NCBI RefSeq assembly: GCF_000411155.1
Contig: NZ_KE150266.1
Location: forward strand, 1,426,001-1,490,000
Length of the DNA stretch: 64,000 nt
DNA from: Gleimia europaea ACS-120-V-Col10b
GTDB lineage: Bacteria > Actinomycetota > Actinomycetes > Actinomycetales > Actinomycetaceae
Direction of reading: 5' to 3'
The position numbers and the translations under genes were made by a program. The notes beneath the pieces are model-generated. The model did not search any database. It had not been told where the DNA came from and saw only the letters and a list, made by a program, of their open reading frames with translations. Positions 1 through 64,000 of the stretch are shown here, in pieces (position 1 is the stretch's first letter; each line of letters starts with the position of its first letter).

Positions 1-93
1 TGGAACCTCGTCGAGCGCTACAAAAACGTAGATTCCCTGCGGCTTCAACTCCATGTTCGCAAGGATGTGATCCAAAGAAAGTGAACTTGTCAT
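1..93 (-). CDS. ACT-domain-like protein, N-terminal fragment (cut by window edge)
   Basis: An open frame reads leftward from an ATG at 93 to the window edge, giving 31 residues that begin MTSSLSLDHILANMELKPQG and continue with IYVFVALDEVP. The 'leucine-rich helix, then P-x-G-x-YVF' pattern resembles the start of small ACT-like proteins of the COG3602/DUF2241 type, which are thought to bind amino acids. I see only the first third of such a domain, so the family call is a resemblance. An AT-rich stretch (TATATT read on the minus strand near 111-117) lies upstream and could be a -10 element. The rest of the gene is outside the window. Confidence 0.5.
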   Translation of the reverse strand, partial: MTSSLSLDHILANMELKPQGIYVFVALDEVP

Positions 94-185
94 GTAGGCA
101 CCGTAACGCAAAATATATGCTCATGCGTGACCGTCTCATGTCTTGATTCTCATTAAGAGATCTTCAGTTTTCGCAGGCATTTGAT

Positions 186-218
186 CCGGGCCGGCGCACC
201 AGAAGAAAACCGGCCCGG
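186..218 (-). terminator. Rho-independent-type hairpin after the ABC exporter operon
   Basis: Perfect 9-bp GC arms CCGGGCCGG (186-194) and CCGGCCCGG (210-218) enclose a 15-nt A-rich loop. The hairpin begins about 20 bp past the stop of the downstream ABC gene, and the minus-strand sequence after it is T-containing but lacks a clean T run. It also separates this operon from the gene at the left edge. Confidence 0.6.
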
Positions 219-238
219 GGTCTCAAACTGCGCGCAGG

Positions 239-2131
239 TTATTGCTCAAACTGTAACGCGTACAACTTCGCGTAGGCGCCTCCAGCTGCAAGTAGCTCCT
301 TGTGGCTACCCTGCTCAACCACGTCACCGTCTTCAAGAACCAAAATCACGTCAGCCGAGCGGATCGTGGACAGGCGGTGGGCAATCACAAACGAAGTGCG
401 CCCCTTGCGTAGTCGCTCCATGGCCTCTTGAATCACAACCTCCGTGCGAGTGTCAACGGAAGACGTGGCTTCATCCAAAATGAGAATGTCGGGGTGAGAG
501 ATGAACGCCCTCGCGATGGTAAGCAGCTGGCGTTCACCCTGTGAAAGGTTGGAACCCTCGGCCTTCACCACCGTGTCGTAGCCCTGCGGCAAGTGCCTGA
601 TAAACGAGTGTGCCTGTGCCTTCTTCGCGGCAGCCACTACCTCTTCCATCTCCACGTCGCGGCCAGCACCGTAAGCGATGTTTTCGGCAATAGTACCCTC
701 AAACAGCCACGTGTCTTGCAAAACCATGCCAATTCCCGCGCGCAAATCATCCTTATTAATATCGGCAATGGAACGGCCATTAATCGCGATCCTGCCCGCA
801 TCAATCTCATAGAAACGCATCAACAGGTTCACAAGCGTGGTTTTGCCGGCGCCCGTGGGCCCCACGATAGCAACCATGTGGCCGGGCTCCACCGTCAAAC
901 TGAGGTCGTGAATAACCGGTTTTTCCGGGTCGTAACCAAACCGTACATGCTCGAACGTAATCAACGCCTCGCGCAGATCTACCGGGCCTTCCTTCGCGGC
1001 GTCCTCATCCATCTCCTTTGCATCCAGGAACTCGAAAATGCGTTCGGCGGAAGCAACCATGGATTGAGCCAGGGTAGCCAGTGACGCGAGGGCGGAGATA
1101 GGGTGTCCAATCTGGCGTGAATACTGGATGAACGCCTGCACGCCGCCCAGGGAAATCGCACCGGCCGCCACCTGTAAGCCGCCCGCAACCGCAACCAGAA
1201 TGTAGGAGACGTTAGAGGTGAGCATCATCGCCGGCTGCATGAGTGAAGAAATTGCCTGCGCCCGCACCGCAGAGTTGTACAGGCTCTCATTGGCCTCATC
1301 GAACTGGCCCCGGAACTCCTCGCTCATTGAGAACGCCTGCATAACTTCGTGGCCCGTGTAGGCCTCCTCCACGATGCCGCCCAGCTGTCCCGTGGCTTGC
1401 CACTGCTGGCGGAAGTAAGGCTGCGCCTTCTTCGCAATCATGCCGGCTACGCCAGCTCCCAACGGGATCGCAATAATCGCGAGGATCGCCAGGCGCCACG
1501 AAATCCAAAACATCATGAACAAAATGCCAATTATGGTGAGGAGACTTTCAAGCACCTGCTGAATTATCTGCGTGAGCGACTGCGTAACGTTATCCACGTC
1601 GTTCGTTACCCGCGACATGAGGTCTCCGCGCCTGCGTGAATCCATGTAGGAAAGCGGCAGCTTATCGATCTTGTCCTGCACCTTCTTACGCAGTGCAAAG
1701 CCCGTGTTTTGTACGATCTTGCGCACAATCATGCCGACGGTGAAGTAGGCCAAAGAAGCACATGCGTACACCGCGAAAGCAAGCAGGAGGACGCGGGCAA
1801 GCGCCTCGAAATCCACGCTTGAGCCGGGCGTGAGAGTCATTGACTCCAGCATTTGCGCCAGCTGATTATTGCCCTCGGCGCGCAACTGGGTCACGTACTC
1901 GGACTTCGTCATGCCCTCGGGAATGAAGCTAGAGGCCACGCCGTTGAAGATGATGTTCGTGCCATCACCCAGTAACTTTGGGCCGGCAACCGTGAGCGCC
2001 ACCGCGAGGGCCGTCAAAAATACGGTTATCCAAATGCGTAAATGCTGCGGGCGAAGCTCAGCAAACAGGCGCTTTACAGAGCCCCGGAAGTCTTTGGTGT
2101 CGTTTTTGTAAGCGTCGCTGCGAGAACTCAT
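239..2131 (-). CDS. ABC exporter half-transporter, catalytically complete subunit (TMD-NBD)
   Basis: The product is about 630 residues. An N-terminal six-helix exporter domain is followed by a nucleotide-binding domain with Walker A GPTGAGKTT near residue 422, signature LSQGERQ, Walker B ILILDEATSSVD with the catalytic Glu, and H-loop IAHRLSTI. I chose the ATG at 2131: it overlaps the upstream stop as ATGA and is preceded by GGGGAGG. An in-frame upstream start at 2179 lies inside the preceding gene. The unusually long periplasmic-side insert between TM1 and TM2 (about 70 residues) is typical of the larger partner of heterodimeric exporters. It is translationally coupled to the next gene and most likely pairs with it as a multidrug or lipid exporter. 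The substrate cannot be told from sequence. Confidence 0.93.
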   Translation of the reverse strand: MSSRSDAYKNDTKDFRGSVKRLFAELRPQHLRIWITVFLTALAVALTVAGPKLLGDGTNIIFNGVASSFIPEGMTKSEYVTQLRAEGNNQLAQMLESMTLTPGSSVDFEALARVLLLAFAVYACASLAYFTVGMIVRKIVQNTGFALRKKVQDKIDKLPLSYMDSRRRGDLMSRVTNDVDNVTQSLTQIIQQVLESLLTIIGILFMMFWISWRLAILAIIAIPLGAGVAGMIAKKAQPYFRQQWQATGQLGGIVEEAYTGHEVMQAFSMSEEFRGQFDEANESLYNSAVRAQAISSLMQPAMMLTSNVSYILVAVAGGLQVAAGAISLGGVQAFIQYSRQIGHPISALASLATLAQSMVASAERIFEFLDAKEMDEDAAKEGPVDLREALITFEHVRFGYDPEKPVIHDLSLTVEPGHMVAIVGPTGAGKTTLVNLLMRFYEIDAGRIAINGRSIADINKDDLRAGIGMVLQDTWLFEGTIAENIAYGAGRDVEMEEVVAAAKKAQAHSFIRHLPQGYDTVVKAEGSNLSQGERQLLTIARAFISHPDILILDEATSSVDTRTEVVIQEAMERLRKGRTSFVIAHRLSTIRSADVILVLEDGDVVEQGSHKELLAAGGAYAKLYALQFEQ

Positions 2132-3873
2132 TTTGCCTCCCCAACCTGCGAGCTTGCGATCTCGCCATATAGCGGGCAATCGCGTAGCAACTGCGAGTGC
2201 GTGCCAAGGCCCTGCGCTTGGCCTTCGCCAAGCACCAGAATCTGATCTGCATCCACAATCGAGGACGTCTTTTGGGAAACAACGATCACCGCGGCCTCGC
2301 CCACATACTCAGGCAGACCGTCGCGCAGCCTCTTTTCGGTCGCGGCGTCAAGAGCCGACAGGGAGTCGTCAAAAATATAGAGATCAGCATCGCGGTAGAG
2401 TGCGCGCGCAATCGCGAGCCTCTGCCTCTGGCCGCCCGAGAAGTTCTGGCCGCCCGTGTCCACCTCGGAATCAATCCCGTTATTGAGGGCGCACACAAAG
2501 TCGTAAGCCTGCGCTCCCCTTAGCGCCCACTCAACCCGGTCGCGGTCAACCAGCTTTTCATCTGAGCTTCCCGAAACCGTCGAAGCGATCGTGCCCGAAA
2601 ACAGGTACGCCTTTTGCGGCACCAGCGAAACGCGGCGGCGCACATCGGATATGCGGTAGCTACGCACGTCTTCGCCATTCATCTGCACTTCGCCACCAAC
2701 CACGTCAAACAGACGCGGAATCACGTTAACCAAGGAAGATTTCCCCGAGGCCGTTGGGCCAATCACGCCGGTCACGGATCCACGTGGGAAGTTGACTGAC
2801 AGATTCTTAAGGACGGGTGCTTCGGCTCCCGGATAGCTGATTGTCACGTCGCTCAAGCTGAACTCTGCAGGACCGGTTAGAACCTGGGGATGGTCGGGAA
2901 CGCGCAAGTTGGACTCGGTCACAAGCACCTCGTTAATGCGCTCAGCAGACACGGAGCCGCGCGGCACCATCACAAAAATGAAACCAGCCATCATTACGGC
3001 CATGAAGATCTGCATTAGGTAGTTAATGAATGCGATCAGTGAGCCAACCTCCATGTTGCCCGCCGCAATCAAATGACCACCAAACCAGATGACCAGCACC
3101 TGCGCAGTCCAAATCACCAGTTGTGTGGTGGGGAACATGAACGCGAACAGCGCGCCAATCTTCAAGGCCACGTCGCGCAGTTCAGCATTGACCTGCTCGT
3201 ACTTGGCGCGCTCCGTTTCTTGCCGCACAAACGCGCGAATCACCCGCATACCCGAAAGCTGTTCGCGAAGCACAGTGTTCATGCGGTCAATGCGCTTTTG
3301 CTGCGTTTTAAACAGCGGCACCATCTTCCACATCACCAGGCCGATCACAGCCGCAATCAAAGGAACAACCACAAGTAGCATTTGTGACACCTGCACGCTT
3401 TGACGCAGCGCCATCACAATCGCGCCCACACCCATCAGCGGCGCCATCACAGCCATAGTTAGCGTCATGAACGTAACCATCTGCACCTGTTGCACGTCAT
3501 TGGTTGTGCGCGTAATCAAAGACGGAGGCCCAAAGTGGGTCAGCTGATCCGTAGAGAACGTCTGCGCGTTCACAAACTGCTTGCGGCGCAGCCAGCGTCC
3601 CAGCCTCATCGACACCACAGCAGACAAAATAATCGCCAGCGTTGAACACACGATCTGCACCAGCGTGAAAACGATCATTAGCCCGCCCAGGCGCCAAATC
3701 GTGGCCGTATCGCCAACCACCACGCCCTCATTAATGATTCGTGCATTCAAATCAGGCAGAAAAAGCGCGGCTCCGGTTGCCCCAACCTGCAGCAAAAAGA
3801 TTCCTAGCAGTGTGGGAATACGGCGATTTAAAAACTTCCAAGCCAATTTGAAAAGCACGAAAACTCCCAACAA
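2128..3873 (-). CDS. ABC exporter half-transporter, degenerate-site subunit (TMD-NBD)
   Basis: A 581-residue TMD-NBD protein forms the first gene of the exporter operon. Walker A is GPTASGKSS and the signature is FSGGQRQRL. Walker B reads YIFDDSLSALD, with Asp in place of the catalytic Glu, and the H-loop His is replaced (VVSQKTSSI). These two losses are what is known for the non-catalytic half of heterodimeric type IV exporters such as TM287/288 and BmrC/BmrD, and the partner encoded next keeps both residues. The stop overlaps the next ATG by four bases. The ATG at 3873 gives MLGVFVLFKLAWKFLN, a usual elbow helix before TM1. Substrate is unknown; drug export is a family-level guess. Confidence 0.93.
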   Translation of the reverse strand: MLGVFVLFKLAWKFLNRRIPTLLGIFLLQVGATGAALFLPDLNARIINEGVVVGDTATIWRLGGLMIVFTLVQIVCSTLAIILSAVVSMRLGRWLRRKQFVNAQTFSTDQLTHFGPPSLITRTTNDVQQVQMVTFMTLTMAVMAPLMGVGAIVMALRQSVQVSQMLLVVVPLIAAVIGLVMWKMVPLFKTQQKRIDRMNTVLREQLSGMRVIRAFVRQETERAKYEQVNAELRDVALKIGALFAFMFPTTQLVIWTAQVLVIWFGGHLIAAGNMEVGSLIAFINYLMQIFMAVMMAGFIFVMVPRGSVSAERINEVLVTESNLRVPDHPQVLTGPAEFSLSDVTISYPGAEAPVLKNLSVNFPRGSVTGVIGPTASGKSSLVNVIPRLFDVVGGEVQMNGEDVRSYRISDVRRRVSLVPQKAYLFSGTIASTVSGSSDEKLVDRDRVEWALRGAQAYDFVCALNNGIDSEVDTGGQNFSGGQRQRLAIARALYRDADLYIFDDSLSALDAATEKRLRDGLPEYVGEAAVIVVSQKTSSIVDADQILVLGEGQAQGLGTHSQLLRDCPLYGEIASSQVGEAK

Positions 3874-3943
3874 GCATTACCCGAACTGGAAACTAGCCTC
3901 GTTGGCCCGCAAACAGGTCAGCAGACCATAGTAACTTTAAAAC

Positions 3944-4561
3944 ATGAGCCAACTTAAGTCTTTCTCAGACAGTGTGCTAAAAGTCGCGATCCACTACGCG
4001 TACGGGCGCATGCGGGGCCTCGTTCCGATTGAAACAGACGCGGACGCCGGTGAGCTTGTAGCTATCCTCGCCAGTCTCGGCGTGGCTGATTCGCAAGAGA
4101 AAGCCGGGCAAATCCTCGCGCTTGCGGCCGCTTCCATGCGACGGGTTGGCGCGGGCAAGGGAGCCTCGCTTTCTGCCCAAAAGTATGACCAAATGCGCGC
4201 CGAGATCCTGGCTGAAATGGGGCTCAAATCAACGCGCGGCGTGAGGCTGTGGCCACCCACCTACCAGACAATCATGCACCGTTTTGGCAGAACTTGGGCC
4301 GCCGCCATGAAAGAGTGCGGGCTCGCGGCCACAACCGATGGCAAAGTTGGGCGCAACAACGCTCGGTTTAGTGAAGCTGATCGGATTCGCGCGATCCGCG
4401 CCTACCTCGCAGAATGTGAGAGTACGCAAACCGCAGCCTCCTACGCTGGCTACGCCAAGTGGGCGAAAGAAAATGGGCAACCATCCGGCTCAAACATTCG
4501 CCAAGTGTACGGAACTTGGAACCAAGCGCTAGAGCAGTTGGAACGCCGCGAAAACGCTTAG
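3944..4561 (+). CDS. Unknown protein with two repeats like homing-endonuclease-associated repeats
   Basis: A 205-residue soluble protein, divergent from the ABC operon. I do not recognise a named family for the whole protein. The C-terminal two thirds holds two similar units. Each has a helix, then a segment containing P or W and P, then a conserved ending: RFGRTWAAAMKECGL near residues 112-126, and QVYGTWNQALEQL near 186-198. The 'aromatic/G-x-TW-x-x-A(L/M)' ending resembles the homing-endonuclease-associated (HNH-associated) repeat, a small DNA-binding helical unit. No nuclease motif is visible. The N-terminal ~60 residues are helical and alanine-rich. A DNA-binding role is inference. The start ATG at 3944 follows directly on the divergent promoter region with no strong ribosome site. 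Confidence 0.7.
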   Translation: MSQLKSFSDSVLKVAIHYAYGRMRGLVPIETDADAGELVAILASLGVADSQEKAGQILALAAASMRRVGAGKGASLSAQKYDQMRAEILAEMGLKSTRGVRLWPPTYQTIMHRFGRTWAAAMKECGLAATTDGKVGRNNARFSEADRIRAIRAYLAECESTQTAASYAGYAKWAKENGQPSGSNIRQVYGTWNQALEQLERRENA

Positions 4562-4569
4562 CCGGGCCC

Positions 4570-4959
4570 TCAAATCCGGCCGGTATTTGTATCGCGCCCA
4601 CGCAGGCGATCCAACTCGCGACGCTCACGCTTAGTGGGCCTACCCGAACCGCGCTCGCGGCGCGGAATCGCCATCATCACGTACGCCTCGGGTCTCGGCT
4701 CTGAATGATCCACATACGCTTGTTGCGCAATCGGGGCGCCCACACGCGTTCGCAGAACCTGGACGACCTCCAACACGCGATCAAAACCTTGAAAACGATA
4801 CGTCACTGTATCGCCCACACTCACCTTCTGGGACGGCTTCGCAGTAGAACCATTCACCTTCACGTGACCCGCCTTACACGCGGCAGTAGCCTGCGAACGC
4901 GACTTCAACTGCCTAACGCTCCAAAGCCACGTGTCTACTCTGACGGATTCATCACTCAC
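4570..4959 (-). CDS. S4-domain RNA-binding protein (Hsp15-like)
   Basis: A 129-residue protein. Residues about 6-60 form an S4 fold: VRVDTWLWSVRQLKSRSQA, then a GHVKVNG turn and the KVSVGDTV strand. This is the pattern of the Hsp15/YrfH and YbcJ group, which in other bacteria binds the 50S subunit or nascent-chain-stalled ribosomes. The C-terminus is very basic (RRERGSGRPTKRERRELDRL), as is usual for actinobacterial members. It is convergent with the preceding gene, its stop lying 8 bp beyond the other's stop. The precise ribosomal task is family knowledge and not shown here. Confidence 0.88.
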   Translation of the reverse strand: MSDESVRVDTWLWSVRQLKSRSQATAACKAGHVKVNGSTAKPSQKVSVGDTVTYRFQGFDRVLEVVQVLRTRVGAPIAQQAYVDHSEPRPEAYVMMAIPRRERGSGRPTKRERRELDRLRGRDTNTGRI

Positions 4960-4997
4960 ATTCCCATGCTATAGGAGGCGTGGCATAGGCTAAGAGC

Positions 4998-6572
4998 GTG
5001 TACGAAATACTATCCCAAAGCGCTATCCTCACATTCTTCCTGGTAGTGGCCCTGGGCGCCGCGTTCGGCCAGATCAAATTCTGGCACCTAAAGTTCGGTG
5101 CCGCCGGAGCCCTCTTCGTGGGCCTGGCCCTGTCTGCCGCCTACCCGGACCTTGGCCAAAACATGTCGCTACTGCAGTCCATCGGACTCGCCATGTTTAC
5201 CTACACGGTGGGCGTGGCTGCCGGCAGCACCTTCATGCAGCAGTTGAAGAGCCAAGCTCCGCTGATCGGCGCGGCCGCCCTCATGACTATCGCCGCCGGT
5301 GTCGTTACCGTTGTGGGCGGCAAACTCCTCGATATTCCCGCCGAGCTGTCCACCGGGCTATTTACCGGCGCCCTCACTTCCGCGCCGGCCCTGGACTCCG
5401 CGCTGCGCGTCACCGGATCCGCCACGCCGGGTGCAGGCTACGCCGTGGGATACCCGTTTGGCGTCATCGTTGGCATCATTATCGTCACCATCGTTGTGGA
5501 AAGGCCCTGGAAGGGTGAGAAAGATACGCCTTCACTTGCCGGCGCCGGCCTTGTGGCCCGCACCGCGCACGTGCAAAAAACTATCAACTTGCGCCAAATC
5601 GAACCGTGGGCGTGTCAGGACGTGCGCTTTTCCTACCTGCGTCGCGGTGACAAAACCCGTGTAGTTGTACCCGGCGAAGAACTCCAGCCGGACGACCTCG
5701 TTGTTGTAGTTGGCATTGAAGAACGCGTCCACGAAACTATTGACATCCTTGGATATGAATCCAGCGTTCACATTGCCGATGACAGGCGAGCAGTGGACTT
5801 TGAAAAGATCCGCGTTTCTAACTCGGACATGACCGGACGAACAATCGCGGAGCTCAATATTCCCGTGAAGTTTGGTGGCATCATTACCCGCGTCACGCGC
5901 GGCGACCTGGAGCTGTTAGCTAAAGACGAACTGGCGCTACAGCCCGGCGACGAAGTTTCGGTTTCTGTCCCGTCCTCGCAGCTGCAGGCCGTGCGCAGCT
6001 TCTTTGGCGATTCGGATCGTCGTATTGCCGAGGTGGACGCCCTCACCTTTGGCCTGGGCATGGTGCTCGGCCTGCTTCTGGGTCTTGTCTCTGTTCCCAT
6101 GCCCGGAGGTGCTATGTTCTCCCTCGGAGCCGCAGCCGGCCCGCTCGTAGTTGGCATGGTGCTGGGTGCGTTGCGCCGCACCGGCAACCTGATCTGGTCC
6201 ATGCCAGAATCCGTGAACCTCACCGTGCGCCAGCTGGGCCTCCTGTTCTTCCTCGCGGCGCTCGGCCTGGGTGCCGGCCCCGCGTTCAAGGAGGTTGTGG
6301 TTACCTCACTCGGTTGGAAGGCCGCGATCCTCGCCACCTCTATCACCTTGATTTCTGCAACCATGCTTGCCATTGCCGGTCGCCTGCTAAAACTGTCCGG
6401 CCCCCGTACTGCGGGTGGCGTTGCGGGCTTCCTGGGCCAGCCCGCCATCATGCAGGCCGCCGCCGCGAAGGTTGCGGACGAGCGCATCGAGTCGGCTTAC
6501 GCGGCCCTCTTTGCTTCCTCGATCGTGTTCAAGATCCTGCTGGTGCCAGCGATCTACGCGTTCTTGGCATAG
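4998..6572 (+). CDS. AAE-family membrane transporter (YidE/YbjL type) with paired RCK_C domains
   Basis: A 524-residue protein with two hydrophobic halves (about residues 5-165 and 345-523) flanking a soluble centre. The centre contains two TrkA-C/RCK_C-like units: one ending VVPGEELQPDDLVVVVG, the second ending LALQPGDEVSVSVP. The glycine-rich repeats in both membrane halves (FTYTVGVAAGSTF; GLLFFLAALGLGAG) are the 'YidE/YbjL duplication' of the aspartate:alanine exchanger family. The start is GTG at 4998. The RCK_C units suggest gating by a nucleotide or ion, and the transported anion is unknown. The gene stands alone, closed by a strong terminator shared with the convergent aminopeptidase gene. 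Confidence 0.9.
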   Translation: MYEILSQSAILTFFLVVALGAAFGQIKFWHLKFGAAGALFVGLALSAAYPDLGQNMSLLQSIGLAMFTYTVGVAAGSTFMQQLKSQAPLIGAAALMTIAAGVVTVVGGKLLDIPAELSTGLFTGALTSAPALDSALRVTGSATPGAGYAVGYPFGVIVGIIIVTIVVERPWKGEKDTPSLAGAGLVARTAHVQKTINLRQIEPWACQDVRFSYLRRGDKTRVVVPGEELQPDDLVVVVGIEERVHETIDILGYESSVHIADDRRAVDFEKIRVSNSDMTGRTIAELNIPVKFGGIITRVTRGDLELLAKDELALQPGDEVSVSVPSSQLQAVRSFFGDSDRRIAEVDALTFGLGMVLGLLLGLVSVPMPGGAMFSLGAAAGPLVVGMVLGALRRTGNLIWSMPESVNLTVRQLGLLFFLAALGLGAGPAFKEVVVTSLGWKAAILATSITLISATMLAIAGRLLKLSGPRTAGGVAGFLGQPAIMQAAAAKVADERIESAYAALFASSIVFKILLVPAIYAFLA

Positions 6573-6574
6573 CA

Positions 6575-6613
6575 AACGGCCCTTCGTTTCCTAGGTGGAA
6601 CCGAAGGGCCGTT
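6575..6613. terminator. Bidirectional terminator between transporter and aminopeptidase genes
   Basis: Perfect 12-bp arms AACGGCCCTTCG (6575-6586) and CGAAGGGCCGTT (6602-6613) with a 15-nt loop lie between two convergent stops (6572 and 6639). Confidence 0.85.
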
Positions 6614-6638
6614 GCATTAAATCACGCGAGGCGGACGC

Positions 6639-7919
6639 TTATGCGCCCTTCCAGTATTCCTCGAGCACACGCGACATCGCCAAGTGGTCGCTAACGTGGC
6701 TCATCTCTCTGGCCGAGTGCATTGACAGCAGGCCGATACCCACATCCACGGTGGTGATACCCAAACGCGTTGCCGTTAGCGGTCCAATGGTAGAGCCGCA
6801 AGGCATCGCGTTATTAGACACGAACGCCTGCGCGGGCACACCCGCAGCCTCGCACATGCGCGCCCAAAGCGCCGCTCCCACCGCGTCCGAAGCATAACGC
6901 TGATTCGCGTTCAACTTCAGCATGGGGCCCTTACCCGGCATCGGGTGGCTATTCGGATCGTGGCGTTCCGCGTAGTTCGGGTGCACAAAATGCCCGGCAT
7001 CAGCAGACACGCATGTGGTGCCCGCCAGCATCTGATGGTAGCCGTCCTCGTCCTTGCCCAGGCCAGCCGCGATCCGGCGTAGGGTGGATTCAAGGATCGG
7101 GCCGGACGCACCCGACCTGGTGGAAGACCCAACTTCTTCGTGATCAAACGCAGCAAACACCGCAATATCAGCAAAATCGGAAGCTTCCATGCGCTCTAAT
7201 GCGGTGAGGCCGGCGTGTACTGAAGATAGGTTGTCTTGCCGGCCAGCTGCGAAGAACTCCTCATCCAAGCCAAAACGAGCCGGGGCCTGCGCCGTAAAAG
7301 ATACGAGGTCGTGGCCCACAATGTCTCGCTCTGACTCCAGGCCCACCAGCTGCGCCAAATGTGTAAACAGCGACTTGTCACCCAGCGTCCACACCGGCTG
7401 CATGTGCTTTTGCCTATCCAGCTTGAAACCTGAGTTAATATCGCGATCCAAGTGAATCGCCAGCTGGGGAACACGCGCAATCGGGCCTGTCTTCACCAAG
7501 TGTTCGTTGCCGTGACGGTCAATAATTCGGCCGGCAAACCCGATCTCGCGGTCCAGCCACGAGTTCAACAACAGGCCGCCGTACAGTTCCACGTCAATCT
7601 GACCCCAACCGTCAGGTGACTTCGAGGAGCCGGACGGCTTTACCTTCAAGCCGGGTGAATCCGTATGGCACCCAATAATCCGAAAGGCCGGCCGGGTCAC
7701 CTCCTCGGGAATAAACCACGCCATCACGGCACCGTCGCGTACAAAGAAATGGCCACCAGGCGTGACATCCACCGGGTCGCATTCAAACATCTGCGAATAC
7801 CCGCGGGCTTTCAGCCTGGCGGCAATCTCCTGTGCTGCGTGAAAAGAAGAGGGGGAAGCCGCAATGAACTTCCCAAAATCCTCTACATGCTTAACTTCTG
7901 CATCACTAAAAATACTCAC
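6639..7919 (-). CDS. M18-family metallo-aminopeptidase
   Basis: A 426-residue cytosolic exopeptidase of the aspartyl-aminopeptidase (M18) family, which trims N-terminal residues from peptides. The family's metal-site motifs are clear: GCHTDSPGLKVKP near residue 80 (His and Asp), FDHEEVGSSTRSGA near residue 260 (general-base Glu pair), and a C-terminal HSAREMSH. Length agrees with bacterial M18 enzymes. The start is GTG at 7919. It is preceded by the acetyltransferase gene with only 9 bp between them, so the two are probably co-transcribed. No signal peptide is present. Confidence 0.93.
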   Translation of the reverse strand: MSIFSDAEVKHVEDFGKFIAASPSSFHAAQEIAARLKARGYSQMFECDPVDVTPGGHFFVRDGAVMAWFIPEEVTRPAFRIIGCHTDSPGLKVKPSGSSKSPDGWGQIDVELYGGLLLNSWLDREIGFAGRIIDRHGNEHLVKTGPIARVPQLAIHLDRDINSGFKLDRQKHMQPVWTLGDKSLFTHLAQLVGLESERDIVGHDLVSFTAQAPARFGLDEEFFAAGRQDNLSSVHAGLTALERMEASDFADIAVFAAFDHEEVGSSTRSGASGPILESTLRRIAAGLGKDEDGYHQMLAGTTCVSADAGHFVHPNYAERHDPNSHPMPGKGPMLKLNANQRYASDAVGAALWARMCEAAGVPAQAFVSNNAMPCGSTIGPLTATRLGITTVDVGIGLLSMHSAREMSHVSDHLAMSRVLEEYWKGA

Positions 7920-7928
7920 GTGTCCAAA

Positions 7929-8363
7929 CTAGCAGTAATAGCGGTAAACATTGGTCTCACGTTGCTCAAAACCAACGCGGCGGTACAGGCGATTCGCGGC
8001 CTCGCGAGTGGGGCGCGACGTCAAATCAACAGTTTTCGCCCCAATCTTGTTCGCATACTTAACCGCTGCTTCCACCAGCTGGCGGCCAGCGCCCTGACCG
8101 CGCGTTTCCTCGGCCACCACGACGTCTTCAACCCAGGCGCGTGTGCCCGTTGGAATATCAAACACCACCAGCGTCAGCATGCCCAAAATGTTGTCCGGAT
8201 CATCATCTGGCGTGTACACAAACAGCGTTGTTGCGGGCTGTTCCAAAAAGCGCGTCACGTCCTGTTCGTTCATTGCAGTAGCGGACGATGAAAGCTGTGG
8301 CAGCAACTTGTTCATGCCGTCAACAACGGCCTTCGACGCCTCGTTCACAATCTTGATGGCCAT
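7929..8363 (-). CDS. GNAT-family N-acetyltransferase
   Basis: A 144-residue protein with a GNAT core. The strand VFDIPTGTRAWVEDVVVAEETRGQGAGRQLVEAAVKYA contains the acetyl-CoA pyrophosphate loop (R-G-Q-G-A-G). It is followed by the C-terminal strand VDLTSRPTREAANRLYRRVGFEQRETNVYRY, where the R-A-N-R-L-Y..GF pattern is standard. ATG at 8363 is preceded by AAGGGG. The acceptor substrate is unknown. It is the first gene of a likely two-gene unit with the M18 aminopeptidase. Confidence 0.9.
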   Translation of the reverse strand: MAIKIVNEASKAVVDGMNKLLPQLSSSATAMNEQDVTRFLEQPATTLFVYTPDDDPDNILGMLTLVVFDIPTGTRAWVEDVVVAEETRGQGAGRQLVEAAVKYANKIGAKTVDLTSRPTREAANRLYRRVGFEQRETNVYRYYC

Positions 8364-8436
8364 GATGTATTCCCCTTGAGGTTGATAATTTTCTTCATTC
8401 TAAAACGAGGAGGAGGCCGGCGGATACTCCCGGGGC

Positions 8437-8454
8437 AAAGTTGCGCGCAACTTT
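8437..8454. promoter_or_regulatory. 18-bp perfect palindrome between the GNAT gene and thrC
   Basis: AAAGTTGCGCGCAACTTT is its own reverse complement. Flanking GGGG (8432-8435) and CCCC (8457-8460) extend the dyad with a short asymmetry. It lies in the 147-bp divergent intergenic region, 57 bp before thrC. It could be an operator for a dimeric regulator or an RNA hairpin in the thrC leader. The sequence alone does not decide. Confidence 0.5.
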
Positions 8455-8510
8455 ATCCCCACACTTTGGAACGCGCGGAACCAGGGGAGCGAAATCGGTA
8501 GGCTTACCGC

Positions 8511-9956
8511 ATGCGCTACATTTCTACCCGCGGAGTGCCAACCGACCAGCCCCGCACGTTCACTGACATTCTCCTGGCCGGCCTCGCGCCCGATGGTGGC
8601 CTTTACATGCCTGTTGAATACCCGCAAGTAGATGCGGATACGTTGCTTTCGTGGTCCAAGATTTTCCGGGAGGAAGGCTACGCGGCCCTCGCCTTTGAAG
8701 TGATGCGCCTCTACATTGACGACATTCCCGAAGACGACCTGCGGGCAATGTGTCAGCGCGCATACAGCGTCGAAAACTTCGGTTCGCGCGAGGTTTCGCC
8801 CATGACGCAACTATCCGACCACATTTGGCTACTACACCTGTCTAACGGGCCAACCGCCGCGTTCAAAGACATGGCGATGCAAATGCTGGGGCAACTTTTC
8901 GAGTATGTGCTCGACAAGACGGCCAAAGAGCTTAACATTTTAGGCGCAACCTCGGGGGATACCGGCTCTTCGGCCGAGTACGCGATGCTCGGCAAGGGCG
9001 GAATCCGCGTCTTTATGCTCACGCCCTCCGGGCGCATGACGCCATTCCAGCAGGCGCAAATGTACGGCATTGACGACCCGGCGATTATCAACATAGCCCT
9101 CGACGGTGTTTTTGATGACTGCCAAGACGTGGTGAAGGCAATCTCGGCAGACGCCGACTTCAAACAGCGTTACAGCATTGGGGCGGTGAACTCAATCAAC
9201 TGGGCCCGCCTGCTCGCCCAAGTGGTGTACTACGTAGCCGCATGGATCCAAGCCAGTGGCACGCCGGGCAATAAGGTTTCGTTTTCCGTTCCAACCGGCA
9301 ACTTCGGGGACGTTTTTGCCGGACACGTGGCGCGCAGTATGGGCGTTCCCATTGACCAACTAATCGTTGCGACCAACGAAAATAACGTGCTAGACGAGTT
9401 CTACCGCACCGGCATTTACCGTGTGCGATCCTCTGAGCAGACTTTCAAAACGTCAAGCCCATCAATGGACATTTCTAAAGCATCCAACTTTGAACGCTTT
9501 GTGTTTGACCTGGTTGGGCGCGATCAGGCGCGCGTGCGCGAACTGTTTGTAGACCAGCTGGGCACTCGCGGCGAGTTCTCCCTGGCTGATACGCGCGAGT
9601 TCAAGGACGCGCGTCGCAAGTTCGGCTTCCTCTCCGGATCTTCAACGCACGCGGATCGGATCGACTCCATTCAATCGGTGTACCGTCACGACCGCGTCCT
9701 CATCGACCCGCACACTGCGGATGCGTGGAAGGTTGCGCGTGACGCCCTGCGCGGGGGAGCGGTGGAGCAACCCCTCGTCGTCCTCGAAACCGCACTTGCG
9801 GTGAAATTCTCTGAAACCATCGAAGAGGCGCTGGGAATCATGCCGGAAGTGCCCGAGCGGTTCGCTTCCGTCATGGACGCTGGTCGCCACGTGGTAGATC
9901 TGCCCAACGACCCTGAAGCAGTTAAGGCTCTGATTCGTGAGGTCGTAGACAGCTAA
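8511..9956 (+). CDS. thrC: Threonine synthase
   Basis: A 481-residue PLP enzyme that converts O-phosphohomoserine to threonine. The PLP lysine sits in PTAAFKDMAMQ near residue 119, followed by GATSGDTGSSAEYA, the phosphate-binding region of the long (E. coli/yeast-like) threonine synthases. The N-terminus MRYISTRGVP is characteristic of that class, and length agrees. It is a single gene. The ATG at 8511 has no strong ribosome site. The palindrome at 8437-8454 is the only obvious control element. Confidence 0.96.
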   Translation: MRYISTRGVPTDQPRTFTDILLAGLAPDGGLYMPVEYPQVDADTLLSWSKIFREEGYAALAFEVMRLYIDDIPEDDLRAMCQRAYSVENFGSREVSPMTQLSDHIWLLHLSNGPTAAFKDMAMQMLGQLFEYVLDKTAKELNILGATSGDTGSSAEYAMLGKGGIRVFMLTPSGRMTPFQQAQMYGIDDPAIINIALDGVFDDCQDVVKAISADADFKQRYSIGAVNSINWARLLAQVVYYVAAWIQASGTPGNKVSFSVPTGNFGDVFAGHVARSMGVPIDQLIVATNENNVLDEFYRTGIYRVRSSEQTFKTSSPSMDISKASNFERFVFDLVGRDQARVRELFVDQLGTRGEFSLADTREFKDARRKFGFLSGSSTHADRIDSIQSVYRHDRVLIDPHTADAWKVARDALRGGAVEQPLVVLETALAVKFSETIEEALGIMPEVPERFASVMDAGRHVVDLPNDPEAVKALIREVVDS

Positions 9957-10018
9957 GCGCGGTGCGCAGTTTGCGCCGATACAAGCGCCGATACAAGCAG
10001 TGAGCGGGGTGGCGTTGC

Positions 10019-10681
10019 CTAAGTGAAGAGCGTTCCCCACGGGATCAGGAGCACGCCCAAAACTACGAATAGGCTACCGAGCACGGCATCTATAGGTTTA
10101 TGTAAGCGCTCGTAGCCGCGTACAAAAGCCGGCACGGAGGCGGCGAGGGCAACTGCGGTGAACCAGGTGCTGGAAATCGTTACCATCACCACGGTTAGCG
10201 CGGCGCCCTCTAAAACGGTGATCGAGGGCGGCAACATTGATGCGAACAGGGTGGTGAAGAAAATGACCGCCTTCGGGTTGCCAACGGTTGTGGTTAAGAA
10301 GCCCAGGCGGAACGCTTTCCAAACCGGATAGGGCTCGCCTGAGGCCGTCACCTGCGCCGCGTTCGCGTCTTCGGTTGTAGCCGCGCCTTTTGATCGCATT
10401 AACGACATTAAAATCCGGATGCCGTAGCCCGCAAGAAATACTGCGCCCAGCAATCGCACAATAAAAAACGCGGTTTCGGAACGCGAAATGAGCGCCACCA
10501 CCCCGGCCATTGTTCCTATCGCCCACAGGGATGTGCCGGCGCCAATGCCGATGCCCGTTGCGATTCCGCGGCTACGCCCGCGTGAAAGAGTCATGCGCAG
10601 GGTCGCTAAAAAGTCCGGTCCCGGCGAAATGACGGCCAGCGTGAAAGTAGTTAGCAGTGTCAGCCAGACAGACGTGGTCAC
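10019..10681 (-). CDS. LysE/RhtB-family amino-acid exporter
   Basis: About 220 residues with six predicted membrane segments. The family's diagnostic N-terminal motif SPGPDFLATLRMTLSRGRSRG lies near residues 18-38, followed by the GIGIGAG helix. The family exports basic or neutral amino acids such as Lys, Thr or homoserine. Its position next to thrC (convergent) is suggestive but not evidence for threonine. I prefer the GTG at 10681, which overlaps the upstream stop by one base and follows GGGTGG. A GTG nine bases earlier is the alternative. Confidence 0.9.
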   Translation of the reverse strand: MTTSVWLTLLTTFTLAVISPGPDFLATLRMTLSRGRSRGIATGIGIGAGTSLWAIGTMAGVVALISRSETAFFIVRLLGAVFLAGYGIRILMSLMRSKGAATTEDANAAQVTASGEPYPVWKAFRLGFLTTTVGNPKAVIFFTTLFASMLPPSITVLEGAALTVVMVTISSTWFTAVALAASVPAFVRGYERLHKPIDAVLGSLFVVLGVLLIPWGTLFT

Positions 10682-11064
10682 TATGCCCACCCAAGTTCGT
10701 GGAGCTGGTCGTCGTCAATACCGAAATGATGGGCAATCTCGTGCACGATTGTCACGTGGATCTCGTGACGAAGCTCCTCCACATCAGCGCACATGCGTAG
10801 GAGGGGAAGGCGAAACAGAGTGATCTGGTCGGGCAAGTCACCAAACCCGTAGTCATCACGTTCAGTCAGGTCAACACCCTCGTAAAGCCCTAACAGCTCC
10901 GAGCCGTCCTCGGGTTCTTCGGCCACAAAAATCGCTACATTTTCGATGTTCTCGAGCATGGAATCAGGTAGCTCGGCAAGGACTTCTTCCACGAGGACAG
11001 CGAATGCGTCTTCGGATACATCCAATGCGGCTTCGCTACGCTCATCATGATTTTCGCTCGACAT
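10681..11064 (-). CDS. Small zinc metallopeptidase (HExxH), minimal zincin family
   Basis: About 127 residues. The C-terminus carries HEIAHHFGIDDDQLHELG, an HExxH zinc site with the third ligand candidate shortly after. The middle has the family's VAIFVAEEPED and LFRLPLLRMC segments. This matches the small 'metallopeptidase family protein' group (DUF1025/zincin type 1) that is common in actinobacteria and has no established substrate. I chose ATG at 11064. A TTG start at 11085 would add seven residues. It shares a base with the LysE start and is probably co-transcribed. Confidence 0.87.
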   Translation of the reverse strand: MSSENHDERSEAALDVSEDAFAVLVEEVLAELPDSMLENIENVAIFVAEEPEDGSELLGLYEGVDLTERDDYGFGDLPDQITLFRLPLLRMCADVEELRHEIHVTIVHEIAHHFGIDDDQLHELGWA

Positions 11065-11186
11065 GTACTCGATGTTATCGGCCAAGCGTCTGCTTTAGCA
11101 CGTCCGCGTTTGCACCTTAGAACACGAGGTGTGTCGCAGTTCACCTAAAACTGAGAAAAGGCGGGAATAAAAGGAGAGCCCACAAG

Positions 11187-11207
11187 GTTGAGCTTAATAG
11201 ACTCAAG
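11187..11207. promoter_or_regulatory. HAIR element 1 upstream of dnaK (HspR operator)
   Basis: GTTGAGC-N7-ACTCAAG, an inverted repeat that matches the HAIR consensus CTTGAGT-N7-ACTCAAG in 12 of 14 positions. The right arm with its flanks (AATAGACTCAAGTTTGGA) is identical over 18 bp to the site before clpB. Confidence 0.85.
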
Positions 11208-11222
11208 TTTGGAGCATTCGGG

Positions 11223-11250
11223 TTGACAGGATAGCCGCGAAAGGTAGACT
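11223..11250 (+). promoter_or_regulatory. Promoter of the dnaK operon
   Basis: TTGACA (11223-11228), a 16-bp spacer and TAGACT (11245-11250). The -10 box overlaps the second HAIR element, so repressor binding would block initiation. The coding start follows 48 bp later with an AAAGGAGG ribosome site. Confidence 0.75.
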
Positions 11251-11269
11251 TGAGTGCAGCAGACTCAAC
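11249..11269. promoter_or_regulatory. HAIR element 2 at the dnaK promoter (HspR operator)
   Basis: CTTGAGT-N7-ACTCAAC matches the HAIR consensus in 13 of 14 positions and overlaps the -10 box and likely start point. Confidence 0.9.
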
Positions 11270-11297
11270 TTGAACTTTAGTAAAGGAGGCCATTGAT

Positions 11298-13163
11298 ATG
11301 GCACGTGCAGTAGGTATTGACCTTGGCACCACGAACTCGGCAATCGCTACGCTCGAAGGTGGCGAGCCCACAATCATTGCGAACGCGGAGGGCATGCGTA
11401 CCACCCCGTCCGTTGTCGCATTCTCAAAAACGGGTGAGGTCCTGGTAGGCGAAATCGCTAAGCGCCAGGCAGTAACCAACGTTGATCGCACAATCATGTC
11501 GGTTAAGCGCCACATGGGCACCGACTGGGAGGTGAAGATTGACGATAAATCTTACACGGCTCAGGAAATCTCAGCTCGTATTCTCGGCAAGCTTAAGCGC
11601 GACGCAGAAGAGTACCTGGGTGAGCCGATCACCGACGCGGTGATTACTGTTCCCGCATACTTCAACGATGCTGAGCGTCAGGCAACGAAGGACGCGGGTC
11701 GCATTGCCGGCATGAACGTAACCCGTATCGTGAACGAGCCCACCGCGGCCGCTCTCGCATACGGCCTCGAAAAGGGTAAGGAAGACGAACTTATCCTCGT
11801 GTTCGATCTCGGTGGCGGCACGTTTGACGTTTCGCTCCTCGAAATCGGTAAGGACTCGGAGGATGGTGCCGAGTTCTCCACGATCGAGGTTCGCGCAACC
11901 TCCGGTGATAACCGTCTGGGCGGTGACGACTGGGACAAGGTGATCGTGGACTGGCTGGTTAGCCAGGTCAAAAGCAAGACCGGTAACGACCTGTCGAAGG
12001 ATCCGGTTGCAATGCAGCGTCTGCGTGACGCGGCAGAGCAGGCAAAGAAGGAGCTCTCGTCCGCAACCTCCACGAACATTTCGCTGCAGTACCTGACGAT
12101 GGTTGACGGCGTGCCCGTCCACCTCGACGAGTCGCTGACCCGCGCAAAGTTTGAGGAAATGACGGCTGGCTTGCTTGACCGCACGCGCGCTCCGTTTGAG
12201 GCTGTGATCCGTGACGCGGGTATTTCGGTAGATGACATTGACCATGTGATCTTGGTTGGTGGTTCTACCCGTATGCCGGCTGTTGCTGAGGCGGTTAAGA
12301 AGATGACGGGTGGTAAGGAGCCTTCGAAGTCCGTTAACCCGGACGAGGTTGTCGCGCTTGGCGCTGCCCTCCAGGCAGGCGTCATGCAGGGTGACCGCAA
12401 GGACGTCCTCCTCATCGACGTCACGCCGCTTTCGCTCGGTATTGAGACCAAGGGTGGCTTCATGACGAAGCTGATTGACCGCAACACCGCGATCCCGACG
12501 AAGTCCACGGAGATCTTCTCAACTGCTGAAGACAACCAGCCTTCGGTTTTGATCCAGGTGTTCCAGGGTGAGCGTGAGTTCGCTCGCGACAACAAGCCGC
12601 TGGGAACGTTCGAGCTGACCGGAATTGCGCCGGCTCCGCGTGGTATTCCGCAGATTGAGGTCACCTTCGACATCGACGCGAACGGCATCGTGCACGTATC
12701 CGCTAAGGATCGCGGCACGGGCAAGGAACAGTCGATGACGATCACCGGCGGCTCCGCGCTACCGAAGGATGAGATCGACCGTATGGTTAAGGAAGCGGAA
12801 GCGCACGCGGAAGAGGACAAGAAGCGTCGTGAGGACGCGGAGGTTCGCAACCTGGCTGAGCAGACCGTCTACCAGATGGAAAAGATCTTGAAGGACGAGG
12901 CGGACAAGATCTCGGACGACACCGCTACCGCTGTCCAGACCGATGTTGATGCCTTGAAGAAGGCGCTTGAGGGTGACGACACCGAAGCGGTGAAGAAGGC
13001 TCTTGACGCGTTGAATGAGTCCGGCATGAAGATCGGCCAGGAGGTCTACCAGGCTGCGCAGGCCGAGCAGGCCCAGCAGGCTGAAGGCGAGGCCGCCGAC
13101 GCCGGTAATGAAGACGAGGTCATCGACGCGGAAGTTGTCGATGAAGAAGAGGACAACAAGTGA
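11298..13163 (+). CDS. dnaK: Molecular chaperone DnaK (Hsp70)
   Basis: A 621-residue Hsp70. The N-terminus [16 protein letters not shown] is the phosphate-1 loop. The region [20 protein letters not shown] is the second phosphate loop, [13 protein letters not shown] is the adenosine loop, and the conserved linker before the substrate domain reads [17 protein letters not shown]. The C-terminal tail is acidic ([16 protein letters not shown]), as in actinobacteria. Length is normal. It is the first gene of the dnaK-grpE-dnaJ-hspR operon, controlled by two HAIR operators. The stop overlaps the grpE GTG. Confidence 0.99.
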
Positions 13164-13786
13164 GTGAAGAGCAAAATCGCGATCCCTTCGAGGACCGTGA
13201 GGAAGGTGCGGGGGAAGACCCCCGCACCGGCTCTGGCTCGCAACCATCCCCCGACCAGCCAGCTGATCCGAACGATATTTCGCATTTGGAGGAGCAGCTT
13301 GCAGATGTCAACGCGGAAGCGGACGTCGATGATCCGACGGCGCTGCGCGAAGAACTAGCGAAGCAGGGCGATGAGCTTGCGCGCGCGAGGGCTGACCATT
13401 ACAACCTCACGCAAACGCACAACAACTATGTGCGCCGCTCGAAGGCGGACATGTCTAACGCTCGTAAAATGGGTCAAAGCGAGGTCGTGGAGGCGCTGAT
13501 GCCAGTGCTGGATGACATCGCTGCGGCCCGTGAAGCGGGCGCGCTAGCGGACGGTCCGTTCGCAGCGATTGCGAACAAGTTGGAGCAGACGCTGGCTTCC
13601 CAGTTTGGGATCGAGCGCTTCGGCGCGGCTGGTGATGAGTTTGATCCAATGATTCACGAGGCCGTAATGGCGCAACCATCTTCTGACGTGCAGGTGGAAA
13701 CGGTTGCGCAGGTAATCCAGGCGGGCTACAAGATCGGTGACAAGGTGCTGCGGGCAGCGAAAGTCATCGTGGCTAACCCGCAGTAA
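13160..13786 (+). CDS. grpE: Nucleotide exchange factor GrpE
   Basis: A 208-residue protein. An acidic disordered head (about 60 residues) is followed by the long GrpE coiled coil ([33 protein letters not shown]) and the beta-wing domain ending [20 protein letters not shown], which is the family signature. GrpE releases ADP from DnaK. It starts with GTG, overlapping the dnaK stop (GTGA), so translation is coupled. Confidence 0.97.
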
Positions 13787-13815
13787 TTGCAAGAAAACTT
13801 TGGAGGTGAGAAGTA

Positions 13816-14832
13816 GTGGCTGGACAAGATTGGATGGAAAAGGACTTCTATAAGACGCTGGGTGTGTCTAAGGATGCGTCGGAGGCGGAGATTAAGAAGG
13901 CTTACCGCAAGCTTGCGCGCAAGCATCACCCGGATCAGAATCCGGATGACAAGAGCGCGGAGGAGAAATTTAAGGCGGTTGGCGAGGCCTACCAGGTGTT
14001 GTCTGATCCGAAGCAGCGTAAGCAGTACGACGCGATTCGTGCGATGGCTGGCGGCGGGGCACGCTTCTCTGCGGGGCCGGGCGGCTCTGCCTCTGGGTTT
14101 GAAGACGTTTTCTCAATGTTTGGTGGCGGAGGAAACGGCTCAAGGGTTCGGTTCTCTACTTCTGGCGGCTCATCCGGCGCGGGTTTTGAGGATATTCTTT
14201 CTAACCTGTTTGCCGGTGGCGGCCAGGGGGGAGCCCCGAATTTCTCGGACTACTCAGGTAGGGGAGCGTTTGGTCAGACCGCGCAAAAGGGTGCTGACCT
14301 GTCCGCTGCTACCACTTTGACGCTACGTCAGGCTGTGGAGGGGGCGACGCTGAAAATGACCGTCGAGGGGCGGTCAATGACGGTGCGCGTGCCAGCCGGT
14401 GTGACGGACGGACAGAAGGTGCGTTTGCGCGGCAAGGGCAGGCCGGGCGTGAACGGCGGGCCGGCGGGTGACCTCGTGGTTGCGATTTCGCTTGAGAAGC
14501 ATCCGGTGTTTAGCCTGGACGGGCAGAACTTGCGCATGAAGTTGCCGGTTTCGTTTGCCGAGGCCGCGCTGGGCGCAAGTGTTTCCGTGACGCTACTCGA
14601 TGGTTCAACCGTTACCGTGAAAGTACCGGAGGGCACGTCCTCTGGAGCGCTCTTGCGGGTTCGTGGACGCGGCGTGAGGAAGGGGCATAAGAAGGGTGAT
14701 CTCATTATTGAGATCGAGGTTGCTGTGCCCAAGCACATGTCGAAGGAGGCGAAGGAGGCAGTGACGAAGCTCGCTGAGCTCACCGCTGACTTCAATCCGC
14801 GTCAAGGTCTAGAAGCAAACGCTCGTAAGTAA
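13816..14832 (+). CDS. dnaJ: DnaJ-type co-chaperone lacking the zinc finger (CbpA-like architecture)
   Basis: A 338-residue protein. The J domain at about residues 9-75 contains the HPD triad ([10 protein letters not shown]). A Gly/Phe-rich linker to about residue 160 contains two similar G-F-E-D-(V/I)-(F/L)-S units. The C-terminal client-binding domains follow directly ([13 protein letters not shown]..., [21 protein letters not shown]). There is no CxxCxGxG repeat at all, so this is a class II/CbpA-like DnaJ, as reported for the dnaK-operon DnaJ of some other actinobacteria. Start is GTG at 13816 with GGAGG nine bases before it. Confidence 0.95.
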
Positions 14833-14842
14833 AGGGGGTCTT

Positions 14843-15298
14843 ATGGCGAACAATCGGGGCACAACCTATGTTATTTCGGTTGCTGCTGAGCTTGCGGGCA
14901 TGCATCCGCAGACGCTTCGCCAGTATGACCGCCTGGGCATCGTCACTCCGGCGCGCACTAAGGGACGGGGCCGGCGTTACAGCGCAAGCGACGTTGAGCG
15001 GTTGCGTGAAGTGCAACGGCTGTCGCAGGACGAGGGCGTTAATTTGGAGGGCATTCGCCAGATTCTGGAGCTAAAACAGCGTCTGGATGAGACGGCAGAG
15101 GCAATGCAACTAATGCGCGAAGAGCTGGAAATGCTCCGCGCACTGGTGCAGGAGGAAAACGAGAGGCGCTCACGCGTTTTTGCGGCCACGCCGGACGGTA
15201 GCGTGCACACGGTTCGCCGCGGCACACGGTTGCGGGTTTCTGGTAGCGAACTGGTACACCAACCAAAACCGGGGGCGCTCGTACTTTTCCGGCGCTAA
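14843..15298 (+). CDS. hspR: Heat-shock repressor HspR (MerR family)
   Basis: A 151-residue protein. The winged helix-turn-helix begins YVISVAAELAGMHPQTLRQY, with DRLGIVTPARTKGRGRRYS as the wing; 'HPQTLRxYxRxGLVxPxRTxGxxRRYS' is the HspR/MerR pattern. It is followed by a dimerisation coiled coil (about residues 85-115) and a basic tail. HspR binds HAIR elements and uses DnaK as co-repressor in Streptomyces and Mycobacterium. It is the last gene of the operon, 10 bp after dnaJ. HAIR sites at 11187, 11249 and 21512 are the visible targets. Confidence 0.95.
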   Translation: MANNRGTTYVISVAAELAGMHPQTLRQYDRLGIVTPARTKGRGRRYSASDVERLREVQRLSQDEGVNLEGIRQILELKQRLDETAEAMQLMREELEMLRALVQEENERRSRVFAATPDGSVHTVRRGTRLRVSGSELVHQPKPGALVLFRR

Positions 15299-15314
15299 AC
15301 CAAATGCAGTATTG

Positions 15315-15344
15315 AAGCTGGGGCGAGTTTTCTCGCCCCAGCTT
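15315..15344 (+). terminator. Terminator of the dnaK operon
   Basis: Perfect 13-bp arms AAGCTGGGGCGAG (15315-15327) and CTCGCCCCAGCTT (15332-15344) with a TTTT loop, 17 bp after hspR. The following sequence is TGTCATTTCT. Confidence 0.88.
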
Positions 15345-15410
15345 TGTCATTTCTGCAGAAGCTAGTTGTTTGTGTCGCGGGCGGCCACCTGCGCCGAGAG
15401 TTGGCGCCGG

Positions 15411-16052
15411 CTACCTCAGCGCGTCGCCGGGTTTGAAACTCATTGTTTGGCCGCCTTCGTGCGTGCACGTAGTTACGTTCTCGTCTATCGTGCACGTGAA
15501 CCCGCCCGCTGAGATGGTCTCCCCATCATTCAGGACAGGAGCAGATAACAGGTTATTTTCGCAGAATTCGGCAGAATAATCGTCTAACGAGGCCGGATCG
15601 GTCAGACACATTTGCTGCAGTGGCACATCGGACTGGCACCTGCCGTACTCGGCTCCTTCTGCGGAGAGCGTAGCAGCAGTTCCACTGAAAATACCCTGGT
15701 CGCACGGAGCGTCTTCCACGGGGAAAGGCGGGAACACTTCGCAGCGAACGTAAGGGGCGGACGCCGCTCCCGCAACGATGATGGCGCAAAGAACCGAATG
15801 GTCGCTGTTTGCAAACCAGTAGCCGGTATTACCGGCCCTCGCTAGTTCCGTGTTAGTGCCAAGCTCGTACGCTGATGGATCAACCTGCGTGGAGGTATCT
15901 TCGGACGAGGTGGGGGTCCCAACGCTAGTTTCGGAAGGGGCGGTGAGGGGAATCGGCGTGGGTGGAGGGCCCGGAAGCACATCATTAGACGAGCATGCTC
16001 CTAAAATCATCGCGGAACATGCGAGTAAAACCAGTGCGGCGCGGCGCTTCAT
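15411..16052 (-). CDS. Putative secreted lipoprotein, function unknown
   Basis: A 213-residue protein. MKRRAALVLLACSAMILGAC is a lipoprotein signal peptide with lipobox LGAC, so the mature N-terminus would be Cys20, anchored outside the membrane. A Pro/Thr/Ser-rich linker (about residues 24-60) follows. The globular part contains eight or so cysteines in pairs (CAIIV, VRCEVFPPFP, APCDQG, GRCQSD, MCLTD, FCENN, FTCTID, TTCTHEGG), suggesting disulfide bonds. I do not recognise the family. GGAGAT precedes the ATG. It is convergent with the dnaK operon and divergent from murT. Confidence 0.8.
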   Translation of the reverse strand: MKRRAALVLLACSAMILGACSSNDVLPGPPPTPIPLTAPSETSVGTPTSSEDTSTQVDPSAYELGTNTELARAGNTGYWFANSDHSVLCAIIVAGAASAPYVRCEVFPPFPVEDAPCDQGIFSGTAATLSAEGAEYGRCQSDVPLQQMCLTDPASLDDYSAEFCENNLLSAPVLNDGETISAGGFTCTIDENVTTCTHEGGQTMSFKPGDALR

Positions 16053-16151
16053 TGCTATCTCCTAACAGCCCGAACTGAGGGTTAAATTATTTCGGTAACT
16101 CTTAAGTATTTGTAAACTGAGTTTTGTTCATCTTAACGAGAGGTGCGGACA

Positions 16152-17390
16152 ATGCAGGTTGAATTGCGAGGTTCCCTGGCAAAAAATGCGGGTCGTTTTG
16201 CGTCCTGGGCGTCGCAAAAAAGTGGCCGTGGCTCGGGCGGCGTGATTGGTGGTCGCGTGGCGTTAGCGCTTGACCCGAAGGTTTTAGAAAAGGTTAGCCT
16301 GGGCAAGAAAATCGTTATCGTGACGGGCACGAACGGCAAATCGACCACCACCTCGATGGTGCGCGAAGCCTTGAAATCTAAGGGACGCGTGGCCTCCAAC
16401 GTGCTTGGCGACAACATGACGGGTGGCGTTACTGCCGCGTTGATTGAGCAGGGCGAGGCCGAGTTTGCTGCCCTTGAGGTTGATGAGCTTTACGTGCCCG
16501 CAGTTGCTCGGGCGGTGAAGCCCGCTGGTTTTGTGCTACTTAACCTGTCGCGCGATCAGTTGGACCGCGTGGGCGAGGCCGGCGCGGTGGAGGCGCGGAT
16601 TCGCCAAGCTGTTGATGAGAACCCGCAGGCGTTTGTGGTGGCAAACTGTGATGATCCACTGATTGTGTCGGCCGCGTGGGATGCGAAGAACCCGATCTGG
16701 GTGTCTGCGGGCGTGACGAGGACGGCTGACTCGGTGACATTCCCCCGCACTAACACTCCGGTGGTCCGTTCCGGCGATTCTTGGCATGTGCCCGGATCTT
16801 CATTCGCGCGGCCAGAACCCGCGTGGACAGTGGAAGATGGTGCGGTTGTGTTTGCAGGCGCTGCGCACCCCCTCGCTCTTGCCCTGCCCGGGCGGGCAAA
16901 CCAGGGCAACGCCGCGCAGGCGGTTGCGGCTGCCCACGCCCTCGGGGTCAGTATCGATCAGGCCATCGCGCAGATCAATAAGGTCACGCAGGTGTCTGGG
17001 CGCTACGCCCGGCGCAACTTGGATGGCCGTCTAACCCGCATTGTCCTCGCAAAGAATCCGGCTGGATGGCAAGAATCGCTTTCCATGGTTGAGGAGGATG
17101 CTTGCATCATCCTCGCGGTGAATGGTCGGGTTGGGGACGGTGAGGATCTTTCTTGGCTGTGGGACGTGGATTTCGCACCCCTGCAAGGCCGGAAGATCAT
17201 CGTGTGCGGGGAGCGCCGCGCGGATCTTGCCGTGCGGCTCGAGTATGCAGATTTCGAGTTTGAGCTTGTCGAAACTCCGCAAGATGGCCTCAAACGCGCG
17301 CCCGAAGGCAACGTGGACGTGGTGGCGAACTACACGGCTGCGCACGGGCTTAACAATTGGATTTCCCGCGAATATGAGGAGGCCAAATGA
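16152..17390 (+). CDS. murT: Lipid II isoglutaminyl synthase subunit MurT (Mur ligase-like)
   Basis: About 412 residues. The Mur-ligase ATP loop IVTGTNGKSTTTSMV lies near residues 55-69. The DELYVPAVARAVKP and LLNLSRDQLDRVGE segments and the C-terminal DUF1727 domain identify MurT. With GatD it amidates the D-Glu of lipid II to D-isoglutamine. Most MurT proteins carry a Cys4 zinc ribbon in the middle domain. Here the corresponding stretch (about residues 195-216) reads FPRT and WHVPGSSF, with no cysteine. I chose ATG at 16152 (GAGAGGT seven bases before) over the GTG at 16143. The stop overlaps gatD as ATGA. Confidence 0.95.
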   Translation: MQVELRGSLAKNAGRFASWASQKSGRGSGGVIGGRVALALDPKVLEKVSLGKKIVIVTGTNGKSTTTSMVREALKSKGRVASNVLGDNMTGGVTAALIEQGEAEFAALEVDELYVPAVARAVKPAGFVLLNLSRDQLDRVGEAGAVEARIRQAVDENPQAFVVANCDDPLIVSAAWDAKNPIWVSAGVTRTADSVTFPRTNTPVVRSGDSWHVPGSSFARPEPAWTVEDGAVVFAGAAHPLALALPGRANQGNAAQAVAAAHALGVSIDQAIAQINKVTQVSGRYARRNLDGRLTRIVLAKNPAGWQESLSMVEEDACIILAVNGRVGDGEDLSWLWDVDFAPLQGRKIIVCGERRADLAVRLEYADFEFELVETPQDGLKRAPEGNVDVVANYTAAHGLNNWISREYEEAK

Positions 17391-18124
17391 GTGCCCTACA
17401 AATCGGTTTGATCATGCCCGAAACGATGGGCGCGTACGGTGATAGCGGCAACGCCATCGTGCTTGAAAAGCGCCTGCAAAAACGCGGTTTTGACGCTGAA
17501 ATCGTGACCGTGCACGTGGGGGATGAGGTGCCGGATAGCCTCGATTTTTATCTTCTTGGAGGAAGTGAGGACGCCGCGCAGCAGGTTGCGGTGCAGCGCC
17601 TTGAAGAGTCCGGAGCGCTACGCCGAGCCGCGGATCGCGGAGCGATAGTTTTTGCGGTTTGTGCAGGTTTGCAGGTGCTTGGCGCTTCTTATGAGGACGA
17701 GGATGGGCGCCAGGTGGATGGCTTGGGGCTACTCGATGTGCAAACCCGGCGGGGAACAGAGCGTAGTGTGGGTGAACTTGTAACCACGGCTTTGCTCCAG
17801 AGCGTTGGCGAGCCGTTGACCGGGTTTGAGAACCACCTCGGAGTTACTGAGCTAGGGGCTGATGCGCAACCACTTGGAGCCGTCTTGCATGGACACGGAA
17901 ATGCCCTAGATTTAAGCGGTGAGGGGCAGCGGGTAGACGGAGCGGTGCAGGGAAGCGTGTTTGCAACCTACATGCACGGGCCCGTGCTTGCGCGAAACCC
18001 GCAACTGGCCGATTACCTGATCCGTCTTGCAACCGGCCAAAAAGATCTGAACCCAATCGACACTGCCGCAACTGCTTTGCTACGTAAACAGCGGCTAGAG
18101 GCCTCCGGAATTACCCTCAAATAA
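17387..18124 (+). CDS. gatD: Lipid II isoglutaminyl synthase glutaminase subunit GatD
   Basis: A 245-residue class I glutamine amidotransferase domain. The nucleophile is in VFAVCAGLQVLG (Cys near residue 92) and the catalytic His in YMHGPVLARNP (near 197). The N-terminus LQIGLIMPETMGAYGDSGNA is typical of GatD. It supplies ammonia from glutamine to MurT. It is coupled to murT by a four-base overlap. Confidence 0.96.
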   Translation: MSALQIGLIMPETMGAYGDSGNAIVLEKRLQKRGFDAEIVTVHVGDEVPDSLDFYLLGGSEDAAQQVAVQRLEESGALRRAADRGAIVFAVCAGLQVLGASYEDEDGRQVDGLGLLDVQTRRGTERSVGELVTTALLQSVGEPLTGFENHLGVTELGADAQPLGAVLHGHGNALDLSGEGQRVDGAVQGSVFATYMHGPVLARNPQLADYLIRLATGQKDLNPIDTAATALLRKQRLEASGITLK

Positions 18125-18207
18125 CCCTGATTTTACGCATTATCCATTTAGGAAAATAACGGGCCCAAGTAGTATGAACATGTAGGCTGCGAGCGTAAGG
18201 ATTTACC

Positions 18208-19221
18208 ATGAGCGACAATCAAGACTTTGACCGCAACGAACCGCAAGATGGCGGGCAGCTGCCCGAACAGCCGCAGTTTGGCCGCAGGATTGAGGACGAA
18301 CCTGGCTACGGTCAGCCGGGTTACGGCCAGTCCGGCCAAGGTGATGGCCAGGGCTACGGTGGTTTGAACGGGGAGCAGGCCGGTCATAATCAGGCCGGTC
18401 AGCCCGGCTACGGCCAACCCGACTACAGCCAGTCCACCTACGGCAACTACGGGTATGGAGCAACAGATAACCGCAGTCAGCAGGGCGCGGACGGTTATGG
18501 TCAAACCGGTTACAATCAGCCGGGTTATGGCCCGGCTTATGGACAGCCTTCTAATGGTCAGCCGGGATATGGCCAACCTGGTTACGGTCAGCCCGGTTAT
18601 GGCCCGGCGTACGGCCAGAATGGTTACCATGGTGGTGGCCGAGCGCCAATGCAGCTTCCGGGTAGGGGTGGCTCGATCGCGATGATCGTGATTGGCGTGG
18701 TCATGATGCTCGTGATTGCTCCCGTAGCGTTCTTTATGAGCGTCGCAGTAGGTGCGCTCCAGTCCTTGGACACGTCTTCTTTTGAGCCGGTTCAAAATGG
18801 CGGGAGCGTAGAAGTTGGAAGCACAGGCGTGGTCACGGTTGTTTATTCCAACGACATGTCCGGATCTGATGGAGCGTCTAGTGGGCTAGACGGGCAGGTT
18901 GGTACGGTGACCCCATCTTGTACTTTGGTTGGGCAAAATGACACCTATCCGCTGGTGCCAGTAGGCGATGGGGAAGGCGCGATGGCATCCGATGTGCCTG
19001 CTGGAACTTACACACTTAAGTGCGAGAATGCAGATGGCCAGGGCATCCTCGTTTTTGGTGGCGAGTTCTTTGACGACGTGATCTCTTCGTTCGGGCCAAG
19101 CATGATTATTTCGGCGATCGTCGGATTTGCTGGTTTGGCTCTGCTGATTTGGGGCATTGTGAAACTTGCGGGTGTGAACCGCGAGCGTAGAGCTATTGAG
19201 CTGCGAATGCAGGGCTGGTAA
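18208..19221 (+). CDS. Membrane protein with a Gly/Tyr/Gln/Pro-repeat N-terminal domain
   Basis: A 337-residue protein. Residues about 30-145 are low complexity, built of degenerate G-Y-G-Q-(P/S) units (for example [16 protein letters not shown]). Two membrane helices follow: [24 protein letters not shown] near 155-178 and [22 protein letters not shown] near 300-321. Between them is a ~120-residue extracytoplasmic domain containing a V-x-V-S/T-like beta pattern and two cysteines ([16 protein letters not shown]). Such repeat-headed two-helix proteins are common in actinobacteria without a known role. The repeat domain should be cytoplasmic. No partner gene is evident. Confidence 0.8.
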
Positions 19222-19239
19222 GCCGCATAGCTAAGTAAA

Positions 19240-19270
19240 AATGATCGGAGCGAAAAATGCTCCGATCATT
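19240..19270 (+). terminator. Terminator after the repeat membrane protein
   Basis: 12-bp arms AATGATCGGAGC (19240-19251) and GCTCCGATCATT (19259-19270) followed by TTTTATG. A classic intrinsic terminator. Confidence 0.9.
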
Positions 19271-19357
19271 TTTTATGCCCTAACCGTGCTTGGCTTGCGT
19301 CCCTGACGCGGAGTTGCGTGAGCGCTTGGCGCTGGTGCGGCTACCTGCCCGATGCGG

Positions 19358-21421
19358 CTATTCGCCGCCGAGGTGCTGCCAGAGGAATTCCCAGGCCAGT
19401 GCACTCATTTTTGCCCGCTGCTTGTTGTCGGCCGCGCCGGCGTGGCCTCCTTCAATGTTTTCGTAGAAGAGCACATCGGCACCCGCCTCATCCATTTTCG
19501 CAACCATGGTGCGCGCGTGTGCGGGATGCACGCGGTCGTCGCGCGTGGAGGTGGTGAAGAGGACCGGCGGGTATTGCCTGCCCGCCTGGAACAGGTGGTA
19601 GGGGCTGAACGTTTTTATGAATTCCCACTGCTTCGGGTCGGATGGGTCGCCGTATTCTGCCATCCATGAGGCGCCGGCCAGAAGTGTGTGGAAGCGGCTC
19701 ATGTCTAGCAGGGGAACCTCACAAACGATGGCGCCAAAGTGTTCGGGGTACTTGGTGAGCATCATGCCCATTAGGAGGCCACCGTTGGATCCGCCTCGCG
19801 CGCCGAGCTGTTCTTTTGTGGTTACACCGCGAGCGACGAGGTCGTCGGCAACCGCTACGAAATCCTCGTAGGCGCGGTGACGGTTGGCTTGTAGTGCGGC
19901 TTGGTGCCACTTGGGGCCGTACTCACCGCCTCCACGAATGTTGGCAACCACATATGTGCCGCCGCGCTCAATCCAGGCCGGGCCGGCCATGCCGAGGTAG
20001 GAGGGGGTGAGCGAAACTTCAAAGCCACCGTACCCGTACAGGAGGGTTGGTGCTGGTTCGTGTCCTGGCGTGCTGATCTGGAAGTAGGGAACTTTGGTGC
20101 CATCTGCGGAGGTGGCGAAGTGTTGGCTCACTTCCACGTTTTGGGCGTTGAAAGTTGAGGGGGCTTTGCGAACCGTGGTGGCGCTCAGGGTTTCTCCGGA
20201 TTTGGATAGTTCGAGCAGTGAGAGCGTCATGGGCGTGGTGAATCCCGTGGTGTGCAGCCACAGCTGGTCGCTGGTGCGGCCATCAACCGCGCTTACTTGG
20301 ATGGTTGCGTGCGCGGGAACTTGCTCGTTGCCGGTTGCTAGTTTGAGGTCGCGCCTGTCCCACCCCGTGTGTTCGGTAGTGGGAGGGGTGAGGATGCCGA
20401 GGCGGTTGGAAACGTGGTGGAGCACGTTCACCACAACGTGATGCCTGGTGGTTGCGACGTATTCGAGGGCGGAGGCGTCCGTCGGTGTAAACAGGCTGTG
20501 TGCTTCGAAGTCCGCGTCGAAGGCGTTGTCGAACTGGGTTGCAACCAGGGATCCTGCTTTGAAGGTTTTTTCGCCTACGGTCCAGTCTTGCTTTGGGCGC
20601 ATGAGCATCCAGTCGCGCCAGGGTCCGGCCTCTACGTGTGTTGGGACCTCAACTTTCTTGAGAACGTACTGTGCCGTGGGGTCTGCAATGAACGTTTCTG
20701 ATTCGTAGAACGTGATGAGTCTGCTAATCATTACGCGTTGCCAGCCGGGCATCGAATCGAAGTGGGGGAATACGCCAACGTCGCTTTTCTCACCCTCAAA
20801 AATGATCTGCGCGTCCTCGAGGTCTTGTCCGCGCTTCCATAGTCGAACCTGACGCGGATAGCCCGAATCGGTCATGGTGCCTGCGCCAAAGTCGCGGCTT
20901 ACCAGGATTTGGTCCGCTGTTATCCAGCTGCATTCGCCTTTTGACTCGGGCAGGTTGAAGCCGTCTTCAACGAACGTGCACGTGTCAACGTCGAATTCGC
21001 GAATTACGTCCGCATCGCAGCCGCCATCGGAGAGCGCGATGAGCGCCCGCGAATATTCGGGGAAGAGGAGGGAGGCTCCGTGGAACACCCACGCTTTACC
21101 TTCGCGCTTGGCCAGCTCGTCGATGTCGAGCAGAACCGACCAGTCGTCCGCTCCTTGCAGGTATGCCGAGGCCGGTTGGCGGCGCCACAGGCCGCGCGGG
21201 TTCTTCTCATCAACCCAGAAGTTGTACGCAAAGTCGCCTCTGATGCTGGCGTAGGGGATGCGGTCTGGATCGTCTAAAACGTTCTTAATCTGTTCTTCGA
21301 TGTTTAAAAAACGCTTCGTCCCCAGCGCGCTAAGTGTGCGGCTGTTGTGGGAGTTTACCCAGGCAAGGGCTTCTTCGCCCTGAATCTCGTCAAGTAGTTC
21401 GATGTTGATCTTTTCATTCAT
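19358..21421 (-). CDS. Prolyl oligopeptidase family serine peptidase (S9)
   Basis: A 687-residue protein. An N-terminal seven-bladed propeller occupies about residues 50-400, followed by an alpha/beta hydrolase domain with the triad in order: Ser in ARGGSNGGLLMG, Asp in TSTRDDRVHPAH and His in IEGGHAGAAD. The GGFEVSLTPSYLG and YVVANIRGGGEYGPKWH segments are standard for S9A enzymes, which cleave short peptides after proline. No signal peptide is seen, so it is probably cytoplasmic. The start is ATG at 21421, divergent from clpB. Confidence 0.94.
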   Translation of the reverse strand: MNEKINIELLDEIQGEEALAWVNSHNSRTLSALGTKRFLNIEEQIKNVLDDPDRIPYASIRGDFAYNFWVDEKNPRGLWRRQPASAYLQGADDWSVLLDIDELAKREGKAWVFHGASLLFPEYSRALIALSDGGCDADVIREFDVDTCTFVEDGFNLPESKGECSWITADQILVSRDFGAGTMTDSGYPRQVRLWKRGQDLEDAQIIFEGEKSDVGVFPHFDSMPGWQRVMISRLITFYESETFIADPTAQYVLKKVEVPTHVEAGPWRDWMLMRPKQDWTVGEKTFKAGSLVATQFDNAFDADFEAHSLFTPTDASALEYVATTRHHVVVNVLHHVSNRLGILTPPTTEHTGWDRRDLKLATGNEQVPAHATIQVSAVDGRTSDQLWLHTTGFTTPMTLSLLELSKSGETLSATTVRKAPSTFNAQNVEVSQHFATSADGTKVPYFQISTPGHEPAPTLLYGYGGFEVSLTPSYLGMAGPAWIERGGTYVVANIRGGGEYGPKWHQAALQANRHRAYEDFVAVADDLVARGVTTKEQLGARGGSNGGLLMGMMLTKYPEHFGAIVCEVPLLDMSRFHTLLAGASWMAEYGDPSDPKQWEFIKTFSPYHLFQAGRQYPPVLFTTSTRDDRVHPAHARTMVAKMDEAGADVLFYENIEGGHAGAADNKQRAKMSALAWEFLWQHLGGE

Positions 21422-21511
21422 GTTTTAAGTATCGGGCACTGGGCGGCTTGCGACTACCTCGAAACACGAGAATTCGCCGCTAGCTATGAGCTGGTTCTCA
21501 AAAATTATGAA

Positions 21512-21532
21512 GTTGAGTGGAATAGACTCAAG
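21512..21532. promoter_or_regulatory. HAIR element upstream of clpB (HspR operator)
   Basis: GTTGAGT-N7-ACTCAAG matches the HAIR consensus in 13 of 14 positions, 60 bp before the clpB start. The right half and flank (AATAGACTCAAGTTTGGA) equal the dnaK-upstream HAIR 1 over 18 bp. This places clpB in the HspR regulon. It also lies 91 bp from the divergent oligopeptidase start. Confidence 0.9.
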
Positions 21533-21591
21533 TTTGGAAGCGTTGTACTTCATAGATGACATTTGCCCAGTGGGCGAAAGGATGATTTGAA

Positions 21592-24186
21592 GTGGACAAT
21601 AAATTTACAACCAAGGCCCAAGAGGCGATCAGCGCAGCCGTGCAAACCGCTGGCGCTGCGGGCAATCCTTCAGTTGAGCCCATGCACTTGCTACATGCGT
21701 TGCTCGATCAGCCTGAAGGCATCGCGATTTCAGTTTTGGAGGCCGCAGGGGCTTCTCGCAAGGGTGTGGGACAGAAGGTCCGCGCCGCGCTAACCCAAAT
21801 GCCGTCAACCCAGGGTGCCTCGGTTTCGCAACCGGCTGCCTCGCGTGCGTTCGGCAATATTTTGGTGGAGGCGGAGTCGGATGCGCGCGCCATGGGGGAC
21901 GAGTACACCTCCACGGAGCACCTGCTCATCGCGCTCGCAAAATCCGACACGGATGCGGGCCGTATTTTGAACGAAGAGGACGCTAGTGCAAGCGCTTTGC
22001 AGTCAACACTATCTGCACTTAGGAAGGAGCCGATCACGACTGCTGACCCGGAGGGCTCATTTGAAGCTCTCAAGAAGTATGGGCGCGACCTAACGGAGGT
22101 TGCGCGCGAAGGCAAACTCGACCCTGTGATTGGGCGCGATGAGGAGATTCGCCGCGTCGTGCAGGTGCTTTCTCGCCGTACAAAAAACAATCCGGTTCTG
22201 ATTGGTGAGCCGGGCGTTGGTAAGACCGCAGTTGTAGAAGGTCTGGCGCAGCGGATTGTGGCCGGTGACGTGCCCGAATCGCTTCGTAACAAGAGGCTGA
22301 TCGCCCTTGACCTGTCCGCTATGGTTGCGGGCGCGAAGTATCGCGGTGAGTTCGAGGAACGCTTGAAGGCCGTTTTGAACGAGATCAAGTCGGCGAACGG
22401 TGAGATCATCACGTTCATTGACGAGCTCCACACCATGGTTGGTGCGGGCGGTGGCTCCGAAGGCGCGATGGATGCGGGCAATATGCTCAAGCCAATGCTT
22501 GCGCGTGGAGAGCTTCGCATGGTTGGCGCAACCACCCTCGACGAATACCGGGAGAACATCGAGAAGGATCCGGCGCTTGAGCGGCGTTTCCAGCAGGTGT
22601 TTGTAGGTGAACCTTCCGTGGATGACACGGTTGCGATTTTGCGCGGTATTGCGCCGAAGTACGAGGCCCACCACAAGGTGACCATCTCTGATGGCGCGCT
22701 CTTGGCAGCCGCGGAGCTGTCCAACCGCTATATCACGGGCCGGCAGTTGCCGGATAAGGCAATCGACCTTGTGGACGAGGCGGCGTCTCGCCTGCGCATG
22801 GAACTTGACTCATCTCCCACGGAGATCGACCAGCTTCGCCGCCAGGTGGACCGGCTTCGCATGGAGGAGTCCTACCTAACCGAATCCGATCCTGAGGGTG
22901 AGGATGAGCAGACCGCTACGCAGCTTGAGAAGGTTCGTGAGGAGCTTGCCGATCTTGGGGAGGAGCTTGCGGCACTCACCGCCAGGTGGGAGGCCGAGAA
23001 GGCCGGCCGCAACAAGGTTGGCGATCTGCGCGTGAAGCTCGATGAGCTTCGCACCGAGTTGGAACTCGCGATGCGTGAGGGCCGCTGGGAAGAAGCAGGA
23101 CGCCTGCAAAACGGTGACATTCCGCAGGTTGAGGCCCAGATTGCGAAGGCAGAGGAAGCTGAGGATCGCGCTGATGAGGGCGATCCGATGATCCCAGAGC
23201 GGGTTGGTCCTGCCGAGATCGCGGCCGTGGTTGAGGCGTGGACGGGAATCCCCACGGGCAGGTTGCTGCAGGGCGAAATGGAGAAGTTGCTTTCCATGGA
23301 GTCTTACATCGGTAAGCGCCTGATTGGGCAGGTGGACGCGGTTCGCGCCGTGTCTGACGCGGTGCGTCGTTCGCGCGCTGGTGTTTCCGACCCCAATCGC
23401 CCGACCGGCTCGTTCATGTTCCTGGGCCCCACGGGCGTGGGTAAGACGGAGCTTGCGCGGGCGCTCGCGGACTTCCTCTTCGATGACGAGCACGCGATGG
23501 TTCGCATCGACATGTCGGAGTATTCGGAGAAGCATTCGGTGTCGCGCCTGGTTGGCGCGCCTCCGGGATACGTGGGTTACGACGAGGGCGGCCAGTTGAC
23601 TGAGGCCGTGCGTCGCCGCCCCTACTCGGTGGTGCTGTTGGACGAGGTGGAGAAAGCTCATCCGGAGATTTTCAACATCTTGTTGCAGGTGCTTGACGAT
23701 GGCAGGTTGACGGATGGTCAGGGTCGTACGGTTGATTTCCGGAACACGATCTTGGTGCTTACCTCCAACCTCGGCTCGCAGTTCATGGTGGACTCTTCGA
23801 TGAGTGAGGACGAGCAGCGCGAGGCCGTGTTGAACACGGTTCGCGCGGCGTTCAAACCGGAGTTCTTGAACCGTCTGGATGAGATCTTGGTGTTCAAGGC
23901 GCTAACTAAAGAAGAGCTGTCGAAGATCGTTGACATTCAGGTTGATCAGATGGCTGGGCGTTTGCGCAGCCGTCGGATTGCCCTGCACGTTGATGATGAC
24001 GCGAGGACGTGGCTGGCCGAGCACGGGTATGATCCCGCGTTTGGTGCACGCCCGTTGCGTAGGTTGATTCAGCGTGAGATTGGAGACCGCTTGGCGCGCA
24101 TGATTATTGGAGGCGAGGTCCCGGACGGAGGTTCGGTAACCGTGAAGGTAAGCGGTGATGAGCTGAAGTTGGAGGCCAGCGCCTAA
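21592..24186 (+). CDS. clpB: Disaggregase ClpB
   Basis: An 864-residue AAA+ chaperone that resolubilises aggregates with DnaK. The Clp-N domain (two repeats, residues about 1-145) is followed by AAA-1 with Walker [14 protein letters not shown] and Walker [17 protein letters not shown]. The long M-domain coiled coil spans about 400-525, then AAA-2 has [11 protein letters not shown] and [13 protein letters not shown], ending with the small D2 domain. Start is GTG at 21592 with GAAAGGA nine bases before it. Its last ~90 codons recur in a diverged copy at 25822-26109. It is controlled by the HAIR element at 21512. Confidence 0.98.
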
Positions 24187-24194
24187 CCTGGACA

Positions 24195-24232
24195 AGTGAA
24201 GGGCTAGGAGGAAAACCTCCTAGCCCTTCACT
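24195..24232 (+). terminator. Strong terminator after clpB
   Basis: Perfect 17-bp arms (24195-24211 and 24216-24232; core AGGGCTAGGAGG / CCTCCTAGCCCT) with an AAAA loop, starting 9 bp past the clpB stop. It could also stop transcription arriving from the minus-strand cassette. Confidence 0.92.
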
Positions 24233-24251
24233 GTGTCTTCTGGCTTGCCGG

Positions 24252-24545
24252 CTAGCCTTGTTGCTGGTTTGGCTCCTTCTGTGGAGTTTCGCTGAATTTG
24301 GGTAGTGAACGCATGACAATGCCCGCAATGATGCAGATGGATACAACCGGCAGTAGCGTGAGTCCTTGAAGCTCGTTGGTAATGAACTGGAGTGTCGCCG
24401 CTAGTGGTCTGCTGAAAGTCTTTAGGCTGGGAGCAAATGCCAGGTGGGTGAGGGCAGACCTTGTGAATAGTGAAATCGCGTAAATAACCGCTGCGATTTG
24501 AAACAAGAAATTTGATAGGCGCGTAGGGTCAATTTTCTGTCGCAT
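24252..24545 (-). CDS. Small two-helix membrane protein of unknown function
   Basis: About 97 residues from ATG 24545 (MRQKIDPTRLSNFLFQIAAV). That start lies inside the last codons of the upstream gene (17-nt overlap) and is preceded by GGGGAG. Longer in-frame starts reach 24635 but lie wholly within the upstream gene. Two hydrophobic stretches, LSNFLFQIAAVIYAISLF (about 10-27) and LTLLPVVSICIIAGIVM (about 65-81), suggest a hairpin membrane protein with a hydrophilic Pro/Gln-rich tail. I do not recognise the family. It is the last gene of a three-gene minus-strand cassette placed between clpB and the clpB remnant. Confidence 0.6.
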   Translation of the reverse strand: MRQKIDPTRLSNFLFQIAAVIYAISLFTRSALTHLAFAPSLKTFSRPLAATLQFITNELQGLTLLPVVSICIIAGIVMRSLPKFSETPQKEPNQQQG

Positions 24546-25203
24546 TATCGAAGATCTCCCCACCATTCTGACAAAATGTGTTGAGTGATTCTGATTTATT
24601 GCCGAGCAGGGCTCTTGTAGCAAGAGAAGTCTCACGTAATGACGGATTTGTTCCGGGTTCGACGTCTCCGTAGTTTTCAGTGAGGAGCCGTAAGAACTCT
24701 GAAGATAAGTTTTGTGGTAGCTCCTCCCGGTGAAATATAAATGTGTAGACGAGTGCTTCGGCGTATTGTGCGCAAACGAGTGGCCCGTACGTGTCCCAGG
24801 CTTCGGAGGAGCGCGAAGGAACTGCCGCGAAGGACTTTGAACGAATGAGGCCAGAATCTATCAGCTCATTTTTCTTATCTTCATTCGCTATGATGTATGA
24901 ATCGTTGCTTTGCGAAATGTAAAGTGGGAAGTCTGTGGATGAAATCCATGAATCCATGGAAATGGAGAGTATGGTTGCGTCATTAGAAGTCCTATAAATA
25001 TATTCCAACTGTTCCGCATCGTTGTAACAGTCGTACCCGGTAATTTTTCCGGGCACTCCCAGATCGGAACGCACGTCTATCCTGTTGGTGCAGGCGACGT
25101 TTTTTGCAATTCTTTCAAGGTCAAGAATGCCGGATTCTGCTAATGCAAGGGATAGGACAACTAACGATAGACACAATAAGAATGCTACGCGATGTCTATG
25201 CAT
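24529..25203 (-). CDS. Exported protein of unknown function (accessory cassette, middle gene)
   Basis: A 224-residue protein. The first 23 residues, MHRHRVAFLLCLSLVVLSLA plus LAE, form a signal peptide or N-terminal anchor. The remainder is hydrophilic with four cysteines (VACTNR, YDCYND, LVCAQYAE, NTFCQNGG). No known catalytic motif or family is recognised. Codon use is more AT-rich than in neighbouring genes, with many ATT, AAT and TCA-type codons. ATG at 25203 lies 3 bp after the stop of the upstream cassette gene, and its own end overlaps the small membrane protein gene, so the three are surely one operon. Confidence 0.72.
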   Translation of the reverse strand: MHRHRVAFLLCLSLVVLSLALAESGILDLERIAKNVACTNRIDVRSDLGVPGKITGYDCYNDAEQLEYIYRTSNDATILSISMDSWISSTDFPLYISQSNDSYIIANEDKKNELIDSGLIRSKSFAAVPSRSSEAWDTYGPLVCAQYAEALVYTFIFHREELPQNLSSEFLRLLTENYGDVEPGTNPSLRETSLATRALLGNKSESLNTFCQNGGEIFDNATEN

Positions 25204-25206
25204 AGT

Positions 25207-25740
25207 TTATCGCCAGGCTACTGTTACACCGGCCGGTGGATTCATGGATCGAACTTTAACTTTCTTTACGGACATGATTTCGGAGCCATTGGGGCCATAC
25301 CAGGGCACCGTAAAGCTTCCTGATGTGGCAATGCCTCCGCCTCTCCACACTTCTCTATTATTTAGATATCCTCTGCCGATTACGTTTGCATTAGAGTTGG
25401 AAAACCATGCAGTGTTCCACGAGTATCCCAGTGTCATTTGGCTAACAGGAGCTTTTTTAACGACGTACCCAGTTCCATCTTGACAGGTTATCTGCACGCC
25501 TGCCGGAGCTGTGCAAAATCCGCCTCCTCTTGTCGCTCGAAGTGTTGTATCGGGGGTGAACGGATCGGTTGAGTAAACCTCAACATTTGTAAGTTCTACG
25601 TCTTCGTCAATGTGAACTGACATGCTTTGCAGATCGTTACCAATGATGAAATCGTCAGTGATATCTGAAAATGAGGGGAAATATGTAGAGATTAATGTAA
25701 GGGCTAAAGGTAGAGTTATTGAACGTGTCAGGAGATTCAT
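25207..25740 (-). CDS. Exported protein of unknown function (accessory cassette, first gene)
   Basis: About 177 residues from ATG 25740, with AAGGAGG seven bases before it; an in-frame ATG at 25779 has no such site. MNLLTRSITLPLALTLISTY is a signal peptide. The mature part looks like a beta-rich extracellular domain: SMSVHIDEDVELTNVEVYST, a GGGFC...ITCQDGTG cysteine pair probably forming a disulfide, and a C-terminal run with TSGSFTVPWYGPNGSE and VKVRSMNPPAGVTVAW. I do not recognise it. The pattern is reminiscent of small secreted bacteriocin-like or surface beta-sandwich proteins, but that is only an impression. First gene of the AT-richer cassette. Confidence 0.72.
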   Translation of the reverse strand: MNLLTRSITLPLALTLISTYFPSFSDITDDFIIGNDLQSMSVHIDEDVELTNVEVYSTDPFTPDTTLRATRGGGFCTAPAGVQITCQDGTGYVVKKAPVSQMTLGYSWNTAWFSNSNANVIGRGYLNNREVWRGGGIATSGSFTVPWYGPNGSEIMSVKKVKVRSMNPPAGVTVAWR

Positions 25741-25821
25741 ATTTCCTCCTTGAGCTTGTGTATCTGTCTTGCTAGTCAATGTAACACGCTATGATTTTTA
25801 TAACAATACATAAATCAGTGA

Positions 25822-26109
25822 CTGCAAACTGAAGATGAATTGTCGAAGATCGTTGACATTCAGGTTGATCAGATGGCACAGCGTTTGCGCAGCCGTCGCA
25901 TTGCCCTGCATGTTGATGATGATGCGAGGACGTGGCTGGCCGAGCACGGGTATGATCCCGCGTTTGGTGCACGCCCGCTGCGCAGGTTGATTCAGCGCGA
26001 GATTGGAGACCGCTTGGCCCGCATGATTATTGGAGGCGAGGTCCAGGACGGCGGCTCGGTAACCGTAAAGGTAAGCGGTGATGAGCTGAAGTTGGAGGCC
26101 AGCGCCTAA
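25822..26109 (+). pseudogene. Diverged 3'-end copy of clpB (remnant)
   Basis: From 25841 to the stop at 26107-26109, the sequence aligns without gaps to the true clpB end (23918-24186), with about 13 differences that are mostly silent third positions. Two amino-acid changes are visible in the body (MAGRL to [13 protein letters not shown] to GGEVQDGG). The similarity continues upstream as a more diverged, still in-frame stretch (TEDELSKIV against TKEELSKIV) until a TGA at 25819. No ribosome site or start of its own is convincing. It encodes only the small D2 domain, so it is probably not functional. The silent differences say it came from another clpB allele rather than from a recent local duplication. 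Confidence 0.85.
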
Positions 26110-26123
26110 TCTGAGCCCAAGGG

Positions 26124-26142
26124 GCTAGCTCAATGAGCTAGC
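26124..26142. terminator. Hairpin after the clpB remnant
   Basis: GCTAGCT (26124-26130), CAATG loop, AGCTAGC (26136-26142), 15 bp after the remnant's stop. It differs wholly from the terminator after intact clpB, which supports an origin from a different clpB locus. Confidence 0.5.
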
Positions 26143-26236
26143 ACCTCTATGCGTTTCTGTTTGTGCCGTGGTCGTGTTCTTTCAAGAATTAGGTGGTCGC
26201 CGTGGCATTGCTTTTGCGGCGTACTGAGTTCAAATG

Positions 26237-26260
26237 ACTTCGGCGTCGTCTTGCCGAGGT
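26237..26260 (-). terminator. Possible terminator of the AbiE operon
   Basis: ACTTCGGC (26237-26244) and GCCGAGGT (26253-26260) pair with one wobble, 9 bp past the AbiEii stop on the minus strand. No clear T run is present. Confidence 0.35.
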
Positions 26261-26268
26261 GCGGAATA

Positions 26269-27120
26269 TCAGCCGTGTTTTTCTAGAGTGGAAATAATCT
26301 CCCGAACCGTTTGGCAACACTCAAGTAGATCGATTCCTGAGGCGTAGGGATTTTTCTTTACATATCTTGTCCATATTGAAAACAGAAGCGTGTCTTCTTC
26401 GATCTCGTCGATGATGGAAAGCCAGTGAGATGGGTCCGTGGCGCTACCTCTATGTTTGCAGGTCGCTTCGATGGCGCTGTGGAGCAAGGCAAGGTCGCAT
26501 TTATTTCTGTTGAGTTTCCATAGGACGTGGACATCGTAGAAGTCGCGTGGTCGAGTGTTGGCAATCCCTCGCGCAATAATGGTTTCAAGCTTCTCCGCCA
26601 GTATCGTTTCGAGAGGATAGGCCATGAGGTGAATGCTACGGTCATCGAACAGAAGTTGATACTCGTACTCGATTGCTCTGGGGGTTATCTGGTCGCCGGT
26701 GGTGACATCAATGGTAAGTGGCACTGACATGGGCGCATACCGAGCTCTTAGGTGGACGCGGATGCCTGGGTAATCGTCGGTTTCCCTGATCTCTTCTGTG
26801 CGATCAAAATGAAAGGACCAGTTATCTTTCGTGTCAATAGACGCAATATCGTTAAAGATTCTTTTTGCGGAATCATGGGTGAGTGTAATCCCGGTGACCG
26901 TGGTGTCTAGATCAAGAGTGGTTCTTGATGCGACGCCCATAAGAGATGAAATGAGCATCCCTCCTTTGACAATCACGTGATTTCTCCAGGAGGAAAGAGC
27001 AAGGCGTTCCAGTAGTCTCTCCAGGACGTAATTCTGCATCATTGCCTGTGGAGGAATGCCGGCGGTTTTCGCAGCTTGTTTGATGTGCGATTTTAGTTGC
27101 ATCGCATTGCTTGTTCTCAT
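26269..27120 (-). CDS. AbiEii-type nucleotidyltransferase toxin (type IV toxin-antitoxin)
   Basis: A 283-residue DUF1814/AbiEii protein of the DNA polymerase-beta-like nucleotidyltransferase fold. Residues about 52-72 hold the GG signature and D-x-D metal site: KGGMLISSL, then TTLDLDT. A further acidic strand is VPLTIDVTTGD. The helical part contains LETILAEKLETIIARG followed by RDFYDVHVLW, the conserved K..T..R/RDFYD pattern. In this family the toxin blocks growth, for instance by tRNA modification in related enzymes, and gives phage abortive infection. The ATG overlaps the antitoxin stop (ATGA). It sits in the accessory region next to the clpB remnant. Confidence 0.92.
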   Translation of the reverse strand: MRTSNAMQLKSHIKQAAKTAGIPPQAMMQNYVLERLLERLALSSWRNHVIVKGGMLISSLMGVASRTTLDLDTTVTGITLTHDSAKRIFNDIASIDTKDNWSFHFDRTEEIRETDDYPGIRVHLRARYAPMSVPLTIDVTTGDQITPRAIEYEYQLLFDDRSIHLMAYPLETILAEKLETIIARGIANTRPRDFYDVHVLWKLNRNKCDLALLHSAIEATCKHRGSATDPSHWLSIIDEIEEDTLLFSIWTRYVKKNPYASGIDLLECCQTVREIISTLEKHG

Positions 27121-27701
27121 AGCAGAGCCTGCAAATAGGCTTTGATTTTGTTCTCTACGCCTAGGTGGCGTGCGTACTGCAGAAGCTTTGCAACGTCTCG
27201 GTCGCTTCGGCGCACATATGTCTGCATAGCCGGGGTGACTATTTGGACGTCAAGGATCTGCTGGCCTCGGACAAGGTCGCATAGCGTTCTTTCCAAGTCA
27301 TACGCTTTAACGGTATTTCCGTGCGATGTTATTACCTCGCATAGGCCGAGTTCGAGCACTTCGTCCGCGCATGTACGACAGGTGACGCCTGCATCTCTGG
27401 CAGGGGAGGCATTGTAACTGCGCGGAAATGTCATCGTTAATGAAAATGGAGCGCGGTCAGTCATATTGTGCAGAAAGAGTGCGGTATCGTCAGAGAAAAT
27501 GCCACGTGAGAATCGATGTTGTGTGGCAAGAAACTGGTCTTCCCAAATATCGGGAAGCGCGTAAAGGCCGCGCTCTACCCGTATTAGATCTCGAGTGCTG
27601 ACTGCTTCCGTGAGCTTTCGCCGGGGGATGCCTGCTTTCGTTGCTTGGCTAGAGGTGACATACCCGTTGCATTGTTTTGCTATGTCGAGAACAGTGCTCA
27701 T
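27117..27701 (-). CDS. AbiEi-type antitoxin / transcriptional autorepressor
   Basis: A 194-residue protein. The N-terminal winged HTH reads VTSSQATKAGIPRRKLTEAV and then RDLIRVERGLYALP (about residues 15-50), the standard AbiEi_4/DUF4095-like start. The C-terminal domain contains VKAYDLERTLCDLVR, typical of AbiEi antitoxins. In known AbiE systems the HTH binds inverted repeats in the operon's own promoter, and the C-terminal domain neutralises the toxin indirectly. A perfect inverted repeat lies 22-61 bp upstream. First gene of the two-gene operon; the ribosome site GGAGGGG precedes ATG 27701. Confidence 0.92.
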   Translation of the reverse strand: MSTVLDIAKQCNGYVTSSQATKAGIPRRKLTEAVSTRDLIRVERGLYALPDIWEDQFLATQHRFSRGIFSDDTALFLHNMTDRAPFSLTMTFPRSYNASPARDAGVTCRTCADEVLELGLCEVITSHGNTVKAYDLERTLCDLVRGQQILDVQIVTPAMQTYVRRSDRDVAKLLQYARHLGVENKIKAYLQALL

Positions 27702-27722
27702 TCACTTCCCCTCCTTTGCTGT

Positions 27723-27762
27723 ACTTTGGTGCTTAATAATATTCTAAATTAAGCACCAAAGT
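27723..27762. promoter_or_regulatory. Perfect inverted repeat in the AbiE promoter (autoregulatory operator)
   Basis: Arms ACTTTGGTGCTTAAT (27723-27737) and ATTAAGCACCAAAGT (27748-27762), identical over 15 bp with an AT-only-but-one 10-bp spacer. It occupies the place of the minus-strand promoter of the AbiE operon and begins 11 bp beyond the serine hydrolase stop. Known AbiEi antitoxins repress by binding inverted repeats here. It could also act as a terminator for the upstream gene. Confidence 0.75.
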
Positions 27763-27772
27763 AAACACCGCG

Positions 27773-28588
27773 TCAGACCATTTCGAGGAAGTGGTCGCCC
27801 AGGGCTTGCCAGTTCTTGCGGTGCCACGCGCCAAAGGGCTGCGTTCCGAGGAATGCCATGGAGCGCCCAGATTCTGGGTCTACCCAAAGGAACGAGCCGG
27901 ACTGGCCGAAGTGGCCAAACGTGGAAGCCGAGGCCGCGCGCGGGAACCAGGTGCGCACTTTCGCTCCTTTGATTTCAAAACCTAAACCCCACGTGTTGTC
28001 CGAATATCCGCCGTAACCGGGCGTGACGCCTTTCAAACCCGGGAAAGCAACAGAGGTTGCCTCTCGCGCCAACTCAGGCGATATGAGTGTGGGGTTTTGA
28101 AACTCACGGGCAAGGGCCACGAGGTCGCGGATGGATCCGGCCCCAGCGTATGCTGCGGATCCGTCGATGTGCGTCTCTATCAGACCGAGCGGCTCCAAAA
28201 CGGTTGCCTCAACCCAGTCCTCGAAAGTGAATCCCGTGGCTGCCTCGACCGCCCACGACGCTTCTTCAATACCGCGGTTCGAATAGATCCGCTTTTCCTC
28301 AATATCGGCCTCTAGCACAGGCTCGTTGAATGCGAGGCCGGAGGTGTGGGCAAGCAGGTGGCGTAGCGTCACAACCCGCTGGCCATCGGCAATAGTTACC
28401 TCATCATCGAGGCTGATCATGGCCCGCTGCACGGCAACAAGAACCCCCATTGCGGAAAGTAGCTTGGTGACCGACATGAGGGGGTAAACTAGCATGGAAT
28501 CGCCGTATTCGAGGACGCGGCCAGGCTCCATGAAAGCCATGGAATATTCGAATGGTGGCCGTAGATCTTCCGGTAGTCCGTCAGGCAT
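27773..28588 (-). CDS. Beta-lactamase/class C PBP-like serine hydrolase
   Basis: A 271-residue protein of the beta-lactamase-related (Pfam Beta-lactamase) group. The nucleophile motif SVTK is near residue 39 (PLMSVTKLLSAMG). LRHLLAHTSGLAF is the family's conserved segment, YSNRG supplies the Tyr-x-Asn motif, and HFGQSG the third element. No signal peptide is present, so a cytoplasmic esterase or peptidase is more likely than a true beta-lactamase. ATG 28588 follows AGGAGG. The gene is 9 bp after xthA and probably co-transcribed. Confidence 0.9.
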   Translation of the reverse strand: MPDGLPEDLRPPFEYSMAFMEPGRVLEYGDSMLVYPLMSVTKLLSAMGVLVAVQRAMISLDDEVTIADGQRVVTLRHLLAHTSGLAFNEPVLEADIEEKRIYSNRGIEEASWAVEAATGFTFEDWVEATVLEPLGLIETHIDGSAAYAGAGSIRDLVALAREFQNPTLISPELAREATSVAFPGLKGVTPGYGGYSDNTWGLGFEIKGAKVRTWFPRAASASTFGHFGQSGSFLWVDPESGRSMAFLGTQPFGAWHRKNWQALGDHFLEMV

Positions 28589-28597
28589 TTCGACCTC

Positions 28598-29359
28598 CTA
28601 AAAGTCGATGATGACGGGCACGTGGTCAGAAGCGCCCTTGCCTTTACGCTCGTCGCGGTCAATCTGCGCGCCGGTAACCGCACGGGCGAGGGCCGGGGAG
28701 GCGTAAATGAAATCTATCCGCATGCCCTCATTCTTGGGGAAGCGAAGTTTTTGGTAGTCCCAGTACGTGTAGTTGGTGACTCGCTCGCGCGTGACCTCTT
28801 CCATTCCGAGCTTCGCAAAGTAGTTGAAAGCGTCTCGTTCGGGCTCTGACACGTGGGTTGCGCCCTCAAAAACGGAAATGTCCCACACGTCCTCATCGAA
28901 TGGAGCAACGTTGAAGTCGCCCACAACTGCTAGTTGGCGCCCTTCCATTTGCGTGGCGGCGTGGTCGGCCAGGCCGCGCATGAACTCGAGCTTGTACTGG
29001 TAGTGCGGGTCAGTAAGCGAGCGTCCGTGAGGAATATATGTGCTCCACACGCGCAGAGGGCCGCACGTGGCACCGATTGCGCGCGCCTCAATCTTGTCGC
29101 GGAATGTGGGCTGGCCGGGGAAGCTGGTTTCAACCTCATCTATCCCAACGCGAGAAGCGATTGCCACACCATTCCACTGGTTGTAGCCCACCATTTCCAT
29201 CTCGTAGCCGGTCTCTTTGAACGCGTCCAGAGGGAACTGGTCGGGCTTGCATTTGAGTTCTTGCATTGCAAGCACGTCAATGTCGGCGCGGTTCAAAAAA
29301 TCAATCACGCGCTCGTGGCGCGCGCGGATGGAGTTCACATTCCAAGTGGCTAGTCGCAT
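28598..29359 (-). CDS. xthA: Exodeoxyribonuclease III / AP endonuclease
   Basis: A 253-residue protein of the exonuclease-endonuclease-phosphatase fold. The N-terminus MRLATWNVNSIRARHERV, then AMQELKCKPDQFP (catalytic Glu), AVVGDFNVAPFDEDV (Asp/Asn) and the C-terminal GASDHVPVIIDF (Asp-His pair) are the family's complete active site. It nicks DNA 5' to abasic sites and degrades 3' ends in base-excision repair. It is divergent from the SDR gene. Confidence 0.96.
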   Translation of the reverse strand: MRLATWNVNSIRARHERVIDFLNRADIDVLAMQELKCKPDQFPLDAFKETGYEMEMVGYNQWNGVAIASRVGIDEVETSFPGQPTFRDKIEARAIGATCGPLRVWSTYIPHGRSLTDPHYQYKLEFMRGLADHAATQMEGRQLAVVGDFNVAPFDEDVWDISVFEGATHVSEPERDAFNYFAKLGMEEVTRERVTNYTYWDYQKLRFPKNEGMRIDFIYASPALARAVTGAQIDRDERKGKGASDHVPVIIDF

Positions 29360-29424
29360 GCTTTAACCCTACCTTCCGGTGCGAAATGTGGCATAAGGGA
29401 GGGGGCGCCGCCTAACCTATTTAT

Positions 29425-30186
29425 ATGGGTACTGCTTTGGTTACCGGGGCTTCTTCGGGCCTCGGGGAAGAGTTTTGTTGGCAGCTGGCGGCGGCGCGGC
29501 ACAATCTGGTGCTGGTTGCGCGCCGGGAGGATAAGTTGCGTGAGATCGCGGCGAAGATCGAGGCAGCCTCAGGCGTGCACACCGAGGTTCTCGTGGCGGA
29601 CCTCAGCACCGCGCGGGGGCGCAAGGCGGTTGTGGAGCGGCTCCGCCAAGATGAGCGTCCCGTTGGCCTGCTGGTCAACAATGCCGGTTTTGGTTTGGGC
29701 GTGCCGTTTCGCGAGAACAGTATGACCGCTGAAACGAAGGCGTTGGACGTGATGGTGCGGGCCGTTATGGAGCTTACGCACGCTGCGGTGAATGCCATGT
29801 TTGAGCGCGGCCACGGCGCGGTTCTGAATGTTTCTTCCGTTGCGGCGGACACCGGTATGGGTACGTATTCTGCGCACAAGGCGTGGGTGAAGGCGTTTTC
29901 TGAGGGTGTTGCGGAGGAACTGCGCGGGACGGGCGTGAGTGTCACGGCAGTCATGCCGGGCATGGTGAATACGGCGTTCCATGACAGGGTGCAAACGGTT
30001 CCCGAGGAGGTTCCAAAGATCTCTTGGACCAGCGAGGCCCAGGTGGTGGAGCAGGCTCTTACGGCGGTTCGACGCCGCCAGGTGTTGGTCACCCCTTCGG
30101 TGCGCTACAAGGTAGCGATGTTTGCTACCAAGATGTCGCCACGTTGGGTGGTTCGCGCGGTCACTTCGCGTCTGCCCCACATGTGA
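29425..30186 (+). CDS. Short-chain dehydrogenase/reductase
   Basis: A 253-residue classical SDR. The cofactor motif TGASSGLGEEF is at residues about 7-17, NNAGFG near 85, and the catalytic YSAHK (Tyr-x-x-x-Lys) near 152. The region before the Tyr reads NVSSVAADTGMG. The substrate is unknown. The ATG at 29425 lies directly after TTTATAT with no ribosome site and may be leaderless. The stop overlaps the start of the histidine kinase gene (GTGA). Confidence 0.92.
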   Translation: MGTALVTGASSGLGEEFCWQLAAARHNLVLVARREDKLREIAAKIEAASGVHTEVLVADLSTARGRKAVVERLRQDERPVGLLVNNAGFGLGVPFRENSMTAETKALDVMVRAVMELTHAAVNAMFERGHGAVLNVSSVAADTGMGTYSAHKAWVKAFSEGVAEELRGTGVSVTAVMPGMVNTAFHDRVQTVPEEVPKISWTSEAQVVEQALTAVRRRQVLVTPSVRYKVAMFATKMSPRWVVRAVTSRLPHM

Positions 30187-31373
30187 GTGCTTTGAACTCG
30201 CGGGCTTTAACTGTCGCCGCCTCGCTTCTGCTGGTTGTAACAACCGTTGTAGGCGTAGCGGGAGCATTCACGGGTGGGCACCCGGTTCTGGGCGTCATTT
30301 TAGGCGTCGCATTCATGGGCGCGTACGCGGCGGGAATCATGCTCGGACACCGCGCGCACGCCGGCTCTGACGATTTAGGGCAGGGTGTTTCACACGGGCG
30401 GTACACGATCGTGTGGATGCTGGTGCTCACTCTGATTTGGGTGGGCCTACTTGCCGTGTCAGATACGGCCATTTGGCTTGCGCTCGCGCTAGTAATCATC
30501 CAGGTGGGTGTGCTCGGGCCGGCGTGGGGATCGGCTGTTGCAGGCGTTACTGGCCTTATCGCGGTGGGTTTTTCGATTTCGCATCTGCCGCCAGATCATC
30601 CCGTTGGCGGCGCAATTTTGGGCCCTTTACTAGGGATTGGCATTGCCCTGGTAATCACGTGGGCGGCAGTAACCGTGATAACCGAGGCCGCCTCGCTACG
30701 CAAAGCGCTTCGTGAACTCAGCCAGGCGCGCACTCTCCTAGACCGGGCGGAAGAAGAACGCATTTTGCAGCGCGAACGAGCTCGCATGGCGGGCGAAATC
30801 CACGACACGGTTTCGCAAGATCTGTCCGGGGTGGCAATGCTTTTGCAGGTTGCGCAGACAAGCCGAGATCCGCAGGAGGTTGCCCGGCTCATCAATCAGT
30901 CTTTGCAGGCTACGCAGGCGGCGCTCGCGGATGCCCGGCGAGTAACGAAGGCGCTGGCTCCACGCGAGCTTTCCGCTGGGCGGCTCGAAGTCGCCCTCCG
31001 CAATCTCGCCACCGAACCTGTCCTCCGGGACTTGAACATCACTTTTGACATTGACGAGGGCGTGGCTGCGCTCAGCCTGGGGCAGGAGGCGGCGCTTCTT
31101 CGCGTGGCCAAATCCGCCCTCGTGAACGTGAAAGAACATTCGGGAACCATGGCTGCCGCCGTGCGCCTGAAAGAGGATCCCGATGGTGTGCGGCTTGAGG
31201 TTGAAGATAGTGGCCGCGGCTTTGACGCAGGCATGCCGCAAGAGGGGCGCGGTTTTGGTATTCCCGCTATGCGGGCGCGCATGAGTGAAGTGGGCGGCGC
31301 TCTCGAAATCCGTAGCGAGGCGGGAACACTTGTGCGCGCCACGGTTCCGATAAGTGAGGACGGGGCCGAGTGA
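30183..31373 (+). CDS. NarL-type sensor histidine kinase
   Basis: About 396 residues from GTG 30183, which overlaps the SDR stop; a longer in-frame opening inside the SDR gene is an artefact. Five or six membrane helices (about residues 8-160) lead into a HisKA_3 domain with the phospho-acceptor in ARMAGEIHDTVSQDLSG (His near 207). A GHKL ATPase with DSGRGFDAGMPQEGRGFGIPAMRARM follows. There is no obvious extracytoplasmic sensor loop, which suggests intramembrane sensing. The partner regulator follows with a four-base overlap. Confidence 0.94.
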   Translation: MSALNSRALTVAASLLLVVTTVVGVAGAFTGGHPVLGVILGVAFMGAYAAGIMLGHRAHAGSDDLGQGVSHGRYTIVWMLVLTLIWVGLLAVSDTAIWLALALVIIQVGVLGPAWGSAVAGVTGLIAVGFSISHLPPDHPVGGAILGPLLGIGIALVITWAAVTVITEAASLRKALRELSQARTLLDRAEEERILQRERARMAGEIHDTVSQDLSGVAMLLQVAQTSRDPQEVARLINQSLQATQAALADARRVTKALAPRELSAGRLEVALRNLATEPVLRDLNITFDIDEGVAALSLGQEAALLRVAKSALVNVKEHSGTMAAAVRLKEDPDGVRLEVEDSGRGFDAGMPQEGRGFGIPAMRARMSEVGGALEIRSEAGTLVRATVPISEDGAE

Positions 31374-31984
31374 AGGTCATAATTGTCGATGACCACGCGG
31401 TTGTGCGGATGGGACTACGCGCCGTTTTAGAAAACGCGGGCGGCATGAGCGTGGCTGCTGATTTTGCGCGAGCTGAGGACGCGATCAACTGGTTGCGCGC
31501 CCATCCGGTAGACCTCGTGATTATGGACCTGCGGTTCAAACAAACCGGCGCGATGGACGGCACCAGTGCCGTGCGCGCGATCAAACAGATGGGCGGGCCG
31601 CCCGTCCTGGTGGTCACTACATACGGGTCTGAACCGGAAATCTTGGGCGCTCTAGCTGCGGGGGCAGCCGGCTACGTCCTCAAAGATGCCGACACTGGGG
31701 AACTTCAACGCGCGGTTGTTGCGGCCGCGCACGGCGAACAGTTCCTTGGCTCCGGTGTGGAAGCGCAGATCAAACACCGTGGAATGCCGGAGCTTACGGG
31801 CCGGGAAATGGACGTGCTTCGCCTTGTGGCGCAAGGAAAGACCAATGCGGCCGTGGCAAAGGCCCTGTTTCTTTCTGAGGCCACCGTTAAAACTCACCTG
31901 AACCGCGTGTTTGAAAAGCTGGCTGTTAACTCACGCACCGCAGCCGTGGCAAAAGCAAGGTCTGTGGGTCTGCTAGAGGAGTAA
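31370..31984 (+). CDS. LuxR/NarL-family response regulator
   Basis: A 204-residue protein. The receiver domain begins VKVIIVDDHAVVRMGL, with the phospho-acceptor Asp in LVIMDLRF near residue 53 and the conserved Lys in YVLKDADTGEL. The LuxR HTH is LTGREMDVLRLVAQGKTNAAVAKALFLSEATVKTHLNRVFEKL. It starts with GTG, overlapping the kinase stop. The MFS exporter gene follows 83 bp later and is the obvious candidate target. Confidence 0.95.
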   Translation: MKVIIVDDHAVVRMGLRAVLENAGGMSVAADFARAEDAINWLRAHPVDLVIMDLRFKQTGAMDGTSAVRAIKQMGGPPVLVVTTYGSEPEILGALAAGAAGYVLKDADTGELQRAVVAAAHGEQFLGSGVEAQIKHRGMPELTGREMDVLRLVAQGKTNAAVAKALFLSEATVKTHLNRVFEKLAVNSRTAAVAKARSVGLLEE

Positions 31985-32027
31985 GGCAAATTCATCCTTT
32001 CGGTTGATGTGACCCGCGCTTTGCCTC

Positions 32028-32058
32028 AGCACTATGGAAGTAGAAACTTCGTAGTGTT
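32028..32058. promoter_or_regulatory. Imperfect dyad before the MFS exporter gene
   Basis: CACTATGGAAGT (32030-32041) and ACTTCGTAGTG (32046-32056) pair around AGAA with one mismatch and one bulge, immediately upstream of the GGAGG ribosome site. It could be an operator or a leader hairpin. Confidence 0.4.
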
Positions 32059-32067
32059 GGAGGAAAA

Positions 32068-33699
32068 GTGCAGGACGCACAAACGCTGGAGTTAAGCGGC
32101 AAAACGGAGGTAGCGCAGGCGCCCTCAAAACGCGATTGGGGTGCGCTGGCGGTGCTGGCAGCTTCGCTGGGCGTGATCGTGCTGGACGGCACGATTGTGG
32201 GCGTGGCGCTACCAAAAATAATTGGAGATCTAGAGCTGACGCTTGCAGACGCACAGTGGGTGAATAGTCTTTACGCGGTGATTGTGGGCGCGCTCCTTCT
32301 TGCAAGCGGCTCGGCGTCAGACCGGCTGGGACGGCGCAGGCTACTGGTGATAGGCATGATCATTTTTGTAGCGGGATCTGCAATCGCGGGTGTTGCCGGA
32401 TCGGCCGGTGCGCTCTTGGCGGGTCGCGCGGTGCAGGCAATTGGCGCAGCGGGCATAATGCCGGCAACGCTTTCAACTGTGAACGCCATATTTCGCGGCA
32501 AATATCGCGCGGCCGCGTTCGGCATTTGGGGCGCGGTAATCTCCGGCGCTGCGGCAATCGGCCCCCTGCTGGGCGGCGTGCTAACCGAGTGGGTTTCTTG
32601 GCGGTGGATTTTTTACGTGAATCTCCCCCTAGGCGTGCTACTAGTGCTCCTTGCCCTAAAAGTTGTTCCCCAAACTAGGGGCGAGGCCGGTGGACATTTC
32701 GATGTGTTGGGATTCTTACTTTCCAGCTTGGCGCTCGGCAGTCTCGTGTTTTCCATTATTGAGGGTCCGCACGTGGGGTGGTGGAAACCCACGGCAGGGT
32801 TCAACTTCCTCGGCCTCACGTGGACGGAGGCGTCTGCGATTTCCGTAGTGCCCGTTTCGCTGGCAATCGCGCTGGTCGCTCTGGCGCTGTTCATCTGGTG
32901 GGAACTACGCCTGGCTAAACGTGGTAGCAACCCTTTGTTGGATCTATCAATGTTCGCCATCGGCACGTTCTCGTGGGGAAACCTGACGGCCGCAACGGTC
33001 GCAATCGGCGAGTTCGCCCTCTTGTTCGTACTCCCGCTCTACCTCATCAACGCGTACGGAACCAGTGTGGTTGATGCCGGCCTGATCCTCGCAGCGATGG
33101 CCTTGGGTGCCTTCATATCTGGAGGCCTTGCCCGCCACATCGCGGCCAAGCTCGGCCCTGCGGGCACAGTCATTTTGGGTCTTGGCTTAGAACTCGCAGG
33201 AGTTGCCGCTCTTGCCTATTTTATGGATCCGGCTAAATCTTTGGTGTACCTCGTTGCCCCGCTCCTCGGGTACGGACTTGGCCTGGGTCTTGCTTCTGCA
33301 CAGCTGACCGGCACAATCTTGCGGGACGTCCCCGTCACGCAATCTGGACAAGGATCGGCAACCCAGTCCACCGTGCGCCAAGTAGGTTCGGCTCTTGGCA
33401 CCGCATTTTCGGGCGGGGCGCTCACGGTTGGGCTGAGCAGTTCCCTACCAAGCACACTTGTCTCGCTAGATTTACCGGATGGCCAGCTTAGCGACCTGAT
33501 CCGCGCTACGAAGGCTTCGGCGGGTTCAAACCTGTTGCAAATGCGCGAGCAGATGAGCGGCGATTCTGAGCTTTTGAACCACCTCGTCAATGGTTTTGCG
33601 CAGGCCACCCGTTCTTCCCTGTGGGTGTCCGCAACTTTCCTCGGCGTTGGCCTGTTGGGCTCTATCATGGTCTGGTTCGCGGCCCGAAAGCCAGATTAG
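32068..33699 (+). CDS. MFS drug:H+ antiporter, DHA2 (14-helix) family
   Basis: A 543-residue membrane protein with about 14 hydrophobic segments. The motif-A loop DRLGRRRLLVIG follows TM2, LDGTIVGVALPKI lies in TM1 (motif D1 of DHA2), and GRAVQAIGAAGIMPA is close to the family's motif-B region. This is the EmrB/QacA type of multidrug exporter. Start is GTG at 32068 with GGAGG five bases before. It follows a two-component system on the same strand, which may control it. Confidence 0.94.
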   Translation: MQDAQTLELSGKTEVAQAPSKRDWGALAVLAASLGVIVLDGTIVGVALPKIIGDLELTLADAQWVNSLYAVIVGALLLASGSASDRLGRRRLLVIGMIIFVAGSAIAGVAGSAGALLAGRAVQAIGAAGIMPATLSTVNAIFRGKYRAAAFGIWGAVISGAAAIGPLLGGVLTEWVSWRWIFYVNLPLGVLLVLLALKVVPQTRGEAGGHFDVLGFLLSSLALGSLVFSIIEGPHVGWWKPTAGFNFLGLTWTEASAISVVPVSLAIALVALALFIWWELRLAKRGSNPLLDLSMFAIGTFSWGNLTAATVAIGEFALLFVLPLYLINAYGTSVVDAGLILAAMALGAFISGGLARHIAAKLGPAGTVILGLGLELAGVAALAYFMDPAKSLVYLVAPLLGYGLGLGLASAQLTGTILRDVPVTQSGQGSATQSTVRQVGSALGTAFSGGALTVGLSSSLPSTLVSLDLPDGQLSDLIRATKASAGSNLLQMREQMSGDSELLNHLVNGFAQATRSSLWVSATFLGVGLLGSIMVWFAARKPD

Positions 33700-33741
33700 A
33701 AGGGCCCCGCTCCGCTCCACGCGCGAGAGCTGCGCTTCGGG

Positions 33742-35160
33742 CTAAACGGACTTCTCCGGGCCGGCCTCGTCCGTTAAGGCCGAGGCCGCCGCTTTCGTTC
33801 CGGGGTCATCTTCAACGACATTCCCGGCTTCCGCCCCTTCACAGTGGTTTTCGAGGGCGCTTTCTTCAAGTTCCACGTTGGTGATCTCTTCGAAGTCTAT
33901 TGTTGCCGGATGGTCGTAAGCCAGGCCCTCGTCCTCTAGTTCGTCTACGACTTGGAGCACGGAGCTGGTTTGCAGGTCCGAATTGTCTACCGGCGATTGT
34001 TCAATCGCTTCGGCAAGCTGGTCGGCATGCCCTTGGTGGAAACTCTTGTCTTTACGAAGGAGGCGGCGCAAAAGTTTGCGGATAGCCACGCGCCGTGCAA
34101 TCTCTTGGCGAATGTCCTCACGGCTACGCACCCAGTGCACTACGAGTAGCAGAATCAGAAGCATGCCCGCGTAACCGATTACGGGATACAAGTAGTTCAC
34201 AAACGTTTTGAACCCAACGAACGATACGGCGAAGCCAACCAGCGCCATTGAAATCAGCCAGATGCGGAAGCGTTTTGGGTCGCCCTTGGAGAACCTAGAG
34301 GCGAGGGCATAGTACATGCCTATCGCGGTGTTGAAGATCATGCCGAAAACTACGAATGCCATGACGGTGCCAAACGCGGGATGGATGCTGGTTAGCAACA
34401 TGAGCGTAGGCATATCGGAGTGGCCCACTTTGTCGATTTGCGCAAATAGGGCGGTGGAGGAGATGAGGATCAGCAGGCCGTAGATAATGCCGCCCAGCAT
34501 ACCGCCGCGTCCGGCCACGCGCGGGTCGCGAATCTGGCCTCCCATCACGATTGACATGGACACGGCCATGGCTAGTGATAGTGCCACGTAGTTTGCCGCA
34601 GAAACCCACCAGTTTGGCAGGGTTGACCCGATTTCGGTGGCCATGGCGTCCAGTTGCGTTATCGAGTAGTCCACGTGGGTGTGGGACCAAATTGCCGCGC
34701 CAACGATCAGCACGATGATGAGCGGCGTGATCGCTCCAATAATTGCAGTCACGCGGTCTACGTCCAACATTCCAACCAGGATGACGAGGACGGTGATGAT
34801 GACTGATCCTACCCAGACGGGTAGTCCGAATTGTTGGTTGAGGCTGGTACCTCCTCCGGCGATCATCACAAATCCCATGCTGAATAGCGTGAGTGTTATG
34901 AGGATGTCAAAGATGCGGGATGTGATGGGCGGGGAAACTTCTGTGAGCACGCGGTTGTGGTCGCTGGCCAGAAAGAAGGAGCCGAGTTGGAGGATCACAT
35001 ATCCGGCTAATGCGAGGATTATGAGCGCGAGGGCAACGCCCCATATTCCTTGGGTGCCAAATCCTACGAAGTATTGGATGAGTTCTTTCCCTGATGCGAA
35101 TCCCGCGCCTACGACTAGACCAACGAAGGCCATAGCAACGGTTATTATTTGCCGGTTCAT
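33742..35160 (-). CDS. YkvI-like membrane permease with a long acidic cytoplasmic tail
   Basis: About 472 residues from ATG 35160. Ten or more membrane helices begin ITVAMAFVGLVVGAGFASGKELIQYF, which is the start pattern of the YkvI group within the APC/SLC5-like permeases. Their substrate is not established. After the last helix (LLILLLVVHWVRS) comes a basic stretch and then about 100 acidic, probably disordered residues (EELEDEG..., FEEITNVELEES), a feature not usual in the family. An in-frame start at 35271 would add 37 hydrophilic residues but crowds the pyrE promoter. Neither start has a strong ribosome site. Confidence 0.85.
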   Translation of the reverse strand: MNRQIITVAMAFVGLVVGAGFASGKELIQYFVGFGTQGIWGVALALIILALAGYVILQLGSFFLASDHNRVLTEVSPPITSRIFDILITLTLFSMGFVMIAGGGTSLNQQFGLPVWVGSVIITVLVILVGMLDVDRVTAIIGAITPLIIVLIVGAAIWSHTHVDYSITQLDAMATEIGSTLPNWWVSAANYVALSLAMAVSMSIVMGGQIRDPRVAGRGGMLGGIIYGLLILISSTALFAQIDKVGHSDMPTLMLLTSIHPAFGTVMAFVVFGMIFNTAIGMYYALASRFSKGDPKRFRIWLISMALVGFAVSFVGFKTFVNYLYPVIGYAGMLLILLLVVHWVRSREDIRQEIARRVAIRKLLRRLLRKDKSFHQGHADQLAEAIEQSPVDNSDLQTSSVLQVVDELEDEGLAYDHPATIDFEEITNVELEESALENHCEGAEAGNVVEDDPGTKAAASALTDEAGPEKSV

Positions 35161-35329
35161 GTTATTGCCAGCTGTGTAGATATGGCGGCTGGTACGCCTC
35201 AGTGGTTTTACTTTATCGAGTTTTTCGGGTTTGGGGTTTTCGTTGCTAATGTGACGAAACTGGCGGAGCATGATTTGTGACGGTGATTTGATTGTCGAGG
35301 CGGCGCTGGCTTTCGCTTACGATAGGGGT

Positions 35330-35896
35330 ATGACTAACGATCCGCGCAAGGCCCGCCTGGCCGAACTTGTTAAAGAGCTTGCTGTTATCCACCAGAAGGT
35401 GACTTTGGCTTCGGGTAAGGAGTCTGACTTTTACGTTGATATGCGCAGGGCAACGTTGCATCACGAGGCGGCGCCTCTGGTGGGGCACGTGATGCTCGAC
35501 ATGCTTGAGGATAATGGTTTCGCGCCGGATGATTTTGATGCCGTGGGTGGTCTCACGATGGGCGCGGATCCGGTTGCGACAGCGATTTTACATGCGGCAG
35601 CTTCACGCGGCCTGGCTGTTGATGCGTTCGTGGTGCGCAAGGAGGCCAAGGACCATGGCATGAAGCGTCAGGTTGAGGGGCCTTCCGTTGAGGGCAAGCG
35701 CGTGATCGTGTTGGAGGATACCTCTACTACGGGTGGCTCTCCGATGCAGGCGGCTCGCGCGCTTGAGGCCGGCGGCGCACAGGTTTTAGCTGTTGCGGTA
35801 ATCGTTGACCGCGACACGGGTGCTCGCGAGGTCATCGAGGGTGCAGGTTATAAGTATTTGAACGCGTTGGGGTTGGAAGACCTCGGCCTCGCCTGA
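35330..35896 (+). CDS. pyrE: Orotate phosphoribosyltransferase
   Basis: About 188 residues from ATG 35330. The PRPP-binding motif VIVLEDTSTTGGSPMQA and the segments VTLASGKESDFYVDMRRATL and RKEAKDHGMKRQVEG identify OPRT, the step from orotate to OMP in pyrimidine synthesis. An in-frame start at 35270 lies in the divergent intergenic region and is less likely. The gene is followed by an unusual set of GTGTACAA palindromes. Confidence 0.95.
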   Translation: MTNDPRKARLAELVKELAVIHQKVTLASGKESDFYVDMRRATLHHEAAPLVGHVMLDMLEDNGFAPDDFDAVGGLTMGADPVATAILHAAASRGLAVDAFVVRKEAKDHGMKRQVEGPSVEGKRVIVLEDTSTTGGSPMQAARALEAGGAQVLAVAVIVDRDTGAREVIEGAGYKYLNALGLEDLGLA

Positions 35897-35922
35897 GTTT
35901 AAGCACTTTTGATATCGCCAAA

Positions 35923-35957
35923 ATCGGGACGTGTACAAGTTTTGTACACGTCCCGAT
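35923..35957. repeat. Perfect palindrome with GTGTACAA cores after pyrE (hairpin 1)
   Basis: 16-bp perfect arms ATCGGGACGTGTACAA (35923-35938) and TTGTACACGTCCCGAT (35942-35957) with a 3-nt loop, 27 bp after the pyrE stop. It is strong enough to be a bidirectional terminator between convergent genes, but there is no T run on the pyrE side. Confidence 0.75.
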
Positions 35958-35960
35958 AAC

Positions 35961-36019
35961 GTGTTAAAAATTTCGCGAATTTTGTACACGTCGCGCAAAC
36001 GTGTACAAATCTTTAACAC
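35961..36019. repeat. Nested inverted repeats reusing the GTGTACAAA unit (hairpin 2)
   Basis: Outer arms GTGTTAAA (35961-35968) and TTTAACAC (36012-36019) enclose inner arms TTTGTACACGT (35981-35991) and ACGTGTACAAA (35999-36009). The inner unit is the same as in the adjacent palindrome, so four copies of ACGTGTACAA in alternating orientation lie within 80 bp. The outer pair leaves an asymmetric ATTTCGCGAAT insertion on the left. Confidence 0.7.
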
Positions 36020-36040
36020 ATCGCGAGATCTAGCCTCGCT

Positions 36041-36898
36041 CTACTGTGCGGATTCTTCTAGAACTCCGGCTTCTTGAGCTAGCCGGTGGTTTTCGCGCAC
36101 AACCTCGATCATGTCGGCAATCGAGTTCTTGGTGCGGTAGGGGCGGAACGGGAAGTTACGGATCTCGCTCTCGCTTGTGGAGCCACTGAGAACGAGGTAG
36201 GTGCGCAGGCCCGCTTCGATACCTGCTTGCACGTCGGTGTCCATGCGGTCACCAATCAGGGCGGTGACTTCAGAGTGAACGCCAATCTTGTTGAGGCCGG
36301 CGCGTAGCATCATCGAGTTGGGCTTGCCCAAAAAGTATGGTCTGCGCCCGGTTGCTTTGGTGATCATCGCGGCAACGGATCCGGTTGCGGGTAACACGCC
36401 CTCGTCGGAAGGTCCGGTAACGTCCGGGTTGGTGGCGACGAACTTGGCGCCTGCCTCGATGAAGCGAATGGCCCTGGTGATGGCGTTGAAGTCGTAGCTA
36501 CGAGTTTCACCAAGCACAACGTATTCGGGGTTGGTTTCGGTCATCACGTAGCCGGCGCTGTGCAGCGCGGTGGTAAGACCCGCTTCGCCGATGACAAACG
36601 CGGACGAGTTCGGGGACTGGTGGGAGAGGAACGCCGCGGTCGCAAGTGCGGAGGTCCAAATGTGCTCTTCGGGAACATGCAGGCCCGAGTTGTCGAGGCG
36701 CGCAGACAGGTCGCGCGGCGTGTAGATCGAGTTGTTTGTAAAGACGAGGAACGGGATGTTCAGCTCGTGCAGGGTGTCAATGAACTCTTGTGCCCCGTCG
36801 ATTGCGCGCTCCTCACGCACAAGAACGCCGTCCATGTCGGATAGCCACGAGGTGATTGGGGGCATTTCGTCTAGCGAAAAGTTTGTTGTATCTTGCAT
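36041..36898 (-). CDS. HAD-IIA sugar-phosphatase-like hydrolase (NagD type)
   Basis: A 285-residue protein. HAD motif I is WLSDMDGVLVREE (nucleophile Asp near 20, acid Asp two on). Motif II is FLVFTNNS, the Lys-containing motif is YFLGKPNSMML, and motif IV is ALIGDRMDTDVQAGIEAGL. The C2-type cap between motifs II and III marks class IIA (NagD/pNPPase). The physiological phosphate ester is unknown. GGAGAG precedes ATG 36898. It is convergent with pyrE and divergent from the methyltransferase gene. Confidence 0.93.
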   Translation of the reverse strand: MQDTTNFSLDEMPPITSWLSDMDGVLVREERAIDGAQEFIDTLHELNIPFLVFTNNSIYTPRDLSARLDNSGLHVPEEHIWTSALATAAFLSHQSPNSSAFVIGEAGLTTALHSAGYVMTETNPEYVVLGETRSYDFNAITRAIRFIEAGAKFVATNPDVTGPSDEGVLPATGSVAAMITKATGRRPYFLGKPNSMMLRAGLNKIGVHSEVTALIGDRMDTDVQAGIEAGLRTYLVLSGSTSESEIRNFPFRPYRTKNSIADMIEVVRENHRLAQEAGVLEESAQ

Positions 36899-36969
36899 AC
36901 TTCTCTCCTTCTATAACTGCTTTTAGCCTATCGTCCACGGCGAACGTGGGGTAGAGAATCGCAGGTTTT

Positions 36970-36985
36970 ATGCACGCTCGTGCAT
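36970..36985. promoter_or_regulatory. ATGCACG-CT-CGTGCAT palindrome in a divergent intergenic region
   Basis: Two perfect 7-bp arms around CT, 72 bp upstream of the HAD gene and 40 bp upstream of the methyltransferase ATG. It is placed as an operator would be, but nothing identifies a regulator. Confidence 0.35.
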
Positions 36986-37024
36986 GGCAAGCGGCTGGCT
37001 TTGACGGTTTCTCGCGTTGTTTGT

Positions 37025-37699
37025 ATGTTCGAGGACGTGGCAAAAATACACGAAAATGAGGTGCGGTCGGTTCCGGGTAGCGGCGTGGGGCCGTGGCCGG
37101 GTGGGGAAGAGAATTGGCCGCAGGGCGATCAGTATGATCCGGTGTTACTTCGCGAGGGTGATACACGCAACGTGGAGGATCGCTTCCGCTACTGGTCGAA
37201 CGAGGCGATTAAGAGCTTCCTGGACAGCGTGGGCAGGCCGGATTGGCTTGAAGTTGCCGTGCAGAATTTGGGGCATGACTTCAACATTGGGTCGATTGTG
37301 CGCACGGCAAACTGCTTGGGGGTGCGTCGCGTGCATATTGTGGGCAGACGCCGGTGGAATAGGCGCGGGGCGATGGTGACGGACAGGTACTTGGAGGTTG
37401 TGCACCACCCGGAAATCGATGGTTTCTTAGACCATGTAAGATCGCGCGGTTTGCGCGTTATTGGTATTGACAATATCGAGGGGTCCAGACCGTTGGAGGG
37501 GCAGGTGCTTCCAGATAAGTGTGTGCTGGTGATGGGGGAGGAGTCCACGGGGCTGAGCGAAGACATGGCGAGGGATTGTGAGTCTGTCTTGCATATCACG
37601 CAGTATGGTTCCAGCCGGTCGATGAATGTTGGTCATGCCGCTGCCATCGCTATGTGGGCCTGGGTTATCCAGCACGGGGGCGATCCGGAACGTGCGTAG
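37025..37699 (+). CDS. SpoU/TrmH-family RNA 2'-O-methyltransferase
   Basis: About 224 residues. The three SPOUT motifs are in order: LGHDFNIGSIVRTANCLGV, KCVLVMGEESTGLSEDMA, and YGSSRSMNVGHAAAIAMW. These form the knotted SAM site of the TrmH family, which methylates ribose in tRNA or rRNA. The exact RNA target is unknown. I use ATG at 37025 (MFEDVAKIHENE). A GTG earlier in frame at 36980 would give a less plausible N-terminus. No strong ribosome site is seen. Confidence 0.9.
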   Translation: MFEDVAKIHENEVRSVPGSGVGPWPGGEENWPQGDQYDPVLLREGDTRNVEDRFRYWSNEAIKSFLDSVGRPDWLEVAVQNLGHDFNIGSIVRTANCLGVRRVHIVGRRRWNRRGAMVTDRYLEVVHHPEIDGFLDHVRSRGLRVIGIDNIEGSRPLEGQVLPDKCVLVMGEESTGLSEDMARDCESVLHITQYGSSRSMNVGHAAAIAMWAWVIQHGGDPERA

Positions 37700-37805
37700 C
37701 GGATCGGAAAATCAAGTTAGTTTGTCAGGACTTTAGACTCTGCGCATCGCGGCACTAAATGTGGGATAATGAATGTGTAAAAATGTCTAGGCAAGGAGGC
37801 AATTA

Positions 37806-38831
37806 ATGCCTATCGCAACCCCTGAAGTTTACAACGAGATGCTGGACCGTGCGAAGGAAGGCAAGTTCGCTTACCCGGCGATCAACGTTACTTCTTCGCA
37901 GACCTTGACAGCTGCTATTCAAGGTTTCGCCGAGGCCGAGTCTGACGGTATTATCCAGGTTTCGGTTGGTGGCGCCGAGTACTGGTCGGGCTCCACGGTT
38001 AAGGATCGCGTAGCTGGTTCGCTTGCAATGGCTGCGTACGCTCGTGAGATTGCGAAGAACTACGATGTGACGGTGGCGCTTCACACTGACCACTGCGCAA
38101 AGCAGAACCTTGATTCTTGGATTATTCCGATCATGGAGCTCGAAGTTGAAGAGGTTAAGGCCGGCCGCCTTCCGTTCTTCCAGTCCCACATGTGGGACGG
38201 CTCGGCTGTGCCGTTGAAGGAGAACTTGGAGATCGCGCAGAAGATGCTTGATCTTGCTCAGAAGTCACACACCATTCTTGAGGTTGAGATTGGTGTCGTT
38301 GGTGGCGAGGAAGACGGCGTCGTTGGCGAGATCAACGAGAAGCTCTACACCACCACTGAGGACGGTATTGCAACGGTTGAGGCTCTAGGCCTTGGCGAGA
38401 AGGGCCGTTACTTGACTGCTCTTACGTTCGGTAACGTCCACGGTGTTTACAAGCCTGGCCATGTGAAGCTTCGTCCGGAGATTCTGGGCACTATTCAGGA
38501 AGAGGTTGGTGCGAAGTACAACGCTGGCGACCGTCCGTTCGACCTGGTCATGCACGGTGGTTCGGGCTCGTCTGCTGAGGAGATCCGCACGGCTGTTGAG
38601 AACGGTGTTATCAAGATGAACGTTGACACCGACACCCAGTACGCTTTCACCCGCCCGGTTGCCGAGTGGATGTTGCGCAAGTACGACGAAGTTCTGAAGA
38701 TTGACGGCGAAGTTGGCGTTAAGAAGTCTTACGACCCGCGTTCGTGGGGCAAGGCTGCTGAGGCTGGCATGGCTGCTCGCGTTGTTGAGGCTTGTGAGCG
38801 CCTCGGCTCCGTTGGCACCAAGATGAAGTAA
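37806..38831 (+). CDS. fba: Fructose-bisphosphate aldolase, class II
   Basis: A 341-residue zinc aldolase of class IIA, interconverting fructose 1,6-bisphosphate with DHAP and glyceraldehyde 3-phosphate. Zinc ligands and active site are visible: VALHTDHCAKQNLD (His-x-Asp-His), FGNVHGVYKPGHVKL, and VMHGGSGSSAEEIR. The glycine of KMNVDTDTQYAF follows. Strong ribosome site AAGGAGG, and highly biased codons as for an abundant glycolytic enzyme. It is a single gene with its own terminator. Confidence 0.98.
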   Translation: MPIATPEVYNEMLDRAKEGKFAYPAINVTSSQTLTAAIQGFAEAESDGIIQVSVGGAEYWSGSTVKDRVAGSLAMAAYAREIAKNYDVTVALHTDHCAKQNLDSWIIPIMELEVEEVKAGRLPFFQSHMWDGSAVPLKENLEIAQKMLDLAQKSHTILEVEIGVVGGEEDGVVGEINEKLYTTTEDGIATVEALGLGEKGRYLTALTFGNVHGVYKPGHVKLRPEILGTIQEEVGAKYNAGDRPFDLVMHGGSGSSAEEIRTAVENGVIKMNVDTDTQYAFTRPVAEWMLRKYDEVLKIDGEVGVKKSYDPRSWGKAAEAGMAARVVEACERLGSVGTKMK

Positions 38832-38850
38832 CCATCTGAGACTTCCATTT

Positions 38851-38880
38851 GAAGGGCGCGTCCAATTGGGCGCGCCCTTC
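38851..38880 (+). terminator. Terminator after fba
   Basis: GAAGGGCGCG (38851-38860) and CGCGCCCTTC (38871-38880), a perfect 10-bp stem with loop TCCAATTGGG, 19 bp past the stop. Confidence 0.85.
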
Positions 38881-38953
38881 GCTATGCGCGGTAGTGTGGC
38901 TGACGTAGGTTTTTATTTGCGAGGCGGGCTAGTTCTGTCGGGAAGGGCGCGGT

Positions 38954-39736
38954 TTGGAAGCGGTTGCGTTCGCGGTGGTAATCGGTGTTGGCGTGGGCGT
39001 TGTGGTTGGGGCGCTTGGTGCGGGAGGTGGCATCCTGGCGGTTCCGGCGCTGACCTACCTGCTGGGCCAGACACCCCATGCGGCTGCCCTCGGTTCGCTG
39101 GTAATCGTGCTGGCAACCGCCCTGTCTGCTTTGCCGCAGCGGCTTCGCACCAAAACTATTCGGGTGAAGCAAGGTCTGATTTTTGGGGCGATCTCGATTA
39201 TTGGTTCCGTGGCGGGAGGGCGTTTGTCGGCTCTGGTGGACGGTAATGTGTTGATGCTGTTGTTTAGCGCAATGTTGGCAGTGATGGCCACTGTCATGAT
39301 CCGGAGGGGGCTGCGCGAACGCAATCTTCCGGGCGGAGAGGCACCCGCGGGCAAGCCGCGAGGCCTCGTGGCGATCATCTTGGCAGGGCTTGGAACCGGG
39401 TTTTTGACGGGGTTTTTTGGCGTGGGTGGTGGCTTCATTGTGGTGCCGGTGCTCACTATCGTCCTTGCTTTTGGGATGAAAGAGGCTGCGGGAACCTCCC
39501 TCATCGTCATGTCGATGGCGGCAATCGGCGGGCTGGTGGCAAGGGTGGGGAACACGCCCCCGGTCGACTGGGGCGTGGTGGTGGCGTTCATGCTGGGGTC
39601 GATGAGCGGCGCCGTGGTTGGCGGACCGCTGTCGAACCGGGCCAAGCCGTATCAGCTGACTCTAATTTTTGGAGCGCTACTGGCAGTGGTTTGCGTAGCG
39701 AGCCTGAGCGCCACGCTACTTACCATTTTCGCGTAA
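38954..39736 (+). CDS. TSUP-family transporter (TauE/SafE)
   Basis: A 260-residue protein with about eight membrane helices in two repeats. Each repeat contains the family's glycine-rich first helix: VVVGALGAGGGILAVPAL near the start and GFLTGFFGVGGGFIVVPVLT in the middle. The family exports or imports sulfite, sulfonates and related small anions. The substrate is unknown here. Start is TTG at 38954 with GGAAGGG before it. It stands alone after the fba terminator. Confidence 0.92.
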   Translation: MEAVAFAVVIGVGVGVVVGALGAGGGILAVPALTYLLGQTPHAAALGSLVIVLATALSALPQRLRTKTIRVKQGLIFGAISIIGSVAGGRLSALVDGNVLMLLFSAMLAVMATVMIRRGLRERNLPGGEAPAGKPRGLVAIILAGLGTGFLTGFFGVGGGFIVVPVLTIVLAFGMKEAAGTSLIVMSMAAIGGLVARVGNTPPVDWGVVVAFMLGSMSGAVVGGPLSNRAKPYQLTLIFGALLAVVCVASLSATLLTIFA

Positions 39737-39819
39737 AGGCGCGAGTAAACTTGCCGTATCCCTATTAAAACGCGCGCGTTCGTGGTGTGATGGTAGGTAG
39801 TAGATATTAGGAGGCCACT

Positions 39820-41001
39820 TTGGAACACGCACAGCCCAACTGGACACGAATCGAAGGCATCATTATTGCCGAACACCTGGATCCGAAGGTGGTTGCCGAC
39901 TTTATTACAAAAACTAAAGTGGTTGCGACAATCGACTGGTATGATCGCACACCAAACCTGATGGGTCTGACCCTCGCGCAAGAAGATGGCCGCCTGGCAA
40001 CCGTTAACGATGCGAACGAGATCGCTGCGGTCGTTGAGATTGAAGATTTCGCGCTTGACCTTGCCAACGAGTTCAACGCCGAAGTGATGATCGATGAAAT
40101 CAGCGCGGACGCTCTGCCGGAGGACGCAGAAGTTGGTTCGGACACGCCCGCCCCGGCCGAAGAGCCAATGAGAATCGTAGAGCTGGTTCAGATTCCCGAA
40201 TCTTCCATCCCGCTTGCGGCCGCCCTCCTTGGCATCGATGTTGCTTCTATTGAGCTTGAAAATGGGTGGCAGGCCCTCGCGTATGACGCACAGTATGCGC
40301 AAAATATTGGTGATTTCGGGCAGTTCCCGCGCGTAACACTAATGGCGTCTGGCGATGAGTTCTTCGTTAGCCTCGCTGTTGATGATGACGACGAGACGGA
40401 AACGATTTACAACTGGTCGATGTCCACGAGGACGCTCGCGGCCGGTCACAGCGGTGACAAGATTGCGGCTGAGGCAGAGGAGCTCGTTGGGGCCACCTCT
40501 GACTTGCGCCGGATTGCCGGGGCGGTGCCGGGCGCGGACGTGGCTGCTGCGGAGGAAACCTCTCAGTTGCGCGGTTCGCGTGCGGTTGAAAGCTTTGTGC
40601 GGGCACTAGGAGTGCCATCACAGATCGCTACGTATCTGTTGGAGGACGAGTCACCTGAGGACATTCCGGGCCTGGAGATGCACTACGCGCGGGGTATCTC
40701 GAACGCGATTGGCCGTAGCGTGGACAAGATCTTGTTGGAGCCGGAATCTGCAAGCAACCCGGTTTGGGAAACCTACCATAAGGTCGCGGTTGAACAACCC
40801 AGCATTGTGCGCGTGATTGCCAGTGTCGAGGCCGCGATTGGTGCCACACTGGTGGTGACTGCTTTCCGTAGCGCGAAGCCTCGCTCGGGTTGGGTGAAAC
40901 TAGGCGGTGTTGTGGGTTCGATGATGCTCGTCGATTCGGTTGCTGAGGTAATGCTTTCGAAGTACCTGATTGAGCGCACTAAGAAGCACAGGGGCGAGTA
41001 A
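39820..41001 (+). CDS. Conserved-looking protein of unknown function, two C-terminal hydrophobic segments
   Basis: A 393-residue protein starting at TTG 39820, five bases after a perfect AGGAGG. The N-terminal ~95 residues look like an alpha/beta domain (IEGIIIAEHLDPKVVADFI). An acidic Pro/Ala linker (about 97-112) leads to a second domain (MRIVELVQIPESSIPLAAALLGID, then GDEFFVSLAVDDDDETETIYNW) and a helical region. Near the C-terminus are two hydrophobic stretches, ASVEAAIGATLVVTAF and LGGVVGSMMLVDSVAEVML, perhaps a membrane anchor, ending in a basic tail. I recognise no family and no catalytic motif. Confidence 0.75.
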   Translation: MEHAQPNWTRIEGIIIAEHLDPKVVADFITKTKVVATIDWYDRTPNLMGLTLAQEDGRLATVNDANEIAAVVEIEDFALDLANEFNAEVMIDEISADALPEDAEVGSDTPAPAEEPMRIVELVQIPESSIPLAAALLGIDVASIELENGWQALAYDAQYAQNIGDFGQFPRVTLMASGDEFFVSLAVDDDDETETIYNWSMSTRTLAAGHSGDKIAAEAEELVGATSDLRRIAGAVPGADVAAAEETSQLRGSRAVESFVRALGVPSQIATYLLEDESPEDIPGLEMHYARGISNAIGRSVDKILLEPESASNPVWETYHKVAVEQPSIVRVIASVEAAIGATLVVTAFRSAKPRSGWVKLGGVVGSMMLVDSVAEVMLSKYLIERTKKHRGE

Positions 41002-41014
41002 CGCAAACAAAACG

Positions 41015-41044
41015 TTGGGGGCGAGCCAGACGGTTCGCCCCCAA
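41015..41044. terminator. Bidirectional terminator between the unknown gene and GDPD
   Basis: TTGGGGGCGA (41015-41024) and TCGCCCCCAA (41035-41044), perfect 10-bp arms, between convergent stops at 41001 and 41112. Confidence 0.85.
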
Positions 41045-41111
41045 AGTCGTATCAAGTTAGTTCCAGCCGCACCACAGAATTCGGGCGTGCCCAGCGTGAA
41101 CGGTAACCGGG

Positions 41112-41891
41112 TTACCGGTTTGAGATAGGCCGGGCAGAGCGAGCTTCTTGTGGGAAGTCTTGCGCTCTGTCGGTAATCACAGAGTGCGCGCCCCAAGAGC
41201 CAAGTTGGGCGGCTCGCTCAAGGTCGTTCACCGTCCACACGTTCACTTGGAAACCAGCCTCGGTCATGGCGTGAATAGCTTCTTCGGTAAGACCGTAGTA
41301 GCACGGGTGGATAGCAACGGCTTCAACTTTGGAAGCCTGCTTAATCCACTCGTCCACCTGCTCCATGATGGGAGCGATGGACGGCTCGAACAGGCAGGCG
41401 CGGCGATACTGTGGGGCACGTGCCTTGAGGGAAGTGAGCAGATCCATGTCGAAGCTGGATACGAGGATCGAGTCGGGGTTTTCCAGCTTGGCTAAGGAAG
41501 CGACAATCCCGTCGACGAGGGCATTGCGAAGTTCGAAGCCAGCCTTGGAAGGCTTGATTTCGAGGTTTGCTTCCAATCCCGTGCTGTTCAACAGTTCAAC
41601 CACGCTAACAAGTTCGGGAATGCGTTCAAACTTGTAGGTGGGGGAGAACCAGTTGCCGGCGTCCAGCTTGCGGATGTCTTTAAACTGCAGGTTGTAGTAG
41701 CCACCTTTGCCGTCGGTGGTGCGATCTAGGCGGTTGTCGTGGATAACGATGACGGAGCCGTCTGCGATTACATCCACGTCAAATTCAAATGAGGACACTC
41801 CGTAGTCGATGCATTTTACAAATGCGGCCATCGTGTTCTCGGGTGCCAGTGAGCTCATTCCGCGGTGTGCGATTACTGATGGGTACGTCAC
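41112..41891 (-). CDS. Glycerophosphodiester phosphodiesterase
   Basis: A 259-residue TIM-barrel phosphodiesterase. VIAHRGMSSLAPENTMAAF is the GDPD signature (His-Arg-Gly...Pro-Glu-Asn-Thr). FEFDVDVIADGSVIVIHDNRLDRTTDGKG supplies the metal ligands and second catalytic His, LEIKPSK the Glu-x-Lys, and VNVWTVNDLERAA the C-terminal strand. It hydrolyses deacylated phospholipids to glycerol 3-phosphate and an alcohol. No signal peptide. Start GTG at 41891 with GAGG five bases before it. It lies 10 bp after the DUF4032 gene, so probably co-transcribed. Confidence 0.95.
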   Translation of the reverse strand: MTYPSVIAHRGMSSLAPENTMAAFVKCIDYGVSSFEFDVDVIADGSVIVIHDNRLDRTTDGKGGYYNLQFKDIRKLDAGNWFSPTYKFERIPELVSVVELLNSTGLEANLEIKPSKAGFELRNALVDGIVASLAKLENPDSILVSSFDMDLLTSLKARAPQYRRACLFEPSIAPIMEQVDEWIKQASKVEAVAIHPCYYGLTEEAIHAMTEAGFQVNVWTVNDLERAAQLGSWGAHSVITDRAQDFPQEARSARPISNR

Positions 41892-41901
41892 GTTGCCTCT
41901 T

Positions 41902-43146
41902 TCAGTCTTCTAGTGTGTGTTCGTCATTTGGGTCGAGGTCAAGCAGTAGCGCCTCATCCCGTCTGGTGGCAAGAATGTTGTCAATGTAGGATTGCGTGGC
42001 TTCTTCGAGGGGTACGTCCGCGCCGCGCTGCTCGGCAAGGAACCAGCGGTGTTCTTGGATCTCGTGGAAGATCTGCGCGGGCTGGAGCTTCGCGCTGTAC
42101 TCGGGAGGAACAGAGCGCACGGTGGGTTCAAATACTTCGGTGAGCCACTGGTGGGCAACGAGTTCGATGGGTTGGTTTTCCTGCCCGGTGACGGCGCGGT
42201 AGGTTGCGAGGTCGTTCAGCATCCTGCGGGCCTGCTGTTCTTGTACGTCGAGGCCGGTTAGGCGCATGATCTGGCGGTGGTGGTGTCCGGCGTCCACCAC
42301 TTTGGGTTGCAGGATGATTTTGGTGCCGTCTGGGGTTTGTTTCAGGGACACTTCGCCCACGTCGAATCCGAGGTCGTTTAGTTTGCGGATCCGGTTGGTG
42401 ATGCGCCAGCGTTCGTCGTCAGAGTAGACCTCTTCTGCGGTGAGCTGATCCCATAGTTCGTGGTAGCGCTCGTGAATGCGATCCCCAATTTCGATGGCGT
42501 CGGAATCTTCGGCAAGCATGCCGCCAGCCTGCAGGTCCATGAGTTCACCAATAATGTTAGTGCGGGCGAGGTCCACGTCGTAGTTGCGTTGCCCGGAAGT
42601 GAGGCTGGGATGCAGTTCGCCGGTTTCGGCGTCTACGAGGTACCCGGAAAAGGCGTCCGCGTCGCGCCGGAACAGCGTGTTGGAGAGCGAGACGTCGCCC
42701 CAGTAGAAGCCCAGTAGGTGCAGGCGCACTAATAGTACGGCGATGGAGTCGATGAGGCGTTCAGCGGTTTCGGGCCGCATGGATTGGGAGACTACCGCGC
42801 GGTAGGGCAGGGAAAACTGTAGGTGTTCAGTGACGAGGGCCGGGGTGAGTTCCTCGCCGTCGGGAGATTTACGTCCGGTGATTACTGCCGTGGGGATTAC
42901 GGAGGGCGCGCCAAGCCGGTTGAGGTCGCGCAGGAGTTGATATTCGTGGTAGGCGACGGTTTCTCCGATCTCTTTAACTGCAATGACCCGTCCGCCCAGG
43001 TTGACGAATCTCACGACGTGGCGGGAGATACCGCGCGGGAGGGCGGCGAGTACGGATTCGGGCCACTCTTCTAGCGGGGTTTCCCACGGTAGGTCCAGTA
43101 GCTCGGGGTCTAGGTTTGCAGCGGTGATCTGTAGGGATTGTCGCAT
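41902..43146 (-). CDS. DUF4032 protein, kinase-like fold
   Basis: A 414-residue protein of the actinobacterial DUF4032 family. The N-terminal part looks like a small kinase fold: VIAVKEIGETVAYHEYQLL (candidate Lys), then GFYWGDVSLSNTLFRRDADAFSGYLVDAETGE, which resembles a catalytic loop H/W-G-D-x-x-x-x-N followed by a D-x-E/D metal site. The C-terminal region is the conserved DUF4032 domain (about 200-400). No reaction has been established that I know of. It is first in a likely operon with the GDPD gene. Confidence 0.88.
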   Translation of the reverse strand: MRQSLQITAANLDPELLDLPWETPLEEWPESVLAALPRGISRHVVRFVNLGGRVIAVKEIGETVAYHEYQLLRDLNRLGAPSVIPTAVITGRKSPDGEELTPALVTEHLQFSLPYRAVVSQSMRPETAERLIDSIAVLLVRLHLLGFYWGDVSLSNTLFRRDADAFSGYLVDAETGELHPSLTSGQRNYDVDLARTNIIGELMDLQAGGMLAEDSDAIEIGDRIHERYHELWDQLTAEEVYSDDERWRITNRIRKLNDLGFDVGEVSLKQTPDGTKIILQPKVVDAGHHHRQIMRLTGLDVQEQQARRMLNDLATYRAVTGQENQPIELVAHQWLTEVFEPTVRSVPPEYSAKLQPAQIFHEIQEHRWFLAEQRGADVPLEEATQSYIDNILATRRDEALLLDLDPNDEHTLED

Positions 43147-43191
43147 GGTTATATCTTTTCAAAAAGCACGCCAGATTAAAAAGAAATACGA

Positions 43192-43228
43192 AACTGAGGG
43201 AGCTCCCACGTGGGAAGCTCCCTCAGTT
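43192..43228 (-). terminator. Terminator after ugpC
   Basis: AACTGAGGGAGCT (43192-43204) and AGCTCCCTCAGTT (43216-43228), perfect 13-bp arms with a self-complementary inner loop, 24 bp past the ugpC stop. It separates ugpC from the downstream DUF4032 gene. Confidence 0.88.
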
Positions 43229-43251
43229 ATGTTCACTTATTGTTGTCCCGA

Positions 43252-44391
43252 TTATGAGGGAAGGCGCATGCCAGTGGACTTGGAGAAGTTGTGTTGCTGG
43301 CCTTCGCGAATACGGACGTGGATGACGGAGCCCTTCGGGGGCGCCGTGCGCGGAGCGGTGCGGATAATGATTTGATCCGATGCTTCGTCGTCCGGGTTGG
43401 CGTCGGTGCCGGAGCCGAGTCCGCCGCCACCAACGAGCTTGCCGTACATGTACGAGTCGGAACCGAGCTCTTCAACAAGGTCGATTTCAACTGGGATGGT
43501 GTGTTCGCCCTCCGCAACGATTTCCAGAGCCTCGGGACGGAAGCCAATGACAACCTGGTTGTTGTCTTCCGGCGTTAGGGCCGCGATCGTTGCTTCGGAT
43601 AGCTTCACGTGAGCCTTGCCCAGCTCCGCGTAGCCACCTTCGCGGTTAACGGTGAAGGTGCCGAGGTTCATAGCGGGGGAGCCGATGAAGCCGGCAACGA
43701 ACTCGTTTGCGGGCTGCTCGTACATTTCCTGTGGGGTGCCAACCTGCTGGAGGACGCCGTCCTTTAGCACTGCGATGCGGTCCCCCATCGTGAGGGCCTC
43801 AGTTTGGTCGTGCGTAACGTAAACGGTGGTGACACCAAGGGAGCGCTGGAGCGAAGCGATCTGGGTACGCGTCTGCACGCGTAGCTTCGCGTCAAGGTTC
43901 GACAGCGGCTCGTCCATGAGGAACACCTGCGGTTTACGGACGATTGCACGGCCCATTGCCACACGCTGACGCTGGCCACCAGACAGTGCCTTCGGCTTAC
44001 GGTCTAGGTAGGGAGTGAGGTCAAGAATCTCAGCAGCTTCTTCAACGCGCTTGTTGATTTCTTCCTTCGGGGTGCCAGCAATCTTTAGGGCAAAGCCCAT
44101 GTTGTCGCGAACCGACATGTGCGGGTACAGAGCGTAGTTCTGGAACACCATAGCAATGTCGCGGTTCTTAGGCTGCATGTCGGTGACGTCGCGGTCTCCA
44201 ATGAAAATGCGGCCGGAATTAACGTCTTCCAGGCCCGCGAGCATGCGTAGCGTGGTTGACTTTCCGCAACCAGAAGGTCCTACCAGGACCAGAAACTCTC
44301 CGTCTTCAATCTTGAGGTCAAACGCATCAACTGCGGGGCGATCCATGCCCGGATAAATGCGAGTTGCCTTATCAAAAGTTACGGTTGCCAT
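43252..44391 (-). CDS. ugpC: Sugar ABC transporter ATPase (UgpC/MsiK/MalK type)
   Basis: About 379 residues from ATG 44391 (GGAGG eleven bases before); a longer frame to 44463 has no support. Walker [15 protein letters not shown], signature [15 protein letters not shown], Walker [17 protein letters not shown]-loop [15 protein letters not shown], then the C-terminal TOBE/regulatory domain (about 240-379). This is the MalK family. It stands alone without permeases, like Streptomyces MsiK, which energises several carbohydrate importers. The alpha-glucoside importer at 49.7-53.0 kb lacks an ATPase and is the likely client. Confidence 0.95.
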
Positions 44392-44638
44392 ATTTATTTC
44401 CTCCATCGGCAGGTACGTGCCGAACGATCCGTAGTGAAGAGGTGCTAACACCATTGCTAACACGGTTCCGTCTCTCCTATTGAGCCAGAACTAACTTGAC
44501 ACTAGCACAGCTAGAAGCAAATAAATAGGGACACTTCGTCATGATTTTACGTTATTGGGAACCGCGTTCCAGGTGCCGTGTTTCGTGGGCTCAGTGCGCC
44601 TCGTATATTCCGTTTGAATACGGGTAAAGTTGCCGGTG

Positions 44639-46426
44639 ATGGATGGTGCAATTCCAAAGGCTGGCGAAGAACTCGGTGGATACCGACTGGTGCGCCCCCT
44701 GGGCAAGGGGGGCGCTGGAATCGTGTGGGAGGTTGAAGATGGTGAGGGCGCGAGGTTTGCGTTGAAGCTTCTTCACCCCGCGATTGCCGCTGACCCCTCC
44801 AGCAGGGTGCGTCTGGCGCGCGAGGCAGCAGTTTTGAACCGCATCCGCACCGATGGGGTTGCAAACGTTGTTGATTTAGAGACGGAAGCGTCCCAGCCCT
44901 TTGTGGTGACCGAGCTTGTGGACGGTCTTGATCTGCGCGAGGAGATCAGAACTGGAGGGCCGCTCGTCTTTTCGGATGCGCTCCAGATCGCCAGATCGCT
45001 CAGGCAAACGCTTAGCGCCGTGCACGCGGCGGGCGTCATTCACAGAGATTTGAAGCCGTCGAACATAATTTTGGGAGCGGTGCAGCCGGTTCTGATCGAT
45101 TTTGGTATCGCCCAAGCAGACGAGGACGAGCGGCTTACTTCCACGGGTTTAGTATCCGGCACGGTGGGCTGGGTGGCCCCGGAAGTGATACGCGGACACG
45201 AGCCTGACGAGGGCTCGGACTGGTGGGCGTGGGCGGCCATCTTGTTAAACATGCTTACCGGTCGCGCCCCGTACGGTACGGGTAGCCAAGACGTGGTGTT
45301 GGCACGCCAAATGGCTGGTCAGCTCGATCTTGCCGGCCTCTACCCGCCCCTTGCCCAGATTTTGCAGGCGGCCCTCGGCGAGCGGGCAAACCGTCCGAGC
45401 CCGGCTGAAATCATGCAGCGCCTAGATGACCTCGACCCCGATATTGTGCAATCTTGGACGGGCGAATCCGGTGAGGGAGGCGATGAAACCGCGTTGCCGG
45501 ACGCGCCCGGTGCAGGTGGCATGGCTGCCCCCGCGCCCACGGAATTTCTTTCCCCCGAAGCGCAGGGCGATGACTTAGATGAGTCCACTAGCGTGCTGTA
45601 CGCGCCGCCCGCAGAGCGAACAAGCGTTCTCGCTACCGCACCTGAGGATGATACGGCCCCAACCGCCTTATATCCCACCGCTACCAGTGAGCCAGCGGGC
45701 GCCTCTGAGGATTTGCAACCCAGTGCACGGCCAGTGCCGTACCAGCCGGGCTACCCCGGGACGCAACCTCCCGAATACGGCGCGTCCCCGCCCTCCTCGT
45801 CGCACTACCCGGGCTACCCGCCCATTCCGGACTATCCGAATGCAGAGCGGGGATATAACTACACCGCGCCCGCAAACGCGTTCGTGTTCTCCCTATGCGT
45901 GGCGAGCCTGCTGGCCGCCCTGCCCGTCGCCCTCGGCGTAGTTGGGGGCGTGCTTGCAGTTGGCGTGCTCCTCACAATGGAAACGGTGGGTCGCTCGCGG
46001 GTGTGGCGTGAAAAGCGGCGCGTTAGGGCGGGCGAAAAACGTAGTGGTGATAACTGGTTGGCAGCCTTGAACGGAGGGTTGCAGTGGGTTCCTGCGGCTG
46101 GCGCCCTTGCGTTCAACTTGGCATTTGCGGTGCTTATCGCTGGGGCGGCGTGGGCGCTTTACAGCGTGAATAATGACCTGCCGCCATTTGAAAATGCTTA
46201 CATGACGATGCTTGCGGGCGTGCCAAGCGGGGCAGATCCCGTTTCGGGAGCGTTGCTGTGGGCGTCGAACATGTTCGCGATTTTGCTTTCCCGCGTGGGG
46301 GCGGGCGGAAACTACCTGCGCGAGGGTTCGTATGCGAGCGCCGGCGCGATTCCACGCGTGGGACGGTTGATCCTGGCTGTACTTGCGGTGCTGGCGGCGT
46401 TGTTCCTTATTGGAGTGGTTGTGTAA
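44639..46426 (+). CDS. Membrane Ser/Thr protein kinase (PknB-like) with proline-rich linker
   Basis: About 595 residues. The kinase domain (about 10-270) has the glycine loop PLGKGGAGIVWEV, Lys in ARFALKLLHP, catalytic loop VIHRDLKPSNIIL (Asp near 136), DFGIAQ, and a WVAPEVIRG segment. It is followed by ~150 Pro/Ala/Ser/Tyr-rich residues and about four C-terminal membrane helices (for example ALAFNLAFAVLIAGAAWAL and LILAVLAVLAALFLIGVVV) with no PASTA or other sensor domain. I take ATG at 44639. A TTG start at 44630 adds three residues. TATATT at 44604-44609 may be its -10 box. Confidence 0.92.
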   Translation: MDGAIPKAGEELGGYRLVRPLGKGGAGIVWEVEDGEGARFALKLLHPAIAADPSSRVRLAREAAVLNRIRTDGVANVVDLETEASQPFVVTELVDGLDLREEIRTGGPLVFSDALQIARSLRQTLSAVHAAGVIHRDLKPSNIILGAVQPVLIDFGIAQADEDERLTSTGLVSGTVGWVAPEVIRGHEPDEGSDWWAWAAILLNMLTGRAPYGTGSQDVVLARQMAGQLDLAGLYPPLAQILQAALGERANRPSPAEIMQRLDDLDPDIVQSWTGESGEGGDETALPDAPGAGGMAAPAPTEFLSPEAQGDDLDESTSVLYAPPAERTSVLATAPEDDTAPTALYPTATSEPAGASEDLQPSARPVPYQPGYPGTQPPEYGASPPSSSHYPGYPPIPDYPNAERGYNYTAPANAFVFSLCVASLLAALPVALGVVGGVLAVGVLLTMETVGRSRVWREKRRVRAGEKRSGDNWLAALNGGLQWVPAAGALAFNLAFAVLIAGAAWALYSVNNDLPPFENAYMTMLAGVPSGADPVSGALLWASNMFAILLSRVGAGGNYLREGSYASAGAIPRVGRLILAVLAVLAALFLIGVVV

Positions 46427-46528
46427 GTTCAGAAAGTGTGCGCGCCATCATGCGCGCGAATGGAGAGACGGGTGTGCGTATTTGCGCGCTTCCCGCTACT
46501 CTTTTAGCAAACGTTGAATCGAGGGAAA

Positions 46529-47317
46529 ATGGCAAAAACTCCGTCATCTAAGGACGCGGCTCGGATCAAAGCGCAAGAATTGCGCGAGCGGCAGGCAAAG
46601 AAGGAACGCAAGACTCGCGCGATCATTATCGCGGTAGTAGGCACTTTGTTGGCGCTGGCGATTATTGCGGTTATTTGGGTGGTGAACTCCACAAGGTCGA
46701 ATGACAGTAACCAGGTTGCGTCGGGCGAGTTCACGCCGATTGTGGTTTCGTCAAAGGGTGTTGGAGTTGCAGATGCGAATGCTCCGGTTGTTCGCGAGTA
46801 CTTCGATTATTCTTGCCACGCTTGCGCAAATATGGATGTGGCACTCGGGGCGAAGTTGTGGGAGTCGGTTAAGGCTGGCGAGATTTCGCTTGAGCTTGTG
46901 CCGGTTGACGTTGTTCGCATGCCGTGGCATTACGCGATGACCAGTGCTGCCTACCTGGTTTCGCAGGAGGAGCCGGAGAAGTTTGAGCAGCTCCACCACG
47001 CTTCGTCTGAGTTCTTTAAGAGCCAGTTTGATAGCGGCGACGGCTCAGTTATTCAGGATGAGGCCGCCTCGTTGACAAAAGTTAAGGAGCTGGCCACGCA
47101 GGCTGGGGTGAGCAAGGCCGTAGTGGATCGGATTAGTCTCGAGGGTGCGAAGGGCGTGCTGGAGGCGAACACCACCGAGTGGAAGGAATCCGAAGTGGAG
47201 GGGCGTGAGAGTCTGGGTACGCCCGAGTTCGTTACCGGCGGCAAGGCCGTTCATTTGAACGGCGAAACGGTTGATGAACTGTTGAACAGTATTCTGTCTG
47301 CCGCTAAGGGCGAGTAA
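46529..47317 (+). CDS. Membrane-anchored DsbA-like thioredoxin-fold protein
   Basis: About 262 residues from ATG 46529 (GAGGG before it). A basic cytoplasmic head (about 30 residues) leads into a single membrane helix AIIIAVVGTLLALAIIAVIWVV and an extracytoplasmic DSBA/thioredoxin domain. The redox motif CHAC is in YFDYSCHACANMD (near residues 96-99). The cis-Pro region is TPEFVTGGKAV near the C-terminus. This is the 'DsbA family / thioredoxin_4' group that oxidises or isomerises disulfides in exported actinobacterial proteins. It follows the kinase gene by about 100 bp. Confidence 0.92.
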   Translation: MAKTPSSKDAARIKAQELRERQAKKERKTRAIIIAVVGTLLALAIIAVIWVVNSTRSNDSNQVASGEFTPIVVSSKGVGVADANAPVVREYFDYSCHACANMDVALGAKLWESVKAGEISLELVPVDVVRMPWHYAMTSAAYLVSQEEPEKFEQLHHASSEFFKSQFDSGDGSVIQDEAASLTKVKELATQAGVSKAVVDRISLEGAKGVLEANTTEWKESEVEGRESLGTPEFVTGGKAVHLNGETVDELLNSILSAAKGE

Positions 47318-47334
47318 GCGTATGTGACAATATG

Positions 47335-47360
47335 GGCCACTTCATGGCAAACTAGTGGCC
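47335..47360 (+). terminator. Hairpin between the DsbA-like gene and tRNA-Thr
   Basis: GGCCACT (47335-47341) and AGTGGCC (47354-47360), a perfect 7-bp stem ending two bases before the tRNA. No T run follows. Confidence 0.4.
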
Positions 47361-47362
47361 GC

Positions 47363-47438
47363 GCCACCTTAGCTCAGTTGGTAGAGCACCCGCCTTGTAA
47401 GCGGACGGTCATCGGTTCGAGTCCGATAGGTGGCTCCA
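47363..47438 (+). tRNA. tRNA-Thr (anticodon TGT), CCA encoded
   Basis: A full cloverleaf. Acceptor GCCACCT (47363-47369) pairs with AGGTGGC (47428-47434), with discriminator T and an encoded CCA. The D arm is GCTC...GAGC. The anticodon loop CTTGTAA (47394-47400) holds TGT at 47396-47398, reading ACA/ACG threonine codons. The T arm is ATCGG-TTCGAGT-CCGAT. The outermost pair of the anticodon stem is C-A and unpaired as read. A terminator follows at once. Confidence 0.95.
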
Positions 47439-47441
47439 AGA

Positions 47442-47476
47442 AAAAGCTCCGCTATGCAACACCGTAGCGGAGTTTT
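47442..47476 (+). terminator. Terminator of tRNA-Thr
   Basis: CTCCGCTA (47447-47454) and TAGCGGAG (47465-47472), flanked by AAAAA on the left and TTTTT on the right. An intrinsic terminator directly after the tRNA. Confidence 0.9.
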
Positions 47477-47606
47477 TGCATGCGAATGCAAGTGCGATGC
47501 CAGCGGAAACCGGCACTATGGCGCAGGACGATAGCCTTCAGAAAAGTGGTAGCTAGGCTCGCCCGTGTTACCTGTAGCATCTGCTGCGCCGACACTCAAG
47601 GCTTAT

Positions 47607-49436
47607 TCAGAACTTGTCGTCTTGCCAGCGGGCTGGTTGACCCGCCCTCGTCTCGCGGTGAGAGTCGTAGAAGGGGGAGCGTTTTGCGAACTCTTCATTC
47701 ATTAGTTGCGAGCCGTCACGCTCCACGAGCGTTTGCTTCCCAGAAAACATGTTCATGCCCAGCCCGAGCCGGTCGCCCTGAACTTCGGCACCAATTGCGG
47801 TGAGGATCGTTGGGAACAGGTCGAACGTTGAGAACTTGCGGTTCTTCGTTACGGAATCAGGAAAGTCTGTGCCGGGCACGGGATTCAAAATCAGATTCAC
47901 AATGGTGCGGTGGTAGCTCGGATCCCACCCCTTGAAGAACTCTTTGTCCATCGACCGGTGGTCACCGGTCACCACAATCGTGGTGTCATCGCCCCAGGGC
48001 TGTTCTTGGATCCACTTAATTAGCTTCACGGTTTCAGCTTGTGAGTAGTGGATTACATTCGCGTACTGTGAGTCGAATGGGGTTTCCTTCATGTTTTCCG
48101 ACACGTAACCGTCGGGGAAGTGGGTGTCTCCGTTCTCAACGATCATGTAGAACGGTTTGTCCTGGCCTCCCAGTTTGGTCAGTTCTTCCTTCGTGTATTC
48201 GTAGAGTTTGTCGTCCTCCACGCCCCACCACACAAAGTAGTCGTGCTCAATTTTGCCGTCGGCAACAAAGCGGGCGCGGTCGTGAATATCAAAGCCTCCG
48301 TGCCGTTGATAGTACCTGTCCAGACCGCCCCACGAGGCTGTTGAAGCCTGCATGAACGCGGTGTTGTAGCCAGCCGCTTTGAGAATGTCCCCAATACTAA
48401 TGAAGTCAGGGTAGGAGTAACCAATTTCGATATCCGGTGCGCCTGCAGCGAGCATGGGCACGCCAGCCTGCATTGAGATCATGCCGGCCACTGAGTGGCC
48501 GGTAGCGTAGAGCTGGTCAGGGCCTCCGAATTTATCGGTATCGGACCAGGAGATTCCCGTTTCGGTCAGAGCTGCAAGCTCGGGCATGAGGTTTTGCTCC
48601 ATGTAACCGCCCAGGTCCTTGGAGTAGTAGGAATTTTCAACAGACTCCATGTAAATGTGCACCAGGTTGCGCTTTTTGGCTGGCAGCTTCACATTGTCAG
48701 ACGTGGGGGCAACGTAGTTTTCCTCCAAATAACTGGAGGTAGTGAAGAACAGCTGCGCCGCTTCTTTGATGGGAAGCCTGGCGTACGCGTAGCTAAATGA
48801 GCCGGCGAGGAGCACAAAAATACTCACGAGGGCGGCGCCGCGCAGGTGTGTGATTCGCCAGGTTCGAGCGGATGGAAGTCTGATGTGCAGGTCAGAGCGG
48901 ATGAATCCGATGATTGCGCCGAGGATTGCAAGGAATATGGAGGGGGCCACGATTTCATTTAGTAGCGCTAGGTCTTGCGCGTCGGTGGAGGTATCTCCTG
49001 CGGCTGTCAGGATAAAGATGAAGTTCGGGTCTTGAGGGATCTCCCCAACGCTGTTTTGAAGCCATTTGGGGATGAAAAAGAAAAGACCTGCAAGCAACCC
49101 AGCGATGGCGCCTATAACGGTAGGGAATAGGCCGCGCCAATTCCATGGCTCACTCTTTTTTACTAGAATCCCCTGCGTTGCGAGGGCTTTCAGAAAAAGA
49201 AGAATAACCACGCATAGGCCAAGAACAATAGCAGGGTACCCAACGTAGAACTTGGGTGAATGCGCGGTGCCGTAGACACTGGTGCGGCCAGTAAAAATTA
49301 ATGCGAAAAACGCCAGGGCATTCATGGACACGCCTATGAGGGTGCCACGAATGAAGGATCCTACAGAGGCCCCAAACAAATATAGGGCTCCGGCTCCGCC
49401 CAAAAGGCAGGTGAGTATCTGCAACGCAATAATCAT
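47607..49436 (-). CDS. Phosphoglycerol-transferase-like membrane sulfatase-fold enzyme (MdoB/LtaS superfamily)
   Basis: A 609-residue protein. Five or so N-terminal membrane helices (to about residue 215) are followed by an extracytoplasmic alkaline-phosphatase-fold domain. NLVHIYMESVENSYYSK gives the first metal-binding Glu. The nucleophile Thr is likely in YATGHSVAGMISMQAGVPML, which matches the OpgB/MdoB pattern more than that of staphylococcal LtaS. IVVTGDHRSMDKEFF gives the Asp-His metal ligands. Such enzymes transfer glycerol phosphate from phosphatidylglycerol to a glycan or glycolipid. The acceptor here (lipoglycan or teichoic-acid-like) is unknown. ATG 49436 begins directly with the first helix. 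Confidence 0.87.
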   Translation of the reverse strand: MIIALQILTCLLGGAGALYLFGASVGSFIRGTLIGVSMNALAFFALIFTGRTSVYGTAHSPKFYVGYPAIVLGLCVVILLFLKALATQGILVKKSEPWNWRGLFPTVIGAIAGLLAGLFFFIPKWLQNSVGEIPQDPNFIFILTAAGDTSTDAQDLALLNEIVAPSIFLAILGAIIGFIRSDLHIRLPSARTWRITHLRGAALVSIFVLLAGSFSYAYARLPIKEAAQLFFTTSSYLEENYVAPTSDNVKLPAKKRNLVHIYMESVENSYYSKDLGGYMEQNLMPELAALTETGISWSDTDKFGGPDQLYATGHSVAGMISMQAGVPMLAAGAPDIEIGYSYPDFISIGDILKAAGYNTAFMQASTASWGGLDRYYQRHGGFDIHDRARFVADGKIEHDYFVWWGVEDDKLYEYTKEELTKLGGQDKPFYMIVENGDTHFPDGYVSENMKETPFDSQYANVIHYSQAETVKLIKWIQEQPWGDDTTIVVTGDHRSMDKEFFKGWDPSYHRTIVNLILNPVPGTDFPDSVTKNRKFSTFDLFPTILTAIGAEVQGDRLGLGMNMFSGKQTLVERDGSQLMNEEFAKRSPFYDSHRETRAGQPARWQDDKF

Positions 49437-49646
49437 AAAAGTTAATTCTACATTACGGCTACGTTAACTCTTGTAACGGAGCGGTCGCGCGAGAAGCGGT
49501 AGCGCACCAGGTGTTAGCGCTGTACCGCGAACGAGGGAATTATCTATGTGTTTGAGTGTTCGAGGCTATCGACTACTACAGGCGTCTGCTCACGATCTGA
49601 TCTGGAGGGGCCTTCACTGATTTGCTTAACAGGTTTGTAAAGACCC

Positions 49647-49675
49647 TTGACATTACGCCTGGGCGTGTCTAAATT
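49647..49675 (+). promoter_or_regulatory. Promoter of the alpha-glucoside operon
   Basis: TTGACA (49647-49652), 17-bp spacer, TAAATT (49670-49675). The rest of the 318-bp intergenic region 49437-49754 shows nothing but this promoter and the palindrome just after it. Confidence 0.75.
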
Positions 49676-49683
49676 CTGAATAT

Positions 49684-49699
49684 GTCGACGCGCGTCGAC
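49684..49699. promoter_or_regulatory. 16-bp palindrome at the transcription start of the alpha-glucoside operon (probable LacI-type operator)
   Basis: GTCGACGCGCGTCGAC is perfectly self-complementary with a central CG, as LacI-family operators usually are. It begins 9 bp after the -10 box and so covers the expected start site. The LacI-family gene at the end of the operon is the likely regulator. Confidence 0.65.
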
Positions 49700-49754
49700 G
49701 ATTTAATAACGTGTACCGATTCAACACATTGATTGTTAAGACGAGGGAGTCTTC

Positions 49755-51047
49755 ATGAAAACAAAAGTCGCGTTAGTAGCAGTGGCAGGCTTGGCTTTGG
49801 CCGGCCTTACAGCGTGTGGCACGGGACCGCAGTCCGGTGCTCCGTCTGCGGATGATGTACAGTTCGAGGGCCGCGGCCCTATTACGTACGTTCAGGGTAA
49901 GGACAACTCTGGTAAGCTCCAGGGATTGCTGGACATGTGGAATGCGGATCACCCGGACGAGAAGGTGACGATGATCGAGCTTTCTACCGAGCCTGATCAG
50001 CAGCGCCAATCGATGATCCAGAACGCGGAGACCAAGTCGGACGCGTACTGTACGGAGAGCGTTGACAATGTTTGGGTGGGTGAGTTCGCTGCTAACCAGT
50101 GGATTTTGCCTCTGCCGGAAGACGAGATGAACAAGGATGAATTCCTTGAGCCGGTTTGGAACACGGGCCTGTACCGCGACCAGCTCTACGCTGTTCCGCA
50201 TGGCTCGGATGGGGCGCTCCTTTACTACCGTGCTGATCTACTACGCGAAGCCGGTTTTGATCACGCTCCGAGCACTTGGGATGAAATGGCCCGGATGTGT
50301 GAGGCCGTGCAGGCCAAGCCGGGTAACGAAGGTATTAGCTGCTACGCGGGCCAGTTCGCCAAGTATGAGGGGTTGACCGTAAACATTGACGAGATTATCC
50401 ACACCGCTGGTGGTCAGATCATTGATCCTTCCACGGGCCGGGTCGCAGTTGATTCCCCAGAGGCAAAAGCTGGTCTGCAGAAGCTGAGCGAATGGATTGA
50501 GGATGGCAAGATCGCTCAGGAATCACTGAACTACAAGGAAGAGGATGGTCGTAATGCCTTCCAGTCCGGTAAGGTGATCTTCCTGCGTAACTGGCCGTAT
50601 GTCTATTCTCTGGTTCAAAACGATGTTCCTGACCTAGAGTTCGGAATTGCTCCGCTACCGGGTTTTGAAGATGGCCAGATTGGTGCCTCCTCACTGGGTG
50701 GTCACAACATTGCGATATCCAGCTACTGTGAGAACAAGGCAACTGCTTTGGATTTCGTGAAGTTCTACACGAGTGCCGAGGCTCAGGCTTACATGCTGAA
50801 GGAAGCCTCGCTCGCCCCGGTTTACACCTCCGTATACGACGATCCTGCCAACATTGAGCAGTACCCATACCTACCCACGTTGAAGCAGTCGATCGAGGCC
50901 GCTTACCCGCGTCCTCAAGTCCCAAACTACGGTGACGTAACCGCTGCGATTCAGGATGCTTCGTTCCCTGTTTTAAAGGGTGAGAAGCCTGTTGACGTTG
51001 CGATTTCGGAGCTTGCCGCTAAACTCGCTGAGCTGACCGGACAGTAA
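49755..51047 (+). CDS. Sugar ABC transporter substrate-binding lipoprotein
   Basis: A 430-residue family 1 binding protein. Signal peptide MKTKVALVAVAGLALAGLTA is followed by lipobox Cys (GLTACG), so it is membrane-tethered. The mature protein has the MalE-type signature SDAYCTESVDNVWVGEFAANQWILPL and LYAVPHGSDGALLYYRADLL. With the two permeases and the GH13 enzyme it most likely takes up alpha-glucosides such as maltose, trehalose or isomaltose. GAGGGAG precedes the ATG. Confidence 0.94.
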   Translation: MKTKVALVAVAGLALAGLTACGTGPQSGAPSADDVQFEGRGPITYVQGKDNSGKLQGLLDMWNADHPDEKVTMIELSTEPDQQRQSMIQNAETKSDAYCTESVDNVWVGEFAANQWILPLPEDEMNKDEFLEPVWNTGLYRDQLYAVPHGSDGALLYYRADLLREAGFDHAPSTWDEMARMCEAVQAKPGNEGISCYAGQFAKYEGLTVNIDEIIHTAGGQIIDPSTGRVAVDSPEAKAGLQKLSEWIEDGKIAQESLNYKEEDGRNAFQSGKVIFLRNWPYVYSLVQNDVPDLEFGIAPLPGFEDGQIGASSLGGHNIAISSYCENKATALDFVKFYTSAEAQAYMLKEASLAPVYTSVYDDPANIEQYPYLPTLKQSIEAAYPRPQVPNYGDVTAAIQDASFPVLKGEKPVDVAISELAAKLAELTGQ

Positions 51048-51061
51048 GAAAACGCTTAGAA

Positions 51062-51109
51062 CCTATTGGGCTGTTGCGTTCTGGATTCAGGATGCGACAG
51101 CCCAATAGG
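51062..51109 (+). promoter_or_regulatory. Intercistronic hairpin between binding-protein and permease genes
   Basis: CCTATTGGGCTGT (51062-51074) and ACAGCCCAATAGG (51097-51109), a perfect 13-bp stem extended by three weaker pairs, loop of about 16 nt. Placed between the stop of the binding protein and the permease ribosome site, it resembles malE-malF-type elements that protect the upstream mRNA or partly terminate, giving more binding protein than permease. Confidence 0.7.
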
Positions 51110-51122
51110 GGAAGAGGAACAA

Positions 51123-52196
51123 ATGTCTGCAAGCACAGTGGTAAAGCCTCCGCGAAATCGCAAATCATCCAGGGCGAAGCAACAGGCGCGATTGGCATGG
51201 TGGCTGGTCACCCCAACAATTCTTGTGATTTCAATCGTTGTTATCTTTCCCACCCTAACCTCGGTTTATCAGTCTTTCTTCGGGGCTAAGGGAATTGACC
51301 CGGCAACTGGATTTGTTAACCAGACAGAGCCTTTTGTGGGGTTCCAAAACTACATAAACATGTTCCAGGGCGATAGCGGTACTCGCTTCCAAACAGCCTT
51401 TTGGAACACCACGATTTTCACCGAAACCACAGTTGCTGTTGAAACGCTCTTGGGCGTAACAATGGCTCTGATCATGCACAAGGCGATGAAGGGCAGAGGC
51501 CTGGTGCGCGCTGCGATTCTGATTCCTTGGGCAATACCAACAGCCGTGTCGGCAATCCTTTGGCGTTGGATTTTCGATACGAACGGTATAGCGAACGCAC
51601 TCATCGGTACCCAGGTCATTTGGGCGATTGGTGACTGGTCTGCCAAGCTCACCGTTATCATCGCGGACAGTTGGAAGACGGCGCCTTTTATCGGACTGCT
51701 TACTCTAGCAGGTTTGCAGATGATCCCCGAAGAGGTGTACGAGGCCGCAAAGATTGATGGTGCGAATGCTTGGAAGCGTTTCACTCACATAACTATGCCG
51801 CTCGTGAAGCCTGCACTGATTATTGCCGTGTTGTTCAGGATGCTTGACGCGTTGAGGATGTTTGATCTCCCTTACATCTTGATTGGAGCGAGGAAGAGTT
51901 CGGTAGAGACGCTTTCGATGCTCGTACAGGACGAGGCTTCTAACCTTAGGTACGGTAGTGCGGCAGCGTACGCGTTGGTGCTGTTCCTCTACGTGTTCCT
52001 ACTGGCTTTCGCGTTCGTGAAAGTGATGGGTGCAGAGATTATTTCGGGTGAAGGTGAGAAACGTCGAGGCGTCCCGATCTCTCTCATTCGTAGGGGTTAC
52101 AAGAGAGATTCCTCGCTTACGGACGCCGACGCTACAGCGGAGGCTTATGCGGATGGGAGCAGCGAACAGTTGATAACAGGAGGGCAGGAACGATGA
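51123..52196 (+). CDS. Sugar ABC transporter permease (MalF type)
   Basis: About 357 residues from ATG 51123. Six membrane helices. The EAA loop that docks on the ATPase reads EEVYEAAKIDGANAWKRFTHITMPLVKPAL. AWWLVTPTILVISIVVIFPTLTSVYQSF is the first helix. The cytoplasmic tail of about 60 residues is longer than usual. The stop overlaps the next ATG. Confidence 0.94.
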   Translation: MSASTVVKPPRNRKSSRAKQQARLAWWLVTPTILVISIVVIFPTLTSVYQSFFGAKGIDPATGFVNQTEPFVGFQNYINMFQGDSGTRFQTAFWNTTIFTETTVAVETLLGVTMALIMHKAMKGRGLVRAAILIPWAIPTAVSAILWRWIFDTNGIANALIGTQVIWAIGDWSAKLTVIIADSWKTAPFIGLLTLAGLQMIPEEVYEAAKIDGANAWKRFTHITMPLVKPALIIAVLFRMLDALRMFDLPYILIGARKSSVETLSMLVQDEASNLRYGSAAAYALVLFLYVFLLAFAFVKVMGAEIISGEGEKRRGVPISLIRRGYKRDSSLTDADATAEAYADGSSEQLITGGQER

Positions 52197-53035
52197 ACCC
52201 GAAGCTGAAAAGCTCGTTAACCTCTACGTTCTCGTGGCTGGGAATCGCGGTAATCATAGTTTTCTGCCTGGCCCCGTTTTACTGGATGATTGTTTCCTCA
52301 CTGCGCCCCGCGCGAGATATTTTTGACATTTCGCTGTGGCCAAAAGAGGTGAGTTGGGAGAACTACATCGCCGTGTTCGATCCGGAACGTGGCTTTGGAG
52401 CATCTCTATTCAATTCGCTGATCGTAGCTGGAACAACCACGATTTTGGCGCTACTTATAGCAACTGTGGCGGCGTACGCGCTGGCTCGTTTGGAGTTTAG
52501 GGGTAAGACGCTTCTGCTCACGGTCATCATTGCTACGTCAATGTTCCCGTTGGTAGCTATCATCGTGCCACTCCTAAAGCTGTTTACCTCTTGGGGTTGG
52601 ATCAACACTTACCAATCGATGATCCTGCCTAGCCTTTCGTTCGCCTTGCCTTTGGCAGTATGGAATCTGACGAGCTTCTTCAAGCAGATACCGGTGGATC
52701 TAGAACAGGCGGCCATGGTGGACGGTTGCACGCCCGGTCAGGCGTTTAGGAAAGTTATTTTGCCTATCGCAGCTCCCGGCATGTTCACCACGGCAATCAT
52801 CGTGTTTATTAACGCTTGGAATGAGTTCCTAATTGCTGTGACGATGGTGAACGACACGGCGATGCAGACCGCGCCTGTTGCAATCTCGAAGTTTGGTGGG
52901 GTTAGCCAGTTCCAAACTCCGTACGGTTCACAAATGGCTGCAGGTGTTGTAGTGACGATTCCGCTTTTAATCCTAGTTTTGGTTTTCCAAAGAAGAATCG
53001 TCGCCGGTCTGGCTGCCGGAAGTATCAAACAATAA
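52193..53035 (+). CDS. Sugar ABC transporter permease (MalG type)
   Basis: A 280-residue protein with six membrane helices. The EAA loop reads EQAAMVDGCTPGQAFRKVILPIAAPGM, and FYWMIVSSLRPARDIFD follows the first helix, as in MalG. It is coupled to the first permease by ATGA with AGGAGGG upstream. No ATPase gene follows; the GH13 gene comes next. Confidence 0.94.
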   Translation: MNPKLKSSLTSTFSWLGIAVIIVFCLAPFYWMIVSSLRPARDIFDISLWPKEVSWENYIAVFDPERGFGASLFNSLIVAGTTTILALLIATVAAYALARLEFRGKTLLLTVIIATSMFPLVAIIVPLLKLFTSWGWINTYQSMILPSLSFALPLAVWNLTSFFKQIPVDLEQAAMVDGCTPGQAFRKVILPIAAPGMFTTAIIVFINAWNEFLIAVTMVNDTAMQTAPVAISKFGGVSQFQTPYGSQMAAGVVVTIPLLILVLVFQRRIVAGLAAGSIKQ

Positions 53036-53070
53036 CGTTCCGCATTTTGTAAAAAGAGGAGGAGATTTCC

Positions 53071-54732
53071 TTGACCAACGTTCAAAGAAGCGACTGGGAT
53101 CAGTGGTGGCGCACCGCTGTGATTTACCAGGTGTATCCGCGTAGTTTCAGCGACTCGAACAATGACGGTTTGGGCGATGTGCGGGGCATAATCAACCGGT
53201 TGGATTACTTGAAGAAGCTTGGTGTTGAGGCGATTTGGATGTCCCCGCACTACCCTTCGCCACAGGCTGATGCGGGTTATGACGTTGCGGACTATTTCGA
53301 CGTCAATCCCGAGTATGGCACTTTGGAAGAGTTCGATGAGTTGATCGACGAGGCGCACAAGCGCGACATTAAGATCATCATCGATATTGTTCCTAACCAC
53401 TCTTCGGACCAGATAAAGCTGTTCCAAGACGCGTTGAAAGCCGGCCCAAACTCGCCGGAGCGAGACATGTACATGTTCCGTTACAGCGAGGGCAAGCGCC
53501 CCAACAATTGGGGGTCCATGTTTGGCGGCCCCGCGTGGACTGCGGTCGAGTCCCTCACGAACAATGAGGAGGATCGCAACTGGTGGTACCTGCACCTCTT
53601 TGCCCCCGAGCAACCGGACTTCAACTGGGAGAACCCGCAGGTGCACGAGTTCTTCGACTCCTATCTGCGTTTCTGGTGTGATCGAGGTGTGGACGGTTTC
53701 CGTGTTGACGTGGCGCACGGCCTCGTGAAGGAACCCGGTCTGCCTGATGATGAGGTTGGACCGGATCGCTGGGCGGAAGAGGTTCAAGACTTCGATCAGA
53801 CCGGGGGACCGTTCTGGGATCGGCCCGGTGTGCACGATATTTACCGCGAGTGGCGGCGCGTGCTCGACGAGTATGGACGCGACCGCGTTCTGGTTGCGGA
53901 AGCCTGGTTGACGCCCGAGCGCGAGGCTCTTTACGTACGTGAGGACGAGATGAGCCAGCAGTTCAACTTCAACTACTTGAAGGCGAACTGGGATGCGAAG
54001 CGCGTGCGCGCCGCAATCAATGATCCGATTGCGGCAAACGCGGCTGTGGGTGCGCCGGTCACGTGGGTTATGAGTAACCATGACGTTGTGCGCGCAACCA
54101 CGCGCTACGGCTATGATCCGCAGATCGATTATGACCGGGGCATTGGCGTAGATGATCCGCAGCCGGATCGCGAGCTGGGCCTGGCGCGCGCGAAAGGCAT
54201 GGCTGTGTTCACCATGGGCCTGCCGGGCTCCATGTACATTTATCAGGGGGAGGAACTCGGGCTTCCCGAGGTCACTGACTTGCCAGATGAGAGCCGCCAG
54301 GATCCCACTTGGCTACGCACGGGACATCAGGTTCGTGGCCGAGATGGGTGTCGCGTGCCGATTCCGTGGGAGGCGGATGCGCCTCACTTCGGTTTTGGCA
54401 CGGGGGATACGTGGCTACCGCAGCCGGAGTATTTCCGCGAGTTCGCGGCGGATATCCAAGAAAATGATCCGGCCTCGACGCTGAATCTGTACCGTCGCGT
54501 GTTGAAGCTCCGCCGCGAGCTTGAGCTTGCGAAGGGGGAGGTCCAGTGGGTTGATGTGGGCGATGAGAACGTCCTCGTCATTCGCAACAAGGACGTGCTC
54601 CTGGTGCTGAATATGGGTTCGCGGCCGGTGAAAATTTCGAACGTGACCAGCGTGGTGGCGTCGTCCTGCGATGTTGTCATCGATCAGGGCGAAGCTGTGG
54701 TACCCGCTAATTGCGGAGTGTGGCTACGATAA
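53071..54732 (+). CDS. GH13 alpha-glucosidase
   Basis: A 553-residue glycoside hydrolase. The (beta/alpha)8 barrel has all GH13 regions: region I DIVPNHSSDQ, region II GFRVDVAHG (nucleophile Asp near 213), region III LVAEAWL (acid/base Glu near 276), and region IV VMSNHDVVR (Asp near 338). WWRTAVIYQVYPRSFSDSNNDGLGDVRGI at the N-terminus is typical of actinobacterial alpha-glucosidases, probably exo-acting on maltose-, isomaltose- or trehalose-like sugars. No signal peptide, so it acts inside on imported sugar. Start is TTG at 53071 behind a perfect AGGAGGAG. Confidence 0.95.
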   Translation: MTNVQRSDWDQWWRTAVIYQVYPRSFSDSNNDGLGDVRGIINRLDYLKKLGVEAIWMSPHYPSPQADAGYDVADYFDVNPEYGTLEEFDELIDEAHKRDIKIIIDIVPNHSSDQIKLFQDALKAGPNSPERDMYMFRYSEGKRPNNWGSMFGGPAWTAVESLTNNEEDRNWWYLHLFAPEQPDFNWENPQVHEFFDSYLRFWCDRGVDGFRVDVAHGLVKEPGLPDDEVGPDRWAEEVQDFDQTGGPFWDRPGVHDIYREWRRVLDEYGRDRVLVAEAWLTPEREALYVREDEMSQQFNFNYLKANWDAKRVRAAINDPIAANAAVGAPVTWVMSNHDVVRATTRYGYDPQIDYDRGIGVDDPQPDRELGLARAKGMAVFTMGLPGSMYIYQGEELGLPEVTDLPDESRQDPTWLRTGHQVRGRDGCRVPIPWEADAPHFGFGTGDTWLPQPEYFREFAADIQENDPASTLNLYRRVLKLRRELELAKGEVQWVDVGDENVLVIRNKDVLLVLNMGSRPVKISNVTSVVASSCDVVIDQGEAVVPANCGVWLR

Positions 54733-54736
54733 GTAC

Positions 54737-54779
54737 ATAATGCATGTGCATGGGGCGGTTCCCCGTGCACATGCATTAT
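54737..54779 (+). terminator. Long hairpin between the GH13 gene and the LacI-family gene
   Basis: ATAATGCATGTGCA (54737-54750) and TGCACATGCATTAT (54766-54779), 14-bp arms continued by GGGG/CCCC, followed by TGTTTTGGGAGG. It ends about 6 bp before the ribosome site of the regulator gene. It may terminate most operon transcription and leave low read-through for the repressor. Confidence 0.8.
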
Positions 54780-54795
54780 TGTTTTGGGAGGTTGT

Positions 54796-55821
54796 ATGGG
54801 GGTTACGCGCGCTGACGTTGCGAGGCGTGCTGGGGTGTCGCCGTCCACAGTCTCCTACGTGTTTTCAGGGGAGCGCCCGATTGGCGACGAAACGCGCGAG
54901 AAGGTACTGAGCGTTGCGAAGCAGCTTGGTTACGTGCCGAACGCGTATGCGGCAAATCTTGCGGCGCGAAACTTGCGCACTATCGGCATCCACCTGAATC
55001 TTACGAATTCGGGCCTGGATCGCAGCTCGGCTGAATACGTGACGGGCATGATGCAACGCTGCACTGAACTGGGACTCACCCTGTTGGTGCCAACTACTGT
55101 AGGCAATGATGAGGGCACGTTTCGCAGGTTCTTGCGGTCGCGTTTGCTTGACGGCGTGATCTACATGGAGGTCGAACAAGACGATTGGCGCGAGGACGTT
55201 CTACTATCTGAAAAAGTGCCTGCCGTTGCCCTGGGATTCTCGGGCAGGCAAGGCGGAGTTCCTTACGTCGAGACCGACTTTGACGCCGTGGGACGGATCG
55301 CAATCGACGAGTGTATTGCCCGTGGGCATGGCCGCGCCTTACTGATCGGCAGAAAACCGTGTGAAACACGTCAGGCTGATCGTGTTGGCAAGTCGATTCA
55401 TAGAGCTACGAGAAAGCGCGCGCGTGAACGTGGTTTCCACATAGAGGAGACACGGTTGCCCGTTAACTTTCTGGCCGCTCAGCAGGTGATGCCTTTGATG
55501 CGTAGTAATTCGGACTCGCACCCGGTGATTATTACTGACAACATGCCGGTTGCCGAGGGCGTGATCGGGTTCGCTACCGACTATGGGCTTGAACTTGCGC
55601 GGGACTACTCGATTGTGACTTTGGGCGGCCAGATTGGTTATACGGCTGATACGGCGTTTGATTTATCGGAAGTCTCAACGGACCGCGAGCTGATGGGGCG
55701 TCAGTGCGTGGATTTACTGGTCGGCGCCTCGCAAGCGAAGTCCGTTGAAGACCTTCCAAATAGCGTGGTGTTCGAGCCGAAGTTTATTGATCGAGGATCG
55801 CTTGCGAAACTGAACGAATAA
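54796..55821 (+). CDS. LacI-family transcriptional regulator
   Basis: About 341 residues from ATG 54796, with GGGAGG five bases before. The N-terminal HTH reads VTRADVARRAGVSPSTVSYVFSGERPIGDETREKV, and LGYVPNAYAANL is the hinge-side sequence of LacI proteins. The periplasmic-binding-like effector domain follows. It is most likely the repressor of the preceding alpha-glucoside genes, acting at 49684-49699. An in-frame TTG at 54784 lies within the ribosome site. Confidence 0.92.
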   Translation: MGVTRADVARRAGVSPSTVSYVFSGERPIGDETREKVLSVAKQLGYVPNAYAANLAARNLRTIGIHLNLTNSGLDRSSAEYVTGMMQRCTELGLTLLVPTTVGNDEGTFRRFLRSRLLDGVIYMEVEQDDWREDVLLSEKVPAVALGFSGRQGGVPYVETDFDAVGRIAIDECIARGHGRALLIGRKPCETRQADRVGKSIHRATRKRARERGFHIEETRLPVNFLAAQQVMPLMRSNSDSHPVIITDNMPVAEGVIGFATDYGLELARDYSIVTLGGQIGYTADTAFDLSEVSTDRELMGRQCVDLLVGASQAKSVEDLPNSVVFEPKFIDRGSLAKLNE

Positions 55822-55838
55822 AAGCTTCTATTCGTTCA
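55811..55838 (+). terminator. Terminator overlapping the LacI gene stop
   Basis: TGAACGAATA (55811-55820) and TATTCGTTCA (55829-55838), perfect 10-bp arms around AAAGCTTC. The TAA stop is inside the left arm. Confidence 0.6.
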
Positions 55839-55906
55839 AGTTCAGTAGTTTGAACTCGTCGAGGCTCCAATCGAGCGGCTCGGGAATCGTGCCGCAACAT
55901 GAACTG

Positions 55907-55933
55907 CCCCCGCCACGGTACAGGTGGCGAGGG
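55907..55933 (-). terminator. Terminator after mmsA
   Basis: CCCCCGCCAC (55907-55916) and GTGGCGAGGG (55924-55933) pair with one mismatch, about 50 bp beyond the mmsA stop on the minus strand. Confidence 0.55.
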
Positions 55934-55985
55934 AAGTGTCAGTATTTGGTTATCTCAGCTTTCCTGCGATTTGCGAGGGAGCGTT

Positions 55986-57479
55986 TTAGCTTTCGCGCTG
56001 GAAAGACATGGTTGCTTGGTAGGTGCGTTCAGATGGCCAACGCGAGGTGATTGCTTTTGCCCTGGTGTAGAACTTCACGCCCTCTGGGCCGTGGATGTGC
56101 ATGTCGCCAAGTAGGGACTGTTTCCATCCGCCAAACGAGTAGTAGGCCACCGGGGTCGGGATCGGCACGTTGATGCCAACCATGCCTGCCTCTACGTCCA
56201 GGCTGAAGCGGCGGGCAACGCCACCATCGTTCGTGAAGATTGCGGAACCGTTGCCGAACTCTACAGCGTTTACGATCTTGATGGCTTCGTCATACGTGTC
56301 TGCATGCACGATTACAAGAACGGGGCCAAAGATTTCTTCGTAGTATGCCGGCGAATCAAGCGGCACGTCGTCAAGGATGGTTGGGCCAAGGAAGTGGCCG
56401 TTTTCGTAGCCCTCAACAACTAGCTTGCGGCCGTCGAGTACAACCTTGGCGCCGCGCTGTTCCGCGTCGTCAATGAGGCCGGTGATGCGCTGTTTGGCTT
56501 TAGCGGAGATGACCGGGCCCATCTCTACGCCTTCGCCCATGCCTTCACCCACGTGAATCTTCTCGGCATGTTTCTTAACGAGGTCGGCAAGCTTCTCGCC
56601 AATCCCGCCAACGGCTACCACTACGGGCAGGGCCATGCAGCGCTCGCCGGCGGCACCGAAAGCAGCTGCGGAGATGTGCTGTGCGGCAAAATCGAGGTCT
56701 GCGTCCGGCATGACAATAGCGTGGTTGTTAGCCCCGCCAAGTGCCTGAACGCGCTTGCCATGCTTGGTTGCGGTGTCTTGCACAATGTGTGCAACCGGGG
56801 TCGAGCCAACAAATGAGACCGCGTTAATGCCGGGGTGTTCCAAAATGTTCGTCACGAGCGTGCGGTCACCGGACAGTACTTGGAAGACGCCGTCGGGTAG
56901 GCCAGCTTCCTTGTAGAGCTCTGCAGTAAGCAGTGCTGCCGAGGGGGTGGCTGAGGACGGCTTCAAAATGAATGCGTTGCCCGTGGCAATTGCCAGGGGG
57001 TGCATCCACATCGGAACCATTGCCGGGAAATTGAACGGACAAATGCCGGCAACAACACCAACGGGTTGCCTAATGCTGTGAATGTCAACACCGGTTGACA
57101 CATCAAAGGAGTATTCGCCCTTAAGAGCCACGTTTATCGAGGTGGCAAAATCAAGGGTTTCGCGTCCACGCTGGATCTCCCCGATTGCGTCCGAGTAGTT
57201 CTTGCCGTGTTCTGCAACGATCAAGCGAGCCATTTCGTCTTGGTGATCAAGTACTAGCTGGCGCATGCGGAACATGATTTCAGTGCGCTTAGATAGGGGA
57301 ACTTTTGCCCACTCTTTTTGCGCTTTCTTAGCGATTTCTACGGCGTGGTCAAGGTCTGCGCCGGATGCTTCCAAAAGCGTGCCTTCAACTTCACCTGTTG
57401 CGGGGTTTTCTACGCCAAGCGTCGCAATGGGGTTGCCTTCGTAGTATTTTCCGTCTACCCAATGCTTAATAGTTTTCAT
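55986..57479 (-). CDS. mmsA: CoA-acylating methylmalonate/malonate-semialdehyde dehydrogenase
   Basis: A 497-residue aldehyde dehydrogenase of the MmsA/IolA group. The catalytic Cys is in FGAAGERCMALPVVV near residue 281, and the N-terminus IKHWVDGKYYEGNP is typical. SRYxxD-type active-site Glu is replaced as in CoA-acylating ALDHs. In inositol catabolism (IolA) it turns malonic semialdehyde plus CoA and NAD+ into acetyl-CoA and CO2; in valine breakdown it gives propionyl-CoA. Next to iolD, iolB and iolG, the inositol role is favoured. It has its own promoter region with a TTTGTCATGACAAA palindrome. Confidence 0.94.
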   Translation of the reverse strand: MKTIKHWVDGKYYEGNPIATLGVENPATGEVEGTLLEASGADLDHAVEIAKKAQKEWAKVPLSKRTEIMFRMRQLVLDHQDEMARLIVAEHGKNYSDAIGEIQRGRETLDFATSINVALKGEYSFDVSTGVDIHSIRQPVGVVAGICPFNFPAMVPMWMHPLAIATGNAFILKPSSATPSAALLTAELYKEAGLPDGVFQVLSGDRTLVTNILEHPGINAVSFVGSTPVAHIVQDTATKHGKRVQALGGANNHAIVMPDADLDFAAQHISAAAFGAAGERCMALPVVVAVGGIGEKLADLVKKHAEKIHVGEGMGEGVEMGPVISAKAKQRITGLIDDAEQRGAKVVLDGRKLVVEGYENGHFLGPTILDDVPLDSPAYYEEIFGPVLVIVHADTYDEAIKIVNAVEFGNGSAIFTNDGGVARRFSLDVEAGMVGINVPIPTPVAYYSFGGWKQSLLGDMHIHGPEGVKFYTRAKAITSRWPSERTYQATMSFQRES

Positions 57480-57558
57480 CTGCGAACCTCTTTGTACACG
57501 ATATGAATAGCGGGAAGATCATCCCGTCAGCAGTTACAGTCTACAACTAGATGAACGA

Positions 57559-57572
57559 TTTGTCATGACAAA
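57559..57572. promoter_or_regulatory. iol operator-like palindrome upstream of mmsA (site 1)
   Basis: TTTGTCATGACAAA, a perfect palindrome 80 bp upstream of the mmsA start. It is the best member of a four-site family across the cluster. A weak minus-strand promoter TGACAA-16-TAGACT would overlap it. Confidence 0.75.
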
Positions 57573-57614
57573 GATCGTACAGGATTTAATCGCGATGCGG
57601 CGAGCGCAAATACA

Positions 57615-57658
57615 GATCGGGTGGGCCGCGCCGAGAAGAGAGCGTGACCCACCCGATC
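57615..57658 (-). terminator. Terminator after iolD
   Basis: GATCGGGTGGG (57615-57625) and CCCACCCGATC (57648-57658), perfect 11-bp arms with a 22-nt loop, 17 bp past the iolD stop. It separates iolB-iolD from mmsA. Confidence 0.8.
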
Positions 57659-57674
57659 CGGGTTCTATTAGCCC

Positions 57675-59585
57675 TTACTTAGCGGGCTTAGTGTATTGGC
57701 GCTGAGGCTGCTGGTCGCGCAGATAATCCTCGTACGCCTTCTGCGTGGATTCGATGCGAGAGACTTGCGATACGGGGACGTCCCACCAAGAGCTGGATGG
57801 CGGGTTTGGTCCGTAAAGGTCGGTCTCAATGTAAATCATGGTGGTGCGTTCAGCCTTTTCGGCTACGCGGTACGCTTCCTTGAACTCCTCAATGGTGCGC
57901 ACCTCAATCACGTCAATGCCCCAAGAGCGGGCGTTCGCAGCCAGGTCCACGTCAAGTTTGCGTCCGTCTTCAGTGTGGCTTGCGCCCCCGCCGGCGCGGT
58001 AGCGGGTGCCAAATCGTTGCGAACCGCGCGATTCGGACAGTGCGCCAATGGACGCGAAACCGTAGTTTTGTAGCAGGACGAAGATGACCTTCACGCCTTC
58101 TTGCGCGATAGTGGCGAGCTCCATGGGAAGCATCTGGTAGGTGCCGTCACCAACGATCGAGACTACCTGTGAGTTAGGTAGCGCCATTTTCACGCCGAGG
58201 GCCGCTGGAATCTCGTAGCCCATGGTAGAGAACGCGTATTCCACGTGGTACTGCACGGGGGTGCGTGCGCGCCACATGGCCTGTAGGTCTCCGGGCATAG
58301 AGCCAGCGGCGTTGATCACTACATCATTGTCGCCCATCATTTCGTTCAGCGCGCCAAACACTTCTACCTGGGATGGTAGTGGGGCGTGGCCAAGGTTGGT
58401 CAAATGGTCAACTACCTTGTCCCACGCAGCCTTTTCTGCCGCGATTTCTGCAGCGTAATCCGCGTCTACCTGGTGGTCGGCAAGCATTTTGGTGAGGGCC
58501 GCGAGCGCTTCGCGCGCGTCAGCAATAACCATTTCACCGCTGTTCTTAACCGCGTCGAATGCCTTCACGTTTATGTTCAAGAACTTCACATCCGGGTTTT
58601 TGAATTGGGTGCGCGAGGCGGTGGTGAAGTCCGAGTAGCGCGTTCCTACGCCGATCACCAAATCCGCTTTGTCGGCCAAGTGGTTTGCGGCGTCGCAACC
58701 GGTGGAGCCAACGCCGCCTACGGACTGCGGGTGGTCAAAGTTGATGGCGCCCTTGCCGGCCTGCGTGTCAGATACCGGAATGCCTGTGACTTTCGCGAAC
58801 TCGCGCAGTTCTTCGCTGGCGTGAGAGTAGATAACTCCGCCACCTGCCACCAGGAGGGGGCGCTTGGCGCCCCGAATCATTTGCGCCGCACGCTCGAGGG
58901 AGGCCTGGTCGGCTGGCGTGCGGCGAATGTGCCAAACGCGCTTTTCGAACATCTCAACGGGGAAGTCGTAGGCCTCTGCCTGTACGTCCTGCGGCATCGC
59001 GAGGGCTACGGCGCCCGTATCGGCCGGGTCGGTGAGCGTGCGCATAGCTTGCATGAGCGAGGGGAAGAGCTGTTCGGGCCGGTTAATGCGGTCAAAGAAT
59101 GTGCAAACCGGGCGGAACGCGTCGTTTACCGACGTGTCTAGCGTCTGCGGGTTTTCAACCTGCTGTAGCACTGGGTCTGGCGTCCTAGTTGCGAACTGGT
59201 CCGAGGGGAACAGGAGGACGGGCAGACGGTTAGTGGTGGCCAGTGCGGCGCCGGTAACCATGTTCAAAGAGCCGGGGCCAATGGATGCTGTACACATCAT
59301 CGCCTGCATGCGTTCAGATGCTTTGGCGTACGCGGCTGCGGCATTGACTTGCCCCTGCTCGTTGCGCGGCATGTAGTACGGCATTTCGCCGCCGTCCGGC
59401 TCGGGGTCAATTTCGTTTTGGAGCAGTGCTTGGCCAATGCCGGCCACGTTGCCGTGCCCGAAAATACCGAAGGCTCCGGTTATGAAGCGTTGTTCAACGC
59501 CGTCTCTTTCACTGTATTGGTTGACCAGAAAACGAATGGTGGCTTGCGCAACCGTGAGTCTAATCGTTTGGACTTGGTGGGTCAT
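57675..59585 (-). CDS. iolD: 3D-(3,5/4)-trihydroxycyclohexane-1,2-dione acylhydrolase IolD
   Basis: A 636-residue thiamine-diphosphate enzyme. The N-terminal PYR domain contains the catalytic Glu region and GIFGHGNVAGIGQAL typical of IolD. The central domain has TGCDAANHLADKADLVIGVGTRYSDF. The ThDP-binding motif begins IVGDGTYQMLPMELATIAQ and ends LLQNYG. It opens the ring of the inositol-derived diketone to 5-deoxy-glucuronate, the substrate of IolB. It lies 18 bp after iolB. ATG 59585 has only a weak ribosome site. Confidence 0.96.
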   Translation of the reverse strand: MTHQVQTIRLTVAQATIRFLVNQYSERDGVEQRFITGAFGIFGHGNVAGIGQALLQNEIDPEPDGGEMPYYMPRNEQGQVNAAAAYAKASERMQAMMCTASIGPGSLNMVTGAALATTNRLPVLLFPSDQFATRTPDPVLQQVENPQTLDTSVNDAFRPVCTFFDRINRPEQLFPSLMQAMRTLTDPADTGAVALAMPQDVQAEAYDFPVEMFEKRVWHIRRTPADQASLERAAQMIRGAKRPLLVAGGGVIYSHASEELREFAKVTGIPVSDTQAGKGAINFDHPQSVGGVGSTGCDAANHLADKADLVIGVGTRYSDFTTASRTQFKNPDVKFLNINVKAFDAVKNSGEMVIADAREALAALTKMLADHQVDADYAAEIAAEKAAWDKVVDHLTNLGHAPLPSQVEVFGALNEMMGDNDVVINAAGSMPGDLQAMWRARTPVQYHVEYAFSTMGYEIPAALGVKMALPNSQVVSIVGDGTYQMLPMELATIAQEGVKVIFVLLQNYGFASIGALSESRGSQRFGTRYRAGGGASHTEDGRKLDVDLAANARSWGIDVIEVRTIEEFKEAYRVAEKAERTTMIYIETDLYGPNPPSSSWWDVPVSQVSRIESTQKAYEDYLRDQQPQRQYTKPAK

Positions 59586-59603
59586 GGTGCGTTCTTTCTG
59601 TAG

Positions 59604-60497
59604 TTACTCAGAGTCGGAGGGGTTCATGGGAGTCATTGGTAGGCGTGGGTCAATCTCTTGGGTTTCCCAAGTTTGACGCACCCATGTGTGGTGAGGGTCG
59701 TCGGTCATTAGCCAAACGGAGTCCTCCGCCGGCCCTGCCATTACGTTTAGGTAGTAGAGGTCGTATCCGGGCGCCGCGATTGAGGGGCCATGGTATCCGT
59801 ATGGCATTACCACGATGTCGCGATCGCGCACCTCGGTACACACGTCAATGTCGTGTCCGGGGGAAGGGTAGATCCTTTGGATTGCAAAGCCTTCGCGGTT
59901 TCCTTCGCCACGGCGAATCTCGTAGTAGTAGATCTCTTCAAGTTCGCGTTCGACTTCGTTGTGTTCGTCGTGCTTGTGAGGGGGGTAAGAAGACCAGTTG
60001 CCGCCGGGAGTGAGAACTTCGCAGGCCAGTAGGTGCGAGGTTTCAACCGTGTTCCCTAAGGCGTAGTTATTGACCTGCCGGGAGGAGGGGCCTGCGCCGC
60101 GAAGGCCGGTGCCAACTTCTTCGCGGGGGCAGTAGCGCGGCGAGAGATCCTTGGTGGCTTTGGCTCCGGGCAGAGCGATGCGCGCCTGTCCGCGTGCGGT
60201 GATTACAACGTCTTTGTGTCGGGGAATGTAGGCGTAGTCCGTGATGTCGGTAAATACGGATTCACGTCCCTTAATCTCGTATTCTTCGCCTTCTACCTTG
60301 ACTGTGCAGCCGCCGGATAGTGGTAGGACAAGGTATTCTGTTTGGTCGCCTTCAACGGTGATGGTTTCACTGTCAGAAAGGTTTAATACGCGTAGCGAGG
60401 ACCATTCCCAGCCAGCCCGCTTAGGATCCAGGTCGGTTTCGTACGAGCCATGCGACGTTGAGCCGGCGCGAACGATGTATTTGCTGTTGTCCGTCAT
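59604..60497 (-). CDS. iolB: 5-deoxy-glucuronate isomerase IolB
   Basis: About 297 residues from ATG 60497 with AAGGAG before it. A double cupin of the KduI/IolB family. NWSSYPPHKHDEHN supplies metal-binding His/Glu residues, ELEEIYYYEIRRGEGNREGFAIQRIY the second set, and VVMPYGYHGPSIAAPGYDLYYLNVMAG the C-terminal strand. It converts 5-deoxy-glucuronate to 2-deoxy-5-keto-gluconate. First gene of the iolB-iolD unit. An operator-like site lies 130 bp upstream. Confidence 0.95.
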   Translation of the reverse strand: MTDNSKYIVRAGSTSHGSYETDLDPKRAGWEWSSLRVLNLSDSETITVEGDQTEYLVLPLSGGCTVKVEGEEYEIKGRESVFTDITDYAYIPRHKDVVITARGQARIALPGAKATKDLSPRYCPREEVGTGLRGAGPSSRQVNNYALGNTVETSHLLACEVLTPGGNWSSYPPHKHDEHNEVERELEEIYYYEIRRGEGNREGFAIQRIYPSPGHDIDVCTEVRDRDIVVMPYGYHGPSIAAPGYDLYYLNVMAGPAEDSVWLMTDDPHHTWVRQTWETQEIDPRLPMTPMNPSDSE

Positions 60498-60628
60498 TGG
60501 TACTCCTTGGGATTTACGGATTGGTTCCACTGTTTAAAGCTTATGGCGCGCAGATGCTGACGTCTTCGTCATTCGCGCCAGAAAGCACTTGTTCGTAATT
60601 GTCGGTCTTTTTGTCCCCCGCGTCAAGT

Positions 60629-60642
60629 ATTGTAAAGACAAT
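60629..60642. promoter_or_regulatory. iol operator-like palindrome on the iolB side (site 2)
   Basis: ATTGTAAAGACAAT; its complement reads ATTGTCTTTACAAT, the same core TTGTCTTTACAA as site 4. It lies 132 bp upstream of iolB. Confidence 0.65.
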
Positions 60643-60798
60643 TTGAGAAAACGGTTTGCGGTGGGCGATAGCGCTCACGGGTTTTGGTTAATTTACCCCT
60701 ATCGCCCCGGCTTATTCGTTCGCAACAACGCGTTTAAGAACAGAAAGATTGAGGGTCTGCACGCTTGATCTCGCTAAAATGATGAAAAATAACAAATC

Positions 60799-60812
60799 TT
60801 TGTCGTTACAAA
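60799..60812. promoter_or_regulatory. iol operator-like palindrome before the transaldolase gene (site 3)
   Basis: TTTGTCGTTACAAA, followed three bases later by TTGACA. It lies 95 bp upstream of the GTG start. Confidence 0.7.
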
Positions 60813-60906
60813 CGCTTGACATGTGTTCTGATTTGGAGTTCACTTAGGGCTATGGAAAGTTGGATGTCCAACGGCGGGCATCCCCAAGATTTTCACAGGA
60901 GGAACT

Positions 60907-61980
60907 GTGGCTGATTTTACCCCCGGGCCTTTGCTCACTGCGACCAAGCAATTCCCTACGGTCCTTTGGAATGACTCGTCGGATTTGGAAGAGCTACGCC
61001 AGTCAATTTCGTTTGGCGGCGTTGGAGCTACCTGTAACCCGGTGATTGCGTACACCACTATTTCGAAGCATCCGGAGATTTGGAACGATCGCATCAAGGC
61101 TATTGCGGATGCGAACCCGACGTGGGGCGAGTCTGAGATCGGTTGGCGTGCGGTTAAGGATATGTCTGTTGAGGCTGCGAAACTTCTTGAGCCTGCGTTT
61201 AAGGAGCATAACGGTCGTAATGGCCGTCTTTCGGTGCAGACCGATCCGCGTTTCCATCGCGACGCGAAGGCGCTGGCTGACCAGGCGGAAGAGTTCCACA
61301 ACCTGGCGCCGAACATTGTGGTGAAAATTCCTGCAACCAAGGTTGGTCTTGAGGCGATTGAAGAGGCCACGTACCGCGGCGTGTCGATGAACGTGACGGT
61401 TTCCTTCACGGTTGCTCAATGCGTGCAAGCAGGCGAGGCCATCGAGCGTGGCTTGAAGCGTCGCGAGGCCGAAGGCCATGATGTTTCGCAGATGGGCCCA
61501 GTTGTCACCCTCATGGTTGGTCGTCTGGATGACTGGCTAAAGCAGGTTGTGGCACGTGATGGTATCTTCATTGATCCGTCTGCGCTCGAGTGGGCTGGTA
61601 TCGCGGCCATGAAGAAAGTGTACAAGATCTTCCAGGAGCGCGGCCTGCGTGCACGTCCGCTGGTTGCAGCATTTAGGAACGTGTTGCAGTGGAGCGAGTT
61701 CCAAGGCGCTGACATGGTGGTTTCGCCACCGTTTAAGTGGCAGGAAATCATTAATGCTTCCGACTACGAGCCGGTTTCGCGCATTGATGTTCCAGTTGAC
61801 GAGTACTACCTTGAGCAGCTTCGCTTGATTCCGGAGTTCCACCGCGCTTATGACGAAGATGGCATGACGGTGGAGGAATTCGAAGACTTCGGGGCCACTC
61901 GTAAGACCTTGCGTCAGTTCCTTCAAGCTGATGCGGATCTTGATGCTCTTGTTCGAGACATCATTGTTCCGGCTCCGTAA
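60907..61980 (+). CDS. Transaldolase-family protein in the inositol cluster
   Basis: A 357-residue TIM-barrel protein of the class I transaldolase family. The Schiff-base Lys is in PNIVVKIPATKVGLEAIEEA. GVGATCNPVIAYTTIS matches the 'G..TNP' start motif, altered to TCNP. The C-terminal half contains GLRARPLVAAFRNVLQWSEFQGADMVVSPPFKW, the strand carrying the Arg/Ser phosphate site. It is unusually divergent from housekeeping transaldolase. Its position between iolB and iolG, and an iol-type operator, argue for a role in inositol (or another polyol or sulfo-sugar) breakdown. One possibility is the 2-deoxy-5-keto-gluconate-6-phosphate aldol step, since no IolJ is seen. That is inference. GTG start behind AGGAGG. 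Confidence 0.85.
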   Translation: MADFTPGPLLTATKQFPTVLWNDSSDLEELRQSISFGGVGATCNPVIAYTTISKHPEIWNDRIKAIADANPTWGESEIGWRAVKDMSVEAAKLLEPAFKEHNGRNGRLSVQTDPRFHRDAKALADQAEEFHNLAPNIVVKIPATKVGLEAIEEATYRGVSMNVTVSFTVAQCVQAGEAIERGLKRREAEGHDVSQMGPVVTLMVGRLDDWLKQVVARDGIFIDPSALEWAGIAAMKKVYKIFQERGLRARPLVAAFRNVLQWSEFQGADMVVSPPFKWQEIINASDYEPVSRIDVPVDEYYLEQLRLIPEFHRAYDEDGMTVEEFEDFGATRKTLRQFLQADADLDALVRDIIVPAP

Positions 61981-62012
61981 TCCGTTTCCTCTTGTCGCTT
62001 GAAAGGTTAACT

Positions 62013-63008
62013 ATGCTTCGAATTGGAATCATTGGCGCGGGCCGGATTGGTCGCGTGCACGCTCGCTCCGTTGCGGCTCACCCGCGCGCTAAGCTCACTT
62101 TGATTGCAGATCCGATGTTGGATTCTGCAAAGGAGGTTGCGCAGGCTTACGGGGCGGAAGTCACGAGTGAAGCTAACGATGTTTTCGCATCTGACAATGT
62201 TGATGCAATCATCATTTGTTCGCCAACACCGCTACACGGTGATCATATTATTGCGGCTGCCGCTGCCGGCAAGCCGGCTTTGTGTGAGAAACCGCTGGCT
62301 ATGGATAGTGAATCTGTTGCGCAGATTCGCGAGCGTCTAGAGGCTCAGGGTACGCCTAACCCGCTGGTGATGCTGGGATTTAACCGCCGTTTTGATCCTT
62401 CATTCAGTGCGATTCATGAGGCGGTAGAGTCTGGCGAGATTGGTCAGCTTGAGCAGCTGACGATCATCTCCCGTGATCCGGCTGCTCCGCCAAAGGAGTA
62501 CATTGCGGTTTCGGGGGGCATCTTTAAGGATATGACGATCCATGATTTCGACATGGTTCGCCACTTCCTTGGCGACATCAAGACGGTTACTGCGGTAGGC
62601 CAAAACCTTGATCCCGAGCTTGCGGACACCGGCGACTTCGATGGCGTTGTTGTGACTTTGCAGAACGAGGCGGGACATTCCGCAACGATTACGAACTCGC
62701 GCCACTGCGCTTCTGGTTACGACCAGAGGCTTGAGGCTTTCGGATCTGAAGGCGCGCTCTTTGCCGAGAATATTCGTCCTACCACGGTTCGTCGCTCTAA
62801 CAAGCACGTGACGGACGCGCAAGAGCCGTATTTGGACTTTTTCTTGGAGCGTTACGAGGCTGCGTATGCGCGCGAACTGAGCGCGTTCATTGATGCTATT
62901 GACGCGGGTAGGGTGCCTTCTCCGGGGCTTGAGGACGGCGCTCAGGCGTTGCGTTTGGCTGAAGCAGCCGAGAAGGCTGCTAAGGAAGGCGTAGTAGTTC
63001 ATCTTTAG
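62013..63008 (+). CDS. iolG: Inositol 2-dehydrogenase (Gfo/Idh/MocA family)
   Basis: About 331 residues from ATG 62013 (GAAAGG before it). The NAD-binding GIIGAGRIGRVHARSV begins at residue 4, LCEKPLAMD carries the catalytic Lys of the E-K-P motif, and IHDFDMVRHFLGD has the active-site Asp/His pair of inositol dehydrogenases. It oxidises myo-inositol to scyllo-inosose. It follows the transaldolase gene by 32 bp and is probably co-transcribed. Confidence 0.93.
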   Translation: MLRIGIIGAGRIGRVHARSVAAHPRAKLTLIADPMLDSAKEVAQAYGAEVTSEANDVFASDNVDAIIICSPTPLHGDHIIAAAAAGKPALCEKPLAMDSESVAQIRERLEAQGTPNPLVMLGFNRRFDPSFSAIHEAVESGEIGQLEQLTIISRDPAAPPKEYIAVSGGIFKDMTIHDFDMVRHFLGDIKTVTAVGQNLDPELADTGDFDGVVVTLQNEAGHSATITNSRHCASGYDQRLEAFGSEGALFAENIRPTTVRRSNKHVTDAQEPYLDFFLERYEAAYARELSAFIDAIDAGRVPSPGLEDGAQALRLAEAAEKAAKEGVVVHL

Positions 63009-63018
63009 CTGTTAGTTA

Positions 63019-63070
63019 CAACACTTTGCGTGTCGGATATGGCATTAATATTCGGCACGCAAAGTTGTTG
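63019..63070 (+). terminator. Imperfect long hairpin after iolG
   Basis: CAACACTTTGCGTGTCG (63019-63035) pairs with CGGCACGCAAAGTTGTTG (63053-63070) with one or two mismatches. It starts 11 bp past the iolG stop. Confidence 0.65.
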
Positions 63071-63158
63071 CTAGGCAGAGTTTTGTGTGTATTGACGGGC
63101 AAAATTGGTGAATAACTAGTGTGCGCAAAACGCTGAGGGGCAGCCTCCACGCAAAACC

Positions 63159-63172
63159 TTTGTCTTTACAAA
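63159..63172. promoter_or_regulatory. iol operator-like palindrome before the small membrane protein/TSUP genes (site 4)
   Basis: TTTGTCTTTACAAA. The right half overlaps a candidate -35 TTTACA (63165-63170) spaced 17 bp from TAGCCT (63188-63193), so a bound repressor would cover the promoter. Transcription would then begin near 63200, at the head of a hairpin array. Confidence 0.65.
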
Positions 63173-63200
63173 CTGCGAGTGCTTTAGTAGCCTGAAATCG

Positions 63201-63287
63201 TCGATCACAGAGGTGGTCGATGTCGGCGCAAGCCGAGCACATAGCCGTGCGGGACGTTTTCCCAAACGGTTCCGCACAAGGAACCGT
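63201..63287 (+). promoter_or_regulatory. Structured leader: five consecutive short hairpins
   Basis: In order: TCGATCAC-agag-GTGGTCGA (63201-63220, one wobble); TCGGC-GCAA-GCCGA (63223-63236, GNRA-type loop); GCAC-atagcc-GTGC (63237-63250); GGGA-N5-TCCC (63251-63263); ACGGTTCC-gcacaa-GGAACCGT (63266-63287). The ribosome site GGAAGG follows 3 bp later and the TTG start at 63303. No recognised riboswitch class matches. A GTG at 63213 would make this coding, but its predicted N-terminus looks unnatural and has a poor ribosome site. Confidence 0.5.
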
Positions 63288-63302
63288 AAAGGAAGGTACA
63301 CA

Positions 63303-63530
63303 TTGGGTACTTACGCACTTACTGTTGCTGCTCCGCACAGGATTAACGTAGAGGCACGTCCTCTGTTTAAGCTGGTTGCCGCGGTGTTCGCCGCGCTTGT
63401 GGCATCCGTGGTGGTCGTTGGCATTGCAACTGAACTGACCGCAATGGTTGTGTTTGCAGGAATGCTAACCGTATTTGGAGCTATCGCTGGAGTTTTCGTT
63501 GCCCTCTATCTGCAACTAAAACGCAGCTAG
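63303..63530 (+). CDS. Small membrane protein of unknown function
   Basis: About 75 residues from TTG 63303, six bases after GGAAGG. A short polar head (GTYALTVAAPHRINVEARP) is followed by two hydrophobic segments: LFKLVAAVFAALVASVVVVGIA and AMVVFAGMLTVFGAIAGVFVALYL. It ends in LQLKRS. I recognise no family. It lies behind the iol-like operator and the hairpin leader, and 86 bp before the TSUP gene, so it could be an accessory subunit of that transporter or unrelated. Confidence 0.65.
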   Translation: MGTYALTVAAPHRINVEARPLFKLVAAVFAALVASVVVVGIATELTAMVVFAGMLTVFGAIAGVFVALYLQLKRS

Positions 63531-63616
63531 GCTCTGGGTGAGGCTGTAAGTCTACCGCCAACGAGTATGCGCCGGTCCCAATGGGGGGAACGGTGCTTTT
63601 TATTTGTGAGGGCAAA

Positions 63617-64000
63617 ATGGCAGGGTTCACAACAGGGGCGCTCATTGTGTTGGGGTTGTGCGCATTTATAGTGGGCATTTCTAAAACTGCTCTTCCGGGT
63701 GCCGCCACGCTCGCGGTTGCCCTGCTTGCGGCGGTGATGCCGGCGCTTCAGTCCACCGGAGTGATGCTGCTGATGCTTTTAGTGGGCGATGTGGTGGCGA
63801 TAGTGATGTATCGCAAAAAAGCTGATTGGCCAACCCTGGTGCGCCTCGTTCCCGGGGTTCTCCTTGGACTTGTTATCGGCGCGGTGTTTCTACACGTTGC
63901 ATCTGACCGTGTTATCCGCGTGAGTATTGGCATTATTCTTCTTGTTCTAATTGCCGTGACAACTTTTGTTCTGAAGAGAAACGACAATCCGAACGTGGAA
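63617..64000 (+). CDS. TSUP-family transporter (TauE/SafE), N-terminal part cut by window edge
   Basis: 128 codons are open to the window end from ATG 63617, with GTGAGGG five bases before. GALIVLGLCAFIVGISKTALPGAATLAVALLA is the glycine-containing first repeat helix of the TSUP family, followed by GVMLLMLLVGDVVAIVMYRKKADW and LVPGVLLGLVIGAVFL. This is a second TSUP gene in the window, not closely similar to the one at 38954. It may be under the iol-type operator at 63159. Confidence 0.85.
   Translation, partial: MAGFTTGALIVLGLCAFIVGISKTALPGAATLAVALLAAVMPALQSTGVMLLMLLVGDVVAIVMYRKKADWPTLVRLVPGVLLGLVIGAVFLHVASDRVIRVSIGIILLVLIAVTTFVLKRNDNPNVE

What the first reader, a model, noticed from the sequence alone, without database searches (positions are those of the whole stretch)
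23908..26142. Diverged second copy of the clpB 3' end flanking an inserted gene cassette
The last ~270 bp of clpB (23918-24186) recur at 25841-26109 in the same orientation and frame. There are about 13 differences, mostly silent, and the copies have unrelated terminators. Between them lie three AT-richer minus-strand genes, and after the copy comes an AbiE toxin-antitoxin pair. A recent tandem duplication would be identical. The silent divergence points to DNA acquired from a relative together with its own clpB end, by integration or recombination at the clpB 3' end. The clpB 3' end may therefore be a recurrent landing site that keeps clpB intact.
Basis: partly seen in the sequence, partly recalled or inferred. 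Interest (0 to 1): 0.7.

Follow-up and report, generated by a model that had tools for sequence, protein, structure and literature searches.

The report
Imported gene cassette at clpB end
A small set of secreted-protein genes seems to have entered this bacterium's chromosome on DNA that also carried the end of another strain's clpB gene, so that clpB stayed whole and a second copy of its end was left on the far side of the new genes.

Summary
The repeat is real: 23901-24190 recurs at 25824-26113, 93.1% identical. Two close Gleimia relatives, L001 and L003, lack the insert; their single clpB end is followed by a stem-loop like the remnant's, then the next native gene. So the remnant's right half and stem-loop look native, and the last ~90 bp of the intact clpB with its terminator look foreign. 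At the 20 sites where the copies differ, L001 and L003 side mostly with the intact gene up to 24075 and with the remnant from 24096. One exchange at 24061-24095 with an incoming, perhaps circular, 1.9-kb DNA explains this; linear import with a later exchange is not excluded. The cargo is an unnamed three-gene operon (exported two-cysteine protein, four-cysteine partner, small membrane protein) with relatives in 7 of 213 family genomes. I found no second clpB case, but genome G151 has a similar event at clpC, its repeat starting at the same aligned codon, and one at a sugar-kinase gene. AbiE is probably separate.

The parts
21592..24186 (+). clpB, intact, probably a hybrid (native body, foreign 3' tip)
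   Evidence: TIGR03346 chaperone_ClpB 1254 bits, cut-off 1232; allele pattern
23901..24190 (+). repeat copy A: the 3' end of the intact clpB
24061..24095 (+). inferred interval of the exchange, between the last site where both close relatives side with copy A (24060) and the first where both side with copy B (24096); 24075 is discordant
   Evidence: inference
24195..24232 (+). perfect 17-bp stem-loop, terminator-like, after the intact clpB; unlike that of L001/L003, so probably came with the cassette
24252..24545 (-). cassette gene 3: small protein with two hydrophobic stretches
   Evidence: similar small proteins in 6 of 7 related loci, judged by eye
24529..25203 (-). cassette gene 2: 224 aa, N-terminal hydrophobic segment, four invariant cysteines; several relatives look like lipoproteins
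25207..25740 (-). cassette gene 1: 177 aa, probably exported, conserved C-terminal domain with two invariant cysteines
25824..26113 (+). repeat copy B: displaced clpB 3' end (D2-small domain); right half native-looking
26120..26146 (+). native-looking stem-loop after the remnant, like that after the single clpB of L001 and L003
26269..27120 (-). AbiEii-type toxin gene (neighbour, probably a separate insertion or a retained module)
   Evidence: Pfam PF08843 2.4e-36; PADLOC 1.5e-98
27117..27701 (-). AbiEi-type antitoxin gene
   Evidence: Pfam PF13338 1.2e-7; PADLOC 2.7e-65
27773..28588 (-). beta-lactamase-family gene: the next native gene after clpB in L001 and L003

Best explanation
DNA from a related bacterium, carrying the last ~290 bp of its clpB, its clpB terminator and a three-gene exported-protein operon, recombined with the resident clpB at its 3' end. 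The simplest form is one crossover, at 24061-24095, between the chromosome and a circle of about 1.92 kb. The functional clpB became a hybrid (native body, donor tip and terminator), the operon came to lie convergent to it, and the native clpB tip with its stem-loop was left on the far side as a remnant without the rest of the gene. Shown: the repeat, insert-free relatives, and a tip and terminator next to the cassette that differ from the relatives'. Inferred: direction (gain, not loss), a single event, the circle, and the cargo's role as an exported antagonistic protein with partner or immunity proteins. The confidence given is for the import; for the circular single crossover I hold about 0.45.
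For: Empty sites in L001, L003, L002 and G007. Sites that differ between the copies: L001 sides with copy A at 13 of 14 up to 24075 and with copy B at 5 of 6 from 24096; L003 with A 9, B 4, neither 1, then B 6 of 6. Four-way count: left of the switch copy B has 8 private bases and A none; right of it A has 4 and B none. Right of 24095 copy B equals L003 at 91 of 91 and L001 at 88 of 91, copy A at 86 and 85. Low G+C of the insert. The cassette family is absent from G001-G003 and present in 7 of 213 family genomes. Parallel case: in G151 clpC the cassette-side tip resembles G172, the one of 8 compared relatives whose clpC is followed by a homologue of part of that insert, while 7 of 8 score better with the remnant.
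Against: Only two relatives are close enough to assign alleles. Copy A left of the switch is unusually close to L001 (3 differences in 175 bp against 133 in 2309 upstream), so it could have been replaced later. Six more distant Gleimia genomes, summed, do not separate the copies on the left (A 29, B 33) and favour B on the right (A 6, B 16); one, L094, favours A on the right. No circular form, donor or recombinase gene was found. In G151 clpC the two copies are 99.3% identical, which fits a linear import better than a circle from a diverged donor. The 7 related cassettes elsewhere are not flanked by such repeats. Gain against loss rests on parsimony.
Confidence: 0.75

Rival explanations
1. Linear import: donor DNA (clpB end, terminator, cassette) recombined by homology within clpB at one end and was joined illegitimately, or by alternative pairing with a sister chromosome, at the other end, leaving a duplicated native end. 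Copy A left of 24076 was later replaced by L001-like DNA. This is a form of import and overlaps the best explanation.
For: Copy A left of the switch is unusually close to L001. In G151 clpC the copies are 99.3% identical apart from the tip. Such one-ended integration, and tandem duplication through alternative pairing during transformation, are described (PMC3240628, start of abstract in the listing; PMC3784515, abstract and passages).
Against: In the window it needs two events, and the later one must end at the same place where the foreign tip begins.
Confidence: 0.3
2. Site-specific integration by a recombinase, as with prophages in icd, where the incoming att site carries a replacement gene end; the recombinase acted in trans or has been lost.
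For: The target gene stays whole and the duplicated block is long; blocks up to about 250 bp at internal gene sites are described (PMC10111431, passages). The clpB and clpC repeats start at the same aligned codon.
Against: The ORFs of the insert include no recognisable recombinase. The copies are 93% alike, not an identity block.
Confidence: 0.1
3. The insert was ancestral and was lost in L001 and L003 by recombination between the repeats in the same interval, which would give the same allele pattern.
For: Integration and excision leave the same mosaic (inference). One arm of an inverted repeat in front of abiEi is kept in L001 and L003 although no AbiE gene is there, which hints that neighbouring DNA may have been lost.
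Against: L002 and G007 also lack the insert, so several losses or a very old insert would be needed, while the remnant still has an open frame.
Confidence: 0.1
4. A local tandem duplication of the clpB end diverged in place and the genes were inserted later.
For: Direct repeat in the same orientation.
Against: The differences are mostly silent and several match alleles of other species; the two copies have different stem-loops; the remnant's frame is open.
Confidence: 0.03

Closest known systems
Islands and prophages at icd-type sites inside protein genes
   Same: The incoming DNA brings a replacement 3' end, the gene stays functional, and the old end is displaced to the far side
   Different: No integrase in the 1.9-kb insert; 290 bp at 93% rather than an identity block; only three cargo genes
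Homology-facilitated illegitimate recombination and transformation-made tandem duplications
   Same: Foreign DNA enters through homology on one side and can leave a duplicated resident segment
   Different: In the window the two copies differ on both sides of an apparent switch point, which suggests a second homologous arm or a circle; natural transformation of Gleimia was not examined
Campbell-type single-crossover integration of a non-replicating circle (recalled)
   Same: Gives a hybrid gene, the whole circle as insert and the other hybrid as remnant, as seen here
   Different: No circle was found; such events are best known from laboratory constructs (recalled)
Small bacteriocin operons such as lactococcin 972 (recalled)
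   Same: Small exported protein followed by genes for exported and membrane proteins; patchy distribution
   Different: No NCBIfam model, Pfam model at its cut-off or PDB sequence matched; activity untested

Membership tests
Integrase-dependent island in a protein gene (icd type) | target gene restored by an incoming replacement end | tested here: met
   clpB is full length, and its tip and terminator differ from those of the close relatives
Integrase-dependent island in a protein gene (icd type) | element encodes its recombinase | tested here: not met
   no recombinase among the ORFs of the insert by Pfam or NCBIfam; action in trans not excluded
Integrase-dependent island in a protein gene (icd type) | defined core of strand exchange | tested here: inconclusive
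   exchange bracketed to 35 bp only, from two close relatives
Homology-facilitated illegitimate recombination | homologous junction on one side, non-homologous junction on the other | tested here: inconclusive
   left edge of the remnant is a non-homologous junction, but copy A and copy B differ left of the switch as well
Campbell-type integration of a circle | circular form of the insert | not tested
   no reads or strain at hand; no relative of the cassette in plasmids or viral contigs
AbiE toxin-antitoxin pair (neighbour) | adjacent AbiEi and AbiEii domains | tested here: met
   Pfam and PADLOC matches
Bacteriocin operon (cargo) | match to a named bacteriocin family | tested here: not met
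   none for the 10 members of A1 in NCBIfam, none for genes 1-3 in NCBIfam, none above a Pfam cut-off; PHROGs was not searched
Bacteriocin operon (cargo) | antibacterial activity with specific immunity | not testable with these tools
   needs the bench

The most novel reading that the evidence does not exclude
Actinomycetaceae exchange small exported-protein cassettes that have no recombinase of their own and travel on DNA bearing the end of a housekeeping gene (clpB, clpC, a sugar-kinase gene) as a landing arm. Host recombination inserts them, repairs the gene with the donor end and leaves the native end behind. The start of the D2-small domain of clp genes is a preferred breakpoint.
Probability: 0.25. 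Interest if true: 0.7.

Novelty: new variant of a known kind. Interest (0 to 1): 0.5.

Why it matters
It gives a readable footprint (hybrid functional gene, foreign terminator, displaced native end) of how gene cassettes without a recombinase can enter a core-gene neighbourhood without damage, with further loci in the same family to compare. It also brings up a three-gene exported-protein operon of Actinomycetaceae that no library searched here names, that looks like an antagonism module, and that can be tested directly.

Tried and rejected
The window's own genome is not held. Mobile form or donor: no relatives of gene 2 or of the gene 1 family in viral contigs, none of gene 1 in plasmids, no phage DNA match to 23900-27750; the three plasmid matches to that stretch were a clpB and AbiE-like stretches. 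clp ends in phage and plasmid collections: 20 of 128, 60 of 67 and 30 of 1658 records were shown; annotated ones are named as Clp proteins, the rest were not checked for orphan ends. 10 of 10 viral-contig hits lie in open frames of 412 aa or more.

The 7 related cassettes in the family are not flanked by gene-end repeats within the 9.5 to 19 kb fetched around each, so the cassette does not always move this way. The G151 clpC cargo had no relative in the other 212 family genomes, though DNA comparison found a partial homologue in G172.

In one search, 9 of 213 genomes had three matches (counted by eye); these 9 and three others were re-searched. In one search, 61 of 396 order genomes had three or more (counted by eye), with at most 13 candidates scored per genome; 49 of the 61 were re-searched in full and 12 were not. 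Among the 49, the short frame in G287 is a gene cut by a contig end, and G306 has an offset repeat within clpB; neither shows a cassette. The order search for the cassette scored at most 8 candidates per genome. The G151 repeat scan covered 1.2 of 2.63 Mb and listed 36 pairs, many of them gene-family repeats; I looked at the genes of six regions besides clpC. One search read three loci on the wrong strand and was redone; its rows for those three were dropped. For the clpC tip I aligned 8 of the 35 genus genomes.

Papers: searches for clp landing sites listed 2 papers and 10 of 83; the one opened, PMC10945833 (passages), has ICEs in a tRNA-Lys gene near clpB, a different thing. The library holds open-licence papers only.
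Full report
THE OBSERVATION. The repeat is in exact register: 23901-24190 and 25824-26113, 290 bp, no gaps, 20 differences. It is the only direct repeat longer than 60 bp that the window's self-comparison reported. The second copy has an open frame of 89 codons that matches the ClpB_D2-small domain. The differences are mostly silent. The insert has 46.2% G+C against 60.0% for clpB.

EMPTY SITES. A search with the downstream beta-lactamase-like protein kept 79 loci; L001 (Gleimia europaea UMB0652) and L003 (Actinomyces urinae Marseille-P2225) are close relatives (96 and 95% in that protein), L002 a more distant one (75%). In L001 and L003 the stretch that aligns with the window up to 24190 is followed about 55 bases later by the stretch that aligns with window 27731 onward; window 25827-26154 (25828 for L003), remnant and stem-loop, aligns with their only clpB end. 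In L002 the two alignments are 0.3 kb apart; in G007 the end of the next gene can be recognised by eye about 60 bp after clpB. So 4 of 4 Gleimia genomes in which I could see clpB beside this gene lack the insert. In the genus 9 of 11 genomes gave a DNA match to the clpB end, one each except for a weak second match in G009.

WHICH PART IS FOREIGN. At the 20 sites where the copies differ, L001 matches copy A at 13 of 14 up to 24075 and copy B at 5 of 6 from 24096; L003 matches A 9, B 4, neither 1, then B 6 of 6. Right of 24095 copy B equals L003 at 91 of 91 bases and L001 at 88, copy A only 86 and 85. The stem-loop after the remnant is like the relatives'; the one after the intact gene is not, though by eye it resembles a stem-loop downstream of clpB in L002. 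In a four-way count, left of the switch B carries 8 private bases and A none; right of it A carries 4 and B none. One foreign clpB end cut in two by one exchange at 24061-24095 explains this. Cautions: only two relatives are close enough; copy A left of the switch differs from L001 at 3 of 175 sites while the rest of clpB differs at 133 of 2309, so a later exchange could have made it look as it does; six more distant Gleimia genomes sum to A 29, B 33 on the left and A 6, B 16 on the right. Loss of an ancestral insert would leave the same pattern; its absence from L002 and G007 speaks against that.

THE CARGO. Gene 1 (177 aa) has 9 relatives besides its own entry in the protein database. Their profile matches 7 of 213 family genomes, and a wider profile matches 1 of 396 genomes of an order sample, with candidates capped. 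In 7 of 7 family loci the next gene resembles gene 2, and in 6 of 7 a small hydrophobic protein like gene 3 follows (judged by alignment and by eye). Gene 1 has two invariant cysteines in 15 aligned proteins; its C-terminal 109 residues hold 11 K+R and 3 D+E and are modelled mainly as beta strands at low to moderate confidence (pLDDT 62, pTM 0.52), with no clear structural match. That it is exported is read from its N terminus and those of its relatives by eye; the hydropathy peak of the window's own copy is modest. Gene 2 has four invariant cysteines in 9 aligned proteins, and one relative is named Lipoprotein in a database. Pfam, NCBIfam and PADLOC named none of the three. An exported antagonistic protein with partner or immunity proteins is my inference from the layout, not shown.

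IS IT RECURRENT? The remnant protein matched 212 of 213 family genomes, most of them twice (ClpB and ClpC, by inference); of the 9 with three matches one, G151, has an orphan clp end. There clpC (L174 3151-5622) has its last 288 bp repeated at 7965-8252, 99.3% identical, around a 2.35-kb insert of 52.9% G+C in a stretch averaging 67.1%, with a minus-strand exported-looking protein and a 409-aa partner. Both duplications start at the same aligned codon, at the beginning of the D2-small domain. By my own rough estimate so close an agreement has a chance of about one percent if breakpoints are uniform over a kilobase or so; with two cases it is a lead, not proof. Of 8 clpC relatives aligned, 7 score better with the remnant's end, by 3 to 18 bits; the exception, G172, is the one whose clpC is followed by a 77.8% homologue of part of the G151 insert, and it has no remnant. 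So there too the cassette goes with the donor's gene tip. The same genome has a 385-bp second copy, 98.4% identical, of the 5' end of a gene that I take for a pfkB-type sugar kinase (from its sequence, recalled), around a 4.8-kb insert with a 927-aa protein without a Pfam match. G146 has the uninterrupted order, and a second copy of that insert with pieces of the kinase gene at both ends lies elsewhere in G151. The process is therefore not special to clp genes, and these data do not make clpB a hotspot. In the order sample, 49 of 61 genomes with extra matches were re-searched without a further case.

MECHANISM. A circle with one crossover is the shortest account of the window; a linear import with one homologous end fits G151 clpC better. 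No integrase is encoded in the insert. Papers: PMC3784515 (abstract and passages), PMC10111431 and PMC10945833 (passages), PMC3240628 (start of the abstract in the listing).

VERDICT. A new variant of known recombination footprints, with a cargo that no library searched here names.

Noticed in passing
27722-27763: Inverted repeat of two 16-bp arms just upstream of abiEi, perhaps its operator; the right arm is kept in L001 and L003 although their AbiE genes are missing, which hints at a lost AbiE module or an older native element.
   Followed up: partly
26155-27720: The AbiE pair sits exactly between the native-looking stem-loop and the next native gene, a second difference from L001 and L003 at the same spot.
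   Followed up: partly
   Followed up: yes
L229 13567-19144 and L282 6355-11655: In G151 a sugar-kinase 5' end is duplicated around a 4.8-kb insert, and a 95.5% copy of insert plus kinase pieces lies 1.3 Mb away; G146 (L283) shows the uninterrupted order.
   Followed up: partly
L113 (G032 contig C6): Two ClpB-like genes of 910 and 978 codons lie about 7 kb apart in one genome.
   Followed up: no
30230-33851: About 3.4 kb of the window is missing from L003 but present in L001.
   Followed up: no
44392-44450: msiK RNA motif on the minus strand, 60.4 bits.
   Followed up: no
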